A stretch of 64,000 nucleotides of DNA from Plicaturopsis crispa FD-325 SS-3 (Eukaryota > Basidiomycota > Agaricomycetes > Amylocorticiales > Amylocorticiaceae), in contig KN832557.1 in NCBI GenBank assembly GCA_000827205.1, positions 690,493-754,492 of the forward strand. The letters run 5' to 3'. Every line of letters starts with the position of its first letter. Positions within the stretch are counted from its first letter, which is position 1. A program made the position numbers and the translations under genes. This document shows, piece after piece, positions 1 to 64,000 of this stretch. Below the pieces are notes generated by a model that saw nothing but the letters and a program-made list of their open reading frames with translations, did not search any database and was not told the origin of the DNA.

Positions 1-643
1 CCGACGCGGATAGCAGCCACTCTAGTGTGCTAGGTATTGGTGTGCGGCGGATCGCCAGTTCGTATAGTGGAGGGGCGTAATACGACGGAGGTGGAGTTAC
101 GATTTCAGTGCTGTCAAGTCGGAGAATCTGGATGCTCGGCCAAACATGCAGCAACCGGTAGAGCAGCAGAGATTGGACATCAGCACCTGCTATATGCAGG
201 GCGCGCGGGCAGACAGAGATGCTTCGCAGGCCATCCATAACTGTGGAGGTAAAATCGAGGACGCCCGAAGAACGTAAAGTTAGTGCATGCAAGCGCGGGC
301 ATGCCGCAAGGATGCGAAGGAACGGCTGGAGATCAAGAGCGTGTTTCTGGCCGATGAGGGACACGTTCAGCTCGCGGACATACGCGCCAAGACGGTTGTA
401 GTTATACTCCAGCAGTGCCATATCTGGATCTCTTCCGGTGACGAGCTGTTCGTCGGCGCTGGTTCCAAGCGTGAAACGAATGGAGTGGAATAGCAAGCGT
501 TGGGCCGGGTCAGCCCACGAAGAGCATACCAAGGCGGCTGCGGAGAGCGTTCGAGCGTCTGGTTCCTTCCACCCCGGCGTTTTGTAGTACGCGTGCTCTA
601 GAATTGCCATGACAAGTTCTGTTGGCAGCGGTGCCGGTGCCAT
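1..643 (-). CDS. F-box-like protein, 3' end beyond window
   Basis: An uninterrupted reading frame of about 214 codons runs from an ATG at 643 down to base 1 without a stop, so the C-terminus lies outside the window. The N-terminus reads MAPAPLPTELVMAILEH and is followed by an ALVCSSWADPAQRLLFHSI segment. That is the usual 'LPxEl..iIl.h....l..lslVc.sW...a...LF.si' pattern of basidiomycete F-box-like proteins. The rest is a hydrophobic, leucine-rich stretch (CPRLHALTLRSSG, LLHVWPSIQILRLDS) as in their LRR-like tails. By family analogy it would be an SCF ubiquitin-ligase substrate adaptor; the substrate is unknown. No intron is needed in the visible part. Fungal F-box families are large, so the subfamily cannot be assigned. 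Confidence 0.75.
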   Translation of the reverse strand, partial: MAPAPLPTELVMAILEHAYYKTPGWKEPDARTLSAAALVCSSWADPAQRLLFHSIRFTLGTSADEQLVTGRDPDMALLEYNYNRLGAYVRELNVSLIGQKHALDLQPFLRILAACPRLHALTLRSSGVLDFTSTVMDGLRSISVCPRALHIAGADVQSLLLYRLLHVWPSIQILRLDSTEIVTPPPSYYAPPLYELAIRRTPIPSTLEWLLSAS

Positions 644-2186
644 GATACTTTGTACTATCAGGTAGTACCAGCTAGGTCACCTAGCAGTGCAGACATAAGG
701 GGAGTCATTTTACGGAAACTTGGCGTCAAAACCTACTTGTGCCCAGATGCCAAAGGCTGTATCAACGGCGGAAGAAAGGGCAACAATTGCTGAAGCGTTG
801 ACATGCAGGTTGAGTTAGGTTTTATACGGTGGACTGCGCGAGAAATCATGCTCATGTACGCGACTCGTCGGGGTCTATAGCACCCGCTGCGGCAGGAGTT
901 GCAAACGAGATCAGTCGTGATTTTCTTGCACCTCCGATTCTTCATCATTTTCCTTGGTCTCTTCGCAGACCTGTGCAAGATGTCTGTAACTACATGCCTG
1001 TATTTTTTCGAGGCGAAAGAACTATTGGTTGTGTCTAAGAAAATAGAACGGTGTTGAACCTGCAAATTCGGTTACACCGGACACGGAGTTGCAAAATGCC
1101 GCCGCGCCATGTTTCCGCGCGCTCGCCGAGGCACCAATGTTGCAACACCATGGTTTTGCAGATGCTACAACACATATTCAATATATTAACGGCTACCATA
1201 GGAGAATAGCGTGATGAACCATCGATACTGCACTTTTTTCCGGAGAAAGAGTGTACGTTGGCAGGACAGATAGCCTAAGACACGGTTTTGCAAAACCGGG
1301 GTACAGACGTATCTTGCTCAATAACGACCTTCCGCTTGCACTTTTCTCTATTCTAAGTCGATAGGCATATTGGATAGACCCTAAAGGACCCCTGTACAGG
1401 ATATATAGCTGAAAGGTTGAGGTGGAAGAGAGTTATGAATTTATTTCGAGGATTTGCAAGCCAATGTACCGTTTGCAACTCCCTGTCTAAGATAGTACAT
1501 AACTACTACCGTGACTAGCTGCGGCCCCGGAGCAGCAGAACTTGGTCTCTCGACGGCCGACCACCTGGACAATCCGGAGTGCAACATAAACGCTATATTT
1601 GCCTGTGAACTGCGAAAGCATTCCTTCACAACTTCTTGACAAATCCTTGGCAAAGGACGCCGTTGAGTATCATAACCTCGCGCTTGAGTCGCGGAGGGCA
1701 ATTTCGGCGCTGTGAGGATGTGCGTAGGTCAACTTCCTCTGAGTGTAGGTCGCTTGAATTCGCTCCGTATGTCAGTGCATTCCTCAACAACGAGGACATA
1801 TTCTGGAGGTGAGCATCCTTGGACGCCCTTTAATCCAAGGGTTATTGATCGACATCGTATGTAGAAACGATTCAATGACAGTGCTCGACTTAACAGCCTT
1901 AGCAGACATGGCATGACCCACGCAGTGATCGACCGCTACAAGTGCGCCTCAGATTCCTGTGCATCGGAGGCTCTGGAGTCCTTTGACGATCGCATAAAGA
2001 AGCAACACATGATACGTATCCCGAAAAGCAAAGACTTTCTCAGACCACGAGTGTCTTGGACCTCTTCCTCATGAGACCCATGATGACTTACCCGTGACCG
2101 CCACACCTGACCGCACCGAAGGGGCCGACGACCATAAATGCAGTATTCCCGCCCTGCAAGCTGACCGACCAATTCCCACATCCAAC
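644..2186. other. Intergenic region upstream of the dehydrogenase gene
   Basis: I find no convincing gene in this 1.5 kb. The divergent promoters of the F-box gene (left) and the dehydrogenase (right) must lie here. An 18 nt block at 1804-1821 recurs in reverse complement at 35934-35951, just 5' of a dehydrogenase relic. This suggests it belongs to the old upstream region of the dehydrogenase. Short open frames are present but lack recognisable domains or codon bias. Confidence 0.5.
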
Positions 2187-5100
2187 ATGCCATCTACCAT
2201 GCGTGCAGTTGTCTACGAGAAGCCATTCAAGGTCTCTGTCCAACAGGTCGAGCGGCCGAAGATCACCCACCCCGATGATATTATCGTCAAAGGTCGGTCC
2301 GCATCGTTTCTGACGACATTATGTGCCCCCTGAATGCACTCATGTAGTGACGACGACTTGTGTTTGTGGAAGGTGAGATGCAATGTCTTTGAAAACCTAA
2401 CATCTACTAAGAAACTTTCCACAGCGATCTGCATATGTATGAGGGCCGAACGGCCGCCCAATCAGGAATTGTATTCGGGCACGAGAAGTATGGCGAAATC
2501 CCCTCAATCGTCAGTATGGCTGACCATTTCGCCACTCCAGCATGGGCATAGTCTCCGTAAGCCTTACATCGAGATCGGACCACCATCATCAAATCCGGCA
2601 CCCCAAGGACCCCGACACCTCACGGCGCAAAAACGCGTCCTCAGGCAACAAACTACGCATACATAACATACTAGCTTATAGAATATACCTCCTCAGCATC
2701 TAGAGACTGGATGAGTGCCTTTTCGCGCCGCCAGCCAGGGGCGGAGGAGTCTGGAGCAAAATCGCTAGGTCAAAACCAGCATCCCGACAAGGGAAAGGAC
2801 CCCGCGCACCGTACACGCGCGTCTGGCGCCTCAGGTGGCTCAGATGGCGCAGACTCGAGCTTGCCTAGCGTCGAGGATGCTAGAGAGTATTTGGAATCTA
2901 TATCGATGACCCCAATCGGCGAGGAGTACACGGTGTCGTCTATATGCACCATTCTCCTTCATTTAGCGACGTCCGCCACCCCCAAAAGTTCGCCGGTCAA
3001 AATGGCCCAAGGCATCAAATCTGCCGTCGCCGTTTTGCGCGACACCGACAAGAAGAACATGATAGTCGACATCACTTCCGCAATCAAAGCCGATTTCCTC
3101 ACAACACTCAAACCACTCCGCGACGCCATTTCCCTGACCGAAGACAACGCCGAATCGCTCAGCAGCACCGCCTCGACACTCGCGAACACCCTAGAGGAAC
3201 ACAGAGAACGCCAGGACAGTCTCCACGACAAAATCACCACCGCCACGAACAAGATGGAGAAGAAGATCCTCGGCGCAGGCGCAGACATCTCGGCGCACGT
3301 CACGAACATCACAAGTAAGGAAATCACGAAGATCGCGGAGGCGTCAACATGCCTCGAGAAGAACGCCACGCTCACTTATCGTGACGCGCTTACCGGCGGG
3401 CCCAACCCAAGACCAGCGGACATCCCCTCTTCCGACTATGCGGCCCGGCGCGCTCGGGAAAGGGAGATCGCTAGGGCTCGCCAGCTCCTCATCGACGTAC
3501 CGGAGGGTGCAGCTGCCGAGGCAATAGGCAAGCTCACCCACAAGGAACTCGTGGATAAGGCGAACGGCGCGCTAGCGAGCATGGGCACAGATGAGTCCTC
3601 CATATTCTCTTTCCGCAGTGCTTCGCGCCTCGAGAACGGAGGCCTCCTGTTTGAATTGTCGTCAGCGGAGGCCTCTGAATGGCTTCGTGTAGCCGAGCGC
3701 AAGGAGGAATTCCTACGGAACTTCCAGCCTTCGAGCGTTCTCAAGGAACGCTACTACACGGCCATGGCCTCTTTTGTGCCACTGACGTTCAAACCCGAGC
3801 TCGACACCGAGCTCCGCGAAGTCGAAAATATCAATGCGCTGCCTCAAGGGTCGCTAGTGAAAGCTCGCTGGGTCAAACCAAAGAACCGTAGAAGCCCGCA
3901 GCAAGTCTGCGGGCACCTCATGCTGACATTCTCCTCCCCAAATCCCGCCAACCAGGTACTCGCACACGGCCTCTTCATCGACCAGAAGAAGGTCTACGCC
4001 AAGAAAGTGCGCAAGGAGCCCATCCGGTGCCTGAAATGCCAGCGATACGGACACATGGTCGCCCAGTGCTCGGCGGCGGAGGATATCTGTGGTACGTGTG
4101 GACGCAGCGGACACCGCTCGACGGAGTGCACAGCCCGTTCGACGCGTTACTGCGCATCATGTCGCGATGAATCCCACTCGAGCTGGGACAGGGACTGTCC
4201 AGTATTCCAACAGCGATGCGACACTATCGACGCGCGATGCACTGAAAACAGGATGCCCTTCTACCCCACCGACGAGGCCTGGACCCAAGTGAGCGAACCG
4301 CCGAAAGCCCCTGCGTACCGTCGCCCGACACGGTCGCCATCGCCGGACCGCCGACGGGGCATGCAGCATACGCAGCAGACGACCCTCAACTTCGGCTCGC
4401 AGATCCCGGAGAGACACCGCCATAACTCCCCGGCCTACAACTGGGACTGGAATGCTGAGATGGACGCACACGGCTCCCAGCGCGCCCGAAACTAATGCCG
4501 GACATATCATCTCAACTACCGACCCGACTCAAGATCTGGCAACAAAACCTCAATAAATCCTCGAAAGCCCACTTCGACCTCATCAACTCTGCAGTGCACA
4601 AGGACTACGACATTCTCGCCATCCAGGAGCCTTATCTCGACTCGTTCGCGAACACCAAAGCCACTTCCAAATGGCGTGTAGTATATCCCTCTTCCCGCTT
4701 CGCCGACAAATCTACGGTACGTTCGGTGCTCCTGGTGAACACCCGTCTCAACACGAACCACTGGCGACAACTGTCCATACCTTCGAACGACGTCACGGCC
4801 CTTCAGCTATCAGGCGACTTCGGCAATATATCCATTATCAACATATACAACGACTGTACACACTCACGGACCCTCGAACTCCTCGATCGACACTTGACAG
4901 CAAACATGGCCGAGCTTCGACCCCGGGACGACGACCATATGATCTGGCTGGGAGATTTCAATCGGCATCACCCCCTCTGGGACGACCCGGTCACGAACAA
5001 CCACCTCTTCACGGCGGCTGCCCTGCGAGACGCCCAGAAACTAATTGAATTGGTGGCAGATCACGACATGGTCATGGCCCTCCCCGGGCGTACACCGACT

Positions 5101-8100
5101 CTCGAAGTTATGGCCACTAAGAACTGGACTCGCCCGGACAACGTTTGGTGCTCAGAGAACACTGCGGACTGCTTCATCGGGTGTAACACCGCCCCTCACT
5201 TGCGCGGACCTGGAACCGATCATGTCCCCATCATCAGCGTGCTCGACATCCCCATTCCACACTCCAAAACGGCCGACTCCTATAACTTCAGGATGACCGA
5301 CTGGAACGAATTTCGGGACGAACTCGAAGCCCGACTGGCGGAGATCGACGAGCCTCGCGCAATCATGACAGAGGAAGACTTCCAACGAGCGGCCAGAGGA
5401 CTGACAGAGGTCATTCAAGACACCATCCGCACCACGGTACCCATATCCAAGCAATGCCCACACTCGAAACGCTGGTGGAACAAGGCGCTCTCGGACCTGA
5501 AGTGGAAGAAGAACCGCCTAGAAAGCGACTCATACAAGAACCGCCGCCTTCCTGACCATCCCATCCACGAGGAGTGCCGACGCGTCCGAACCAAATACGG
5601 CGACGAAATCTTGCAGGCCAAGACCCAACACTGGACTGACTGGCTCGAAGACGCCACGGAGCGCGATATGTGGACTGCAAACCGTTACATCTCGAACCCT
5701 ACGGGCGACGGAGGTAAGACTAGGATCCCGACCCTGAAAGTAAAGCGCGCCGACGGCACAACCGAGGAAATCGCATCGAACGACAGCAAAAGCGACCAGT
5801 TCGCAAAGTCATTCTTTCCTCCGCCGCCGGCTCACTCTTCAGTCCCACCAGGCTTCGACTATCCTCCCGCAGTCGACACTGTGCGGGCCATCACAGCTGA
5901 GCAAATCCGTCGACATGTCGCAAAACTGGCCGGCCACAAAGCTCCGGGCATCGACGAAATCCCAAATATTGTCCTCAAGGAGTGTATTGAGCTGCTCATC
6001 GACTATCTCCTCCACCTATTCCAAGCCGTCTTCGCTCTCGACACCTACTACGCGCCCTGGCGGGACTTCATTACCGTCGTCCTACGGAAACCAGGCAAGC
6101 CCGACTACACCATCCCCAAAGCGTACCGCCCAATAGCGCTCCTCAACACCACGGCGAAACTCCTCACGTCTATCGTCACGGAACACTTGACGTACATATC
6201 CGAGAAGCACGGCATCCTCCCCAGCAATCACTTCGGAGGCAGACCCGGTCGCACAACCACCGACTCGATGCAGCTAATCGTACAGAAAATCAAGGATGCG
6301 TGGCGCACGAAGAAAGTGGTCTCGATCCTCTTCCAGGACATCGAAGGGGCCTTTCCAAACGCAGTGAAGGACCGGCTGCTACACAACATGCGCAAGCGGG
6401 GGATCCCTAGGGAGTACGTCAACTTTGTGGACAAGCTGTTAACGGGTCGGCGCACCAAACTCAAATTCGACGACTACACCTCGTTCTGGATAGCAATACT
6501 CAACGGGATCGGCCAAGGCGACCCCATATCCATGATCGTATTCATCTTCTTCAATGCGGACATCCTCGACATTGTGAACTCCCGAGATGAGAGCGCCACA
6601 GCCTTCGTCGACGACACGGCAATCATCGCAGTCGGGAAGAGCTTCACCGAGACCCATGCCAAGTTGGACGATATGATGGACCGACCGAACGGATGCTATG
6701 ACTGGTCGGACGACCACAACTCCAGGTTCGAGACCAACAAGTTTGCACTCGTCGACTTCTCGAAACGAAAGATCCCCGACCCTCAAAATCCAAAAAAGCT
6801 CGTACCCGAAGAACGCCCACCGCTCACCATGTCCCGCAACGGCATAACACTCATCCCCGTCGAGTCCCACAAGTTCCTCGGCGTCCATTTCCACCAAGAA
6901 CTATCCTGGCGGGAACAAGTCAGCAAAGTGGTCGGAACGACAACCAAATGGACGCTCAACTTCAGACGTCTGTCTCGCCCATCCACGGGCATCCCTATGC
7001 GCTATATGAGCCAGATGTACAACGCGGTTGTCGTGCCCAAGATGACTTACGCGGCGGACATCTGGTTCACCCCGATCCACAAGACGTCCGAGGACTCTGA
7101 CCGGCTCAGTGGCTCGGTCTGGGCGGTCAAGGAGCTGGAGAAGGTGCAGCGCATAGCGGCTCTGGCCATCACGGGGGCGATGCGCACGACGGCAAGTGAC
7201 ACGTTGAATATGTTAGCGAACTTACTCCCCGTTCGTTTTATGCTAGACAAGGCTTGTCATCGGGCCACGGTACGTATGGCAGCGCTCCCGGAAACCCATC
7301 CATTGTACAAAATCGTTCGTCGCACGGCAAAACGCTTCGTACATCACCACCGTTCCCCACTCCACTATCTCTTCCACATCTACAACATCGACCCCACACA
7401 CATCGAAACTATACACCCAGTGCGTATAGCGCCGGATTACGCTCGCTCGTTCAACACGTTCGTAGCTTCCTCCAGGGACGAGACAGCGACCAACGACACG
7501 TCAGCGAATGCCAGGTTCAGAGTATACACTGACGGCTCAGGCCTCGAAGGGCAAGTCGGCGCAGCGGCAATTCTCATGCGCGATGGACAGGTCATCGACA
7601 AACTCCACCATCACCTCGGCCCGTCAACACGTCACAACACATTCGAAGGGGAGGCAGTGGGAGTCTCCCTCGGACTCGAACTCCTCCGACACACTGCGAA
7701 CGTCGACGGGCTCGTCCTACTCAGCCTCGACAACACGTCAGTCATCACGACGGCCGACAATATAAAAGCCAAAGCCGGCCAATGGATATTCGACGCCATA
7801 CTCAAGCAGGCCGACGCGATCAAGCGGCACGCAGGCCCCGACTATAGATTGGAGATCAGGTGGGTATCGGGGCATACAGGGATTGAAGGTAACGAGCTGG
7901 TGGATGAAGAAGCGAAGGAGGCAGCACGGGGGAAAAAGAGTGGCACACGACGCCTCCCAGAGCATCTGCGTGGGCGAGAGATCCCCACCAGCACGTCCGC
8001 GCTGAAACAGGAGTTCGCAGCGGAGCTCAAAGCGCGCTGGAGAGAACAGTGGACGGAGTCGCCCAGATATGCACGACAGAACGCCATCGACGAATCGCTC

Positions 8101-10729
8101 CCCTCCCCGAAATTCCAACGACTCACCCGAGACCTTGCGAGACGACACGTCAGCACCCTCACACATCTCCGCACGGGCCACGTTGGCCTCAACCAACACC
8201 TTCACCGCATTCAGCGCGCAGACTCGGAGCTTTGCCCAACATGCAAGGAAGTACCGGAGACGGTACACCACTTCCTCTTTGAATGCCCGACATATCACCA
8301 TGAGCGATTCATGCTAGAGCGAGAACTGGGACGCGATGCGTCGTCCTTATCCTATTTGCACACGACTCGCCGCGGCATAAAGGCACTCCTCAAATACGTT
8401 CACGCGACAGGCCGACTGAAACCCACATTCGGTGACGTCTCTCCCCCAGAAAGCTACAACAACGAAGATAACGACCACAATGTTTAGATTCTCGCAAGAC
8501 TCAAATCACGAACCGAACAATCTGAACAAACTAGGTGATGTCCTCAGCACTCTACGCAACGACAGAGCGGTTGAAGCACTCGAATTTTGACAACAGATCC
8601 ACGACACGACAAGACGATCTCACAACTACAATAATTCAAACCATAATCGGCTCGCTCTCGAGAGGGCTTTCGGGTTGCGCCTCGGCGCGGGGACTTCCAG
8701 GACGGGTTGAAGGGACGAGACGGTTGCAGAGTTCTTATCATTTTTCCTTTCCTTTCACCTCCGCGCGCGCGGCTTCCTCTCGTGTCTACGCTGCTTGCAG
8801 CGTCGGGCACTTAACCGACAGACACACGACCAGAACACACACACCATCCGATGGAAGCACGCGACATCCCCCCACGTATATATACGAGGTGGCACAAACG
8901 GTCCTGGGAACGGCCGGGCGGGTTTGTGGGTGTGGCGCGTTTGGGCTTCGTGCCCTCTCGTAGCTGAATCTCGCGGCTCAGCGCAGTTGTCACTCGTCGG
9001 GGCGGAGGTTTTGAGACAATGGGGTCTCATTTGGCACTACTCATGTAATGACTACTATGGGGCTCTGCCCTGTCGGTCAATAACTTAACATCAAAAAACA
9101 AAAAAAAAAAAAGACCTTACATCAAAAAGCATGGCCTGAATGCTGATGTTTGAACGCTAGGACGTTGGCGATGGTGTCACTGTCAGTATCTGCACCTACG
9201 AGCCATTGCTATCTTTGTTTACAAGACGATATAGTTGCTTAAACGCGGTGACCGTGTCGTGATGCCCTTCAATGTCGCATGCGGTCGATGCCTCAATTGC
9301 GAGAGTGGCAAATCGGCGTTCTGCACACATGTAAATCCAGGATTCGTAAGTCAGACAAGGTTCATTTGTGTTCTTTTTCTGACCCCTCTCAATAGGCTGG
9401 AGGGTAAGTGCCTCCTTAATCCGATATAGGTCAACTCAGTATTTACCAAGTTGAAAGTGCTTACGGGTATGTGGCTATGGGACCTTACCAAGGCGGGCAA
9501 GCGGTAAGAGAAACTCTGATCTAAGATTCCTGGATGCTTACATTAATGAACGTCAATCAGGAATATGTGAAAGTACCTTTCGCGGATTTCAATGCGCTCA
9601 AGCTGCCCCCGGGCACTCAGCACGAGGAGGATTTTGCATTGCTCGCAGGTATGTACTTCACCAAGAAGAATTCTTGCGGAGAATTACTGTATTGACTGAA
9701 CATCTCCGTTCGCCTCGACGAAGATATCTTTCCCACTGGATGGCACGGCGTTGAACTATCTGTACGTGCTGAGGCCGCCTGTTGTGTGTTTAACCTACTA
9801 CTTATGCTTCTCCACGCATGCAACACAGGGATTCCGACCCGGCGAATCTGTTGCAGTCTTCGGCGCCGGTACGCTGAACACGTCCTTTGAGTGTATTTCC
9901 TGAAACTTATGGAGTCGTTCCATAGGTCCTGTCGGTCTCATGGCTGCATACTCTGCGGTCCTACGGGGCGCTTCCGAAGTATACGTGATTGACCGCGTTC
10001 CGGAACGCCTTGCCAAGGCAAAGGAGATTGGGTGTACGCCCATCGATTTTTCAAAGGGAGATCCGGCAGAGCAGATAAAGGCACTGCGTGGAGGGTACGT
10101 CGCATCCCTTTCTCTGGCGGTACCTGCGATAACAGGGGTGACACAGGAAGGAGGTCGATCGTGGGGTTGACGGTAACCATCTCCGCCCCTTTCTTAGCCC
10201 GTAGATCTAACAAAGGTTTGCGATGCAGCTGTTGGGTATCAGGCTACATCAGCGGACGGAAAGACCGAGAAACCCAACATCGTTTTGGAGGGTCTGATCT
10301 CCGTCGTTCGTCCCACCGGAGGCTTGGGGATCCCCGGGTTGTATGTCCCAAGTGACCCGGGTGCGCCAGATTCTGCAGCCGCCAAGTCAGTGTCTCCCAT
10401 GATTTCCCGATTGCAGTGCAATGCTGACCTTAGTGTTCACAGGGGATACATCTCGTTCCCCTTCGGCAAATTGTTTGAGAAAGGCTTGACCATCGGCACT
10501 GGCGAGTGCAATGTCAAGGTCGGTCTTTCAACTTGCGTCTCGATTTTGAGCTCGTTCTGACGTGTCTATGCAGTCCTACAATCGCTACCTTCGTGACTTG
10601 ATTATCGCTGGCCGTGCCAAACCTTCCTTTGTGGTCTCGCACAACCTCCCCCTCGACGAAGCTGCGGCCGCGTACGACAAGTTCGATCGGCGCGTCGATG
10701 GTTACACCAAGGTGCTCTTGCACCCTTGA
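2187..10729 (+). CDS. Zinc-containing alcohol/formaldehyde dehydrogenase split by a LINE
   Basis: Sixteen exons give a continuous 381-residue protein: 2187-2292, 2348-2372, 2425-2487, 2541-2556, 9161-9181, 9235-9345, 9396-9403, 9458-9503, 9561-9648, 9724-9761, 9829-9868, 9926-10094, 10147-10172, 10229-10385, 10443-10518, 10574-10729. It matches the medium-chain zinc dehydrogenase family related to glutathione-independent formaldehyde dehydrogenase. Visible motifs are CVCGSDLHMYEG and FGHENMG (catalytic zinc), four structural-zinc cysteines in CGRCLNCESGKSAFC, and the NAD-binding GAGPVGLMAAYS. Expected role is NAD-dependent oxidation of small alcohols or aldehydes in the cytosol. Intron 4 (2557-9160) is 6604 nt because a LINE lies inside it; without the LINE it would be 51 nt. 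Exon 7 is only 8 nt. The coding part is undamaged, but correct splicing across 6.6 kb is doubtful in a fungus, so the allele may be silent. Confidence 0.88.
2562..2570. repeat. Left target-site duplication of the LINE
   Basis: The 9 bp CCTTACATC directly after the GTAAG donor of dehydrogenase intron 4 is repeated at the 3' end of the LINE. This is the expected product of target-primed reverse transcription. Confidence 0.85.
2711..4495 (+). CDS. LINE ORF1, zinc-knuckle nucleic-acid-binding protein
   Basis: This 594-residue protein is the presumed RNA-binding component of the LINE ribonucleoprotein. The N-terminus is polar and low-complexity. Roughly residues 110-210 contain a heptad-like, probably coiled-coil stretch (SLTEDNAESLSSTASTLANT), which may support oligomerisation. 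Three cysteine-histidine knuckles follow: CLKCQRYGHMVAQC (about 440-453), CGTCGRSGHRSTEC (about 460-473) and a longer variant CASCRDESHSSWDRDC (about 481-496). The C-terminus is proline- and arginine-rich. The frame is intact. Its TAA stop overlaps the ORF2 ATG by one base (TAATG), so ORF2 may be translated by termination-reinitiation as reported for some insect LINEs. The ATG at 2711 is the first long-frame start after the 140 bp leader. Confidence 0.9.
   Translation: MSAFSRRQPGAEESGAKSLGQNQHPDKGKDPAHRTRASGASGGSDGADSSLPSVEDAREYLESISMTPIGEEYTVSSICTILLHLATSATPKSSPVKMAQGIKSAVAVLRDTDKKNMIVDITSAIKADFLTTLKPLRDAISLTEDNAESLSSTASTLANTLEEHRERQDSLHDKITTATNKMEKKILGAGADISAHVTNITSKEITKIAEASTCLEKNATLTYRDALTGGPNPRPADIPSSDYAARRAREREIARARQLLIDVPEGAAAEAIGKLTHKELVDKANGALASMGTDESSIFSFRSASRLENGGLLFELSSAEASEWLRVAERKEEFLRNFQPSSVLKERYYTAMASFVPLTFKPELDTELREVENINALPQGSLVKARWVKPKNRRSPQQVCGHLMLTFSSPNPANQVLAHGLFIDQKKVYAKKVRKEPIRCLKCQRYGHMVAQCSAAEDICGTCGRSGHRSTECTARSTRYCASCRDESHSSWDRDCPVFQQRCDTIDARCTENRMPFYPTDEAWTQVSEPPKAPAYRRPTRSPSPDRRRGMQHTQQTTLNFGSQIPERHRHNSPAYNWDWNAEMDAHGSQRARN
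4495..8487 (+). CDS. LINE ORF2: endonuclease, reverse transcriptase, RNase H
   Basis: This is an intact 1330-residue polyprotein. Residues about 10-260 form an apurinic-like endonuclease (LAIQEPYLDS, WLGDFNRHHPLW, GPGTDHVPII), which nicks the target. Residues about 500-770 form the reverse transcriptase. Its first catalytic aspartate is in FQDIEGAFPN (about 615), followed by GIGQGDPIS, and the catalytic box is FVDD at 704-707 rather than the commoner YADD. RNase H spans about 1005-1140, with the acidic residues of TDGSG (about 1013), EGEAVG, LDNTS and ELVDEEAKE, plus GHTGIEGNELVD. A C-terminal CPTCKEVPETVHHFLFEC motif (about 1247-1264) is the CCHC signature of I/Tad-type elements. No stops or frameshifts are present, so the protein could be active. 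The start overlaps the ORF1 stop. Confidence 0.95.
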   Translation: MPDISSQLPTRLKIWQQNLNKSSKAHFDLINSAVHKDYDILAIQEPYLDSFANTKATSKWRVVYPSSRFADKSTVRSVLLVNTRLNTNHWRQLSIPSNDVTALQLSGDFGNISIINIYNDCTHSRTLELLDRHLTANMAELRPRDDDHMIWLGDFNRHHPLWDDPVTNNHLFTAAALRDAQKLIELVADHDMVMALPGRTPTLEVMATKNWTRPDNVWCSENTADCFIGCNTAPHLRGPGTDHVPIISVLDIPIPHSKTADSYNFRMTDWNEFRDELEARLAEIDEPRAIMTEEDFQRAARGLTEVIQDTIRTTVPISKQCPHSKRWWNKALSDLKWKKNRLESDSYKNRRLPDHPIHEECRRVRTKYGDEILQAKTQHWTDWLEDATERDMWTANRYISNPTGDGGKTRIPTLKVKRADGTTEEIASNDSKSDQFAKSFFPPPPAHSSVPPGFDYPPAVDTVRAITAEQIRRHVAKLAGHKAPGIDEIPNIVLKECIELLIDYLLHLFQAVFALDTYYAPWRDFITVVLRKPGKPDYTIPKAYRPIALLNTTAKLLTSIVTEHLTYISEKHGILPSNHFGGRPGRTTTDSMQLIVQKIKDAWRTKKVVSILFQDIEGAFPNAVKDRLLHNMRKRGIPREYVNFVDKLLTGRRTKLKFDDYTSFWIAILNGIGQGDPISMIVFIFFNADILDIVNSRDESATAFVDDTAIIAVGKSFTETHAKLDDMMDRPNGCYDWSDDHNSRFETNKFALVDFSKRKIPDPQNPKKLVPEERPPLTMSRNGITLIPVESHKFLGVHFHQELSWREQVSKVVGTTTKWTLNFRRLSRPSTGIPMRYMSQMYNAVVVPKMTYAADIWFTPIHKTSEDSDRLSGSVWAVKELEKVQRIAALAITGAMRTTASDTLNMLANLLPVRFMLDKACHRATVRMAALPETHPLYKIVRRTAKRFVHHHRSPLHYLFHIYNIDPTHIETIHPVRIAPDYARSFNTFVASSRDETATNDTSANARFRVYTDGSGLEGQVGAAAILMRDGQVIDKLHHHLGPSTRHNTFEGEAVGVSLGLELLRHTANVDGLVLLSLDNTSVITTADNIKAKAGQWIFDAILKQADAIKRHAGPDYRLEIRWVSGHTGIEGNELVDEEAKEAARGKKSGTRRLPEHLRGREIPTSTSALKQEFAAELKARWREQWTESPRYARQNAIDESLPSPKFQRLTRDLARRHVSTLTHLRTGHVGLNQHLHRIQRADSELCPTCKEVPETVHHFLFECPTYHHERFMLERELGRDASSLSYLHTTRRGIKALLKYVHATGRLKPTFGDVSPPESYNNEDNDHNV
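8488..9114 (+). other. LINE 3' untranslated region and A-rich tail
   Basis: The 627 bp between the ORF2 stop and the target duplication contain no supported ORF. They end in an A-rich run (about 9093-9112, interrupted by a single C) and a short GA just before the duplicated CCTTACATC. A pyrimidine-rich, GC-rich stretch lies around 8700-8830. This is the template region expected to be recognised by the element's own reverse transcriptase. Confidence 0.75.
9115..9123. repeat. Right target-site duplication of the LINE
   Basis: The second copy of CCTTACATC follows the A-rich tail and leads straight into the remaining 37 nt of dehydrogenase intron 4. That remainder has a GCTGATG branch-like site and ends in CTAG at 9160. 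Confidence 0.85.
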
Positions 10730-11001
10730 TCGAGTGGCCCTTCATGCGCTTTGGTTCGGTCTTGAAGCTTGAAGGTCGGGCAATGGACCCCTTGACCGAG
10801 GTGTAAATGTAATTATACTGGTAACTGCGACGAGATTTCGATGTATTTTATGTACTATGTGACTGTATGCTAAACAAGCTTGAACGATGTTGGTCGGCAA
10901 TGGTCGCCGTCCGATATGTTGTTGTCGCAATCGTCGACACCAGGTCGACACGTCGACGGAGAGTTGAGTAACGAGTCTAGCAGTGACACTGGCGGTGGTT
11001 A

Positions 11002-11127
11002 CCATAAGTGAGAAAAAAATTGTCCACAGCGGTTCCGATTCAACGTGCAGGCGAAGTAACCCATTCCCTGGCTGTTCATGGCGTCGACTTTCGGCGAGCA
11101 GAGCAACAAGGAATTCAAGTTCGTTAT
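11002..11127 (-). pseudogene. Relic of a MYND-family gene (internal exon fragment)
   Basis: Read on the minus strand, about 125 nt align with positions 34365-34490 in exon 5 of the MYND gene at 33315-35250. The relic encodes pieces such as LLRLHVESEPLWT against FLRLLVESKPLWTKL in the intact gene, and the surrounding bases are clearly alignable. The open frame is lost beyond this block and no MYND finger remains. It lies tail-to-tail with the dehydrogenase gene. The intact MYND gene at 33 kb has the same arrangement with a dehydrogenase relic. Boundaries are approximate. Confidence 0.65.
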
Positions 11128-12108
11128 CGAAAAGCAGATATTCTTGGCACCTACCCTGGATTTACCGCGCTCGCTATTCGACAAAAAGCGCTGTCAGAGT
11201 CGCAGTGATGCAAGTTAGCCATGCTTGACAGGCATTCCACCAAGGGCGACGGGAATCTACATGGCAAGCGCCGTTTTTCACAGCCCTGCCTTCTCGAACT
11301 TGCCTAGACACCCAAGGCATTCGAGGGCGAAGCAGACCTGGCGTGATTGTTGATGGCGTGTCGTGGTAGTACACGGTAGGCGGCGGGATTAATCATGTTA
11401 TAGAGTGCCATTACGCGACAAAAGCGTACTGAGTAGTCGACCAGAGCACCATAGGTCCTATACGCCGAAGAGAGTGCCAGCTTTCTCACTTCTTCGATGT
11501 TTTCCTATCCTCGACGAAAAGTACGTGTGCCTTCACTATACACCCAGCGTAACATAGTCAGCAGCACACCCTCATTGCGGTACTAATGTGACGCACCTCT
11601 TGGGTCGTACTTGATGGCAGACATGCGCGCGCCCTGTCGCGGCCGCTGCTTGGTGTAGAAAAACCCCGTCTGGGCGGTGGACACCAGCCGTACGATCAGC
11701 GTCCTACGAAATGGCGTTCAGCTTCGAGAGGCAGGGAACATGTAGCAAACAGCACAGCACGCACTTTGCTTTGCTTTTTGCGCCCATGGCGGTATCGTGC
11801 AGCTCGGGAGAGGAAATATTGACCAATGACATACCCGGCACGCGCCACGTGGACGGAAATTGTCGCGCCACAGCCGTGAAGCTCAACGTTCAACGCTTAA
11901 ACCGGATCCGCCACTTCCTGCACCGCGAAAAATAGCCACTTAGGACCTTGGGTAGGCGCAGTTTTGCGTTCAAAAGGTAGTGTACAATCGCCGATAATTT
12001 GTAATTTATTTGGTCAGGGAATGGAATGGACGACAATTTCCAGCAGCACTTGGTTGAATTACAGTCGCGTTTGAATGAAACCCTACAGTCACGACGGTGA
12101 CACCCTGT
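11128..12108. other. Intergenic, no gene recognised
   Basis: The first few hundred bases may be a further decayed upstream part of the MYND relic, but I cannot align them with confidence. The rest, including several short open frames around 11700-11935, shows no domain, repeat or splice architecture I would defend. Confidence 0.4.
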
Positions 12109-12367
12109 CTATGATGATGATGACTTCGCAATTGTCTCGCTATACACAATCGCTGAATCAGTATCCAAGTAGCAGATCATGGGGGAAGCTAGGCGAGGCT
12201 TACTTGTCTCGCGGCATCCAGTCCATACGATCATCAATTTCCTTAGTCGCCTCTTTCTGAGAGTCCCACATTTCTAGCCACGCCACGTCCTGAGCCATCA
12301 GCGCCGCGTGAGGGTGTGAAGCAAAGACGAACAGCACAACGAGGCAGTAAAGTATGTGGGATCGCAT
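12109..12367 (-). CDS. Possible small secreted peptide (about 64 aa)
   Basis: Two exons, 12204-12367 and 12109-12139, separated by a 64 nt intron with GTAAGC donor and TATAG acceptor, give a peptide of about 64 residues. It begins MRSHILYCLVVLFVFASHPH, a plausible signal peptide with a hydrophobic core. A polar tail follows, rich in D, E, K and W (DVAWLEMWDSQKEATKE), ending in a serine run. If real it would be exported. No cysteines remain in the mature part, so it is not a typical disulphide-rich effector. Without the intron the frame would simply stop after MPRDK. I do not recognise a family. The evidence is only signal peptide plus splice signals, so this stays tentative. Confidence 0.4.
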
Positions 12368-12835
12368 TGCGTATGCTTGCAAGCGGTCGATGTTTATCGC
12401 AAGTGGTGATGTTTTAACGGAAACGTTCGACTACTCGTGTTTGGAAAGAGCGGCGATGTCGTAGGCTGGAAGTGACGCGTTTTGAAGAGAAACGGGCAGG
12501 GAGTGGACGGACGCGTTTTTGTAACGATTCGGGCCTCCTGTTAGTGGCCTTGAAAGGGCGCGGCGCGTTCGCGCTGTACAAAAACGATCAGTGAAACATA
12601 CAGAAACCCCGTTCGTTTGAATGGTGCTGGACTGCAGCTAGGAAAATCGATGCAAAGGGATTCAAAGTGAATCAGGGTGACACACACACCCAATGATGCT
12701 TCCTTTGTTGTTGTGCCGTCGTGTCGTTGTCCACACATCTGCGAGCCGAGGGTCTGAACATGCGAGAGTGGATCCAAAAGTGAGATATATACATGGAATG
12801 CAGAGGAAACACAGCAGTGAGTACGTACGCCCCGG
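12368..12835. other. Intergenic spacer
   Basis: This 468 bp separates the 5' end of the putative secreted-peptide gene from the 3' end of the roadblock gene. No gene or repeat was recognised. Confidence 0.5.
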
Positions 12836-13346
12836 TCATGATGCGGGATCGTGTAATACAGCAAGGAGATACCTATCATCTACAGACAAAGTATCGATGA
12901 GTTCCAATTGCTTTGTGATACATCCAAATATGGACTCGCCTGGGGAGATCATGATCTCGTGGCGTTTCGTGCGAATTCGCATGAACCGCACCTCATCCTT
13001 TACGCACAAGGACGCATACAGGAGGGCATCAGCCTGCGTATTATCCCTGACAAATGAGAGAAGCACTCACAGAGTCACTCTCCTCCCCGTGGACTTCCTC
13101 CAAGCCTACCCTCACGCTCTCGACGATGCGCCCGATAGCGCCAGCGTATTTGCGACCTTGCTCACCCTCGAACACGACACCCGAGTGTCGTATAATGCTC
13201 ACTGGGTGGCCGCGCGAGAGAAGCATGTATCCGAGGACTGAGCGATGCGACGATAATAAGGCGAGTGTGGACTCGAGCTCTGGCGGCATCGCTATGGCGG
13301 ACGATGCGGCGATCGTGCTTGGATTCGCGGGGGAGGTGGCAGGCAT
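12836..13346 (-). CDS. Dynein light chain roadblock (LC7) family protein
   Basis: Three exons (13071-13346, 12940-12997, 12836-12879) encode 125 residues. The sequence follows the Roadblock/LC7 fold: an N-terminal helix (ELESTLALLSSHRSVLGYML), a middle with GVVFEGEQGRKYAGAIGRIV, then the diagnostic RIRTKRHEIMISP and DDRYLLAVLHDP strands. Human and fungal roadblock chains have the same RIRSKKHEIMVAPD...YLLIVIQ end. The protein would be a small homodimerising light chain of cytoplasmic dynein. It is somewhat longer than the usual ~100 residues because of a serine-alanine-rich N-terminus. Intron 2 (12880-12939) starts with GC instead of GT; the GC donor is needed to keep the frame from ISP into DDRYLL. 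Intron 1 is canonical (13070 to 12998). Confidence 0.85.
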
Positions 13347-13636
13347 GGCTGCGGCATTCCGGACTGCCTGATATGAAGTTCAAAGCCGTGCACATGGTGA
13401 GAAACGCGGTGATACTGTTTGAGTGCGGAGGCATACCATGTTGCAGCTCGCAGTGGACGATGTTCAGTCGATAGCCACAAAACGCAGTTGGCTCAGGGTG
13501 GCTGAGATTGCGAGCGGTTGTTGTGGTTTGTTGCTCTGGACCCTCGTCCTGTCTTCTATTCGATACTCAACGCTTCAACTTTGCTTTCAACTTGAACGGT
13601 CAAGTTATCTTCAACAACAGTTTGAAGATACCAAAA

Positions 13637-15620
13637 ATGACGGAATCAATCCATCTCAGTAGATCAGACTGGGAAAAGCTAGTCACAAGCGACCCTCCAC
13701 GCGTCGTTGCTGCTCTTTTTCCATCCGTGAGTAGTAGTCTCCTAAATATTGACGAGGATTTGAATATTTACGCGTTTTTTGTCCTGAGGGTGACCGCAGA
13801 CGCGGAATGCTAGGAAAAGACTACGATAATGCGTACAACGCAATATGGGCTGTTATTGAACAAAACAATAACATCCCTAGGTTGATTAACGCTGGCTTGG
13901 TCCCCGTCTTGTGCGACGCAGTCAAGAACATGCGCTGGCATCATGTAGTTCCCTCCGCTACGCCAGAAACATTCAGTATACCCGAGCTGCCTTTGCACAA
14001 TAATGTACGTATTAAGTCTTTTTTCTTCACTTTCGATACTACATACCCTTATCTCACCATGCAGCTACCCTCGCCATATATCCGCCCCCTCTACACATTG
14101 TTCCTTTTGATGACCGACTTCGAGGAGCCGTTGTCTATCACAAATACTCGCTTCATTGCTGCATTGAGGCAACACTGGCCGATGATGATGCATCGCGTGA
14201 GTTCAAGTGTTCGCCTTTGCAGCAGTGCCCTTGTCTAATTAACAGCACCAAAGATTTGGACTGACCCGTGCAATGCTCTCACACATTATCTAGATTGTGA
14301 AAAGGATCGCTTGATTATTCCTTGGATGATTTCTACCATTCTGGGCGCCGATCCCTCGTTTGTCAGGTCTGCGGTCAGCGCGTCGTTCTCTGCAAAACTT
14401 ACTGATTGTTCATCGTGGATAGCGTATTCGATCATGAAACAGACATGACTCTTCAGGTGGTCACCCGTGCTTGGGCTCTCAGTACGGATACACCCAACAT
14501 CGGACGTGGCACCGACGCCATCCTTTCCATCTTGGACGAGTCGGAACCAACCATTTGTGATTACCGCTTAGCGCACCCAGCCCCCCTCGAATCCCTCTTT
14601 CCTCGTATGCTGGCCGGGACCTCTTCGAAACGACTTGTCGAGGCATTTTCAGTCCATTTTCGTGCAATGCAAGGAGTCGAGCTGGTGAAGGAAATCCACC
14701 TCCTGGAGATTATCATAGAACTCGAAAAGCCGATCAGGCTCGATTCCCCGAACAATTCTCTTCGGTGGAAAATCATCCAGTCCATTCGCGAATCTGTGCC
14801 ATTCTGGAAAAGCTTGTTCTTTGTCATACGGCGTCTCGCAAGAAGTCCTGATCTGAACTCTGCCCGTGGGGTCGAGAGATTCACTCTCTCGGCCATATTC
14901 AACATCATGGCGAAGTTCTCCACGCCGGGGGACTTGACATGCGAATGGGTTATGGCAGGCATATTTGACGTCCTCGACGAACTCCTCTCTGAGTTGACGG
15001 ACATATCAGATCTCGCTCGTGAGTCCCTGTTACAGCACTCATGCGACGCTTCGCAATAACGCTATCGTCTTCCTGTAGCTCATTTGATTGACATATTCGA
15101 CGCGATGGAGATGACTATTAACTCAGCACCACTCTTCATCGATGTTCTTCGCCTACAGCTTCCCCGGCCACGGATGCTCCGCGCGCTTTTGGAGCTATCG
15201 CGCACTTCTTCGGGGTCGTCCGCGCCCTATCCTTCATACTGCTCCGAGTATTACCTTGATGAGCCGGGCTCGGACGAGGAGGCAGATTTGAGCTCGGGGG
15301 GCGAGGAGACGCAACGCGGCTGCTGGGAGTTCCTGCACCGTCTCCAGATAGCGTGTGCTATTCCACGCCATTGTTATCGCCGGGGCTGTCTAGGGGCAGC
15401 AGGCCAGCGATGCTCCGCATGTCGCCGTGTAGTCTATTGTGGGGTTGATTGTCAAAGGAGGTGCGTAGTGCGCATTGCATCGTCGTGTATGTTTGTGCTC
15501 ACTAACTTTCTCATATCCAGGGACTGGCGGGAGCACAGGGAAATATGCGGGTACAGATATGATATTACTCGTGGCCGCGCTTTTGTCGCGAGACCCTCCG
15601 ACTCGGTGACTGAAGACTGA
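13637..15620 (+). CDS. MYND zinc-finger protein (copy 1)
   Basis: Seven exons are proposed: 13637-13726, 13789-14004, 14065-14196, 14254-14366, 14423-15018, 15079-15460 and 15521-15620, giving about 542 residues. The C-terminus holds a MYND-type finger with the expected Cys/His spacing: CRRGCLGAAGQRCSAC, then VVYCGVDCQRR and DWREHREIC. The long N-terminal part has no named domain but aligns along its length with the gene at 33315-35250 (DPSFV, VFDHETDMTLQVV, LQLPRPRML), and intron positions are shared. MYND fingers mediate protein-protein contacts; the basidiomycete family is large and its function unknown. The acceptor of intron 1 is the least certain junction. The last intron is 60 nt and open in frame, so its retention would insert 20 residues into the finger. 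Confidence 0.78.
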
Positions 15621-15730
15621 TGACAGTACGCTCCCCATTCGCAGTACGTCTGCTCAAAAGGATGGGAGGTCAATAAGTTATAAGTAACAGTAATTTGCGT
15701 TTGTATCACTCATAATGTATGTTCAATGTG

Positions 15731-16723
15731 TCATATAAAAGTGCTGAATTTTGGGATTTCGCGGACTCTAGCCTCCACTGCAATCCGCCAAGCTTTGACG
15801 GACGCCGAGCAATCCTGCCCGTCACCATTCCAAGGGCACTGTGATGAATGGCCCTTGGCGACGTCGAACACACTATCCAATCGAAGGAGTGACGATTCTT
15901 GTGTCGCGAAGCCATTCCCAACGATGAACGCCCATACTCTCGCCCAATTTGTGCATGGCTTGTGGCCGTGCTTAGACGTTCTCAGATCAGCTACGCCAAA
16001 TTTTGTAGCAAAGAACAGAGTGTCGTGCCAGTGGCATTTCCATTGCAGCTGTGTGAGTGAGCATAAGTGATATGCCTCGCGGAATAGCATATGGACGCAC
16101 CCATGCGTAAAAGCACCCTAGTGATAGAACTGCTCGCGCAGTAGTGCACGAATCGGAGACAGTGTGCAAAGCGGCTTCGTCCGCTAGTCCCATGTAACCA
16201 TGTTTCGTGGCGTAATCAAGAACTGCTAGGCCATGTTCCGATATTGATTTCCTGGGGTATTTAGAGGATTGTTACTCGCGTCCCAGAACGTTCTGCGGCG
16301 TACTGACGTGAAGTTCACCTCATATAGATATTGCAGAGCTGCATCGCTGAATACACCTGATATTTCTCCGCAGCCTCCGCCAATCCCGCCAATTCTGCAA
16401 ATGCGATCTCTTCCATGTCCGGCTGCGGTTGCCGAGACATGAATTGAAGGAGGAGATCGAGGACGGCTGATGTCTCCGTTACAGTGACGACGTCGCTGGG
16501 CGAGGAGGTCATCCCATCAACGGCAAAGCCCTCGGAGTGCACCTCCAAGTTTTTCCGGTAGAATCTGAATATGACGTTGTCGCAAGACCGGAAGCAGACG
16601 TCTGCGTCGGCTGAGCAGACTGCTAGAGAGTAAGCATGGATGTCATCCTATGTATCGCGGGAAACAAGACGCACATCGTGAGGACAAGGGGGCATTCATT
16701 GCTTGTGTAGTATGGCCGTCCAT
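15731..16723 (-). CDS. BTB/POZ domain protein (copy 1)
   Basis: Four exons (16675-16723, 16319-16622, 16101-16251, 15731-16048) encode 273 residues. Exon 2 carries the BTB core: DNVIFRFYRKNLEVHSEGF, a segment on alternative leucines (SAVLDLLLQFMSRQPQPDM), and LAEAAEKYQVYSAMQLCNI. The last exon is variable in the middle but ends with the family signature AWRIAVEARVREIPKFSTFI. The same four-exon layout (short first exon, about 300 nt BTB exon, about 150 nt exon, long last exon) occurs in three of the other four BTB genes here. BTB proteins of this type are usually oligomerisation or Cullin-3 adaptor modules; no second domain is recognisable. All splice sites proposed here are GT-AG. Confidence 0.82.
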
Positions 16724-17702
16724 CTGCAAACAGTTCGAGTGAATGAAAGTAGGGCCAAAACTTCGAAGTTGTGAGGGCTCACAACCAGCTCAGCCCGGGA
16801 TCAATGTCTCAGACAGTGCAGTCAAGCCGCGACGTATGTATGAATATCACACTTCACATCCGGCGCTTGTTTTCGAGGACCATGTGCCTTGAGTAAAGCA
16901 CATGGCTAGGTGTGGGATTTACCATGGAGATATGGCTTCGACCTGGCGGTGGGACTTTGGAGTGCGCCTGCGCCTGCGCCTCATCTGTAGATTATCAATG
17001 AGAAGAGTCCAGTGGGAAAAATGCATACGAGTAATTCTCACCTTTTGGTCACTCGCATCGAGGAACTTGAGCATGATTTTTTACGGAATGAAGTAGGTAT
17101 CTTGACGACCCCGGTGATTCAGCTCGACGATGTATCGTGGACGTGGTTTGGGGAAATATAGCACGGACTGATAGATGGATGAAACACACAATGCCAACAC
17201 GCTAAGTCAGTGGTGTTCTCAACACGACTCCCGAGGCAACAAGTATTTTTTCAAGGACTGAGGGTCGTGTGAGAAGGGGGGATGAGATATCACGGTGCGC
17301 TTCGGGGTGATACAGGGTCCTGTGAGCAAAGGGCGGGGAGTAACTGGGGAACTTGGCGCAAACTGACAAGGGGCATTATCGACTCGACCCTGCAGACATA
17401 AGGCAACCAGAAAAATGAGTTCAGGTGTCCTTTCAACACTGTAGTAGCTAGAAAAGCGTACCTCTCCATGACCCCGGGCGATATATATCCATGTTATCGC
17501 GCATGATTCATGCAACATTACGAACGGCACATGCATGTTTGTCTTGGTCGATAACATGCTTTGGGGCACAAAATTGGATACGGCAACGAGCTCACGGTGG
17601 CCATGATCATGTCGAAATTTTATTCCAAGGCGCCAATGTCCCAAGTCCAGTCGCTCGAATATGATAGCCAGTAGTAGCACACACAGCATATGGAACATTC
17701 GA
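16724..17702. other. Intergenic, no gene recognised
   Basis: Nearly 1 kb lies between the 5' end of the BTB gene and the 3' end of the VPS29 gene. It contains the BTB promoter. Short open frames on both strands lack domains and splice-consistent extensions. Confidence 0.5.
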
Positions 17703-18672
17703 TCACCAAACCTCCACCTCCGGGCTCGCAGCATCTACATGCCCAACTGCAGTCAGCGATTCCGCTCTTTGACCTACGTCCGAATCCAGAGCACGTACCT
17801 GGGACAGCCGCCTGCCCGGACCCGTTCGCCCCTCCTGCATACGCCCCTGCGCCCGGTGCCGCCACGTTCACGGGCGCGCCGCTCTCCTTCCGCCACTCGA
17901 CCTTCTCGACGCGGACCTCGCCCTCAACCAGTTGGTACACGTAGGTGACGACGACGGGACCCTGGATGTCCATCAATGCAAAAGATGGTGTCGGCGAGCT
18001 GGTAGAGGCGAGGGTCGTGTAGACGAGTAGGTTGGCCGGGTGTGGATAGGCACGAGGAAGTCGTTCGTCAGCACTCACTGTACGGCATGAAAGCGGCTAC
18101 TCACCTGGCACCATCTGGCCCGCCTGTCCATGCACCCGTCGCAGATCCAGGGTTAACGAAGAATCGGCCGCCGTAGTCGACAGCTTGGAATCTGCAAGAA
18201 CAATGTTGCTATGTTAGTCGACAGACGTAGGGATAGGCTCCCGAAATGCTGACCGGCCAGTGCCTCCACTAACGAGAACGTCAACGTCAAGCTGCCGAGC
18301 GACTGCGGCAAGCGCGTCGAGGTCGCCGGCAGGGACAGCCTGGTGACCGTGAATGAGCCCTATGCGGATGGGCGACGACGGCGGGGATATTGTGACAGAT
18401 AATGGGTGTGCGGATGTCTGCGCGCAAGTCAGAGTCAGGATAGCGTACTGCGCGCCTTCTTGGATGGGGCTCACCTCATCGTAATCGCCTCTAACGACTC
18501 TCAAATCTGCAGCGACGGCTCGGAGGTAGTCGTACGTGGGTCTGTCCTCGAGGTCGCCTGTGCATAAGATTTGCTGTATCTTCCCGGGGACGAGCAGTTT
18601 CTTGAACTTTGGAGGAAGGGCTGGTGCGCGGGAGGGAATGTGGAGGTCACCAATGAGCAGGACGAGAACCAT
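17703..18672 (-). CDS. VPS29: Retromer subunit VPS29
   Basis: Five exons (18475-18672, 18254-18417, 18105-18191, 17799-17998, 17703-17746) give 230 residues. The metallophosphoesterase-like fold is evident: [15 protein letters not shown] at the start, [47 protein letters not shown] and [23 protein letters not shown]29 is the scaffold subunit of the retromer cargo-recognition complex on endosomes, binding VPS35. The motif that is GHTHK in human VPS29 reads GGTGR here, so both histidines of the vestigial metal site are gone. The position equivalent to Asn39 is Asp. The C-terminus is longer than in animals (about 182 residues), with an extra Gly/Ala-rich tail. The last short exon ends SPEVEVW and is supported by splice signals only. 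Confidence 0.9.
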
Positions 18673-18977
18673 GTCGGGATTGTACAAGGTACAATTGCTA
18701 TGTAGTATAGCACAGTAACGTCCTATCAATCTGCAAGGATACCCGAGCTAGAGGGTGTACTGGCGGATGGTAAGGGAGAGACAGCAGAATAGATAATTGC
18801 AGTGCAAGATAGTAATGGCAGGCACTTGTACTGACTTGACGCGCGCGGGGTCAACGACATAGGCAGCATCATGCGCCCAAATTGATATAAATGATTAACA
18901 ACACCCACTGCCCAATATTTGCACGCATAGATGTTTGACAGATGTACTAGATGAAGATAAATAAATACGCAGCGCGC

Positions 18978-21540
18978 TCAGAACCTCCGCCTGTTTTCTA
19001 CCGTTTCTTCCGACTCGGTCTCGATAGCGTTCTGCGTGTCCCCGAGGAAAAAGTCTGGCATCCAGAGCGACAAGAGGATCGGTATGACGCCGAGACACGT
19101 CGCCGCGATGACCATGATCCGCATCGTTTCACCGTACGCTGTGGTAGAAGCATGTGTTCAGCGATATGCCAATGATGTGGATTGTCAGACGGCGTACCTT
19201 CAATGACACCCTCGCGCGTAGGGTCGCCCGACGGCAGCGCGGCGACGGACGTGATGCTCCCGTACAGAGTGTCCCGCGCGGCCTGCGTGAGCGACGGCAG
19301 GTGCTTCGCGAGGTTCTTCGGCATCGTGTTCGACCAGATCGCACCCGCTGAAGGAAAACCACACAGTCAGCAACGCGCCACTACTCACTGCGTCCAGCCT
19401 CCACGACATACCTATCGCAGTCCCCACAGCGCCACCGATCTCCGTGACCAACAGCACGACGGCTGTGACGACGGCGACGTCCGCGTGCTTCACGGACGCC
19501 TGCGCGCCGACTTGGATCGCGACTGCGGCGAACCCGCCACCCATGCCCTGCAGGACCTGCGTCATCACGAGCTCGCCGGTCCCCGCGTTCGCGCCGCGCG
19601 AGTGGATCATCAGGCCCACACCACTATATTGCCCGTGTCAGTGTGCGCGAGTATAGGGGTGGAAAGCTGACGTACAGTAAACGGATGCAGAGTCCGACGA
19701 CGAGAATGTACTAGGTTCGCGTATGATGGTCAGCATTCGCCCATTGGGTGGAGGTAAAGCACCGGATCGCACCTTGTAGCGCTGGTAGTACCGCATGGCG
19801 ATACCACACAAGATGCCGAAGAACGTCAGGGCGACGGTTTGCGTCGTCACAAAGTATGTCGCGTTGACGAGGGACCTGGTGCGTAAAGCAAAATATGAGA
19901 CGGCTTCCCGTCGCGTGTCGAGACTACGCACCATGGCTTGACAATCAAGATAAAAGAGTACAGGTATGTGAATGTGAGGTAGAAAGACACCTGCAAAGGG
20001 GACACCTTAGTGACGAGGACGAGCGCAGAGGGAGGAACACTTACAAAGTCAAAGAATCCGATGAGCGATGCGGCCACGACAGCACGGTTTTTGAGGTAGC
20101 TCAACGGGATCACCGGACGCTTTGCGAACTTGATGTCCCATATAGCAAATATAGGCAGCAAAACACACCCGACGACAATCATGGCGATGATGGAACCTAG
20201 TTCGAATGTCAATGTTCAGAAATATATACTTACATGGTGCCGGAGCAGGCACATACCATTCCTCCACTTGTCGTGCACGGTCTGACTGAGTGTCAGAGGG
20301 AGTAGGATGAGTGTCACTGCGGCTCCGAGGAGGACGAGTCCGACGGCGTCCAGATCCTCGATCACCTTCTTCGTACGGCGAAGTAACGGGAGCTTCTCTG
20401 GGAGTGTCGTTCCGTCACGCTTGCGCTGGAGGGCGGCGGCGACTAGTCCCAGCTTCTTCGCCTTGTTCTCGGCCCAGAGGAGGACGATGATCAGTGGGGA
20501 AAGCGTCGCGGGGACGAGGATCGCGAACATGCCGTCTGTAAAATGAATTAGTATAGACGCAAGGCAGGGAGGGGTGAGGGTGACGCACATCCCCAGCGCC
20601 AGCCGGAGTGCGTAAGGATGCTGGTGGCAATGTTGGCTCCGACGAAGCCATTGACAAGGAAGGGCGCAGACATGATGGACGAGACAAATGCACGCCACTT
20701 CAGTGTCGTTATGTCCGCAATGATGATCTGTGTGAGGAGCTGTAGACCGCTGTCGGGGCATGTAAGTATGGGTATACCAATTATACTCAGAGGTCGTCGT
20801 GACTCACGTATATCCACTAGAGACACACCATGTTAGCAACAGAAACTGGAATCAGAAGGTTGAGAATAGCTCACACTGCGTATATCACAATTCCACCTGC
20901 AACCGTTCCGACATTTTTCGCTGATGCGATAACAATATAACCTGGTACATTCGTATGAGTGAGCGTCCATGGAACAAAGACAATCCGTGCTGACCAACAA
21001 CGTAGAAAATCACTGTATCATCCCAGGTCAGATATGAATGGGGTAATTTTAACGAATAAACTCACAGACGCCAAGATATGCAGTCCCTCGAGATGAAACG
21101 TCGGCAACTTTAGCAATGACAGGTTTTCCAACAGCGACTGAGAAAGAATATTAGAGGATATAACTTTTGAATTGGGCGCTCGACGCACTGATCATAGATT
21201 GGGCAACCTGGATGGAAGAAATCAAACTGTGCTCTCCGAAACTCGACGTGGCAAATGCCAAATAATTGTACGTCGTAGAGCTATCCAGCGAATAGATGTA
21301 CGAGGCCAGCCCGAGACTATAAAAGACGGGTAAGCATCTGCACAGGACACACGAAGAAGAGTTGCACCTTATGAACAAGGCCCACTTGGAGTAGCGCCCG
21401 TAAACCTTCTCTGCCAACTCGACCTTCGTGACCCCGATATGGGCATCGTCCTCTGCTACGATGGAGCCGACGTCAGGCGCGCCCTTGAAGCTCAGTGACT
21501 TGGCGTCTTCGTCGTCTCTTTTTTGGGGGTGGTCAGACAT
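18978..21540 (-). CDS. Siderophore-iron type MFS transporter
   Basis: Fifteen in-phase GT-AG exons give 592 residues: 21368-21540, 21189-21316, 21066-21137, 20995-21012, 20875-20941, 20808-20816, 20589-20749, 20257-20535, 20045-20196, 19932-19990, 19773-19875, 19676-19710, 19412-19623, 19198-19347, 18978-19138. The sequence matches the ARN/Str (SIT) family of siderophore-iron:proton symporters: YGRYSKWALFIS, SYIYSLDSSTTYNYLAFAT, AVGKPVIAKVADVSSRGTAY, GYTGLQLLTQIIIADIT, HSGWRWGYGMFAI, ALNRK-like loop then EDLDAVGLVLLGAA, VLQGMGGGFAAVAIQVGAQ. About 14 hydrophobic segments are present. It should sit in the plasma or vacuolar membrane and import ferric siderophores. No siderophore synthetase lies nearby, so it may take up foreign siderophores. 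Exon 6 is only 9 nt and exon 4 is 18 nt, yet both are required by the family alignment. Confidence 0.9.
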
Positions 21541-23064
21541 GGTGGTGGTAAGGAAGAAAGAGCATGCGAAGAAGAAACGCTCCGAGTCCGACTTTATAAG
21601 AAGGAAAGGTTGGCAAAGCGGGCCCGCGTGAAGCCTTTACTGGACGATCACTGTTCCTTGATCGTCCCATCGTTTACAAAAATTATCTGATAAAACCATA
21701 GCCGCGGTCTTGCAACTCTTTTCGTGGGTTTTTATCAGATTAGGGTCCCCAGCTGCCTCCATCGAAGCAAAAAACTGACCAAATTGACCAACTTTAGAAG
21801 AGTTTTGTATGAGGAGCCAAGCGACGTCTGAAAACTCACCTCATCCGAAATCCGCCACTCCAAATTTTCACTGTCATTGTCAACACAACCACTGCTAGCG
21901 CTGGCCAGCAACAGTGGTACACATCTTCCTCGTCTAGACTTCTGCCAAGCGTCGGGCGGTAAAACGAATCTATCCACTTCAGTCGAGACCGATCATGTTC
22001 AACATGCAGGTCGACGTCGCCAGAGACTCGGAGGAATAAAAAAACTCGTCCCATCGGAGTTGTTCGGCTGCTCTGGTGGCGGTCCGACAGCTTGATGAAG
22101 CACGTTAACTGCGGATAGACCGGGGCGCCGATTCAAACCCTGAGCGCCGCCTGGCCATTGCTCTGCAGGATGAGGTACAGACCACGACTCCCGAATGGTT
22201 TCCGGTGCCACAGTCGGTCAAGAACGGTGAGGTGTTCTCCGAAACTTTTACTTGCCCAGGGCAACATTTGCAAGGGCACGTTAATGTGCCTGACAACATT
22301 CCGGGTTTATATGCGATGTTTACATGGACGCAAACAGCCGCAGCACAGTCTACTTGGCTAGACCTGTTTCCTAGAAGAAAAAGCATTATCCTGCACAGAC
22401 GACTCGGAGTCGGAAGCGAACGATACAATCGAAGGAATTCACAGTACTTCGAGCAACATAAGCTTTCATACATACTTACCAGCGGCCTGAAGAGGTAGGC
22501 AGCCACACTCGCAAGTACTTGCAGCCCCCTGACAGCTACTGTAGATGCAGAGGTCCCTCGCAGCGTCGTTCACGACTTTGCCGAAGCTGAATCGCCACGA
22601 TAGGTACTGACTGGCGAGGGGAATGGTTAAGCTTCGTGTCAAACGGGACCTTTCGAACGAAAATTGGAGGAGGGTTTCGGGACGAAAGACACTGCCGCAG
22701 AGCTGTCTTTGGGGCATTCGCACCTGAGCTCTGCTTCGAGAGTCGTCCGTCAGGATTCAGCATCCACCTTATGAGAGAACAACACGCACCGCATCCACTT
22801 TTTTGGCTGGACCATTGGTCTCTGGAGGTTGATGACGGTCTACCTGGGCGAGGGAGCTGTGGGGCAGATGCCGGAGGACTGTGCTTCCCATTCGTATGTC
22901 CGCGAGAGAGGCGAAGTCGCTAGCCTCATGTTGGCGGTCATCAAGAAAGACGTAGGACAACACGTCCAAACAACCGCCCGGTATGTTATATTTGCCACGT
23001 CGTTAAGTACAAGTTGCCGACAGAGCTTAAACCAAGTTCCGCACCAGTTTCCGGATATCTTATT
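21541..23064. other. Intergenic, possibly decayed coding DNA
   Basis: The MFS promoter lies at the left end. Around 22140-22370 and 22640-22920 there are medium-length open frames (for example one reading VFSETFTCPGQHLQGHVNVP), but I cannot tie them to a family or to a splice-consistent gene. They may be remnants. Confidence 0.35.
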
Positions 23065-24343
23065 ATGTCGGCAACAGAGGCCCCGTCTACCGCGCCTACG
23101 AGCGAGTCCAGTACCCAGGACATCACCTTCTGCTCGGAGGATGGCCTTTTCTTCCAGGTCCACCGCACCAATCTCGACATGCACGCAGACCGTTTCCCTG
23201 ATGCCGACTCCACGACCTCATCCCCTACGAATCCCATCAAGTTGCCGGAGTCGGGAGATGTACTCGACCTCCTCTTCCAGTACATGTACCGCCAGCGCCA
23301 GCCGGACCTCGCCACCGTTCCGTTCAAGGTCCTCTGTGGCCTTGCGCACGCCGTGGAGAAGTACCGTGTCTTCCCTGCGCTCGAAATTTGCAAGATTCAC
23401 ATGCGGTACGTGGATGCACTCCTGTGCTCGACACTCGAGACTGATGCCTACCTTTAGCGACGCGATTCCGGCACACCCACTTCCCGTGCTTGTATACGCG
23501 GCACGGTACGGGCACATAACGCTCATGGACGCCGCCGCTCGCGAGTCCATCGGTCTGCCTCTTGAGGAGGTCTACGCAACCCTCGGAAACGACAGCAAAG
23601 TACTCCTGGCTTGGGTAAATTATTTGTTGCCTCTCACGATCCACAACTGACTTCGCACGCAGTCCCGGTACCACGCAGCATGGCTCGACGCGCTCCAGCG
23701 TGCCACCACTGCACGTCCGCCCGTTGCGCAGCACTACTATTCCTGCACCCCTCCAGCTGCGAAGCTCCAGTACCTCCATCAGCACACGAACTCCGCGAGC
23801 TCCTTTTCCCTCGACTCGCCCCCGGGTTCAGCGGCTGCATCCATAATTGCGCCCACTGTGTCAGGGTCGGCCGCAACGGCGGCAGGCTCCCCAGCCTCGT
23901 CCCCGGTCCCTGCGCCTGGAGCAGCATTCGCAGCCTCCTGGCTCGGCGCCGCCAAACGCCGCTCCCTCGGGACCTACTTTGAGCGCTCCGACGACCAAGC
24001 CCCGTCCCCGCCCCCCTCGTCCATCTCCTCGCCCTTCTCACCCGGCACCGCCGCCACGAGCACGAGCGGGCACGAACAGACGCGCCTGTGCCCGACGTGG
24101 ACGCAGATCTACGCGCTGACGGCACACGCACTCGGTGGGCGGGCGGCCGCGCTGAAGGACCCGGAGACGGTGTTCAAGCCCGCGCAGGTGCTGCTCGCGC
24201 GCGGGGGCGTGGGCGGCGGCGAGTTTGGTAGCAACAGAGGGGAGGGTGCGTGTGCGGACTGCGAGGAGAACGTGCGCAGCTGGCAGGACACCGTGCGCGC
24301 GGTCGTGCTCGGAGTCACACCCTTCTCGATGCTCCTCGAGTGA
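23065..24343 (+). CDS. BTB/POZ domain protein (copy 2) with long C-terminus
   Basis: Three exons (23065-23405, 23458-23614, 23663-24343) encode 392 residues. Exon 1 holds the BTB domain: ITFCSEDGLFFQVHRTNLDMH, SGDVLDLLFQYMYRQRQPDL and HAVEKYRVFPALEICKIHMR. Exon 2 is the DAIPAHPLPVLVYAARYG block found in all BTB genes here. The last exon is expanded compared with its paralogues by a Ser/Ala/Pro-rich, probably disordered stretch (about residues 200-300) before the CxDCEENVRSWQDTVRAV ending. It lacks the separate short first exon of the other copies; the BTB frame is continuous with its ATG. The usual IPKFS-type C-terminal motif is replaced by VTPFSMLLE. Likely an adaptor protein; function not known. 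All introns are canonical. Confidence 0.82.
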
Positions 24344-24940
24344 GCGCTGCACCTGGAATTACCGTCGACACGCGAAACGATCGACAGACTCACGTCTCCG
24401 CCCGAAACATACTCACGACGCGACATGACTTAACGAAGCACGAACAATAGTCTCAAAATGTAGTTAATACCCGTGGAGTACGTCGTGTTCCCCTCGCATC
24501 CAAGGCTTTTCGGTCGCTCATGCCGAATTTGTTCTCAGAATGCATCCCCCTCATTCGCTCACCGACACTCACTACGTCTAGATTCACACGTCAGACGTCG
24601 CATTGTAAACACGACACACATACCGTACAGCATTGAATATACCCTCATCACAAGGATCCCTATCGCTAGCCTCAGTCATGGCCGTGTGCACACTCTGCTT
24701 GCGATAATATCTTCGATGCCAAACTGAGATAAAAACGCTATTAGTAATTACTGCGTAAGGAGAATGAGGAGATTTACCCAGCGTGTACTAGGCAGTGCAA
24801 TACAGCGTCCGTCTTCAGGTACTGGTCAGGCGAGTCTCTATAGGACTGTATATGCGCGCTGATGTTTCTGATTTTTAGCCCCGTTCACCGTAGAATAAAG
24901 GGGAGAAAAGTCTGGTTGCGGTTTCGTCGCGATTATGCCA
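24344..24940. other. Intergenic spacer between convergent BTB genes
   Basis: About 600 bp between two 3' ends. No gene or repeat recognised; AT-rich stretches near 24600-24750 fit terminator regions. Confidence 0.45.
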
Positions 24941-25882
24941 CTACATCAATGCACTAAACTTTGGAACACCAGCGACCGCCTTTTCGATCCGATAGCGCCA
25001 GTCCTGTATACTGGCGTGGCAGCTCACACAGTGCTCAGTCACTAGTGGCCAATGCTGCACCATTTTCTTCAACAACGTGACGTTCTCTCCGACGCTCGAC
25101 AAAATCTCGGCGTAATACCCAGGCCATCCACCGCACCCGTACAAGTCTTTGTGGGCCAAGGGATTGCCTTGAGTGGCGACTAACAGTACCTCAAGCCATG
25201 CACGTCTATACTGCGCCTATGTATGCTTGCGTGAGCAGGGAATGCAGTATACATACTGAAATGCTCTCATTCTTACCCATAGGAAGTCGACTCGGGGCGA
25301 GAGTGATTCGACGGGCTTACTCATGGCGGTCTCCACTGCTTGGTCCGCTATATCTGGGTAGCCGTGCTTGACCGCGTATTCTAGGACTGAAAACGGGTGC
25401 ATGGGAATCGCATCACTATGCATGCTTTACAGTGAGTACGCATTGCCATGCATTATCATCACTGGTCGCTCACATCATTCGGTGCATACAGATCTCCATC
25501 GCCGGGAACACCTGGTACTTCTCAGCAGCCTCCGCCAGTGCATCGAGAACACTGAACTCGATTTTTTCCAAGTCGGGCTGCCTCCGTGGGTAAACGTACT
25601 GAAAAAGGAGTCCCAGCGTCTTCGAATTTTCTGTGAGATCAATGACTTCTCCTTCAACTAGATTCAGCCCTTCAATGGCAAAGCCCTCTGAGTGAACGTC
25701 CAGATATTTTCGGTGTAATTTGAAAAGCACTCTGTCGCTCGACCTCATCGTAAGGTCAGAGTCGGCTGCGGCAACTATGTGCTACTAGGTGAGTCTTGTT
25801 GCTCGCGGTTCCTCGAAACAGACGAATACATAGACTCACAAAGCTCAGAGATCACGACGTTTTCATGCTGTGTATTGTCCAT
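24941..25882 (-). CDS. BTB/POZ domain protein (copy 3)
   Basis: Four exons (25840-25882, 25474-25774, 25277-25415, 24941-25216) encode 252 residues. The BTB core reads SDRVLFKLHRKYLDVHSEGF, LGLLFQYVYPRRQPDLEKI and LAEAAEKYQVFPAMEICMH. The second conserved block, DAIPMHPFSVLEYAVKHGY, and the C-terminal WRYRIEKAVAGVPKFSALM complete the family pattern. It is the closest in layout to the copy at 27354-28310, including the SxxTMRSSDRVxFKLHRK stretch. The two are separated by copy 4. The acceptor of intron 2 was chosen to reproduce the conserved DAIP block. Probable role: BTB oligomerisation or Cullin-3 adaptor. Confidence 0.82.
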
Positions 25883-26139
25883 GAGGATGGTAAGGTTTAA
25901 AGTTCGTGGGTCAAGACACGAACCTTGACTAGCTTGACTAAGAAGATATAAATCGGATCCCTGCACGTTTCGACGTGCGTCGTGTACTTCTAAGTATTTT
26001 CCCGTTTGCCCTTGCGTCCTGCGCGTGCGTCCTGGCAGGCGTGCACCTTGTCCAAGAGTGATAGGACTGAGATATATACATTACTCGACATCCACCCCCT
26101 AGTAGCGGCGAAGACACCGGTGAATCTCACCTGTATACG

Positions 26140-27167
26140 ATGGACGACGGAAAACCGGATAAGATTTCCAAACGATGTGAGTACTAACCGCACTTCCTAG
26201 GCACTACCACCCTCGCTAAATGGCCTTCTGCAGTCTTCGCGGCGGATTCTGACGTTACATTGCGATCCAGAGATAAAGTTCGTTTCCTGGTCCACCACCG
26301 CAACGTTAGTGCGACGTCGGAAAGTCTCGCTGCACTCGAAATCCAATCCGTCTTGAAAGGAGACGTGACCGATTTACCTGAATCGTCAGAAGTCCTGGAT
26401 ATCCTCCTTCAGTATATGTATCCCCAACGCCAACCAGACCTACAAAGTGTATCGATGTCGATCCTCAAGGAGGTGGCCGAAGCTGCTGAAAAGTACGAAG
26501 TATTTTCGGCGATGGAGATAGCGAAGCTGCACATGAGGCAAGTGGTCCTGTGCATCATGCGGAGCGGGGGGAAACGTACTACTACTAACATGCTGCTTCT
26601 GTTTGACAGAAAGCGTCTTTCCACTCCTGGCGGGCCTGTTTGGGACATCCTAGATTATTCCACAAAGCACGGGTACGCGGAGATTATGGATGAAGCGGCG
26701 AGAAAAGCCATGGAAAACAAAAGCCAGTGCGCTAAGCCTAGGGAGATTCCCAGCGCTGTCGCACCAGTATGGGTGGGATTTGATAGTCTGATCTTTCGAC
26801 GACATACTGATGACAAGCTGTGCAACTTTAGCTCCAGTTCCAGCTGGCGTGGCTGCACGCATTATCAAGCGTGTTGCACTCACCAGGAGACCAATGGAAA
26901 CAAACACATCGTTTGTCGAACAGCAAGCAGGCCGAACATTGTGGTGGCTGGTCCAAGTACTATGCTGAAATGGCGTCGAGGATTGGGGGAGCCCCGGCGG
27001 AGCTGACCAATGTCGAGTCCTACTTCTTGGCCATCAGTCGGCCAGAGGAATGTGCGAAATGTTGTGCCGCTATAGATCGGTGGAAGACGCGTACAGCCGC
27101 ATTCGTCGCTGGAATCCCGACGTTCAGTAGTATTGTCGAAGTCTATAAGGCGGCTGTGCATGATTAG
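26140..27167 (+). CDS. BTB/POZ domain protein (copy 4) with a GC-AG intron
   Basis: Four exons (26140-26176, 26234-26537, 26610-26772, 26832-27167) encode 279 residues. Exon 2 gives the BTB domain (RDKVRFLVHHRNVSATSES, VLDILLQYMYPQRQPDL, AEAAEKYEVFSAMEIAKLHM). Exon 3 gives the VWDILDYSTKHGYAEIMDEA block. The last exon contains LQFQLAWLHAL and CCAAIDRWKTRTAAFVAGIP, with a tail about 12 residues longer than in the paralogues. Intron 2 (26538-26609) begins GCAAGT, a GC donor, at the position where the other BTB genes have GT. It is 72 nt long and has no stop in frame, so an unspliced form would simply carry 24 extra residues. The other introns are GT-AG. Confidence 0.82.
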
Positions 27168-27353
27168 GGACAATGACTATGGGTCAGATTTTGAAGATGT
27201 TCGCGACGATCAAGTACGTCGGAGCAGAGATCAATGAACGCACGCGTTCCTAAGTAAGTCTCTTCTATAAGGAGTCTAGGCAGACTACAACAGTTGTGCC
27301 TTCATCTGAACGCCTTTCTTACTGATTGTACCAGTCGACTGACTCTTGTATCA

Positions 27354-28310
27354 ATGGACGTCAGTCAAGATGAAAACATATTCTCGGAACGCTGCAAGCA
27401 TCTTGTTTCGATACACGGAATCTACGATATTCGAGCACTGACCAGAACCTTTTGGTTTCAGTTGCTGCAGCCGATGCAGATATCACGATGAGGTCGAATG
27501 ACCGTGTAGTTTTCAAGCTACATCGCAAGAATCTCGACACTCACACGGAGGGGTTCGTGACCGATGGGCTGTATCCCGTAGAAGGAGAGATGGTCGATCT
27601 CGTGGAGCCGTCAAGTGTCCTCGATCTCCTCTTCCAATATGTCTATCCTCAGCGGCAGCCTGAGCTTAGATCCCTGGACTTTGAAGTCCTCGCAGCGCTG
27701 GCGGAGGCAGCCGAGAAATATCAAATATATTCTGCGATGTATGTATGCATGTTGCAAATGACGTGAGTATCTTTGCTAGTAACCATCAACTATTGTGTTG
27801 CACTCACCGGTTATAGGGACAACATCCCGCACTATCCATTCGAAGTGTTAGAGTACGCTGTGAAGCACGGTTACGGGGACGTCGCCGATCAGGCTGCATA
27901 CGAAGCCATGAGCATCAAAGCACCTCCGAAACTGTCGCCTCATACAGATTTTCTGTGGGTAAGAACAGCTTTAGTGAACACGAAATACTTCGGAAAGAGT
28001 ACTTACCCACAGCCAGTCAAGATATTACGCACGATGGCTGAGGGTCCTTGTCGAGGCAACATCGACAGCGGCTTGTTGCACGATCCACCCGAATAAGTAC
28101 GGCCCCAGGTGTGATGGATGGGCAAAATGTTTTTCCATCGCGATAGCTAAGCTCGGATCTGAGATCGGCCAAGCGAAGGCATTTGTCGACAGCTGGCCGA
28201 CTGATGTTTGGCGGCCTGGATGTATGGAGTGCATAGCCGCAATTGAGGCGTGGAGGAGGGGGATCAAGGATGCCGTCGAAGCTATTCCAAAGTTCAGCAC
28301 TTTCATGTAA
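27354..28310 (+). CDS. BTB/POZ domain protein (copy 5) with a GC-AG intron
   Basis: Four exons (27354-27393, 27462-27762, 27817-27958, 28017-28310) encode 258 residues. BTB core: SNDRVVFKLHRKNLDTHTEGF, VLDLLFQYVYPQRQPEL, LAEAAEKYQIYSAMYVCML. Then DNIPHYPFEVLEYAVKHGY, SRYYARWLRVLVEAT and the C-terminal CIAAIEAWRRGIKDAVEAIP and KFSTFM. The first intron (27394-27461) opens with GCAAGC, a second GC donor within this BTB cluster. The corresponding introns of copies 1, 3 and 4 use GT. The last acceptor was placed to give SRYYARWL, which matches SRYHAAWL of copy 2. Tandem arrangement with copy 4 (187 bp apart, same strand) suggests local duplication. Confidence 0.82.
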
Positions 28311-29540
28311 AGGAGGAATTCACTACGCAGGGATGAAATGACTTGGGACGCCGACGTAATCCTGTATTACAGGCCAGCATCGTGCAGATGGGCTCTGATT
28401 GCAAGGAACTCGCTCAGCAGCAGGTGAGGGCAGAGCAAGAAGCGTCGTAGATGTTGACGAATGTGGCTACCTGCCAAAGTCTGCTGAGGTCAGTGTACGG
28501 TGAAAAATGAATTCTCAACATCAAGACGCACTTGAAGGCAACGGCACAATTTACGATACAAGCGCTGCTTGCTAATGCTAAATTTGAAGGAAGGAATCAA
28601 AAAGTTGGCCGGGCGAAAATCCAGGACGCCTGTCTGTTAGGGTAGCGCCGCTGCAATGTGCATCAAAACAATATCAAGCGTTGTCGGTGATAGGCACGCG
28701 GGCAATACGGACGATAAGACATAGAACTTATATTGGAGACACGTAGGAGGATTCCTTGAGGGCTCAAGCTTACACTCCTAGACTAGTTGCTGGGGAGAAT
28801 TGAGGGTTCTCTGTACGGTGGATGTGCGCGGGCAGCGGCCTTCAATCGCAACGGCAGCATTGCGCCGTTGGAAAACTTGAAAACGCGCGGCAGGTCGTTC
28901 GGAACGGGGACGAGCAAGCATCCAACTTTCGACGGCAAGTCGGAGGCTTCGTCCTGTCGTCGCTGTGAAGCTGGCATGCTCTTCACTGTCATACATAAAT
29001 AAGCAGACCCGCGGGCAGTATCTGGACAGTAAAAATGTCTAGGCTTACCTGTACACACGATGAACGCGATGCATAGCGGCGCTTTGCAGGCGTCACTGTA
29101 CAGAATCCTGAGCAAGGCTCAGTATCGTCCATGCCAAAGGGGCGTACGTGACTTGGACGTTTGTCGTTGAAGACCTACGCAGTGTCACGGAACACGGTAA
29201 ATTGACTGCAAGACTCGGAGTACGGCGTGGATGTCGTTCTCGACGGTGAATATTGTTTGATTCGCGGCGTTGACAATGAGAGTTGGCGAGACTCGAGAGG
29301 CCATCTAGAAGTTGTCTGGAGCAGGTCTTGTGGACCGTGAAACAACCGTGAAACATGGAAAGGAAAATGCGGCCATAGGCGACCGTCTACGTCCGCGGAA
29401 TTTGATGGTGTACCTTGCTTGGCTTTATCCTTACTGTTGCTCATGTTGTTTTCACCGCCTCACATATCTCTAAAAAACACTCTCTTTGCATCTAACTCTA
29501 CAGTCGACCGTAATCCCCCCCTCCTCAGCTCTCGAGAGCG
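28311..29540. other. Upstream region of glyoxal oxidase copy A
   Basis: No gene is recognised. From about 28780 onward the DNA aligns in patches with the region upstream of copy B (about 36540-37378). One example is an AATAAGCAGACC block near 29000 and 36798, and another is the GTCGACCGTAATCCCCC stretch just before both start codons. The duplication that created the two oxidase genes therefore included several hundred base pairs of promoter. Confidence 0.6.
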
Positions 29541-32378
29541 ATGCTTTCGAGACTAGCCTTAGGGCTCGCCGTGGTGACTCGGGCAGCAGCGCAGTCCGCC
29601 GGCAGTTTCGCAGACGGCGGTGACACCGGTGTCAGCGCCATGATGATGTTCCTCGGAAACGAAGAGAACGTCTACATCCTCGACAAGGTCGAGGGCAACG
29701 CCCAGCAGATCAACGGCCATCCCGCCTGGGGCTCGGTGTGGAACATTAACACTCACCAGAGCACGATCATGGACGTTACAACAAATACCTTCTGTGCCGC
29801 CGGTATGCACCTCCCTAACGGCTCGTACTATACCTTCGGAGGAAATGGCGCTGTGGGGCCAGGCGGAAATATTGGGTCGTTGAAAGCCGCAAGCGGTGCA
29901 TCGGCCACGTTCGACTCGACGTATCAGGATTACACGGGCAGCCAGGCAATTCGTGTCCTCAACCCGTGTACGTCGTCGGATGATATGTCGAGCGACAAGT
30001 GCAAGTGGTACGACGACCCCAGCGTGCTCTCCATGCAGAAACAGCGATGGTATGCTGGTGTCGAGTCCCTGCCTGATGGCAGCGTCGCTATCCTCGGTGG
30101 TTTCGTTAACGGTGGCTACGTCAACCGCAACTTTCCCAACGACGATCCCGCATACTCGCACGGTGCGGCAGAGCCGACATATGAATTTTTCCCCAGTAAA
30201 GGCGACGCGCAGGTCATGCAGTTCATGGTCAAGACCTCAGGTCTGAACTCGTACGCGCACACCTACTTGATGCCTTCGGGCAAGATGTTCGTCCAGGCCA
30301 ATCTTTCCTCCATCCTCTGGGATTACACAAATAACATCGAAACTGACCTGCCAGGTATTTCCTGTGTTTGATTCAATGGAATCNNNNNNNNNNNNNNNNN
30401 NNNNNNNNNNNNNNNNNNNNNNNNNNNNNNNNNNNNNNNNNNNNNNNNNNNNNNNNNNNNNNNNNNNNNNNNNNNNNNNNNNNNNNNNNNNNNNNNNNNN
30501 NNNNNNNNNNNNNNNNNNNNNNNNNNNNNNNNNNNNNNNNNNNNNNNNNNNNNNNNNNNNNNNNNNNNNNNNNNNNNNNNNNNNNNNNNNNNNNNNNNNN
30601 NNNNNNNNNNNNNNNNNNNNNNNNNNNNNNNNNNNNNNNNNNNNNNNNNNNNNNNNNNNNNNNNNNNNNNNNNNNNNNNNNNNNNNNNNNNNNNNNNNNN
30701 NNNNNNNNNNNNNNNNNNNNNNNNNNNNNNNNNNNNNNNNNNNNNNNNNNNNNNNNNNNNNNNNNNNNNNNNNNNNNNNNNNNNNNNNNNNNNNNNNNNN
30801 NNNNNNNNNNNNNNNNNNNNNNNNNNNNNNNNNNNNNNNNNNNNNNNNNNNNNNNNNNNNNNNNNNNNNNNNNNNNNNNNNNNNNNNNNNNNNNNNNNNN
30901 NNNNNNNNNNNNNNNNNNNNNNNNNNNNNNNNNNNNNNNNNNNNNNNNNNNNNNNNNNNNNNNNNNNNNNNNNNNNNNNNNNNNNNNNNNNNNNNNNNNN
31001 NNNNNNNNNNNNNNNNNNNNNNNNNNNNNNNNNNNNNNNNNNNNNNNNNNNNNNNNNNNNNNNNNNNNNNNNNNNNNNNNNNNNNNNNNNNNNNNNNNNN
31101 NNNNNNNGGGATTACACAAATAACATCGAAACTGACCTGCCAGGTATTTCCTGTGTTTGATTCAATGGAATCCGATCAAACTTACCTGCCCCCGTAGACA
31201 TGCCCAACGGTATAGCGCGCGTGTATCCCGCCTCAGGCGCCACCGCGATGATGCCGCTGACCCCAGCCAACAACTACGTGCCCACCATCCTATTCTGCGG
31301 TGGCAGCAACATGTCCGCAGATGACTATGGTAACTACGCCAACCCAGCAATCAACACATGGGAGCACCCTGCATCGAACGACTGCCACAGCATCACCCCG
31401 GAACCTGCTGATGGCTCTTCGCCTCAGTACGTCCAGGACGACGACATGCCCGTCGGTCGCACGATGGGCCAATTCATTATTCTGCCTGATGGCAAGATGC
31501 TCGTTGTGAACGGCGGGAGGAACGGTACTGCAGGCTACGGACAGGCGACCGGCGAATCTGCCAGCCTTGCGCAGATGCCCTTCTGGGAGTCGTTTGCCGC
31601 TGAGCCAGAGGGTCAGCCCGCAATCTACGACCCCTCCAAACCTGCGGGTAGTCGGTGGTCCACGGAGGGTCTCGGCACGTCTAACATCGCGCGCTTATAC
31701 CACTCCACCGCCATCCTTCTCCCTGATGCCTCTGTCCTCATCGCCGGATCGAATCCGAACCTGGACGTGAACCTCACATCGCCATTCCCAACTACCTACA
31801 AGGCGGAGATCTTCTACCCGCCTTACTTTTCTGCGTCTACGCGCCCTGTGCCTACCGGGGTGCCCAAGCAGATCTCATACGGTGGTGACCCCTTCGACAT
31901 CACGCTCCCCGCTTCCTCGTACACCGGCAAGGCCGATGACGCCGCGGCCAACACGACCGTCGTGCTCAGCCGCGGTGGATTCACGACTCACGCGATGAAC
32001 ATGGGCCAGCGCCACCTGCAGCTTAACAACACGTACACCGTCAATAACGACTCGTCGATCACGCTGCACGTCGCGCAGGCGCCGCCGAACGCGAACCTTC
32101 TCACCCCCGGACCGGCGCTGCTCTTCGTTGTCGTCGCAGGGATACCGAGCAACGGCACGATGGTGACCGTCGGGACTGGGAACATGGGCACGCAGCCGAC
32201 ATCTGCTGCGAGCACGCTGCCCGCGAGCCAAAACCTGTCCACGGCGTCTGGCAGCGGCAGTGGCAGCGGTAACTCGAGCTCAAAGAACGGCGCGTCTATA
32301 TATGCGCCGGGCTGGATAGGCGTCATTACATGCGGAATTACCGCACTTGCTGCTCTCTGTGCGTCTCATCTTTCATGA
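29541..32378 (+). CDS. Glyoxal oxidase-like copper radical oxidase (copy A)
   Basis: Two exons, 29541-30354 and 31198-32378, encode 664 residues. The protein has a signal peptide (MLSRLALGLAVVTRAAAQ), a kelch-type propeller (ILGGFVNGG, YTFGGNGA, LVVNGGRNG) and the AA5_1 active-site pieces. These are FCAAGMHLPNGS with the Cys that forms the Cys-Tyr cofactor, ARLYHSTAILLPDA with the copper Tyr-His pair, and GFTTHAMNMGQR with the second His. It should oxidise aldehydes such as glyoxal or methylglyoxal and deliver hydrogen peroxide to peroxidases during lignin decay. A Ser-rich spacer and a hydrophobic C-terminus (GVITCGITALAALCAS) suggest a GPI anchor. The annotated intron includes a run of N; if the gap is spurious the intron is 54 nt. 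Copy B is about 96% identical in protein. Confidence 0.93.
30319..30383. repeat. Left copy of 65 bp repeat flanking the N gap
   Basis: These 65 bases (end of exon 1 plus start of the intron) are repeated exactly at 31108-31172 on the far side of the gap. They are the two overlapping contig ends rather than a biological duplication. Confidence 0.9.
30384..31107. other. Assembly gap of 724 N
   Basis: A run of N in the middle of glyoxal oxidase copy A, flanked by identical 65 bp sequences. Collapsing the two flanks would leave a 54 nt intron in the same place as in copy B, so the gap probably contains nothing real. Confidence 0.9.
31108..31172. repeat. Right copy of 65 bp repeat flanking the N gap
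   Basis: Identical to 30319-30383. It continues into the rest of the intron and the ACATG start of exon 2 at 31198. Confidence 0.9.
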
Positions 32379-32539
32379 TTCCGTATGGTGCAGATGCTGA
32401 CTCCCTCCATAGTTGCATGATGCCGCATACTTGTAACGTGTGCGTGTATTTCTGCGAACTTATACGCATTATGCCATATTGTCGAATGTATTTGCATTCT
32501 TCGCCCATTGTCAACCCATCGTAACGTTACTTTGCGGTC

Positions 32540-32740
32540 AATCCAGCGACAGAATATATTTCCTGGGCCACTCCCGATTCGAAGCGTTCTGAATGGAGAT
32601 GCATGGACCTGAATCGACAGACGTCCCGGAGATCCTCCGGGCTCTCAGTGTATATGGACCTCCGATGTCGACTGTCAAGGGAGGAGCAAAAACTACTGCA
32701 AATCATGAAGTACTCTCGATGATGGAAACTGCTTAGTGAC
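32540..32740 (+). pseudogene. Relic of a BTB-domain exon
   Basis: Read in frame on the plus strand, about 200 nt give SDRIYFLGHSRFEAF, then DVPEILRALSVYGPPMSTV and NHEVLSMMETA. These line up in order with the BTB exon of the genes at 23-28 kb (SRDKVRFLVHHRN, DLPESSEVLD, EKYEVFSAMEIA). The alignment needs gaps and a stop interrupts the reading, so this is a decayed copy. It lies directly downstream of glyoxal oxidase copy A. Extent is approximate. Confidence 0.55.
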
Positions 32741-32888
32741 AAGTATTTGTGTGCGTCTTCTGTAGCACCGCTCACCTTGGGGTTTTCTAAGACAGAAAGC
32801 CCATTCTCAAGGTCGCCGGAGAGTGTGTATGATTGCTTGACGGCGCGCGGCTTGGCTGCCAACCCCACGACTTAAAGTTGCCCTCCGT

Positions 32889-32927
32889 GACCGCGCTCGA
32901 ATCTTCGTTCATGAGGATACTTAGTTG
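32889..32927. repeat. About 39 bp repeat shared with 36210-36247
   Basis: A block containing TTCGTTCATGAGG followed by TACTTAG and TGCA occurs here and again at about 36210-36247 with roughly 90% identity. One copy is upstream of the MYND gene, the other upstream of oxidase copy B. It could be a duplicated promoter piece. Confidence 0.55.
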
Positions 32928-33314
32928 CACCTTTTTGCGATTTAGACAATAGCCAGGTTGGCCTCTTGATTCAGCTGCGACGCCGCGGCTGTCCTATACA
33001 GACCCCGATGCGGCGCGTTGGCGGCGCGCCTCGCGTCCTTCGTACTTCAACTACCACATGTTTAACCAACGACCTACTACCTTACTCTCGCCGTCGACGC
33101 TTCAATATCAACCTCTTTCCGCTCTAAGTACCCTAATCTTCTGCGCTTGAATCATCCTTTGAGAGTGGGCACAAGTTGCAGTTCATCCTCGGTGAAGTTT
33201 TGCTTACCCGACCTCACTTTACCCCAGCTCTATCTTAAATACCAGTCACAATACTAGTGCGACGACTTCCGGAACACATTTCGGGTCGCATGTCCTCTGT
33301 CACTTTCGCGTATC

Positions 33315-35250
33315 ATGGAGTCCAAAGTTCGACCCACGCGTGAAGCACAGCGCCGGTGGCAGCTAGTCGCCACTGACCCTGCTGGCGTCGTCGCTGCATT
33401 TTCCATGGATTATGTATGCGTTAATCTTCGTTTCAATATACAGCTTACTGATACGGGTGCCCACGCATTCTTTCCAGTCTTCTGCAGAAAGTCCAGCCTT
33501 GGGAAGAGAAATCTTCCAACTATGCTGTGCTATTGAAGATATCGCTGTGCATGATGCCACACTCTGGAAGGCCCTCGTCGATGCCGGTATCACTGACTCG
33601 CTGTGTGAGGCTGTCTATACCCTAAAATTGCAGCATACGGATGATTACACCCTGGGAGAAAAGACTCGTGCCATCATCAATTATACGGTAATTCATGTAA
33701 CTCTCATTGTCGCGAATTCCTGATACTTAATGTCCAACGTTTAATAGGCACCATCTCCCTATTTCAAGCCGTTTTTTGTTCTTGCGTGTGCCTCGAAGCA
33801 CTTTTCTTTGCCGCTGTCCAGCACGGATCTTCGATACATCGCCTCACTGAAGAAACACTGGAGTAAGATGATGAAACGCGTAAGTCACATCTCTCATGTT
33901 GTCCACAAGATATATCAACATCTGTAAATGCAGATATGGGATGAACCAGGGAATTCAATCACGCCAACCGAGGAGTTCGTTCATGAACGTATGAGCCTCC
34001 CGCTACTGTTCAGCATCATTTTTGGACACGATCCTAGTTTCCTCAGGTAACCAGATATGCAGGCTTTATTGAAAACTTCCATATTCACGTTTTGTAGCGT
34101 CCTCGACGATGAGACAGATATGACCATTCCCGTCATCGTTCGATCGTGGGTGGTCTCTACGGACGATCGAGATGCATTCGTCGTTTCGAAGGCTATGTTC
34201 GACCTATGGACGCCTGACGTTCCGCCCCTTCTCCCATACCGAACTGCCAATCCTGCTCCCGCGTCGATATTTTTTCGCGTCATCCAAGGCGCGGGTCGCG
34301 ACGACATTGTCGTCAACACCTTCGCATCTCATCTGGGCACCTTGCGGGGTGTCGATGCCAATCACGAACTTCACTTCCTTCTTGTCCTGCTCACCGGAAG
34401 TCAACGCTTTGAGGAGCCGGGAGAACGCTTTCTTCGCCTGCTCGTTGAATCGAAGCCACTGTGGACCAAGCTCTTCTCACTTATTGCAACTTCCAATACC
34501 GACGATATGTCTACAGAGGACATATGCGTCGTCCAGTACGGTCTGGACGTCATGACGGACACCCTGAAATTGTGCAGTAGTGACACCGCCGACTTAATGA
34601 CTGCAGAATTGGGACGTGCGTGGATAAATGCTGGCGTATTCGATGCCCTGGATGCAATCACATCACATTCATTGACACACAACCTCCCAAGATTCAGCGG
34701 TGAGTGTACCATATGTACTTAGTCCGGGACATTATCATCTCATCATGGCTGCCAGCTCAACTGCTGCTCATTTTTGTTGGTCTCCGATGCGCCCTCGACG
34801 CGGCGCCCGAGCTAGAGAGCATCCTGAGCGGCCAGCTGCCTCGTCCTCGCATGCTAAGCACTTTGCAAAAGCTAACGGAAACTCATCTACGGGTCACCGA
34901 CCTCTTTGCCCCCTCCTTCCTTCTGGCATCTGATATGAAGAAACTGCCTCGAAGTCTTGCTGACCTCGATGCCGTGAGTGTCGGGAGAGCCATACGTGAC
35001 TGCTCGCAGTATATGCAAGCTCTCGAAACGAGATGCGTTGTTGCAGGACAGTGTGGCCGTCGCGGCTGCGAGGCACGGGCATCATCGAGGTGCGCCAAAT
35101 GCAGGAAGATTGCGTACTGCGGACCCAAATGCCAGAAAAAGTGCGTCCCTGGACACTCGCTTTGTATATCGAGTATATCCGGCGTCTAACTGAGATGTTT
35201 CCAGGGATTGGAAGGCCCACAAGTCCGTGTGCTCTGACCAGGCCAGGTAG
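33315..35250 (+). CDS. MYND zinc-finger protein (copy 2)
   Basis: Seven exons (33315-33413, 33478-33687, 33748-33879, 33934-34046, 34098-34699, 34756-35140, 35205-35250) encode 528 residues with all introns GT-AG. The C-terminal MYND finger reads CGRRGCEARASSRCAKC, IAYCGPKCQKK and DWKAHKSVC, with all expected zinc ligands. Upstream regions match copy 1 (13637-15620), for example DPSFLSVLDDETDMTIPV and SGQLPRPRML, with six shared intron positions. The finger is followed by only eight residues (SDQAR ending). Function is unknown beyond probable protein binding. It is enclosed by the two glyoxal oxidase genes, and a dehydrogenase relic lies 280 bp downstream in tail-to-tail orientation. Confidence 0.85.
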
Positions 35251-35528
35251 CGTGGCGATAGTCACAAAACACCATCTCTTGCATAGGCGCAAGTCCATTT
35301 TACTGCGTCAACATACCGATTCGTCATAGTCATCAACCGGGCTGTATATGTTATTCTAATGCAGATAATATATCTCGTTACAGTGTAATTACAATACCTC
35401 GTTCAAGCCCTCCAAATCATGTTTGTACTCCCGGTTTTCCCGTCCACTGACATTGCCTGATATTCAAAAAGGAGGATACGACGACGTACCCTCTACGCCG
35501 TGATGCCATTAACTGTTCTACCGGATTA

Positions 35529-35650
35529 ACCGCTAGAAAATCGAGGCGCGTACATCCAGATCCTTGTGCCTTTGCAAGGTGCTCCGACACGGTTGATCAC
35601 GTATACTCCGGAAGCACCTCGCAGGACCACAAGAGACGAAACTGACAGGC
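35529..35650 (-). pseudogene. Relic of the zinc dehydrogenase gene (exon 12 region)
   Basis: On the minus strand this segment reads VVLRGASGVYVINRV and continues into a block alignable base by base with 9926-10060 of the intact dehydrogenase (AVLRGASEVYVIDRVPERLA). Only this exon-12 portion is clear; other exons are unrecognisable. The open frame is shifted relative to the intact gene after INRV. An 18 nt block at 35934-35951 matches the intact gene's upstream region at 1804-1821, in the collinear position. The relic is in opposite orientation to the MYND gene upstream. Confidence 0.75.
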
Positions 35651-37378
35651 CCTTAAAAAGTATATAAGATTCTGGAACATAAATGCGAAGGATAAATTCA
35701 GCGTACCCCAGAGACTGAAACAGATTTGCCGGGTCAAAGATCCATGCGCAGTAGAATGAAGTTGACTTGGTTGCTTGGCTAGTGGGGGGAGTACTGTATT
35801 GATTGGGGTCAGCTCCCGGTGTGTTCATATGTGGAGGTCATGGGCAAGTCATGGGTGTAATGTCCTTCCACGACAGGGCGAGCCCCTTACAGCCATATCG
35901 TCTGCATAAGACCAAATGAAACCCAAGTGCTTGCAAGGATGCTCACCTCCAAAAATGGGACCCGAGACTTGAGCAGAATGACCATCCGAGTTTCGACCGA
36001 GAGCAACACTTAGATATCATAAGTGTTGCAGTCTACGTAGAAGATTGTGCTTCTAGTCAAGGGGCCACCCCTTGCTTCTGGTAGTCAAGAGATGCACGGA
36101 ATAGAGTTGAGCGACTTACACTCGACCTAAACACCTCGGTGTGCGAGGCCGCCATCCCTAGCCAGGATCAGCGCCGTCGAAGTCGCCCCTCGAGTTTGCC
36201 GCGGCGTCCCCGCGCTCAACCTTCGTTCATGAGGCTACTTAGCTGCAGCCTCCGCAAAACTTGACATATCGATATCGAGTTGTCAAGGGTGCCTTCGCAG
36301 TTCAAAAACAACCGCGTTAACCTGCGAATCCGGGTGAGGCGTATGCCGTTGACGGACTACGATCGATCGCCGCCCCGGCTGCTGTCAGCTGCAATGGACC
36401 GATGCCGTACACCTGGCGAACTTGAGTTTAGCGCTGCTGCAATGGGTCGAAGCAAGACCGTCTGCAAAGTCATCACCGTCGCAATGTGCGCAAAAATACC
36501 CACCCACGAGAGATTTTTATAGCGTCGCCGAAAACTAAACTTGGTATCCCCAAGTAGGCCAGCTGCTGAGCAAGTGTTCGAGGAACCCTCCGTGCGAGGT
36601 CTGTCTGTACAGCGGGCCCTGACCCCAATGGAAAGCATGCTCAGCGCTCAATGCCCGAGAATCAGCAGCGAGACGCTGAGGACGCTCGGCACGGGGAATG
36701 GGGGACGATCGGGCCTAAACGATAGCCTCCCCGGCGTTTCAGCATTTCATCGCGGTGAAGCATGTCCTCCGCATGCACTGTGTGCATGCCACGCAAAAAT
36801 AAGCAGACCTGCTGACAGCATCTAAGCAAAAATGGCTCACTAGTCGAGTACACAACAAGAACACGTTGCGTATACGCCAGGTATACGCTTTGCAAGTGCC
36901 CTGCAAATCTTGGCAGCCCCGTTTGTCACCGCAGGTCACCGGTCACCGGCCGTACAATCCTCCAGCACAAATCTAGACCGGTGAGTTGACCACTGGGGAG
37001 CAAGATGTGTCGTTCTAGGCGGTGTAAATCTAGCGCGTTGAGACCGCCCACGACATTCTTGACCAAGAACTCGCCGAGAAGTTTACGATAATTTGCTTGG
37101 AGGTACGTGAAGAACGGAGCAACGGGGAGGATAAAAGACAGAAAAGGCAGAAAAACGGTCTTGGGACACCGAGCGCGGAATTTGATTTGCACTAGAGCTG
37201 TGCGGCGGCACGCACTTTCTCTCTCTTTATACGCCGACGTTGTTTTCACCGTTTCTCAACTCTCTTCAAGACTTCCACCACACGCTCTTTGCTTTTGGAG
37301 AAGACACCCCCCCTCATTACACCCTACCGTCGACCGTAATTTCCCCCCTTCCTCAGCTTTCGAGAGCGGCTCTCTACG
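35651..37378. other. Relic upstream DNA and promoter of oxidase copy B
   Basis: The left part (to about 36200) is probably the decayed 5' half of the dehydrogenase relic, only patchily recognisable. From about 36540 the DNA is homologous to the region upstream of oxidase copy A. No independent gene is supported. Confidence 0.5.
36210..36247. repeat. About 38 bp repeat shared with 32889-32927
   Basis: Second copy of the TTCGTTCATGAGG-containing block described at 32889, about 90% identical. Confidence 0.55.
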
Positions 37379-39422
37379 ATGCTTTCGACACTGGCCCTGG
37401 GGCTCGCCGTTGCGACATGCGCAGCAGCGCAGTCAGCCGGCAGTTTCGCAGACGGCGGTGACACCGGTGTCAGCGCCATGATGATGTTCCTCGGAAACGA
37501 AGAGAACGTCTACATCCTCGACAAGGTCGAGGGCAACGCCCAACAGATCAACGGTCACCCCGCCTGGGGCTCGGTGTGGAATATTAACACCCACCAGAGC
37601 ACGATCATGGACGTCACGACAAACACCTTCTGTGCTGCCGGTATGCACCTTCCTAACGGCTCGTACTATACCTTCGGAGGAAATGGCGCTGTGGGGCCAG
37701 GTGGAAATATCGGCTCGGTGAAAAGCGCTGGTGGTGCGTCGGCCACGTTCGACGCGACATATCAAGACTACACGGGCAGCAAGGCGGTCCGTGTCCTCAA
37801 CCCGTGTACGTCGTCGGATGATATGTCGAGCGACAAGTGCAAGTGGTACGACGACCCCAGCGTGCTCTCCATGCAGAAACAGCGATGGTACGCCGGTGTC
37901 GAGTCCCTTCCTGACGGCAGCGTCGCTATTCTCGGTGGTTTTGTTAACGGCGGCTATGTCAACCGTAATTTCCCCAACACCGACCCCGCGTACGAAGGTG
38001 GCGCTGCAGAGCCGACGTACGAATTCTTCCCCAGTAAAGGCGATGCGCAGGTCATGCAGTTCATGGTCAAGACTTCAGGTCTGAACTCGTACGCGCACAC
38101 CTTCCTCATGCCCTCGGGCAAGATGTTCGTCCAGGCCAATCTGTCCACGATCCTCTGGGACTACACGAACAACGTCGAGACAGATCTCCCAGGTAATTCC
38201 CACGCTACACAACTAGATTTGCCTCAGCTCACCTGCTCTACCAGACATGCCTAACGGTGTCGCTCGAGTGTACCCCGCCTCAGGCGCTACCGCAATGATG
38301 CCGCTGACCCCCGCCAACAACTACGTGCCCACCATCCTTTTCTGCGGTGGCAGCAACATGTCCGCGGATAATTATGGTAACTACGCCAACCCAGCAATCA
38401 ACACTTGGGAGCACCCTGCATCGAACGACTGCCACAGCATCACCCCGGAACCTGCTGACGGCTCTTCGCCTCAGTACGTCCAGGACGACGACATGCCCGT
38501 CGGTCGCACGATGGGCCAATTCATTATTCTGCCTGATGGCAAGATGCTCGTCGTGAACGGCGGGAGGAACGGTACTGCAGGCTACGGACAGGCGACGGGC
38601 GAATCTGCCAGCCTTGCGCAGATGCCATTCTGGGAGTCGTTTGCCGCCGAGCCAGAGGGTCAGCCCGCAATCTACGACCCCTCCAAGCCCGCAGGCAGTC
38701 GGTGGTCCACGGAAGGTCTCGGCACGTCGAACATCGCACGCTTATACCACTCCACCGCCATTCTCCTCCCCGACGCCTCCGTCCTCATCGCCGGCTCGAA
38801 CCCGAACTTAGACGTGAACCTCACTTCGCCGTTCCCGACCACCTACAAGGCGGAGATCTTCTACCCGCCCTACTTCTCTGCATCGACGCGCCCTGTTCCC
38901 ACCGGCGTACCCAAGCAGATCTCGTACGGCGGTGACCCCTTCGACATCACGCTCCCCGCTTCCTCGTACACCGGTAAGGCCGATGACGCCGCTGCCAACA
39001 CCACGGTGGTGCTCAGCCGTGGTGGATTCACGACTCACGCGATGAACATGGGCCAGCGCCACCTGCAGCTTAACAACACGTACACCGTCAACAACGACTC
39101 GTCGATCACACTGCACGTCGCGCAGGCGCCGCCAAACGCGAACCTCCTCACCCCCGGACCCGCGCTTCTCTTCGTTGTCGTTGCAGGGATACCGAGCAAC
39201 GGCACGATGGTGACCGTCGGGACTGGAAGCATGGGCACGCAGCCGACGTCTGCTGCGAGCGTGCTGCCTGCGAGCCAGAACCTGTCCACGGCGTCTGGCA
39301 GCGGCAGTGGCGGCGGTAACTCGAGCTCGAAGAACGGCGCATCTGTATATACGCCGGGATGGATGGGTGTCATGGCGTGTGGATTAACCGCGCTTGCCGC
39401 TCTTTGTACGTCGTTTCTTTGA
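37379..39422 (+). CDS. Glyoxal oxidase-like copper radical oxidase (copy B)
   Basis: Two exons, 37379-38192 and 38245-39422, encode 663 residues; the 52 nt intron is at the same codon as in copy A. Signal peptide MLSTLALGLAVATCAAAQ, the FCAAGMHLPNGS cysteine, ARLYHSTAILLPDA and GFTTHAMNMGQR copper-ligand motifs, and a Ser/Gly-rich stretch before a hydrophobic, GPI-like C-terminus are all present. Differences from copy A are scattered conservative changes (for example GSVKSAGG for GSLKAASG, AYEGG for AYSHG) plus small tail changes. Role as in copy A: extracellular or cell-surface hydrogen peroxide supply. The near identity suggests a recent duplication or gene conversion. The two promoters are more diverged than the coding parts, so expression may differ. 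Confidence 0.95.
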
Positions 39423-40249
39423 TCATGTTGCGTACGGGTGCTGACTCTTTGAATTCTGCAGTCGCGTGATGCACTATCTAGCGTGTCTATATTCCTGCTA
39501 TCTTATTGCGGGCCTGCCCGCAGCTAGCGTTAATTATTTTCCGTGCGGAGGGATGGCGATTAGGACATGGACACTTGGTGCAAAATCTAAATGCTCTCAG
39601 CTTTGTGGACTACTTTTCTCGATACCGGACAGGTGGATTCTATACATACAAAAAATGTCATGTATAATCCAGTGACGCTACACGCACTCTGCGGGTCGTA
39701 TACTTTTCGTTGTATGTGGCTTGCAATACCTACCTCTACATACTTAGTAAATGTGATCCGACCTTCGAGCTTTCGTTCGGCGAACACTGTGGTCGCACAC
39801 GTATTGCATTGGACTGCAGCACAATCCGACAGCGTAAGCTATCCGCGATCGGACAGTGGAGTGGGGGCTGCAAACAGACAAGTATTGGCCTTTCGGACTC
39901 GGGGGTGGGTCGAACACTCCCACCGTTGGGATTTAAGTAAGTGCGATGCGATGTCGGGCTTCCGAACAGCCGGAGACGCGTCGAGTCGGCAGCACTAGGC
40001 GCTGAGCGTTTTCCCTTGCAGTATCTTTGCATACTACACAGGACAAGCGAGGAAAGACATTGCGCCAGTCAGTCAAGCGTGCCCCAGATGACCTCACCTG
40101 TTTATCTCAGCCCTCACATGGACGTCCTGTGATCACCATAGTAAGCAGACAGTAAGCTACGCTCGTTCATTGGATCCAGAACCGCACCTCGTCGAGATAC
40201 TTAAGACTGCAGCAGGGCCATGGCATGGAGACCTAACACTCGCAGAATC
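39423..40249. other. Intergenic spacer
   Basis: The first ~150 bp resemble the 3' flank of oxidase copy A, marking the end of the duplicated unit. No gene is recognised in the remainder, which contains the promoter of the questin-oxidase-like gene. Confidence 0.5.
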
Positions 40250-41856
40250 ATGACCTCAGCACTCGACGACCTCTTTCCTGTCCCGCGCACCGTCCCATCG
40301 CTGCTCGCCCCGCACAACTGGCCCGGGGTGAATGCGGAATCGACCGCGGCGCTGCAGAAGACGCTGAAAGACAACCACGTCAAACACCACGTCTACTTCA
40401 ATGACAAAGGGTTCCACAATCACGCCGCGCATCACCTCCTCGCGATATGGGGGCTGGGTGCGAGCGGGCCGGTGATTGAGGCAGCGTACCAGACGCACGT
40501 CATATACCAGCGCCCCGCGTACAAGTCGCCCGAGCCCATCGGAGAGCACAATTTCACGGAGCATCTGGGCGAGGAAGAGTGAGCATCTACTAGAGCATCT
40601 ACTAGAGATCGATACAGCATTAGCGCTGACTTGGAAATCTTTGACAGTTATTACAACGCGTACCTCGAATTCTTCTCCGACGAATTGCGCAAGAAAGGCG
40701 CAGCGGCTGTGCTAGAGGAGCGCGTGTTCGCCGCAAAGGCTAACTTCGATGCAAAGGAGGAGAAGCAGCCCGAGATGGTGAACCGCCTCCTGGAAGGGTT
40801 GTTTCACCCCCTCATCCACGCGGGATATGGCGTCGAATTCGGCGTGCCCGGAGTCCTTGCGGAGGGATTGGCGCAAGCCGCGGTGCATCCCGCGGGCGCG
40901 ACTGTGCTCATCCCGCCGTCTTATTTCGAAGGCTTGGATACGGGCAGCGTCGCGACACTGGTGTCGCGCCTCCCCTTCCTCGCCATCAGCGGAACCTCGT
41001 CGCCGAAGCCTTCCAGCGGGCCCGGGACGCATGCTTTCACGATCTTGGCACGGATCCTGAAGGATCCCCAGTTCGGGCCGAAGAAGAACGATACTTTCAA
41101 AGGAGTGCTTGGGCGTAGCGGCGAGGCGGTACGGGAGTATGCAGCAGCATGGACTGTCAACGGAGACGACGCCGAAGACGTTGCACAGAAAATTGAGCAG
41201 CTGTCGTGGGTGGCTTCGATCGTATATGGGGTCGGGGGCCTGCAGAAGGATAGCACATTCAATGCCAACTTTTCTTCGTCAGTGTTTATCCTTCCATGGA
41301 GAGCCGCCGTTGAGCTGACCTCTTCACCGTTTTTAGGATGCATCTCGTCACGTCGTCGCTGTTCCTTCCGTCGTGGGCTGCATCCATTAGCGGGCCAGCC
41401 AAGTCAATTCTTCTCCGCAGCTACTTCGCGTTCATACTGACCTGGTGGATCTCTCTTGGCCGACCCTCCCTCGACTTCAAGAAATTCTACGAATCCGCGA
41501 GTCCCACCCCCGGCCCACCCGGCCCCCTACCTACTCCGTCAAAAGCGACGTTGCCCTCGCCTTCGTCGCCTGAGGCCCTGACACCGAACCCGTGGCTCCC
41601 TATCGTGCAGAACACGGTGGTGCACCCCAACGAGCACTACTGCAAGCTGCAGCGTGCGCTCGCCCATTACGCGAGGCTCTACGGCACCCGGGTGCCGGGC
41701 GGGGCAGACTTTGCTGCAACTGAATTGGAGGGTGCGGATAAAATTGACGGCACTCTCTTCGTGCGGGCTGCCGGCCTGACTGCGAACGTGCTGGGGTGGA
41801 TCAGAGAAGGCGAAGAGTTGGGCAAGTGGAACTTTGACGCACCGGCCCAGCCGTAA
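40250..41856 (+). CDS. Questin oxidase-like (AflY family) protein
   Basis: Three exons (40250-40578, 40648-41277, 41337-41856) encode 492 residues. The sequence fits the questin oxidase-like family, known from Aspergillus AflY and GedK, which act in Baeyer-Villiger-type ring opening of anthraquinones. Diagnostic stretches are HHVYFNDKGFHNHAAHHLLA, IWGLGASGPVIEAAYQTH and LLEGLFHPLIHAGYGVEFG. The conserved histidines of this family are present. No polyketide synthase or other cluster gene is nearby, and such genes are common as singletons in basidiomycetes, so the substrate is not predictable. Intron 1 contains a short direct repeat (AGCATCTACTAG twice). An alternative ATG at 40220 would add ten residues, but the MTSALDDLFP start is more plausible. 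Confidence 0.82.
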
Positions 41857-42564
41857 AGTAGCCTTGTTCGTGTAAAAAAAATCAATGACGGCTTGAATAG
41901 CAGAATGGCAGTTTCTCTGACCTGGTCTCGGAATTCGACAACAGCGAATATCTGGCATACCCATTAAACCTAGGGAAGCAGTGTAATCTGACCACGCTGT
42001 TCGCGAGTTCATTGCGCATGCCATGTCACATACGGACGCAGTCTGCTGCCTGAACTTGGAGGCGCGGTTGAATAACATGTACGGCGTGTGCCCTTGCACA
42101 ATGGGATTTCCCTGGAAATAAGAAATCAGTTAAGACGAGAATCCTCGGAAAATAGGGCGCCTTTCTCACTGGCGCCCGAGCTGATTCTCCCGTGCCGACG
42201 CCGTAACAACACAGAGAACAAATCAACAACCATTTGACACAGACTTGCCAGCATTCCTCTTCATCTCCGAGTCGCGAGCGACCAGCTTTTTTTCTATGCC
42301 TGTTTAGCCATTGCGTGCGACTTCCGCTCCTTGTATTATCCCTTTTTACAATCGGTGAGTGAGTCGGTAAATCTGAGGAAAAGGGCGCATAGCCGTTTGT
42401 GTTGCCGTATTTTGACGCCGTTACCCGCATGCGCATTTCGATCCGAACGACAATTATCCATCTCACGCGCAATAACGCCTCTTTCACGACGACCACGACG
42501 ACCGCGACGACGTCCATACCTCCCTGGATTCTGCGCTATCTAGCAGCCTGAACAGGGACCAGCC
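41857..42564. other. Intergenic spacer
   Basis: 708 bp between the questin-oxidase-like gene and the CHS7-like gene. No gene recognised; the promoter of the latter lies here, with a repeated CGACCACGACGACC-type stretch around 42488-42510. Confidence 0.45.
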
Positions 42565-43827
42565 ATGACTCGCTTCGGCGATTTTGACTTTCTCTGTACA
42601 AATGTACCCTCATACCCATGGTGCAATCTTTTTTACCGCCAGGTGTGTCTTCCCAGTCCCCCCCTTGTCAATGTGACACTAATAGCACAACAAGCTTGAA
42701 AATAAATCGAGCGGGACATTAACGGGCTTGTCAGCGACAGCAGCGAGCGCGCCCGTTGGCGTGAACCCGTCGTGCGGCATCCTCAAGGCCGGTCAGTCGG
42801 GCTCGCTAGGAAACATTGCGAACATCATCGTCTGCGCACTCAGCATGGTATTCGTCACTGGACTCATTGTGCTTGCAACCAGGCGCAAGGCCGCCGTCGG
42901 TGAGCCAGTCCACTTTCTTTTCAGTTTCCTTGGCGCTGACCCCGTCGCAATCAGGGCGCATTGAGCTACGGACCTTCCTGATCCTCTATCTGATCACCCT
43001 GCCACTGCAACTTTTGACGACAGGCGCTGTACTGGAGCAAGGATCGACCGCGCTAGTTGTGCTGACCGCAATTCACGCGGGCGTTCTCGCTGGGACGATG
43101 TGGGCGCTCGTCGCGAACGGCCTAGTCGCAACGCAGATTGTCGAGGACGGCACACTCAGCAGTATGATCGTGAGTTGCCCCCCCTTCATATGGAGCGGTC
43201 TTTGCTGACACGGACCAGCCATATTATTTTGTGACCCTGGTGTTTTTTGCAGCAACCACATATATCTCACTCGATGTTGGCTTGTCTATAACACACGTCT
43301 TTGGGCCCTCGTCTCCACCCCAAGCTCTTGGCAGTATCCCATTGTTTGTCTTGACCAGCATTTGGCCTGGCGCGTGAGTCTATTTTTGTGCTTGTCGGCC
43401 TATGGATGACTGACCGGTATCTTGTAGCGCCGCGCTGATCTACCTCGGGATCATGACGTATATCGTGCTAGCAGTGTTGAACGAAGTCCGCCCGATGTGG
43501 TACTATATCCTCAGCGCCATCCTCTTCATCCTCAGTCAGCTAGCATATTTCTTGCTGAGCAAGGTTATCTGCAAGGTGCGTCGTGTCAGTTTGCATATGA
43601 GGCTCAAGCTCATAAATTGGCAGGGCTCCAATTCGAAAGTGGATGGCAGCTTCATCGCGACGCTGCTGGAAAGCGCGGCGGTAGGCACTCTATACCTAGC
43701 ATGGCGAAGCATTACGGAGGGTGAGTCCAAGCGACGCTTGCAATTTGCGCGTTCTGGTGAAAATTACTTGTGCTGACGTTGGGCATTTTCAGAGTCGTGG
43801 GACGACGATATGTATTACCCGTCATAA
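42565..43827 (+). CDS. CHS7: Chitin synthase export chaperone (CHS7 family)
   Basis: Seven GT-AG exons (42565-42642, 42686-42899, 42955-43169, 43219-43373, 43428-43575, 43624-43720, 43793-43827) encode 313 residues. The start MTRFGDFDFLCTNVPSYPWC, then GVNPSCGILKAGQSGSLGN, and six to seven hydrophobic segments (IIVCALSMVFVTGLIVLAT, FLILYLITLPLQLL, VLTAIHAGVLAGTMWALVAN) match the Chs7 family, as do FVTLVFFAATTYISLD, VRPMWYYILSAILF and KVDGSFIATLLESAAV. The protein resides in the endoplasmic reticulum membrane and is needed for export of Chs3-type chitin synthases. The last exon gives the acidic end ESWDDDMYYPS. Length agrees with fungal homologues (about 300). No anomalies seen. Confidence 0.92.
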
Positions 43828-44698
43828 TCTCATCTTGTTTACCAGTTTCTATGCTGCATCTCACCACCATAGACCTGTCGCCGAGAAGCATCTATGTGGA
43901 TCCCTGCCTTGCCTTGCCGCCTTCAGTCATGCCGGCCCCGCCCATCCTCTGCCCTTTCAAGCTGTTTTGTGTTTTCATTTCTCCCTCCCGCTCTCCCTCC
44001 CGCTTTCTCTCTACCACCTTCTCACAGCTTCCTCGTCTTCTTTCATCGTCACTTCTAAACACGCGACACGCTCGCCCCGGCCTATTCTGCGCGCATGCAA
44101 TAAGAGCCGCCCCCGACGCAGCAAGCCCGGAGAGGGGATGGTGGTGCGTAATGGATGGACGGATAGAGGCTTGCAGTATCTTGGGTTCTGTGGACTGGAG
44201 GCCTGCGGGATTGGCGGATCGGTCGATTTGTTGTGTATCATGTTTGAGCTTTTTCTTATACCTTTGCACTCATACATACCATCATCTTTTGAACGGAGGG
44301 TCGGGTCTTTGTTCTGTGGAATCGGTGAGGCCGAGTACTCAGGTAAGTAGCAGGCAAGCGCTGGGTCAAATTGGAAGTTGCAGCTAGTAGACCTAGGTGA
44401 GAGAAGAAAAAGGCGGTTGGGGGATGGCATCTACGATTCGATCACAGAGGAAGGATAGAAAAAGAGGTCGTCGCGAATTTTCGTAAGGGATACAGGGTAG
44501 TCCACCACTGCGGTAGCAACTGAAGGTGGATGTGGAAGGAGGGTGACGCTGAGATTCAGCCAGCCAAGGAGAAAGCGAAAAAAAAGACCCAAAATGAACG
44601 AAGGAACGAAAAACTGGGCTAGCAGTTGACATCCAGCGGAAAAGCCTCCACCAGGAAAAGGTCCAAGAAATAAAGGAACCCACCGACAGGCCACCCCT
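43828..44698. other. Intergenic spacer between convergent genes
   Basis: 870 bp with pyrimidine-rich runs near 43980-44040; no gene recognised. Long open frames here are of low complexity. Confidence 0.45.
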
Positions 44699-46162
44699 TC
44701 ACAAAACGCGCTGGGTGATCTTCTGCGTCACCTCCACCTGCTGCGTGACGTCCACGCAGATCCAGGTCTCCTCCTGACCCGCCTTGTCCTTGCACGCAGG
44801 CAGCTTCGGTTTCGGCAGAGTCACGCTCCCAAATTTGCGTGCGAACCCAGCAAACCCTTGCGAGATGGAGGTCCGTCTGCAATGCGTGTGCGACGGTGCA
44901 GTGTTCGCGCGTGCAAGCACGGGAGTAGATATGCGGGGCCGGCTGCGGGGTTCGGTGTTGCTGCGGCGCGGGGGCAGGGGTGCTCGCCGAGGTTCAACGA
45001 CGTGGTTGTATGAATCGCGCGCTAGGACCTCTGAGGGCTCTGCGGGCTGATTCTGGCGGCCCTTCTTGAGGCGGCGACTTCTGGGTGTCTTGCGTGCACC
45101 ACAATGCCCAGGGTTCTCCATAGTCGACCATGTCGTACTATCAGAATCATCATCCGCTATAACAGGAGCAGCGGGCGGTGAAATGGGGTCGCGCAGCGAG
45201 GAGTCTAGCTCTACTTCGACGTAGTCTGATGTCGAAGTAGTAGTGGTTGAGAAACGCGAAACCTGTCGATATTAAGGCTAAGAGATAGATGAAAAGATAG
45301 ATGAAAAGACTCACTAGATGAAGTGCAGCACGAACGGGTTTCTTTCGCTGAGGAGGTTCCCAGTAGCCCTCGTCAGTCACATCATCGGACCTAACATGTG
45401 CACGCCTGTCATATAGTTCCTTGTTGCGTACCGCGGCGCCTAACGCTCCAGCCTCAAACGCCGTGCGGGGGTCAAAGTCGATGTCCCCGTCTAGAATTCT
45501 CAAGCAGGAGAGCTGTCTCCAGTCTCTCTGCCCATTCTCAGACCAATTTGCGAGGGACCGCGAAATGCCCGAACTACGCACATAGACGTCGACGCCGAAG
45601 CCATTCGTTGTCGAGGCCTTGTGCCGTGGCATGCGCATTGTGGGCGTCTTGGGCGTGGGCGTCGGTGCAGTGCGTAGGTACGAGCATCCGCCAAAGTAAC
45701 TGTCCATGTCTCCAAACGTGTCGCGTACGCCCATCGTCACGCCGGGCACCATGAGCCTGTCGATGGTTAGGACCTGCGAGCGATTGTCGTACGCATCTGT
45801 TGGAGAGTCCAGAGTGTTCGTAGAGGTGGATGGAGTGCGTTCGAGGAGTTTGGCCCCCGAGAATGTCACCATTCCTTTTTCATCGTCCCATACAGCCGCA
45901 AATGTAAGCGCAGACTTTGGGGGTACGACTTGCGACCAGCGTTGTTCGTCGATAGTGGTAGGTGTAGTGGTACGACTACTAGGCTCGATGGGCGAGAACA
46001 GGCGCTACCGTTGGGTGCACATGAGTTTTAGATTGTTGAAGGACAAAGACAAAGAAATAAAGGACGCACGTCACTGGTTCCCTTTGAATCAACGCTCGGT
46101 GACGGAAACCGAGGAGACCTGGGAAACTTGAAAGGATTGTCTGACATCTTAGACCGAGGCAT
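44699..46162 (-). CDS. Uncharacterised basidiomycete protein, 448 aa
   Basis: Three in-phase exons (46070-46162, 45315-46004, 44699-45262) give 448 residues starting MPRSKMSDNPFKFPRSPRF. I do not recognise the family. The protein is polar, Ser/Thr/Pro/Arg-rich and probably largely disordered. The most ordered-looking part is SALTFAAVWDDEKGMVTFSG near the N-terminus. The C-terminus, with LPACKDKAGQEETWICVDV, may form a short folded segment. Basic runs (KTPRSRRLKKGR) could be nuclear-localisation-like. Intron 2 carries a GATAGATGAAAA-type tandem microsatellite. Long coding frames, clean splice sites and phase consistency argue that it is a real gene. Confidence 0.65.
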
Positions 46163-46987
46163 GGATGTAGGAGGTCGACGGGCTTGAGGTATCGCAGTTA
46201 CAAAGGAATAAGCGCGCGGCCGTGTCTGTTCAAAGACGGCAGATTAGCACTCGATGTACGCGATACCGGAGAGGATAGCGCACGGAGTGTACAAGTTTTA
46301 AGGCGATGGTAGGAGAGACAGACGTCGTATGTCCTGCACACGGCGTAGTCTTGTATGTGTATCCTTGCAAGACGAAGAAAGGTGAAAAGGGGCGATCGAG
46401 AGAGCTTCGTGATCTGACTCGTCCTCGTGCACAGACTCAGAATGCCTGACGTCTGTCTAATCCGACGAGGCGATTGATACGAAGACGGAGAATAGCGGTA
46501 GCTATGTAACCCTCGTTCTTGTGGGAGTTACTGGCACCGTCTGGCACCCTCCACGCCAATTGGACCGTTGTGGCGTGAACATTGATGGAACACGACTGCA
46601 TTTTGGTACTATACCCTCACGTGATCGGGACGACGCGACGGAGAGTTCAAAACGAGGCGGGGGCATGGCTGGGAACAACCCAAGCGAGATAGCCGTTCCT
46701 TTGTGTGTTATGAATACATTGCGCCAATTTCTTCCAAGGGGCCGGTGGGCACGCTAAGCAAGGCAGGCTTATTTGGTTCTAGCACGGAGCACTCGGTTTC
46801 ATATCGTCCTGTTTGTGTGGTACAGCGATCGGGACTCACCATGGTAGCGTTCGTTCATTGCGGCTGCAGAAGATATAGCCTGAGAACGCCGTTGAAGTGA
46901 GATACCGCTTGCCCTGGCTAAATGGCAGCGTGTCGACAGTAAAGTGACGTCGGTTTCTGATATTCGAGAGGCGTCACGACGGATATC
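46163..46987. other. Intergenic spacer
   Basis: Promoter of the 448-residue protein gene at the left. No gene recognised; the sequence leads into the tandem repeat at 46988. Confidence 0.45.
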
Positions 46988-47605
46988 GTTGCAATGGTAA
47001 GAGCAGGGCACTGTTATGTGTCAAGACTTCCCAGTTGCAAATGCTTGAAATGGGCACCAAGGTCATCCTAGCTAACCAGGACCGTATTCGACGCGTCGAA
47101 TCTGCGTGCACCGGCAGATTTGTTGATTCATCATGGGGAGGACAGCCGTGGATTGAGAAAGAGAAATCTTGTGCATCTCAGGACGTTGCAATGGTAAGAA
47201 CAGGGCATAGGACTAAGGAACTCACTGTTATTTGTCAAGACTTCCCATTTGCAAATGCCTGAAATGGGCACCAGGGTCATCCTAGCTAACCAGGACATTC
47301 GACGCGTCGAGTCTGCGTGCACCGGTAGATTTGTTGATTCATTATGGGGAAGACAGCCGTGGATCGGGGAAGAGAAATCTTGTGCGTCTCAGGACGTTGC
47401 AATGGTAAGAACAGGGCATAGGAACTCACTGTTATTTGTCAAGACCTCCCAGTTGCAAATGCTTGAAATGGGCACCAAGGTCATCCTAGCTAACCAGGAC
47501 CGCAATGTTTGACGCGTCGCATCTGCGTGCACCGGCAGATTTGTTGATTCATCATGGGGAAGACAGCTGTGGATTGGGAAAGAGGAATCTTGTGCGTCTC
47601 AGGAC
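46988..47605. repeat. Tandem repeat, three units of about 200-210 bp
   Basis: Units begin with GTTGCAATGGTAAG at about 46988, 47185 and 47396; the last ends near 47605. Each contains GTCAAGACTTCCC or GTCAAGACCTCCC, then AAATGGGCACCA, CATCCTAGCTAACCAGGAC, a CGACGCGTCG palindrome (less perfect in one unit), and ATTTGTTGATTCAT. Units are about 90% or more identical, so the array is young. The spacing differs (197 and 211) because of small indels. No coding capacity is conserved across units. Confidence 0.85.
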
Positions 47606-47859
47606 TTTTCCAGCACATATTTATACGCCTTCCGCAGCCAGGGCACGAGTTAGCGCGAGGCACTGGGCCTTGGCTTTAGAGTCCAGTCGCAGCGTTTTCG
47701 AAACAATTGGGAGACCGAAGACAGCTAAGGACAACAGCATGGCCGCCGAGGTTTCCAAAGAAAGGAGAAGTGCCGTAAATGGACATACCTGGTTCGCAGT
47801 TTGGGCTACCGCTCAGTTCATATGCGTGAACGAGGTGTGGTGACATTTGGAGATTGATC

Positions 47860-49596
47860 CTACAAGAGCAAATGTTCGCCATTGACCAGCATTATCACCG
47901 ACAGACCCTCATCCGACAACTGCTTCAGTCGAAGCAACGTAGTTGCCGATGGTCTGTAGTCAATAAGCACTTTGACCCAGTCGACGGACGCAATGCTACC
48001 TCCCTCGCGCAGGCGTGTGGCACGACACCTCCACCGCGAGTGGAGCATATCTACAAGTCGGTCCTCCCAGTGCGAGTCAGACCCAACTCTCTGCGGCATG
48101 CGATGGGAGAGAGTCAGCGTTTGCAAATTGGGAAGCATTGGGAGGCTTCCCTCGCGGCCCAATGCAGCGCCCTCGGTTGGAACTGGCATTTCCGGGGGAT
48201 CTTCCATATGGCTGACGATATGCGACTTCTTCGAGGCGGCAGTAAGATATGTATCCTGGCCGCGAGTCATCCTCATAAGGATGTCGTCGTCCTGAGGACT
48301 CCCGGTGGTAAGATCGGTGAGATCCAATTCTTTCAAGGTTGGCATATGCTGCAGGAGTGCTGGAACGTCCTCGGGAGGCCACTCGAAGGGTGGCCTTCCT
48401 GACGGTATCGACCATGTCGTCGGTACGAGAGAGAGCTTGTCAAGGCGACACTGCGAGCGCGCTAAAAAGTCGAGAATCGATTGTGCAAGCGACGAATCTT
48501 TGATAGCGACTCTATTGACGATCGTGAGGCTTGCGAGGCTGGGCAAAGTGCAATACGGAAATATGTTGAAGCCTTCGCCCTGCAGCACGTCAAGCACTTG
48601 CAGTGACAAGTTCTGTACAGGCGTGACATCGTAGAGCGGGTCGTCGAGATTAGGCGGAACAGATAATGCACCGTAAAGGACAAATCGACGAAGGTCGGGA
48701 CAATGCTCCAATATGAATCGGAAACTGGAGATATTGCACTTGCAGAGTCGAATGTGCGTGAGTTGATGCCACGAGAGGCCCAATCCTACACTAGGGACGA
48801 AGCGATAGGGAGCCACGATTGAAAAGCGCTGCAGGCGTGGAAAAAATGGAAGAAGCTTGGCGAGCGTAGACACAGATTCGTCGCTGGGGTATGCGCTCGC
48901 AATGAAGACTTCCACGGTCGTCAAAACAGGAAGGCTGCCGCAAAATATGTCGAAAGGCGCATATATCTCATCAGGTATCCTGAGATTGAGGAGGGATATG
49001 CGCGAGAGATCGCTGGCGAAGACGTCCAAAACAATACGCAAGCGCGACTCCCACTCGACGTGATCGTGACGTTTGCGGTCCGTGTAGAAGCCGAGCTGCA
49101 GCGCGCACTGTCCTGACCGGGACAGCCAGGTGGCAGCAAGCGACGTGCACGAATCCGTCTGCAGGCATACATGGATCGAGGACCACATGCGGGGCGTCAG
49201 AAGAGACACCTGTCGCCAGTGATGACAGACCGCGCCCAACAGAACAGGCACCTCCATCGAAGAAGGGGTGAAGGCTCGTGAAGTGACTTCGTCAAAAATC
49301 TCAGTCAAGATTTCTGGAGGGCAGCGCCGAATGGGAGCTACGAGGGCCTTGTGCTCGGCCAAAGACCGATCTAGCCATTCTCGTCGCTCTGGCAAGTCCG
49401 TCAACGCAGCTTCGTCGAGACGGGTGGTCTCCGCAGTTAGCCGCGCGGTTGATTGGAGGATGTGATGAAGCTCCGAAGAGGACAAGGCGGTATTGTTCCT
49501 GAGGTATTCGCGAACAGGAAAGATTGATGTGGGAGCGTGGAAATCGTCACATATGTCGTTTTGCGACCCGTGGAGGCATGCGGAAGAGAACGGCAT
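47860..49596 (-). CDS. F-box-like protein, 578 aa
   Basis: A single-exon gene of 578 residues. After a variable N-terminus there is an EYLRNNTALSSSELHHIL block and a short helical stretch, then the F-box at about residues 88-140 (APIRRCPPEILTEIFDEV, VLLGAVCHHWRQVSLLTP, RMWSSIHV). The remaining ~430 residues form irregular leucine-rich repeats (LPVLTTVEVFIAS, FSIVAPYRF, HIRLCKCNIS, LPSLASLTIVNRV, LKELDLTDLTTG, LPNLQTLTLSHR). It ends with a conserved LSVIMLVNGEHLLL-type tail. The gene at 57327-59084 is a full-length paralogue with the same domain order. Such proteins are presumed SCF ubiquitin-ligase adaptors; substrates are unknown. The ATG at 49596 is the first in frame. Confidence 0.88.
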   Translation of the reverse strand: MPFSSACLHGSQNDICDDFHAPTSIFPVREYLRNNTALSSSELHHILQSTARLTAETTRLDEAALTDLPERREWLDRSLAEHKALVAPIRRCPPEILTEIFDEVTSRAFTPSSMEVPVLLGAVCHHWRQVSLLTPRMWSSIHVCLQTDSCTSLAATWLSRSGQCALQLGFYTDRKRHDHVEWESRLRIVLDVFASDLSRISLLNLRIPDEIYAPFDIFCGSLPVLTTVEVFIASAYPSDESVSTLAKLLPFFPRLQRFSIVAPYRFVPSVGLGLSWHQLTHIRLCKCNISSFRFILEHCPDLRRFVLYGALSVPPNLDDPLYDVTPVQNLSLQVLDVLQGEGFNIFPYCTLPSLASLTIVNRVAIKDSSLAQSILDFLARSQCRLDKLSLVPTTWSIPSGRPPFEWPPEDVPALLQHMPTLKELDLTDLTTGSPQDDDILMRMTRGQDTYLTAASKKSHIVSHMEDPPEMPVPTEGAALGREGSLPMLPNLQTLTLSHRMPQRVGSDSHWEDRLVDMLHSRWRCRATRLREGGSIASVDWVKVLIDYRPSATTLLRLKQLSDEGLSVIMLVNGEHLLL

Positions 49597-50690
49597 CCGT
49601 CTGGAGCTAAAGTTGATGTCAAGATAGTTGGTTGAGATTCCAAATCGACATTTCGTGCCAGCGTTATACGAACCTTTGGTATGAGGCTTGAATTCCTGGC
49701 GACCTTGGATAAAATCGAAGCTGGAATGGTCAACAAAATTGGACTACACGCTTAGAGTAATATAATATACGTCAGTGAGCAAGAAGTTGCGGAGAACAAA
49801 TGAAGTAGATACCTCTTCCTGAAAACTACTTGTGCTGGTGGGGTACTGTAACGTATTTTAACTGCGCTGCGACGCTGACAGACTCATACTGTGAATCGAT
49901 TGGAGTAGAGAAGGATAGATTCAGCGTACCTCTCAGTGAGTCAGCTACAGAGGATGTCAACTGAGTAGAGATTGGCTAGGGCTTCTTGACGCGAATGTGC
50001 GCACCTACGATGGCTTTCCTAGCGCAAGTATCACTACTTAGTTGATCAAGTCTTGAGCATCCGCAGCTATTCCGTGCGCATAGACGTAGACGACAGACGG
50101 AGTGCAGATGAGCTATGTGCCGAATTTGTCGATAAAAACACGGTTTACTTGCGCGACAGACGGAGACTCGGAGTGGAGCGGATAGATGCTGTACGTTATT
50201 GGCGCGCAGCCTGCAGGCAGCATCGTGTCACTGGCGACCGTACGTAGACCAAGGTAGATATTCATGAACGCCGGACGCCGTGCTGAGCCAAAGCTTCACG
50301 TTGTAAATCGACATGGAAGTAGAAAGTAAAGGATCGGCAGCCGGGAGGAAGGAGAACAGGGGGTCGACGACCAAATATGGAAGCGTCGCGGACGCGCCAC
50401 ACTGAGTCCCGCCACGACCCGCATCCCACAATCTATTACCTCTGCCTGGTGCTCTTACAGACATCAATTTTCACGACAATATCGCTCTCGGGTACTCTCA
50501 TATATCTGTGCACGCACGCTGTAATTTTTACTTCCCCCTCCCCCCCCTCTTACCCGGCGGAGAGGACATCTTGATCGATATCTCGCAGAGTCGCTAGCCA
50601 AGCATGCGCAGACTCCTGATGTTATTCGTTGGGTTTATACAGAGTGCATCTTTAATAAATATCCACCACGGTTGAGTCAAAAGCAATGTT
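49597..50690. other. Intergenic, no gene recognised
   Basis: The F-box promoter is at the left end. I found no gene, relic or repeat that I could defend in the remaining ~1 kb. Confidence 0.4.
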
Positions 50691-50839
50691 TTATACCGCA
50701 GCGCCGAGTCTGCGTCTGCCGTCTACGCGAGGAGGTCGGGTGTCGATAATCGACGACGCGGACCCGATGCTCATCGGCACCCATGTGGGCCGTGCATGCA
50801 GGCTCGAGCTTCTCCAGGAGCTGCTCTCGAGCCTTGAGA

Positions 50840-51075
50840 GGAAGGGGTTAGGTAAGTAGGACCCAGGCATCAGTGAAAGCGACGCGTCGTTGATCATCTG
50901 ATTCCGGATCCGTCGAGGGGGCCAGAAAAGGCTGTAGATTACACGTACATGCCTCGATAAAATCAGGAGATCTGGCACCGTTGACCCTGGGGCGCATCTG
51001 AAGATCCTGGATATATTGTCCCGAGTTCCCCGTCTCCCCGGCTCCGAGGACAAGAATGTCTTGCAAAGTCGACAT
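50840..51075 (-). pseudogene. Possible relic of an NAD(P)-binding (NmrA-like) gene
   Basis: The minus strand starts MSTLQDILVLGAGETGNS, a convincing N-terminal Rossmann motif (hydrophobic strand then GAGExG) of the NmrA/isoflavone-reductase type. Downstream the expected protein cannot be followed for more than a few dozen residues in any frame, and no further exons appear. Most likely a decayed copy; an uncharacterised gene with unusual exons cannot be excluded. Confidence 0.4.
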
Positions 51076-53174
51076 GTCTGCTAGCAGATCAGCGCCACCA
51101 CAAGCAAGATGCGAAAGATGGGCTCAACGCCAACGCCGCCAGAGCGTAGGCCTCTGCGATACTAATGCGGAAAGGGTACAATATGCAGATGAGCGGCCGT
51201 CGAGGTAAGACTCAAGGAAGGACGTACGTACTGAGCTCCGTGTATATGCCAGTGCCGCGTAAGAAACACGCGTTGAAACGACAGATGGCGACGAATCGCT
51301 CTGCCACGCCACACCAAGACCCGATATCTCACTGGCAGGCAAAACAAAGGGGATCGTTATACTCGCGCAATGGTTAGTGCGAAATGTCATGTTGAGCTTG
51401 ACAAGCAACGGTTGACTGTCAATTGACTGTTGCGTAGATATACTGAGAGAACATGACGAGTTGGGATAGATTGAGATCCAATGGGACTGCCGGCGGCTAC
51501 GATGAGTTCGCGGCATTTAGCGGCGTACCTCGAAGGGGGTGGGACTGGACGATCGTCACATATCAGACTCGAGGGGATGCCCGTGAAGAGTCGCGATGTG
51601 GCGTTCAGTGATACACTAGCGCAGAACAATTCATCGCCATGTGTACAAAGTATTTCGCCGCGTAGCGACGGGCATAGGTGTATGTGCCGGCCTCGACCGT
51701 GCGCCACCGCTGATGCGACCATGATTTATCTTGAGACCGAGGTCGTCCGAGGGCTTGTTACTTGGAAGTTGGATTTCCGGGGCATTCGTTTCTCCTGGGC
51801 GCGTATCGCGATATCGATATCGTCGAAGAGATTGTAGCACGGAAATTGGGGAAGCGGTACGGGTTGTCGAGGCGCACGAAGTTATAGTTTTGTATATTGC
51901 CCGTAAGGTTTGGCGACATGCGGCCTGTCGTCTGGAATTCTGGGAAGAGGAGCAGTGGGAGCTCAGAACCAGGCACTCCGGTAAGACGGTTCACTCACGG
52001 TGGGTACTCACGGTGAGTACAGAAGCTCAACGTGTCACAAGGAGCATTCAAGTAGAAGCGCACGTGTGAGGGACTCGCGAGTACGGGGTTACCAGTGGAG
52101 GTTAGATCTGATAGACATTGGTGCAACCGAGACATAAAACCGCGGAGACGACGCTTAGAAACACGACCTGGAGTAGAAATCCTTGTTTTCTATGGCAAGA
52201 CGCGACCCTCCTCGCGGACGCGTGCCGCGGTCGGACGGTGGGCCGTAATCGGCAACAAAGTCTAGGTAGCCGAAAACACGAGCAGGGACTTGAAACCGAT
52301 AGAGATCTCGCTGACAAGAGAACGCTGTAGCATATATGTCAGTCATTGTCAAGCTGGAAAAGTGCAATGAAGGGGAAACAAAGCCGACCATATGTGGAAC
52401 GGAAGTATATTTGACTGGTCGGTGCCGTCGGCCTGTCCAAATGCTGCCAAAATTGAGCCCATCAGGTCGAGTGATTACGCGCAAAATTAAAACGATGATA
52501 ACATATGGGCCATGTTATACGCCGCGGATTTTTGAGTACTTCTTCGGTGTCGAGGTCATGGTAGAGATGGCCATTGGGCAGAAGACGGGGGCAGATGCGG
52601 TCGTCGCCGAAAATGGTATCGAAATCTGATCACGTTGCGATTTTAGCCGGACTCACCGCCATTTCGTGGCCACGCCTCCTGCGCAATAACATATCGGTCT
52701 AACATATCGCGACGCATATAGTGGACACTCACTGACTGACATATGTCCAGATTTCTGTCAATGCCGGCATCTACTAGCGCAGAATGGTTTCCTGGGCCAA
52801 AACTAGATTCCGTTAGGGCTGCGGCCGAGCTTCGGGGACCCATATCCTGGTGAGCAGAGTCTGCGTCGTTTTCCGCGGACGAAGAGTTACACGACATTAT
52901 AAAGTCTCACCGCCCTGTTCCAATGACAGGTCCCCGAAATTTATCTTCTCCTGGCCAGATCTTTTCCAGCGTTATCGCCCTCTCCAAGTTCCCCCATAGC
53001 CACTGTACTCGTCGCCCTCCTCGTAGCTTGCCATAGCTTGCAACAGTATGCCCGCCGAGAGATCTCCGAAGTATGCCGTGGCTGAAGGTTTGTGTTAGTC
53101 CCCGTCCACTTGTAGTCAGAACCATCTGACGAGGCCCAACGATCTCTTAAACAGCTAGCCCTCCGCACGGCATC
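51076..53174. other. Unresolved, probably decayed coding DNA
   Basis: Several medium-length minus-strand frames occur. One near 51520 reads CRELIVAAGSPIGSQ, which resembles the 'kEvIlaAGsigsP' block of GMC flavin oxidoreductases, but other GMC motifs were not found. A frame at 52643-52897 contains HSALVDAGI, faintly like the MYND genes' ALVDAGI. Neither is strong enough for a gene call. The promoter of the HMG-box gene lies at the right end. Confidence 0.3.
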
Positions 53175-54582
53175 GTGTTCGCTCCGAATGTCACTCCCGT
53201 GACCTACGATGACCCGTCCTCGTCTCCATATGACGATGGCCAATCCCCCTCCGAGTCGCTCTTATTCCCCTCCGTCGATTTCTCAAAGTCGCGATCGACA
53301 CACACGAAGAAAAAGCCTGAGGATCACATCCCGCGTCCCCCCAATGCCTTCATCCTCTTCCGCTCGTCTTTCATCAAGGGCCATCATGTCTCTGCAGACG
53401 TCGAAACAAATCACAGCACGCTCTCGCAGATCATCGGTCTGACCTGGCACAACCTTCCCCCCGAAGAGCGCGCCGTATGGCAGGCCAAGGCCAGAGAGAG
53501 CCTTGCAGAGCACAAGCGCCGTTTCCCGAAGTACGCGTTCCGTCCCACACATCCCAAGAAGGGTGGGACGACATCGGGCTCGGAGAAACGTAGAGTGAGA
53601 GAAAAGGAGCCCAAGGATCTCAAGCGTTGCGCAAAGATTGCCGAGCTACTCGTGGAGGGGAAGAAAGGTGCCGAGCTTGATGCCGAGATGCAAGAGTTCG
53701 ATCGACACCACGTCCCCGAGTACGTGACGCGATTCGAGGCCCCCGTCACGGCGTGCACGTACTCCCGCTCATCGTCAGCGCCTGTGCCCGAGACCGATCT
53801 CAAGCGCGAATCGGAGGCCTTTATTCAACCAGCTCCGCGTCGCGCGCGCGCATTGAGCTCGCGTCCTAAACGACGTTCTACGCGCACTGCTTCGATCGCG
53901 CCGTCGGAGGAACCTGACGTTCGCCTATTCTCCAATGCCCACGAGACACAACCGGAGATCTCGTTAGATACTTGCTTCAAGTCAGAGCCTGCATTCGTAC
54001 GTCACCTTGTCACCTCGAGTTCTCATCATGAACTCATTTTGTCACCAGGATTTTAATCCCCTCTCTCTCTCCGAGACGACAGGACCGTCGCCGACGCTAT
54101 CCTCCCATCCATATGCGTCGATTCCCGACGAATACGACTGCTATCCCGATTTGAGTACGCCATACGAGCAGTCGTATGAGCACTGCTCACGCTATCAAGA
54201 CACTTTCTCTGGCTCGTCCCCCCTCTCCGTCGACACGTCTTACCCAAGCGATTGGGTTTCCGACTGCAGTTCATCCCCATTCCCAGCCACACCGACGTCG
54301 GCGCTGAATGATAGCCTCTTCAGCTTGGACGCCTACGATCTCTCGTCGTCTGCCGTGCAGGCTCCCAATCCAGATTCATACTATCCCTCTCCAGAATACC
54401 CAGCATCCGGGGATCTGTCATTCGGCGATCCCTATATGCATTCCATCGAGTTCCCCGCATATTTCCCTAGCGAGTTCGGATCGTCAAGTTGCTTCCCCTC
54501 GGAGCAGGCGTTTCCTGCTTTAGCGCCTCTCGACATGGGTCTTTCTGCGTACATGTCGTCTGCTCCGCAATACGCGATGTAA
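53175..54582 (+). CDS. HMG-box (MATA_HMG type) transcription factor
   Basis: Two exons (53175-53996, 54049-54582; 52 nt intron, phase 0) encode 451 residues. The HMG box spans about residues 51-120: HIPRPPNAFILFRSSFIKG, STLSQIIGLTWHNLPPEER, AVWQAKARESLAEHKRRFP. The RPPNAFILFR start is characteristic of fungal MATA_HMG proteins such as Pcc1, Prf1 and Rox1-like regulators, which bind DNA in the minor groove. Downstream are basic stretches (KGGTTSGSEKRRVREKEPKD, SSRPKRRSTRTAS) and a long Ser/Tyr/Pro/Asp-rich C-terminus that looks like an activation domain. It could be a developmental or mating regulator, but it is not next to homeodomain or pheromone-receptor genes, so I do not call it a mating-type gene. 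Confidence 0.88.
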
Positions 54583-54986
54583 ACCTGGGCCCACGCATTC
54601 TTCACTCGATCTTATCGTCTGCCACCTTCTCCTCATACCTTCTGGATCATTTATCATCTCTGCATCTACTCCCTTCCATGTCCAAAAGAGTTTCAGAGCA
54701 TTTCTCTATGTTATGGGCTGCCTTAACGGCGGCTTCAGTTCTCAGACAGACGTGCACGGATCATACTGTAGCCGTGTACTGCCATACCCCGTGTTGTGTA
54801 TATTTACATACTAATATCCATGTATCTATGCTTCACCCTCTCTTTATTCCATGAGTACTTGCAGCACTCCTTGCGTCCTTGACGGAAAATCGACGTTGGA
54901 GATTCGCGATGATCAGGAAACTGTGAATAGCTCGTTCTCCTACTTGGTCCTAAGTACATTGATGTCCCCGCAAGACTTGTGTCGCC
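54583..54986. other. Intergenic spacer between convergent genes
   Basis: About 400 bp between the 3' ends of the HMG-box gene and the aldo/keto reductase. AT-rich, with no gene. Confidence 0.5.
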
Positions 54987-56485
54987 TTAGACCAACTCTG
55001 GTGTATCACCAAATAGGGTCTCCGCTAGCCCAGGAGGATACCGCGCATATGCCTGCGAAACCTTGTCCGCATCCTCCGCAATTCGTCTCACCTCCTCAAT
55101 ATCTTGAGCCGTTAGCTTAAGTTGTGCGGCGCCCAGGTTCTCGTCAAGGTACTGATGCACATATCAGTAGGCATACAATGGAAGAATGAATCTGAACGCT
55201 ACCTTGATTTTGCGGGTCCCGGGGATGGGAATGACGTCTGGACCTTGGGCGAGCAGCCACGCAAGCGCGACTTGCCCCGCAGTGGCCCCGTGCTTCGCGC
55301 CGATGTTCTTCAATCCGTCGGCAAGCTCGAGAATGCTGTGGAAGTTCTCCTTCGAGTATCTGCGAATCCGTGAGTTATTCAGAATGAGAGACGCAACCAG
55401 CTATACGGTTGATGTACCTAGGTACGCGACGTCTGAAATCGCCTTCTTCAAAATCATCTGGAGATTTCTGTATATTGCAACAAGCATCAGAGCGCATTGA
55501 GCATAAGCGCGTTAATGTGCAAGACCACGTACGTATTGTCCTGTAAGGAGCCCGCGTCCGAGAGGTGAATACGCGACGACCGTGACACCGAGCTCGCGCG
55601 CCGTCTTCAACAACGCAAATTTCTCGTCTTCGATGTCGAGCGTGAATGGCGAATACTCGACCTGGATGGCAGATATCGGATGTACAGCGTGTGCGCGACG
55701 AAGAGTTTTAGAAGAACACTCGGAAAGGCCGAGATATTTCACTTTGCCAGCTCTGTAGAGTTGCACAATCAACATCAGGTCCAGGAATAGGGCATATAAG
55801 TAACCGTAGAAAGCGCACTTGACAAGCTCGGCCATAGCTCCTACAGTTTTCTGAACAGCACAAGCGTTATATAACACAAGCCCACGATTATACAAGTCTG
55901 CGGCATACCTCGATGGGAACAGTCGAGTCCGCCCTACGCGTGATGTAAATATGATCAGCTCGACCCATTGCGCAAGAAGGGGCGTATCTACCTATGCAGG
56001 TAATACAGGTCCACAAAGTCTACGCCAAGTCGCGAAAGCGACTTTGCGATCGCCTTGTGGACATATTCGGGGTCTCCGTTGACGAGTCTAGTCGGAGAAC
56101 TGCGCAATCCAAATTTCGTAGCCAAGAAGATATCTGATCGCTTTCCGCTGCGTTTAAACCTGCAGAGTGGGAGATCAATATTCGAATGGCCAATGCGCAA
56201 AATGCTTGAGGGTGAGACCTGCCATTTGCCAATGAGATCCTCGGAATCAGCATAGGCGTCGGCGGTGTCCCAGAAGGTGCATCCTTTAGCGTACACCGCG
56301 TCGAGAAACTGTTGGGTTGGGGATACTAGTGAGAAGTCGTGCTAAAGCGGCTGATATGCCAGAGTACACACCTCGAGGCGTTGCTCATCGGGCTCGACAG
56401 ACCCATAATTCGCCGCGATTCCCATCGCACCGTACCCGATGGCAGAAACATCGGCACTGCCAATCTTGCGCGTTGGAAGGGACAT
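54987..56485 (-). CDS. Aldo/keto reductase (AKR13/YakC-like)
   Basis: Nine exons (56372-56485, 56223-56308, 55992-56159, 55909-55933, 55819-55850, 55533-55752, 55418-55467, 55203-55359, 54987-55151) encode 338 residues, the normal length. The TIM-barrel catalytic set is visible: [17 protein letters not shown] (Asp and Tyr), FLATKFGL (Lys) and YYLHR (His). NADPH-binding pieces include [14 protein letters not shown] and [20 protein letters not shown]. The protein should reduce aldehydes or ketones in the cytosol with NADPH; the substrate is unknown. Intron 2 (56160-56222) begins GCAGGT. Only this GC donor joins GKW to FKRSGKR in frame, so it is a probable GC-AG intron. The ATG at 56485 ([10 protein letters not shown]) fits homologues; an upstream in-frame ATG would add 17 residues. 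Confidence 0.9.
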
Positions 56486-57326
56486 GATGGCCTTGGAAAT
56501 CAGTTTTGATACAGGTGTGGTCTTCAAGAGGGGCATGCAGTAACCGTCTGCTTTATCGACGGTATTCCAGTCGGACGATGGTTTTATACTTCACTTGACT
56601 GTGATCAGTCAACCCGAGTCGGACACTCGTATAAGGCTATAGCATGACGCCGATCTTCATTGCAGTCATCGAGTCTCCATATGACTGTTGACCCACCCGT
56701 TTCCGTGGCTGGAGTACGCTGTTCGGGTTGACCCACATCGTATTCTCGTTTGTAAGTAGAGTTCCCTTCAGTTTCTTTCCGAATGGTTTGTCATCTTTAA
56801 GCCATCTCGGAGCGCTGGTAGTGCTTGAGAGCACCTGGAAACACGGTCTCCAACCAAGTCACAATTAGTTGACGCAATTAGTCTGGCGCTCAATAAGCTG
56901 ACCGTTGATTTTACTCCCGTCTACGACGGATATATATCTGAGCATAGATAGGACGAATGGGGGAACGACTATAGAGCTCTATCGAGGGATTCCTGGATTA
57001 CGACCTGGATTACGAGTATACCCATGTTAAATTGGTTCATGGAATTGTAGCCTGAGTGTCTTCCAGACATTGCGGCCTCGTTCGAAGTGCCTCTCGTAGC
57101 TCGAGCAACCCTTTGGAAATGACAAGTGTCAAGACAGTCGGTCACTCTGCCACTCGGATGGCTCAACAGAGATCCTCGATTGCGACCAAATACCATTGTC
57201 GACGGCGGAATTATGTTTGGGGTACGGTGAGCGCGTCTCCGTTTCGCTGACTTGCGCGGAGCTTGCTCAGCTGCCGCCGAGACTGGGATCGTCAATGTGA
57301 GAACTCTGACCTGAAGTGTTTCGGAC
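56486..57326. other. Intergenic spacer
   Basis: 840 bp between the reductase promoter and the 3' end of the second large F-box gene. No gene recognised. Confidence 0.5.
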
Positions 57327-59084
57327 TTACTTGAAGTTCAAGACAAAGGGCTTGTCATTGACGAGTAGAGTGACCCACAGCCCCTCATCGGCGAGCTCCT
57401 TGAGAACCTTCATTGTATCCATCGACGGCGTATAGTCCAGTCGCAAATTGATGCGCTCGAGAGACACTAGGCGTGCATCCCAATTGGGAAACTGGGAGGT
57501 TGAGGTGCGTGTTTTCCATCGAGAGCGAAGCATGCATACCACCTGCGCTTCCCAGTCTGCATCGCTACAGTATGGCGATTCGTGCTGGGGGCAAGAGACT
57601 GTAAGCACTCGTAAGTTTGGTAGCATTTTTAGGCTATCATCGGTGCCCGAAACATCGCCTTCGCCAGAGAACGGCAACTCTTGGAGCTCATGCCAGTGAC
57701 CGTCGGGAGGCGAGTCCCGAGAGGCAGCCTGAAGATCGATAGGTCCATGTCGCGTGAGCGCTAAAATAACGTCACTGTAGAGTCTCTGGGTTGTATGACC
57801 CGAAGCGTCGAGTTCTTCCAGACCTGGCGTGTGCTGTAGGAGTTTCGGGACGTCCCCAAAGCGCCATTGCCAACGATTGTCGGCGATGGGTATTGACCAT
57901 GCTGTTGGAGATAAAGAGAGTTTTCTCAGCCTACATTTCGACCGTCGGAGAAAGGACATGATGGAATGTGATGTATAGGTGAGTGTGTTGACGACTGTGA
58001 GATCCTCCAGATTCGGTAGAGTGCAGTGCGAGAATATGTCGAAGCCGATGCCTAGCACGACGTTGAGAACCTCGAGCGCAGGGTGGTATACTGGAGAATT
58101 GTCGGAGGGTGGATCACCACCAGATACGCTGCCTTTGCCAACGGCACAGTCTCGTAAATTTGGGCAGTTTTTTAGAATAAAGATGAAATTCGGGAGGTTG
58201 CACTGAAATACGCGAACTTGCGTTAACTGATCCCATGGGAGGGACTTGGAAAGGACCGGGACCATGAAACGATGGCAAACAATTGAAACGCGGCGAAGTT
58301 GTGGACAACAGGCGAGAAACTCTGTCAGGCCGGATATACGGGATTCGTCGACGGGAAATGTGATGATGATTTCAGCCGTGTGTACGGCGGAATTGCCCCC
58401 GCGAAACACATCGAATGCGCGAAAATGCTGGACGGGACCCCTGTACTGGATGATAGCCAGACGGCGTAACTCGGTGGATAATACGCCCATGACCTGGCGC
58501 AGTCGACTTTCTACCTCGGCATTGTCGTATCCATCGCGATCGCGGTTGGTGTTGAGGTGGATGTGCAGAGGGTATTGTCCAGAACGAGCGAGCCATGCCT
58601 CAAGAAGTGAGACACATGTGGCGCAGTTGAGATACACGCATATGGAGGACCAGAGCCGTGGTACTGAAAGAGAAACCTGACGCCAATGGGTGCAAACCTG
58701 GCATAATAGGACAGGTATATGATTTGCGGGAGGTGACAATGCAGGTGGAAGTAAATGGACGAATATTTCAGCGAGAATCTCGGGGGGACAGCGACGAATC
58801 GGGGCGAGAAGGGCCTTATGTTCTGCCAGCGACCGAGATACTCGCTGTCGTATTTCGACGAGGCGCTCCTGCCGTTGGCGCAAGTCCATCATTTGTGCAT
58901 CCAACTCTTGGATTTCGCCGTCGAGCAGTACCACTTCGTCTTGTGTAGCGTGGACAGTTGCGTGAATAGAGCCGACCTCCGTGGCAGACAGTCCAGTATT
59001 ACTCCGGAGGTAGTCGCGAACGGGAATTGCCATCTCGGAAGCGGTCCTGCTCGCGGGAAACCCAGACGAGAGCGATGTTGTCAT
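57327..59084 (-). CDS. F-box-like protein, 585 aa
   Basis: A single-exon gene of 585 residues, paralogous to 47860-49596. The N-terminus (IPVRDYLRSNTGLSATEV) is followed by a heptad-like coiled coil (about 48-88: LLDGEIQELDAQMMDLRQ, RLVEIRQRVSRSL). The F-box is at about 95-150 (APIRRCPPEILAEIFVHL, LLCQVCTHWRQVSLSVP, RLWSSICVYL), and then comes an LRR-like tail (LRRVSIVCHRF, QVRVFQCNLP, LPNLEDLTVVNTL, LEELDASGHTTQ, LPNLRVLTVSCPQ). It ends WVTLLVNDKPFVLNFK. Presumed SCF adaptor. Compared with the paralogue the coiled coil is longer and clearer. A TTTAG directly before the ATG may be the acceptor of an intron in the 5' untranslated region. Confidence 0.88.
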   Translation of the reverse strand: MTTSLSSGFPASRTASEMAIPVRDYLRSNTGLSATEVGSIHATVHATQDEVVLLDGEIQELDAQMMDLRQRQERLVEIRQRVSRSLAEHKALLAPIRRCPPEILAEIFVHLLPPALSPPANHIPVLLCQVCTHWRQVSLSVPRLWSSICVYLNCATCVSLLEAWLARSGQYPLHIHLNTNRDRDGYDNAEVESRLRQVMGVLSTELRRLAIIQYRGPVQHFRAFDVFRGGNSAVHTAEIIITFPVDESRISGLTEFLACCPQLRRVSIVCHRFMVPVLSKSLPWDQLTQVRVFQCNLPNFIFILKNCPNLRDCAVGKGSVSGGDPPSDNSPVYHPALEVLNVVLGIGFDIFSHCTLPNLEDLTVVNTLTYTSHSIMSFLRRSKCRLRKLSLSPTAWSIPIADNRWQWRFGDVPKLLQHTPGLEELDASGHTTQRLYSDVILALTRHGPIDLQAASRDSPPDGHWHELQELPFSGEGDVSGTDDSLKMLPNLRVLTVSCPQHESPYCSDADWEAQVVCMLRSRWKTRTSTSQFPNWDARLVSLERINLRLDYTPSMDTMKVLKELADEGLWVTLLVNDKPFVLNFK

Positions 59085-59496
59085 CTAAAGTATTGCCAGC
59101 AGAAAATTAGCGCATGGATAAAGTATGCTGTCAAGCAATGAACCTTTCTTTGAGGCCCTGTGATTGTGATTGGACACGACGGTTATCAAGTCGTGTTACA
59201 GGTATCCGTATGTCCCTGCAGTCCGGTGGCCACCCGGGTGACGCGGATAGGCGCGGGTACCTTTCCCACGCCACCCAATTTGGCGCTCGGTGCCCCCCTA
59301 ATACACGCGCTGGTTACTTTGTACCGTAGCGTGAATACACTCGTTTCAAAGTTCACCTTTCGAACAAACCGGACAAAAAGCACGAAAACGACGTCTAGCG
59401 ACGCTTCGGGATGCCGCCCTCTGAGACGAACCGCTGGCCGGACTCCTATCCGCCTCCTTGCTCACCGCTCCCATCCTCCTTAGCCACACCCCCGAC
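59085..59496. other. Divergent promoter region
   Basis: About 410 bp between two divergent start codons (F-box gene left, unknown gene right). No gene; presumably holds both promoters. Confidence 0.5.
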
Positions 59497-60609
59497 ATGG
59501 ATTCGACGGAAGGATTGCCCGAACGCCCGTATACGGAGGCGGACCTGTGAGTATTTGTCTGCTTGCATGCAGAACACTGTACTCACTTCCCGGGCCGACT
59601 TATTCAGGGAGGGGAAGCGCAGGGTCGACCTCATTGCCCTCGTTTATCGGCAGCGCGACAAGTGGATCTACATCGACAAGCGCCACCAGCCGATGCGCTC
59701 AAAGCGCGATCTCTTGAAGAGAGAACTGCTTGACCCCGACAGAGGATTCACTACCTGGCGCCCCGAGGATCAGCGCGATAACAGTAAAAAAGGCAGTTCA
59801 TTGGCTACGGGGAACGCCGTTGCAGACGGTGGATTGAATCCACGAGGTAAGCTCTGCAACAAATATATTACACCCCGCACCTGACCGTTGGGTACGCAGA
59901 CAGTTCTCCTGCAACGGTCTCTGTGGAGACAGTACCAAATGAAGTGCCACGGATGGTCCCAAGCACTGGCCCACAGCTTGGGACCAGCAGTACCACCATA
60001 CTCGCAACCAGCGCAGGACAGGAGGTAAGTACGGTACACTCATGCCCCTCTAGCAATAATATTCATACCTCCGACAGGAAACGGACTCTGTTCGTACGTC
60101 AGTAAGTCCCCGCAAGGCGCCAAGCACGTCCGTCCCTAGCCGTGTCTCCGATACCACAAAGACGGTGATCGAGGAGCTCGTGCGTACCGTAGCGGACGAT
60201 CCTGGCTTCATTGAGTTCAGAAGCCGCCGGGGCGTACGCAGCTTCACGGATACAGTGAAGATGTGGCGCTTTGCCGTTCAATTTGTCCACCGTTTTTCCG
60301 GTCGGTACTTGCCTGTCCCGGTGAGTCAATCACTTATCTGCATCTACTGCATAAATTGAAATACGTTATCATGCGCAGGGCATGGGCAACGTGAAGATGA
60401 ACAAAAACATCGTATACGGAGCTTTAGGTGTTGGTCGCACATGGATGTCGGACGCTAACAAAGCTATGCGCATCATCGATGTGTACAGTGGGCACTCTGC
60501 GCATGGGGTGGCCTTCAAGGCTATGCTTGAACGTGTCGACAACGAGGCCAGGGGTGCCGGGCATTTGCTTAGGGATCTTGAAGAGTGGGCGCAGTCGCAC
60601 GATCTCTGA
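59497..60609 (+). CDS. Uncharacterised protein, 295 aa
   Basis: Five phase-consistent GT-AG exons (59497-59546, 59608-59846, 59900-60024, 60078-60320, 60379-60609) encode 295 residues starting MDSTEGLPERPYTEADLEGK. I do not recognise a family. The N-terminal third is basic and charged (DKWIYIDKRHQPMRSKRDLL). The middle is Ser/Thr/Pro-rich and probably disordered. The C-terminal ~130 residues look folded and helical (VIEELVRTVADDPGFIEF, VKMWRFAVQFVHRFSGRY, MSDANKAMRIIDVYSG, LERVDNEARGAGHLLRDLEE). The gene is followed by the exon-intron-like repeat array and faces the Crypton gene, so a link to mobile DNA is possible but unproven. Confidence 0.65.
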
Positions 60610-60949
60610 ATGATAATAGTTACTAATTCTATTGTGTCTGTTTACTGTACGAGTTAATTATCTGTTGTTCAATTACTTGTGTCTCCAAGCTTGAACATGA
60701 AGCTCAAGTGCTCGTTGTGAACATCGTGAACGCATCGAATTTGACGCCCGTGCAAATGCCGCATAAGGTGCGATCCAACAGCAAGTCAAATTTTCACTCG
60801 CGTTCATTGGTCTTGTTCCAGTACCTCGTACTGCCCGATATCACCTTCGCTGATGCTACGCTGGTTCGAGCCCGGACCGCGGGTGTTAGTGCTGGCCATG
60901 ATATATTGCGGCGGCAATGAGAGTGCAGCGGCATTGCTAAGACTGCCGT
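60610..60949. other. Spacer before the repeat array
   Basis: 340 bp; one open frame of 70 codons (60708-60920) without recognisable features. Nothing else supported. Confidence 0.4.
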
Positions 60950-62200
60950 CGTGGAGAGCCTTGTATCTCAGCGAGGAATTGAGCTGGGTAAGTGATTCTT
61001 TCTCTTGTCCGCTACGAAGACACTGATGGCGTGTTCCATAGCTGGTGGACCATTCAATCAGTGTCCCCGACGAACTACAGCCGCACTCGAAAGTGCCTTG
61101 TATCTCAGCGGGGAATCATGCTGGGTACGTGATCCTTTTTCCTATCCTTTTTGACGACAGTGACGGTGCTTTGAACAGCTGGCTGGCCATTCAATCAGCA
61201 CCCCCGATCAGCTACAACTGTGCGCATGCAGCATCACGGCACTGAGAACACCGCCGCAAAGTGCCAAGGCTTGTATCTCAGCAAGGAAGTATCCTGTGTA
61301 CGCAATTCTTTTTCCTCTTCATTCCGACGTGACTGACGGCGTGTTTAACAGCTGGCTGACTATTTAATCACCACCCCCGATGAGCCACAGTGGTGCGCGT
61401 TATGTGTGCGCGCCATGGTGTTATGTCTCGGAGAGCGCCGCGCAAAGTTGCTCTGTATCTCAGCGAGGAAGTATCCTGGGTAAGCAATTCTTTTTCCTAT
61501 CCTTTCCGACATTACTGACAGTGTGTTTCACAGCTGGCTGACCATTTAATCACCACCCCCGATGAGCTATAGCCGTGCGCGTTATATCGCTGATCGGAGC
61601 GCTTGTATCTCAGCTAGAAATTATGCTGGACAAGTAATTATTTCTCCCGTCCTTTCTGCCGATACTGATAGTGTATTGCATGGCTCGTTGGGCATTCAAT
61701 CAGCAATTCCGATAAATCACAGCCATGCGCGTTATGTCATTGAGAGCACCGCCGCGCAAGTGCCTTATATCTTAGCGAGGAATTATACCGGGTAAGCAAT
61801 TCTTTTTCCCACTGTTTTCAACGAGACTGACGGTGTGTTGCACGACTGGCTGACCATTCAATCACCGACCCCAATGAGCTACAGCGGTGCACATTATGTG
61901 CGCGCGTTACGTCTCGGAGAGCGCTGCGCAAATTGTCCTATATCTCAGCAACAATAGCCCGGGTAAGCTATTCTTTTTTCTATCCTTTTCGACGTTACTG
62001 ACGGCGCATTGCACAGCTGGCTGACCATTCAATCACCACCCCCGATGAATGACAGCCATGCATGATATATCACCAACAGTCCTGCCATCAAGTGCGTTGT
62101 ATCTCAGTCATCAGTTATGCTGGGTAAGTAACTCTTTTTCCCCTGGTTTTCGACATCACTGACAGTGTGTTGCACAGCTTGCGGACTATTCAATCAGCTC
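60950..62200. repeat. Eight-unit tandem array of exon-intron-like units
   Basis: The core TTGTATCTCAGC (or a close variant) recurs at about 60961, 61099, 61271, 61454, 61602, 61764, 61937 and 62099, a spacing of about 138-183 bp. After each core a donor-like GGGTAAGT, GGGTAAGC or GGGTACGT follows within 20-30 bp. Next come a T-rich stretch, ACTGACGG or similar, and an acceptor-like CACAG or AACAG leading to CTGGCTGACCATTCAATCA. Donors lie at about 60988, 61125, 61298, 61480, 61634, 61792, 61963 and 62124. Acceptor-like ends are at 61041, 61178, 61351, 61533, 62016 and 62177; units five and six have degenerate ones. The 'exon' lengths vary (83, 119, 128...) and no reading frame stays open throughout. 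Confidence 0.85.
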
Positions 62201-62464
62201 CCCCAACGAGCCTTGACCATGCACCCCATACTATCAAGACCGTCGCTGTCGCCTTATACGCAAAACGGACATGACGGACAGCAGAATACTAATTCCTATT
62301 TGTTCTCCCTGTCCGTTCCGTCCTACACTAGCAACTACTGTAGTACGACTTGGATGAGCACAGGCAAACAATTGATTAGACGTATAGTAAAGTTATAGTA
62401 CTACGATAAGCATTACTACTAAGTACAGACTCGGCCCAGTATTGTATAATATGTGAGGTGAATA
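62201..62464. other. Spacer between the repeat array and the Crypton gene
   Basis: About 260 bp, AT-richer than its surroundings. It may contain one end of the Crypton, but no terminal motif is identifiable. Confidence 0.35.
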
Positions 62465-64000
62465 TTAGATGCGTGTACGGCTGTAAGATTCTGCTGCTGC
62501 AAGTGCTTCGCTGTGCCCCGCTCCATTGCCCTGGGAAAGATAGTCGGAGAATTGGCGATGAGAAAACTTACGCTGGCTGGTCCGTCCATAGGTCTGCTCA
62601 ATGAAACCGAGCGCAAGATCAACATCCCATCGTGGCTTCCTAGAGAGCGCATCGACGAGCTTAACAATCTTGCTTCGTCGGCCACCGTTAGTTTTTTGTG
62701 CGGCATTATTGCGTCTCCACCTTGCGCCCCATTTCTCCATCAAGTCGCGGACTGGTAGGTATCCTCCGAGCCCATCTGCCCACTCGATCCAGACCTCCGC
62801 GATTGTCGTGACCGGCTGATACACATAGTATGGCAGCCAGTCACCACCTGTCCACTCCCATTGGTGTGCACGGAGACGGGACTCGCCGTATTTTTTAGTG
62901 AGAGCGGCCCACGTGTTGCGCTGAGCGTCAAGCTCCCATGTGGTTGAGCTTGCCGGTGGTATAAGAGCAGAAGGGGGTGTGATTATCGGCATAGGCAACA
63001 CCGGGCTCGACGGGCTCAGCAGAGCGGCTTGCGGACTTGTTGTCGAAGTCGAGATAACGGCACCCGATCTGGAAGGTACATTGTCGGAGAAGTGAATGGT
63101 GATGTTACTATGCACGGTTGGGCTCGAATTGGGAGCAAAGGATAACGAGGGAGCGGGGTATGGTTCAAGATTCGGCGGCACGGTGACAGACGGCGGGGAT
63201 GGAGCAACAGTTTTGGGGGGTTCCGAGACTACACAAAAGTTAACTTTATTGTACGGAATGAGAAAGGTACAAGCCAACCTTTGCGACGCTTTTGGCGTGG
63301 ATTCTTTGATGACATTGCTGAATCAAACATGCCATGAATCTCAGACATGCGTGCCTCGACCTGGGCCCACCGCGCAGCGTTCGTGTCACGCTCCTGTTGC
63401 TGCTGCAGCGAAGCATTTGTGAGAACGCCCTCAAGCGTAGCGACGAGGTGGTGGGGTAGCTGTTCGAGTGCAAGTCGTGCTCCTTCTTCAGCAGAAGCGA
63501 CGGCGGCAAGCGAGGAAGCGGAAAAGTGACGGAACTCGGGTGTATTGAATGGTGCATATTTGAATAGTGTGTAGCTCGGGCACTGAGCAAACAGCACAGC
63601 GCAGTCTTGAACAATGACGAGGCGCAACCATTTGAGGAGCCTAAGAAACTGCCGGAGCGCAATATCCGTCGCAAGCCTGTTGGCTTGCTCACGGGCTTCC
63701 AGTGCTACTTCCTCAGCCTCGATCCACGGAAACACCTGCATAAGAAGGTCCGAGGAAGGATCTTGTGGTATTTATTAGCTGAGAAGCGACTTCGACATGA
63801 TAAAATACTTACTCAAGCAATCTCTTGCTAGAAAGTAATTCTCGGGCTTGTTCGCATCAAACATGGCGGCCCCGAGAAGGGCATCCACAGGAAACGCACG
63901 GTCATAGCAGTTTCTATAAGAACCCGATACAGACCATCCGCCTAGGATCTTGGTTCCCTCGATGCTAGCACCGTGCGTCCGAGCTTTCTGTGCGGCAAGA
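62465..64000 (-). CDS. Crypton tyrosine recombinase, N-terminus beyond window
   Basis: Three exon parts are visible: 63813-64000 (continuing past the edge), 63279-63761 and 62465-63228, joined by GT-AG introns. The first encodes the end of a tyrosine-recombinase catalytic domain: THGASIEGTKILGGWSVSGS, then SYRNCYDRAFPVDALLGAAM with the probable nucleophile Tyr in CYDR, and KPENYFLARDCL. Next comes NPSSDLLMQVFPWIEAEEVA, typical of Cryptons. A Pro/Ser-rich linker leads to a C-terminal domain resembling GCR1_C (VTTIAEVWIEWADGLGGYLP, DLMEKWGARWRRNN, GGRRSKIVKLVDAL), a DNA-binding module found in fungal Cryptons. The protein would cut and rejoin DNA to move the element. No break is seen in the visible part. 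An alternative is a domesticated Crypton-derived regulator. Confidence 0.78.
62465..64000 (-). mobile_element. Crypton-type DNA transposon (partial in window)
   Basis: The element is defined here only by its recombinase gene. Cryptons lack long terminal repeats and transposase DDE motifs and leave at most a few duplicated bases, so its ends cannot be set from this sequence. The left end is somewhere left of 62465, possibly near the repeat array; the right end is outside the window. Confidence 0.6.

Follow-up and report, generated by a model that had tools for sequence, protein, structure and literature searches.

A full-length LINE has inserted into a short intron of a dehydrogenase gene in the window, that is, the whole 64,000-nucleotide stretch of DNA that was analysed, and we regard this insertion as real with near certainty. 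The sequence-only reading had placed the LINE, in the sense orientation, in a pre-existing 51-nt intron of this gene that now extends from 2557 to 9160. All coordinates were confirmed, with identical duplications on both sides of the element, which occupies 2571-9114 on the host strand with ORF1 and ORF2 running in the same direction. The consequence for the host gene had been left open between knock-down, fusion and survival, and, largely by analogy, the evidence is here weighed towards loss or strong reduction as the likely outcome. The features concerned are the following:

2199..2556, + strand: host exons 1-4 (94, 25, 63 and 16 nt) and introns 1-3 (55, 52 and 53 nt), from the spliced model and homology across the junction
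2541..2556, + strand: exon 4, a 16-nt micro-exon which adjoins the insertion-bearing intron on its upstream side, from the spliced model
2557..9160, + strand: intron 4 in its present state, 6,604 nt, GTAAG..CTAG, from the spliced model
2562..2570, + strand: left 9-bp duplication, CCTTACATC, from sequence comparison
2571..9114, + strand: full-length, putatively Tad-like non-LTR retrotransposon of 6,544 bp in host-sense orientation, its ends matching the C7 sister copy
2571..2710, + strand: LINE 5′ UTR, containing a candidate 3′ splice site with its last base at 2644, from copy comparison and splice-site scoring
2711..4495, + strand: LINE ORF1, 594 aa, an open frame
4495..8487, + strand: LINE ORF2, 1330 aa, with APE-type endonuclease, reverse transcriptase and RNase H, from domain search
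8488..9114, + strand: LINE 3′ UTR and A-rich tail, from sequence and copy comparison
9115..9123, + strand: right 9-bp duplication, CCTTACATC, from sequence comparison
9124..9160, + strand: remainder of the original intron 4, including the branch-like GCTGATG and the CTAG 3′ splice site, from the spliced model (acceptor score: -0.3)
9161..10729, + strand: host exons 5-16 and introns 5-15 (50-75 nt), from the spliced model, PF08240, PF00107, PDB 4jlw and 1kol

The spliced model of the host gene (2199-10729, + strand) comprises 16 exons, which join in frame on either side of the LINE, as had been claimed, into a single 377-aa open reading frame with GT..AG borders at all 15 introns. The translated product scores above the cut-offs of both Pfam domains ADH_N (Bitscore: 85.3; cut-off: 23.5) and ADH_zinc_N (Bitscore: 48.7; cut-off: 31.8) and by its sequence is a zinc-dependent medium-chain dehydrogenase. 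The closest solved structures, PDB 4jlw and 1kol, are glutathione-independent formaldehyde dehydrogenases. The possibility that the exons flanking the LINE belong to two different genes was examined against these structures; residues 2-367 align to them in a single alignment, in which the exon 4-exon 5 junction is ungapped, showing that the flanking exons form one gene. Over this span the host protein is matched best by glutathione-independent formaldehyde dehydrogenase (4jlw, 1kol, TIGR02819), but the score with TIGR02819, the top NCBIfam model, lies below the equivalog cut-off (Bitscore: 364; cut-off: 636.95), and the naming therefore stops at 'formaldehyde dehydrogenase-like'. The host reading frame is free of lesions. 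Neither a second copy nor a second haplotype of the gene was found in the assembly using an approximate host protein query and a DNA search with positions 9124-10800, the sole match of the latter being its own locus.

The target-site duplication CCTTACATC, 9 bp in length, is identical at 2562-2570 and 9115-9123, placing the insertion point five bases into the original intron. Removal of the LINE and one copy of the duplication from intron 4 leaves 51 nt, while the 377-aa host frame stays open. An empty site lacking the LINE was not found in this assembly by a search allowing up to three mismatches in 29 bases. At the insertion point, the 5′ splice site and its neighbouring bases (2557-2567) form a perfect 11-nt palindrome, GTAAG-C-CTTAC, probably by chance.

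The claim that 51 nt is a typical intron length for this genome was borne out, both by the other 14 introns of the host gene (50-75 nt; median: 55 nt) and by genes of the Cpn60/TCP1 family. The latter yielded 37 matches in the genome, forming 10 gene-like clusters, eight of which contain more than one exon match, and all 27 exon gaps in these eight clusters are short (adjusted: 49-123 nt; largest raw gap: 176 nt). Intron 4 is thus 120 times the median length of the neighbouring introns and more than 35 times the largest raw Cpn60/TCP1 exon gap. A P450 search gave 107 individual exon matches, and the intron lengths come from the host gene and Cpn60/TCP1 only. Published mean intron lengths are of a similar order, at 77 nt for Tricholoma matsutake, a mushroom (PMC6980582), and 65 nt for Cryptococcus (PMC5851062), and intron definition has been proposed for basidiomycetes (PMC2397502).

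ORF1 of the element has no Pfam or NCBIfam match at an e-value of 0.001, while cysteine/histidine knuckle-like motifs can be seen by eye in its C-terminal region. The start of ORF2 overlaps the ORF1 stop as TAATG, and its translated product matches PF00078 (e-value: 2.7e-17), PF14529 (e-value: 1.8e-11) and PF03372 (e-value: 9.2e-07), with an RNase H domain (PF00075; residues 1008-1144; e-value: 1.1e-08) located behind the reverse transcriptase. In a structure-chain comparison, the reverse transcriptase matches L1 ORF2p and R2 chains. Both ends of the LINE were read by eye and carry no terminal repeats. Given a reverse transcriptase and endonuclease in one ORF, an A-rich tail and duplications of variable length, the element is classed as an APE-type non-LTR retrotransposon, and the ORF plan and RNase H point to a Tad-like clade, with Inkcap and Deceiver as further possible assignments. 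The ORF2 of the L1 clade lacks RNase H, and membership of this clade was ruled out on the presence of the domain.

Matches to ORF2 occur at 14 places in the assembly of 49 contigs, the window copy included. The highest amino acid identities are those of a copy on C7 (94%), a copy on C14 (75%) and a second match on C7 near 183 kb (43%), with the ten others weaker or shorter. The C7 sister copy (89% nucleotide identity over 6.1 kb) spans LINE positions 2 to 6542 of 6544, so that the ends of the LINE are not a guess, and is flanked by its own duplication of 9 (or 10) bp. The C14 copy is likewise full length, with its own duplication of 13 (or 14) bp, and shares 72-90% nucleotide identity in separate pieces. 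Its tail holds a stretch of 417 N, behind which lie over 50 A and the 13-bp duplication. ORF1 and ORF2 of the C7 and C14 copies are open in the pieces read, and ORF2 has no internal stop in the window, C7 or C14 copies, the TGA within the C14 match being the terminal stop. A search with the LINE 3′ end recovered at least three full copies (window, C7 and C14) and at least one 67-base piece on C2 (C2:3586085-3586151; 85% identical; near a TTTC repeat), which is perhaps the remnant of an older copy or of a non-autonomous derivative. Further LINE-type reverse transcriptase frames, at most 43% identical to ORF2, are found at C7:183223-187137, C18:23419, C18:361418, C37:20563 and C2:2520420; these are long open frames of 1291-1825 aa, and several LINE families seem to be present in the genome.

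At positions 6-44 of the LINE (2576-2614 in the window), the window copy and the distant C14 copy share 90% identity, with no blastn match between the two after position 44 up to position 862, whereas the C7 and window copies resemble each other closely along the entire 5′ UTR. A conserved 5′ UTR start would be in keeping with an internal promoter. On C7, the sister copy is neighboured by an SDR-like ORF (PF00106, just below the cut-off) and by an ORF whose LRR match is sub-threshold. There is no sign that intron targeting is a general rule for this LINE, as an intronic position is known for one copy of the three and the C7 copy does not lie in an evident intron.

The insertion looks young because the 5.8 kb of ORF contain no stop: none occurs at the 5,772 coding sites of the window LINE, with the chance of this being 0.03 at 2% and 0.18 at 1% neutral change (frameshifts not counted). 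Comparison of ORF2 between the window and C7 copies gave a dN of 0.030 and a dS of 0.63, suggesting that the two lineages parted long ago and evolved under protein selection, presumably while still jumping. The insertion is thus much younger than its split from any copy found in the assembly. Its parent copy is not visible there, since the nearest copy found is only 89% identical, and may be lost, unassembled or located in other strains. As the parent is missing here, other strains are predicted to carry it, and the site to be polymorphic. The nonsynonymous changes in ORF2 amount to 26 of the 162 classified on the window branch and 12 of the 128 on the C7 branch, a comparison of raw counts; the excess on the window branch could reflect some time without selection since the insertion, which argues against extreme youth.

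Splice sites were scored with a model trained on 21 introns, 14 from the host gene and seven from Cpn60/TCP1 genes, the latter chosen by a score that favours the consensus (17 exon gaps in six clusters gave eight introns above the score, of which one, 86 nt long, was judged unreliable and dropped). The native 3′ splice site of intron 4 scores -0.3. Of the 21 leave-one-out sites (range: -3.3 to 8.3), 19 exceed this value, one equals it and one falls below it, so that the native site is the second or third lowest of 22; where the training sites are scored with themselves included, it scores 0.0 and lies under all 22. The exon 4 donor scores 4.8, with four of the 21 training donors lower. A candidate 3′ splice site with a score of 6.8 and a CTCAC branch-like motif ends at 2644, 88 nt from the donor and 74 nt into the LINE. 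Along the LINE, 13 of 359 AGs score 6 or more, and 4.6% of start points have such a site with a branch-like motif within 35-120 nt. The strict branch motif CTRAY occurs in only 9 of 22 training introns, and branch-like motifs are as such weak evidence here. In the computed products, the protein stops in frame at 75 aa if exon 4 is joined to 2645 and at 114 aa if the intron is retained, while skipping of exon 4 would shift the frame, as this exon is 16 nt long. With a small and partly consensus-chosen training set, the scoring offers support for, but not proof of, failed splicing.

We propose that a Tad-like LINE inserted recently, at full length and in sense orientation, presumably by target-primed reverse transcription, and that the 6.6-kb intron would rarely or never be removed, because fungal spliceosomes of this kind would recognise and treat short introns as a unit. 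The exon 4 donor may then stay unspliced or be joined to a nearer 3′ splice site in the LINE 5′ UTR, with that at 2644 the best candidate. The host gene would be off or strongly reduced in the nuclei that carry the insertion, and transcription from the host promoter may run on into the LINE. It is probable, by analogy with other fungal introns, that the insertion disables the host gene or strongly lowers its expression. Weighing against this, the native 3′ site presumably worked before the insertion despite its low score, the host frame is free of the lesions expected in a long-dead gene, and seven of the 21 introns behind the splice-site model are consensus-biased.

A further reading, compatible with loss of the gene, is that the stalled intron triggers RNA interference in which small RNAs silence the LINE and the host gene together. 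The genome has 14 matches to the Piwi domain and 17 to that of RNA-dependent RNA polymerase, and in Cryptococcus the SCANR pathway of RNA interference is supplied by transposon transcripts that are spliced poorly (PMC5851062); a SCANR-like response on this analogy is rather unlikely. DNA-methylase domains have four matches in the genome.

It is unlikely that the host gene survives through removal of the whole 6.6-kb intron well enough to give useful normal mRNA. Both original splice sites, the branch-like GCTGATG and all 16 exons are intact, and the host frame has remained free of lesions, as survival would have it. However, the length of intron 4, at 120 times the neighbouring median and more than 35 times the largest raw Cpn60/TCP1 gap, the weakness of the native 3′ site and the presence of a better one close to the donor argue against it, and long or transposon-bearing fungal introns fail in published cases (PMC12136443).

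The site at 2644 could also act as a splice trap, in which exon 4 is spliced into the LINE 5′ UTR to yield capped LINE mRNAs and the LINE gains from its position. Few sites of this quality exist in the LINE, the ten bases preceding this one, 74 nt into the element, are unchanged in the C7 copy, and its AG is kept in the C14 copy. Agreement with C7 says little, however, since the C7 and window copies differ little anywhere in the 5′ UTR, while the surroundings of the site have changed in C14. Furthermore, just one copy of the three is known to sit in an intron, that on C7 lying between gene-like ORFs, and the trapped host frame would precede ORF1, making such a trap very unlikely. Highly unlikely, too, is the combination in which this splice site lets a sense insertion in a short intron take over the host promoter and first exons as a capped LINE leader while the stalled intron triggers RNA interference; were it true, element and host would contest the position, the former using it and the latter silencing it. 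An assembly error that put the LINE into an intact gene, for which the 49 contigs and the LINE relatives elsewhere in the assembly might speak, is extremely improbable and such a chimera was set aside, given the perfect duplication at both LINE ends, as in a real insertion, and the 11% divergence of the nearest sister copy found, which is too large for the two to have been misjoined.

Transposon insertions in fungal introns and the effects they have are already described (PMC12136443), and genes near transposable elements are repressed in another study, the main text of which does not contain the word 'intron' (PMC4905642). PMC3464208, PMC3411680 and PMC11649378 contributed no account of a comparable insertion. 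Among the papers listed by literature searches, none was recognised as dealing with this locus, which says little. The insertion is probably a disabling natural mutation of an ordinary kind, its neat points being the clean 51-nt empty site, the adjoining micro-exon and the missing parent. As a natural allele with clean ends and no second host copy, it provides a ready test of how far the fungal spliceosome can stretch a short intron, with a readable phenotype in dehydrogenase activity and perhaps formaldehyde tolerance. Recent activity of the LINE may furthermore be tracked with this locus as a marker.

Introns in human genes are long and for the most part exon-defined. Interference by human intronic L1 elements includes intron retention, exonization and cryptic polyadenylation (PMC3192792), and the same transcript outcomes are to be looked for here, where a LINE likewise lies in an intron, although the original intron is only 51 nt long. 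In its architecture, the element resembles LINE-Tad-like-RtPc5 of Paracoccidioides (5,905 bp; ORFs of 572 and 1312 aa), which also has two ORFs (here 594 and 1330 aa), an ORF2 encoding an endonuclease, reverse transcriptase and RNase H, an A-rich tail and an ORF1 without similarity to known families (PMC4427930). It differs from RtPc5 in its length of 6,544 bp and in the overlap of the ORF2 start with the ORF1 stop (TAATG). In Marasmius oreades, Inkcap- and Tad1-type LINE families with a single master copy in a nucleus still make new insertions (PMC9674265), and low copy number is consequently not an argument against activity. Transposition of the M. oreades elements was observed in cultures, whereas activity is here deduced from sequence, and the nearest copy has diverged too far to have been the parent. 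In fungal introns, a Ds transposon in the URA5 intron renders Cryptococcus ura-, and in S. pombe insertions of ~2.6 kb in the introns of essential genes are not tolerated, lengthened introns often remaining unspliced (PMC12136443). While Ds and Hermes were introduced DNA transposons under test, and the present element is a natural LINE with a predicted effect, the cases share a large element in a short fungal intron, and in the Ds/URA5 and S. pombe Hermes cases gene function was lost (PMC12136443).
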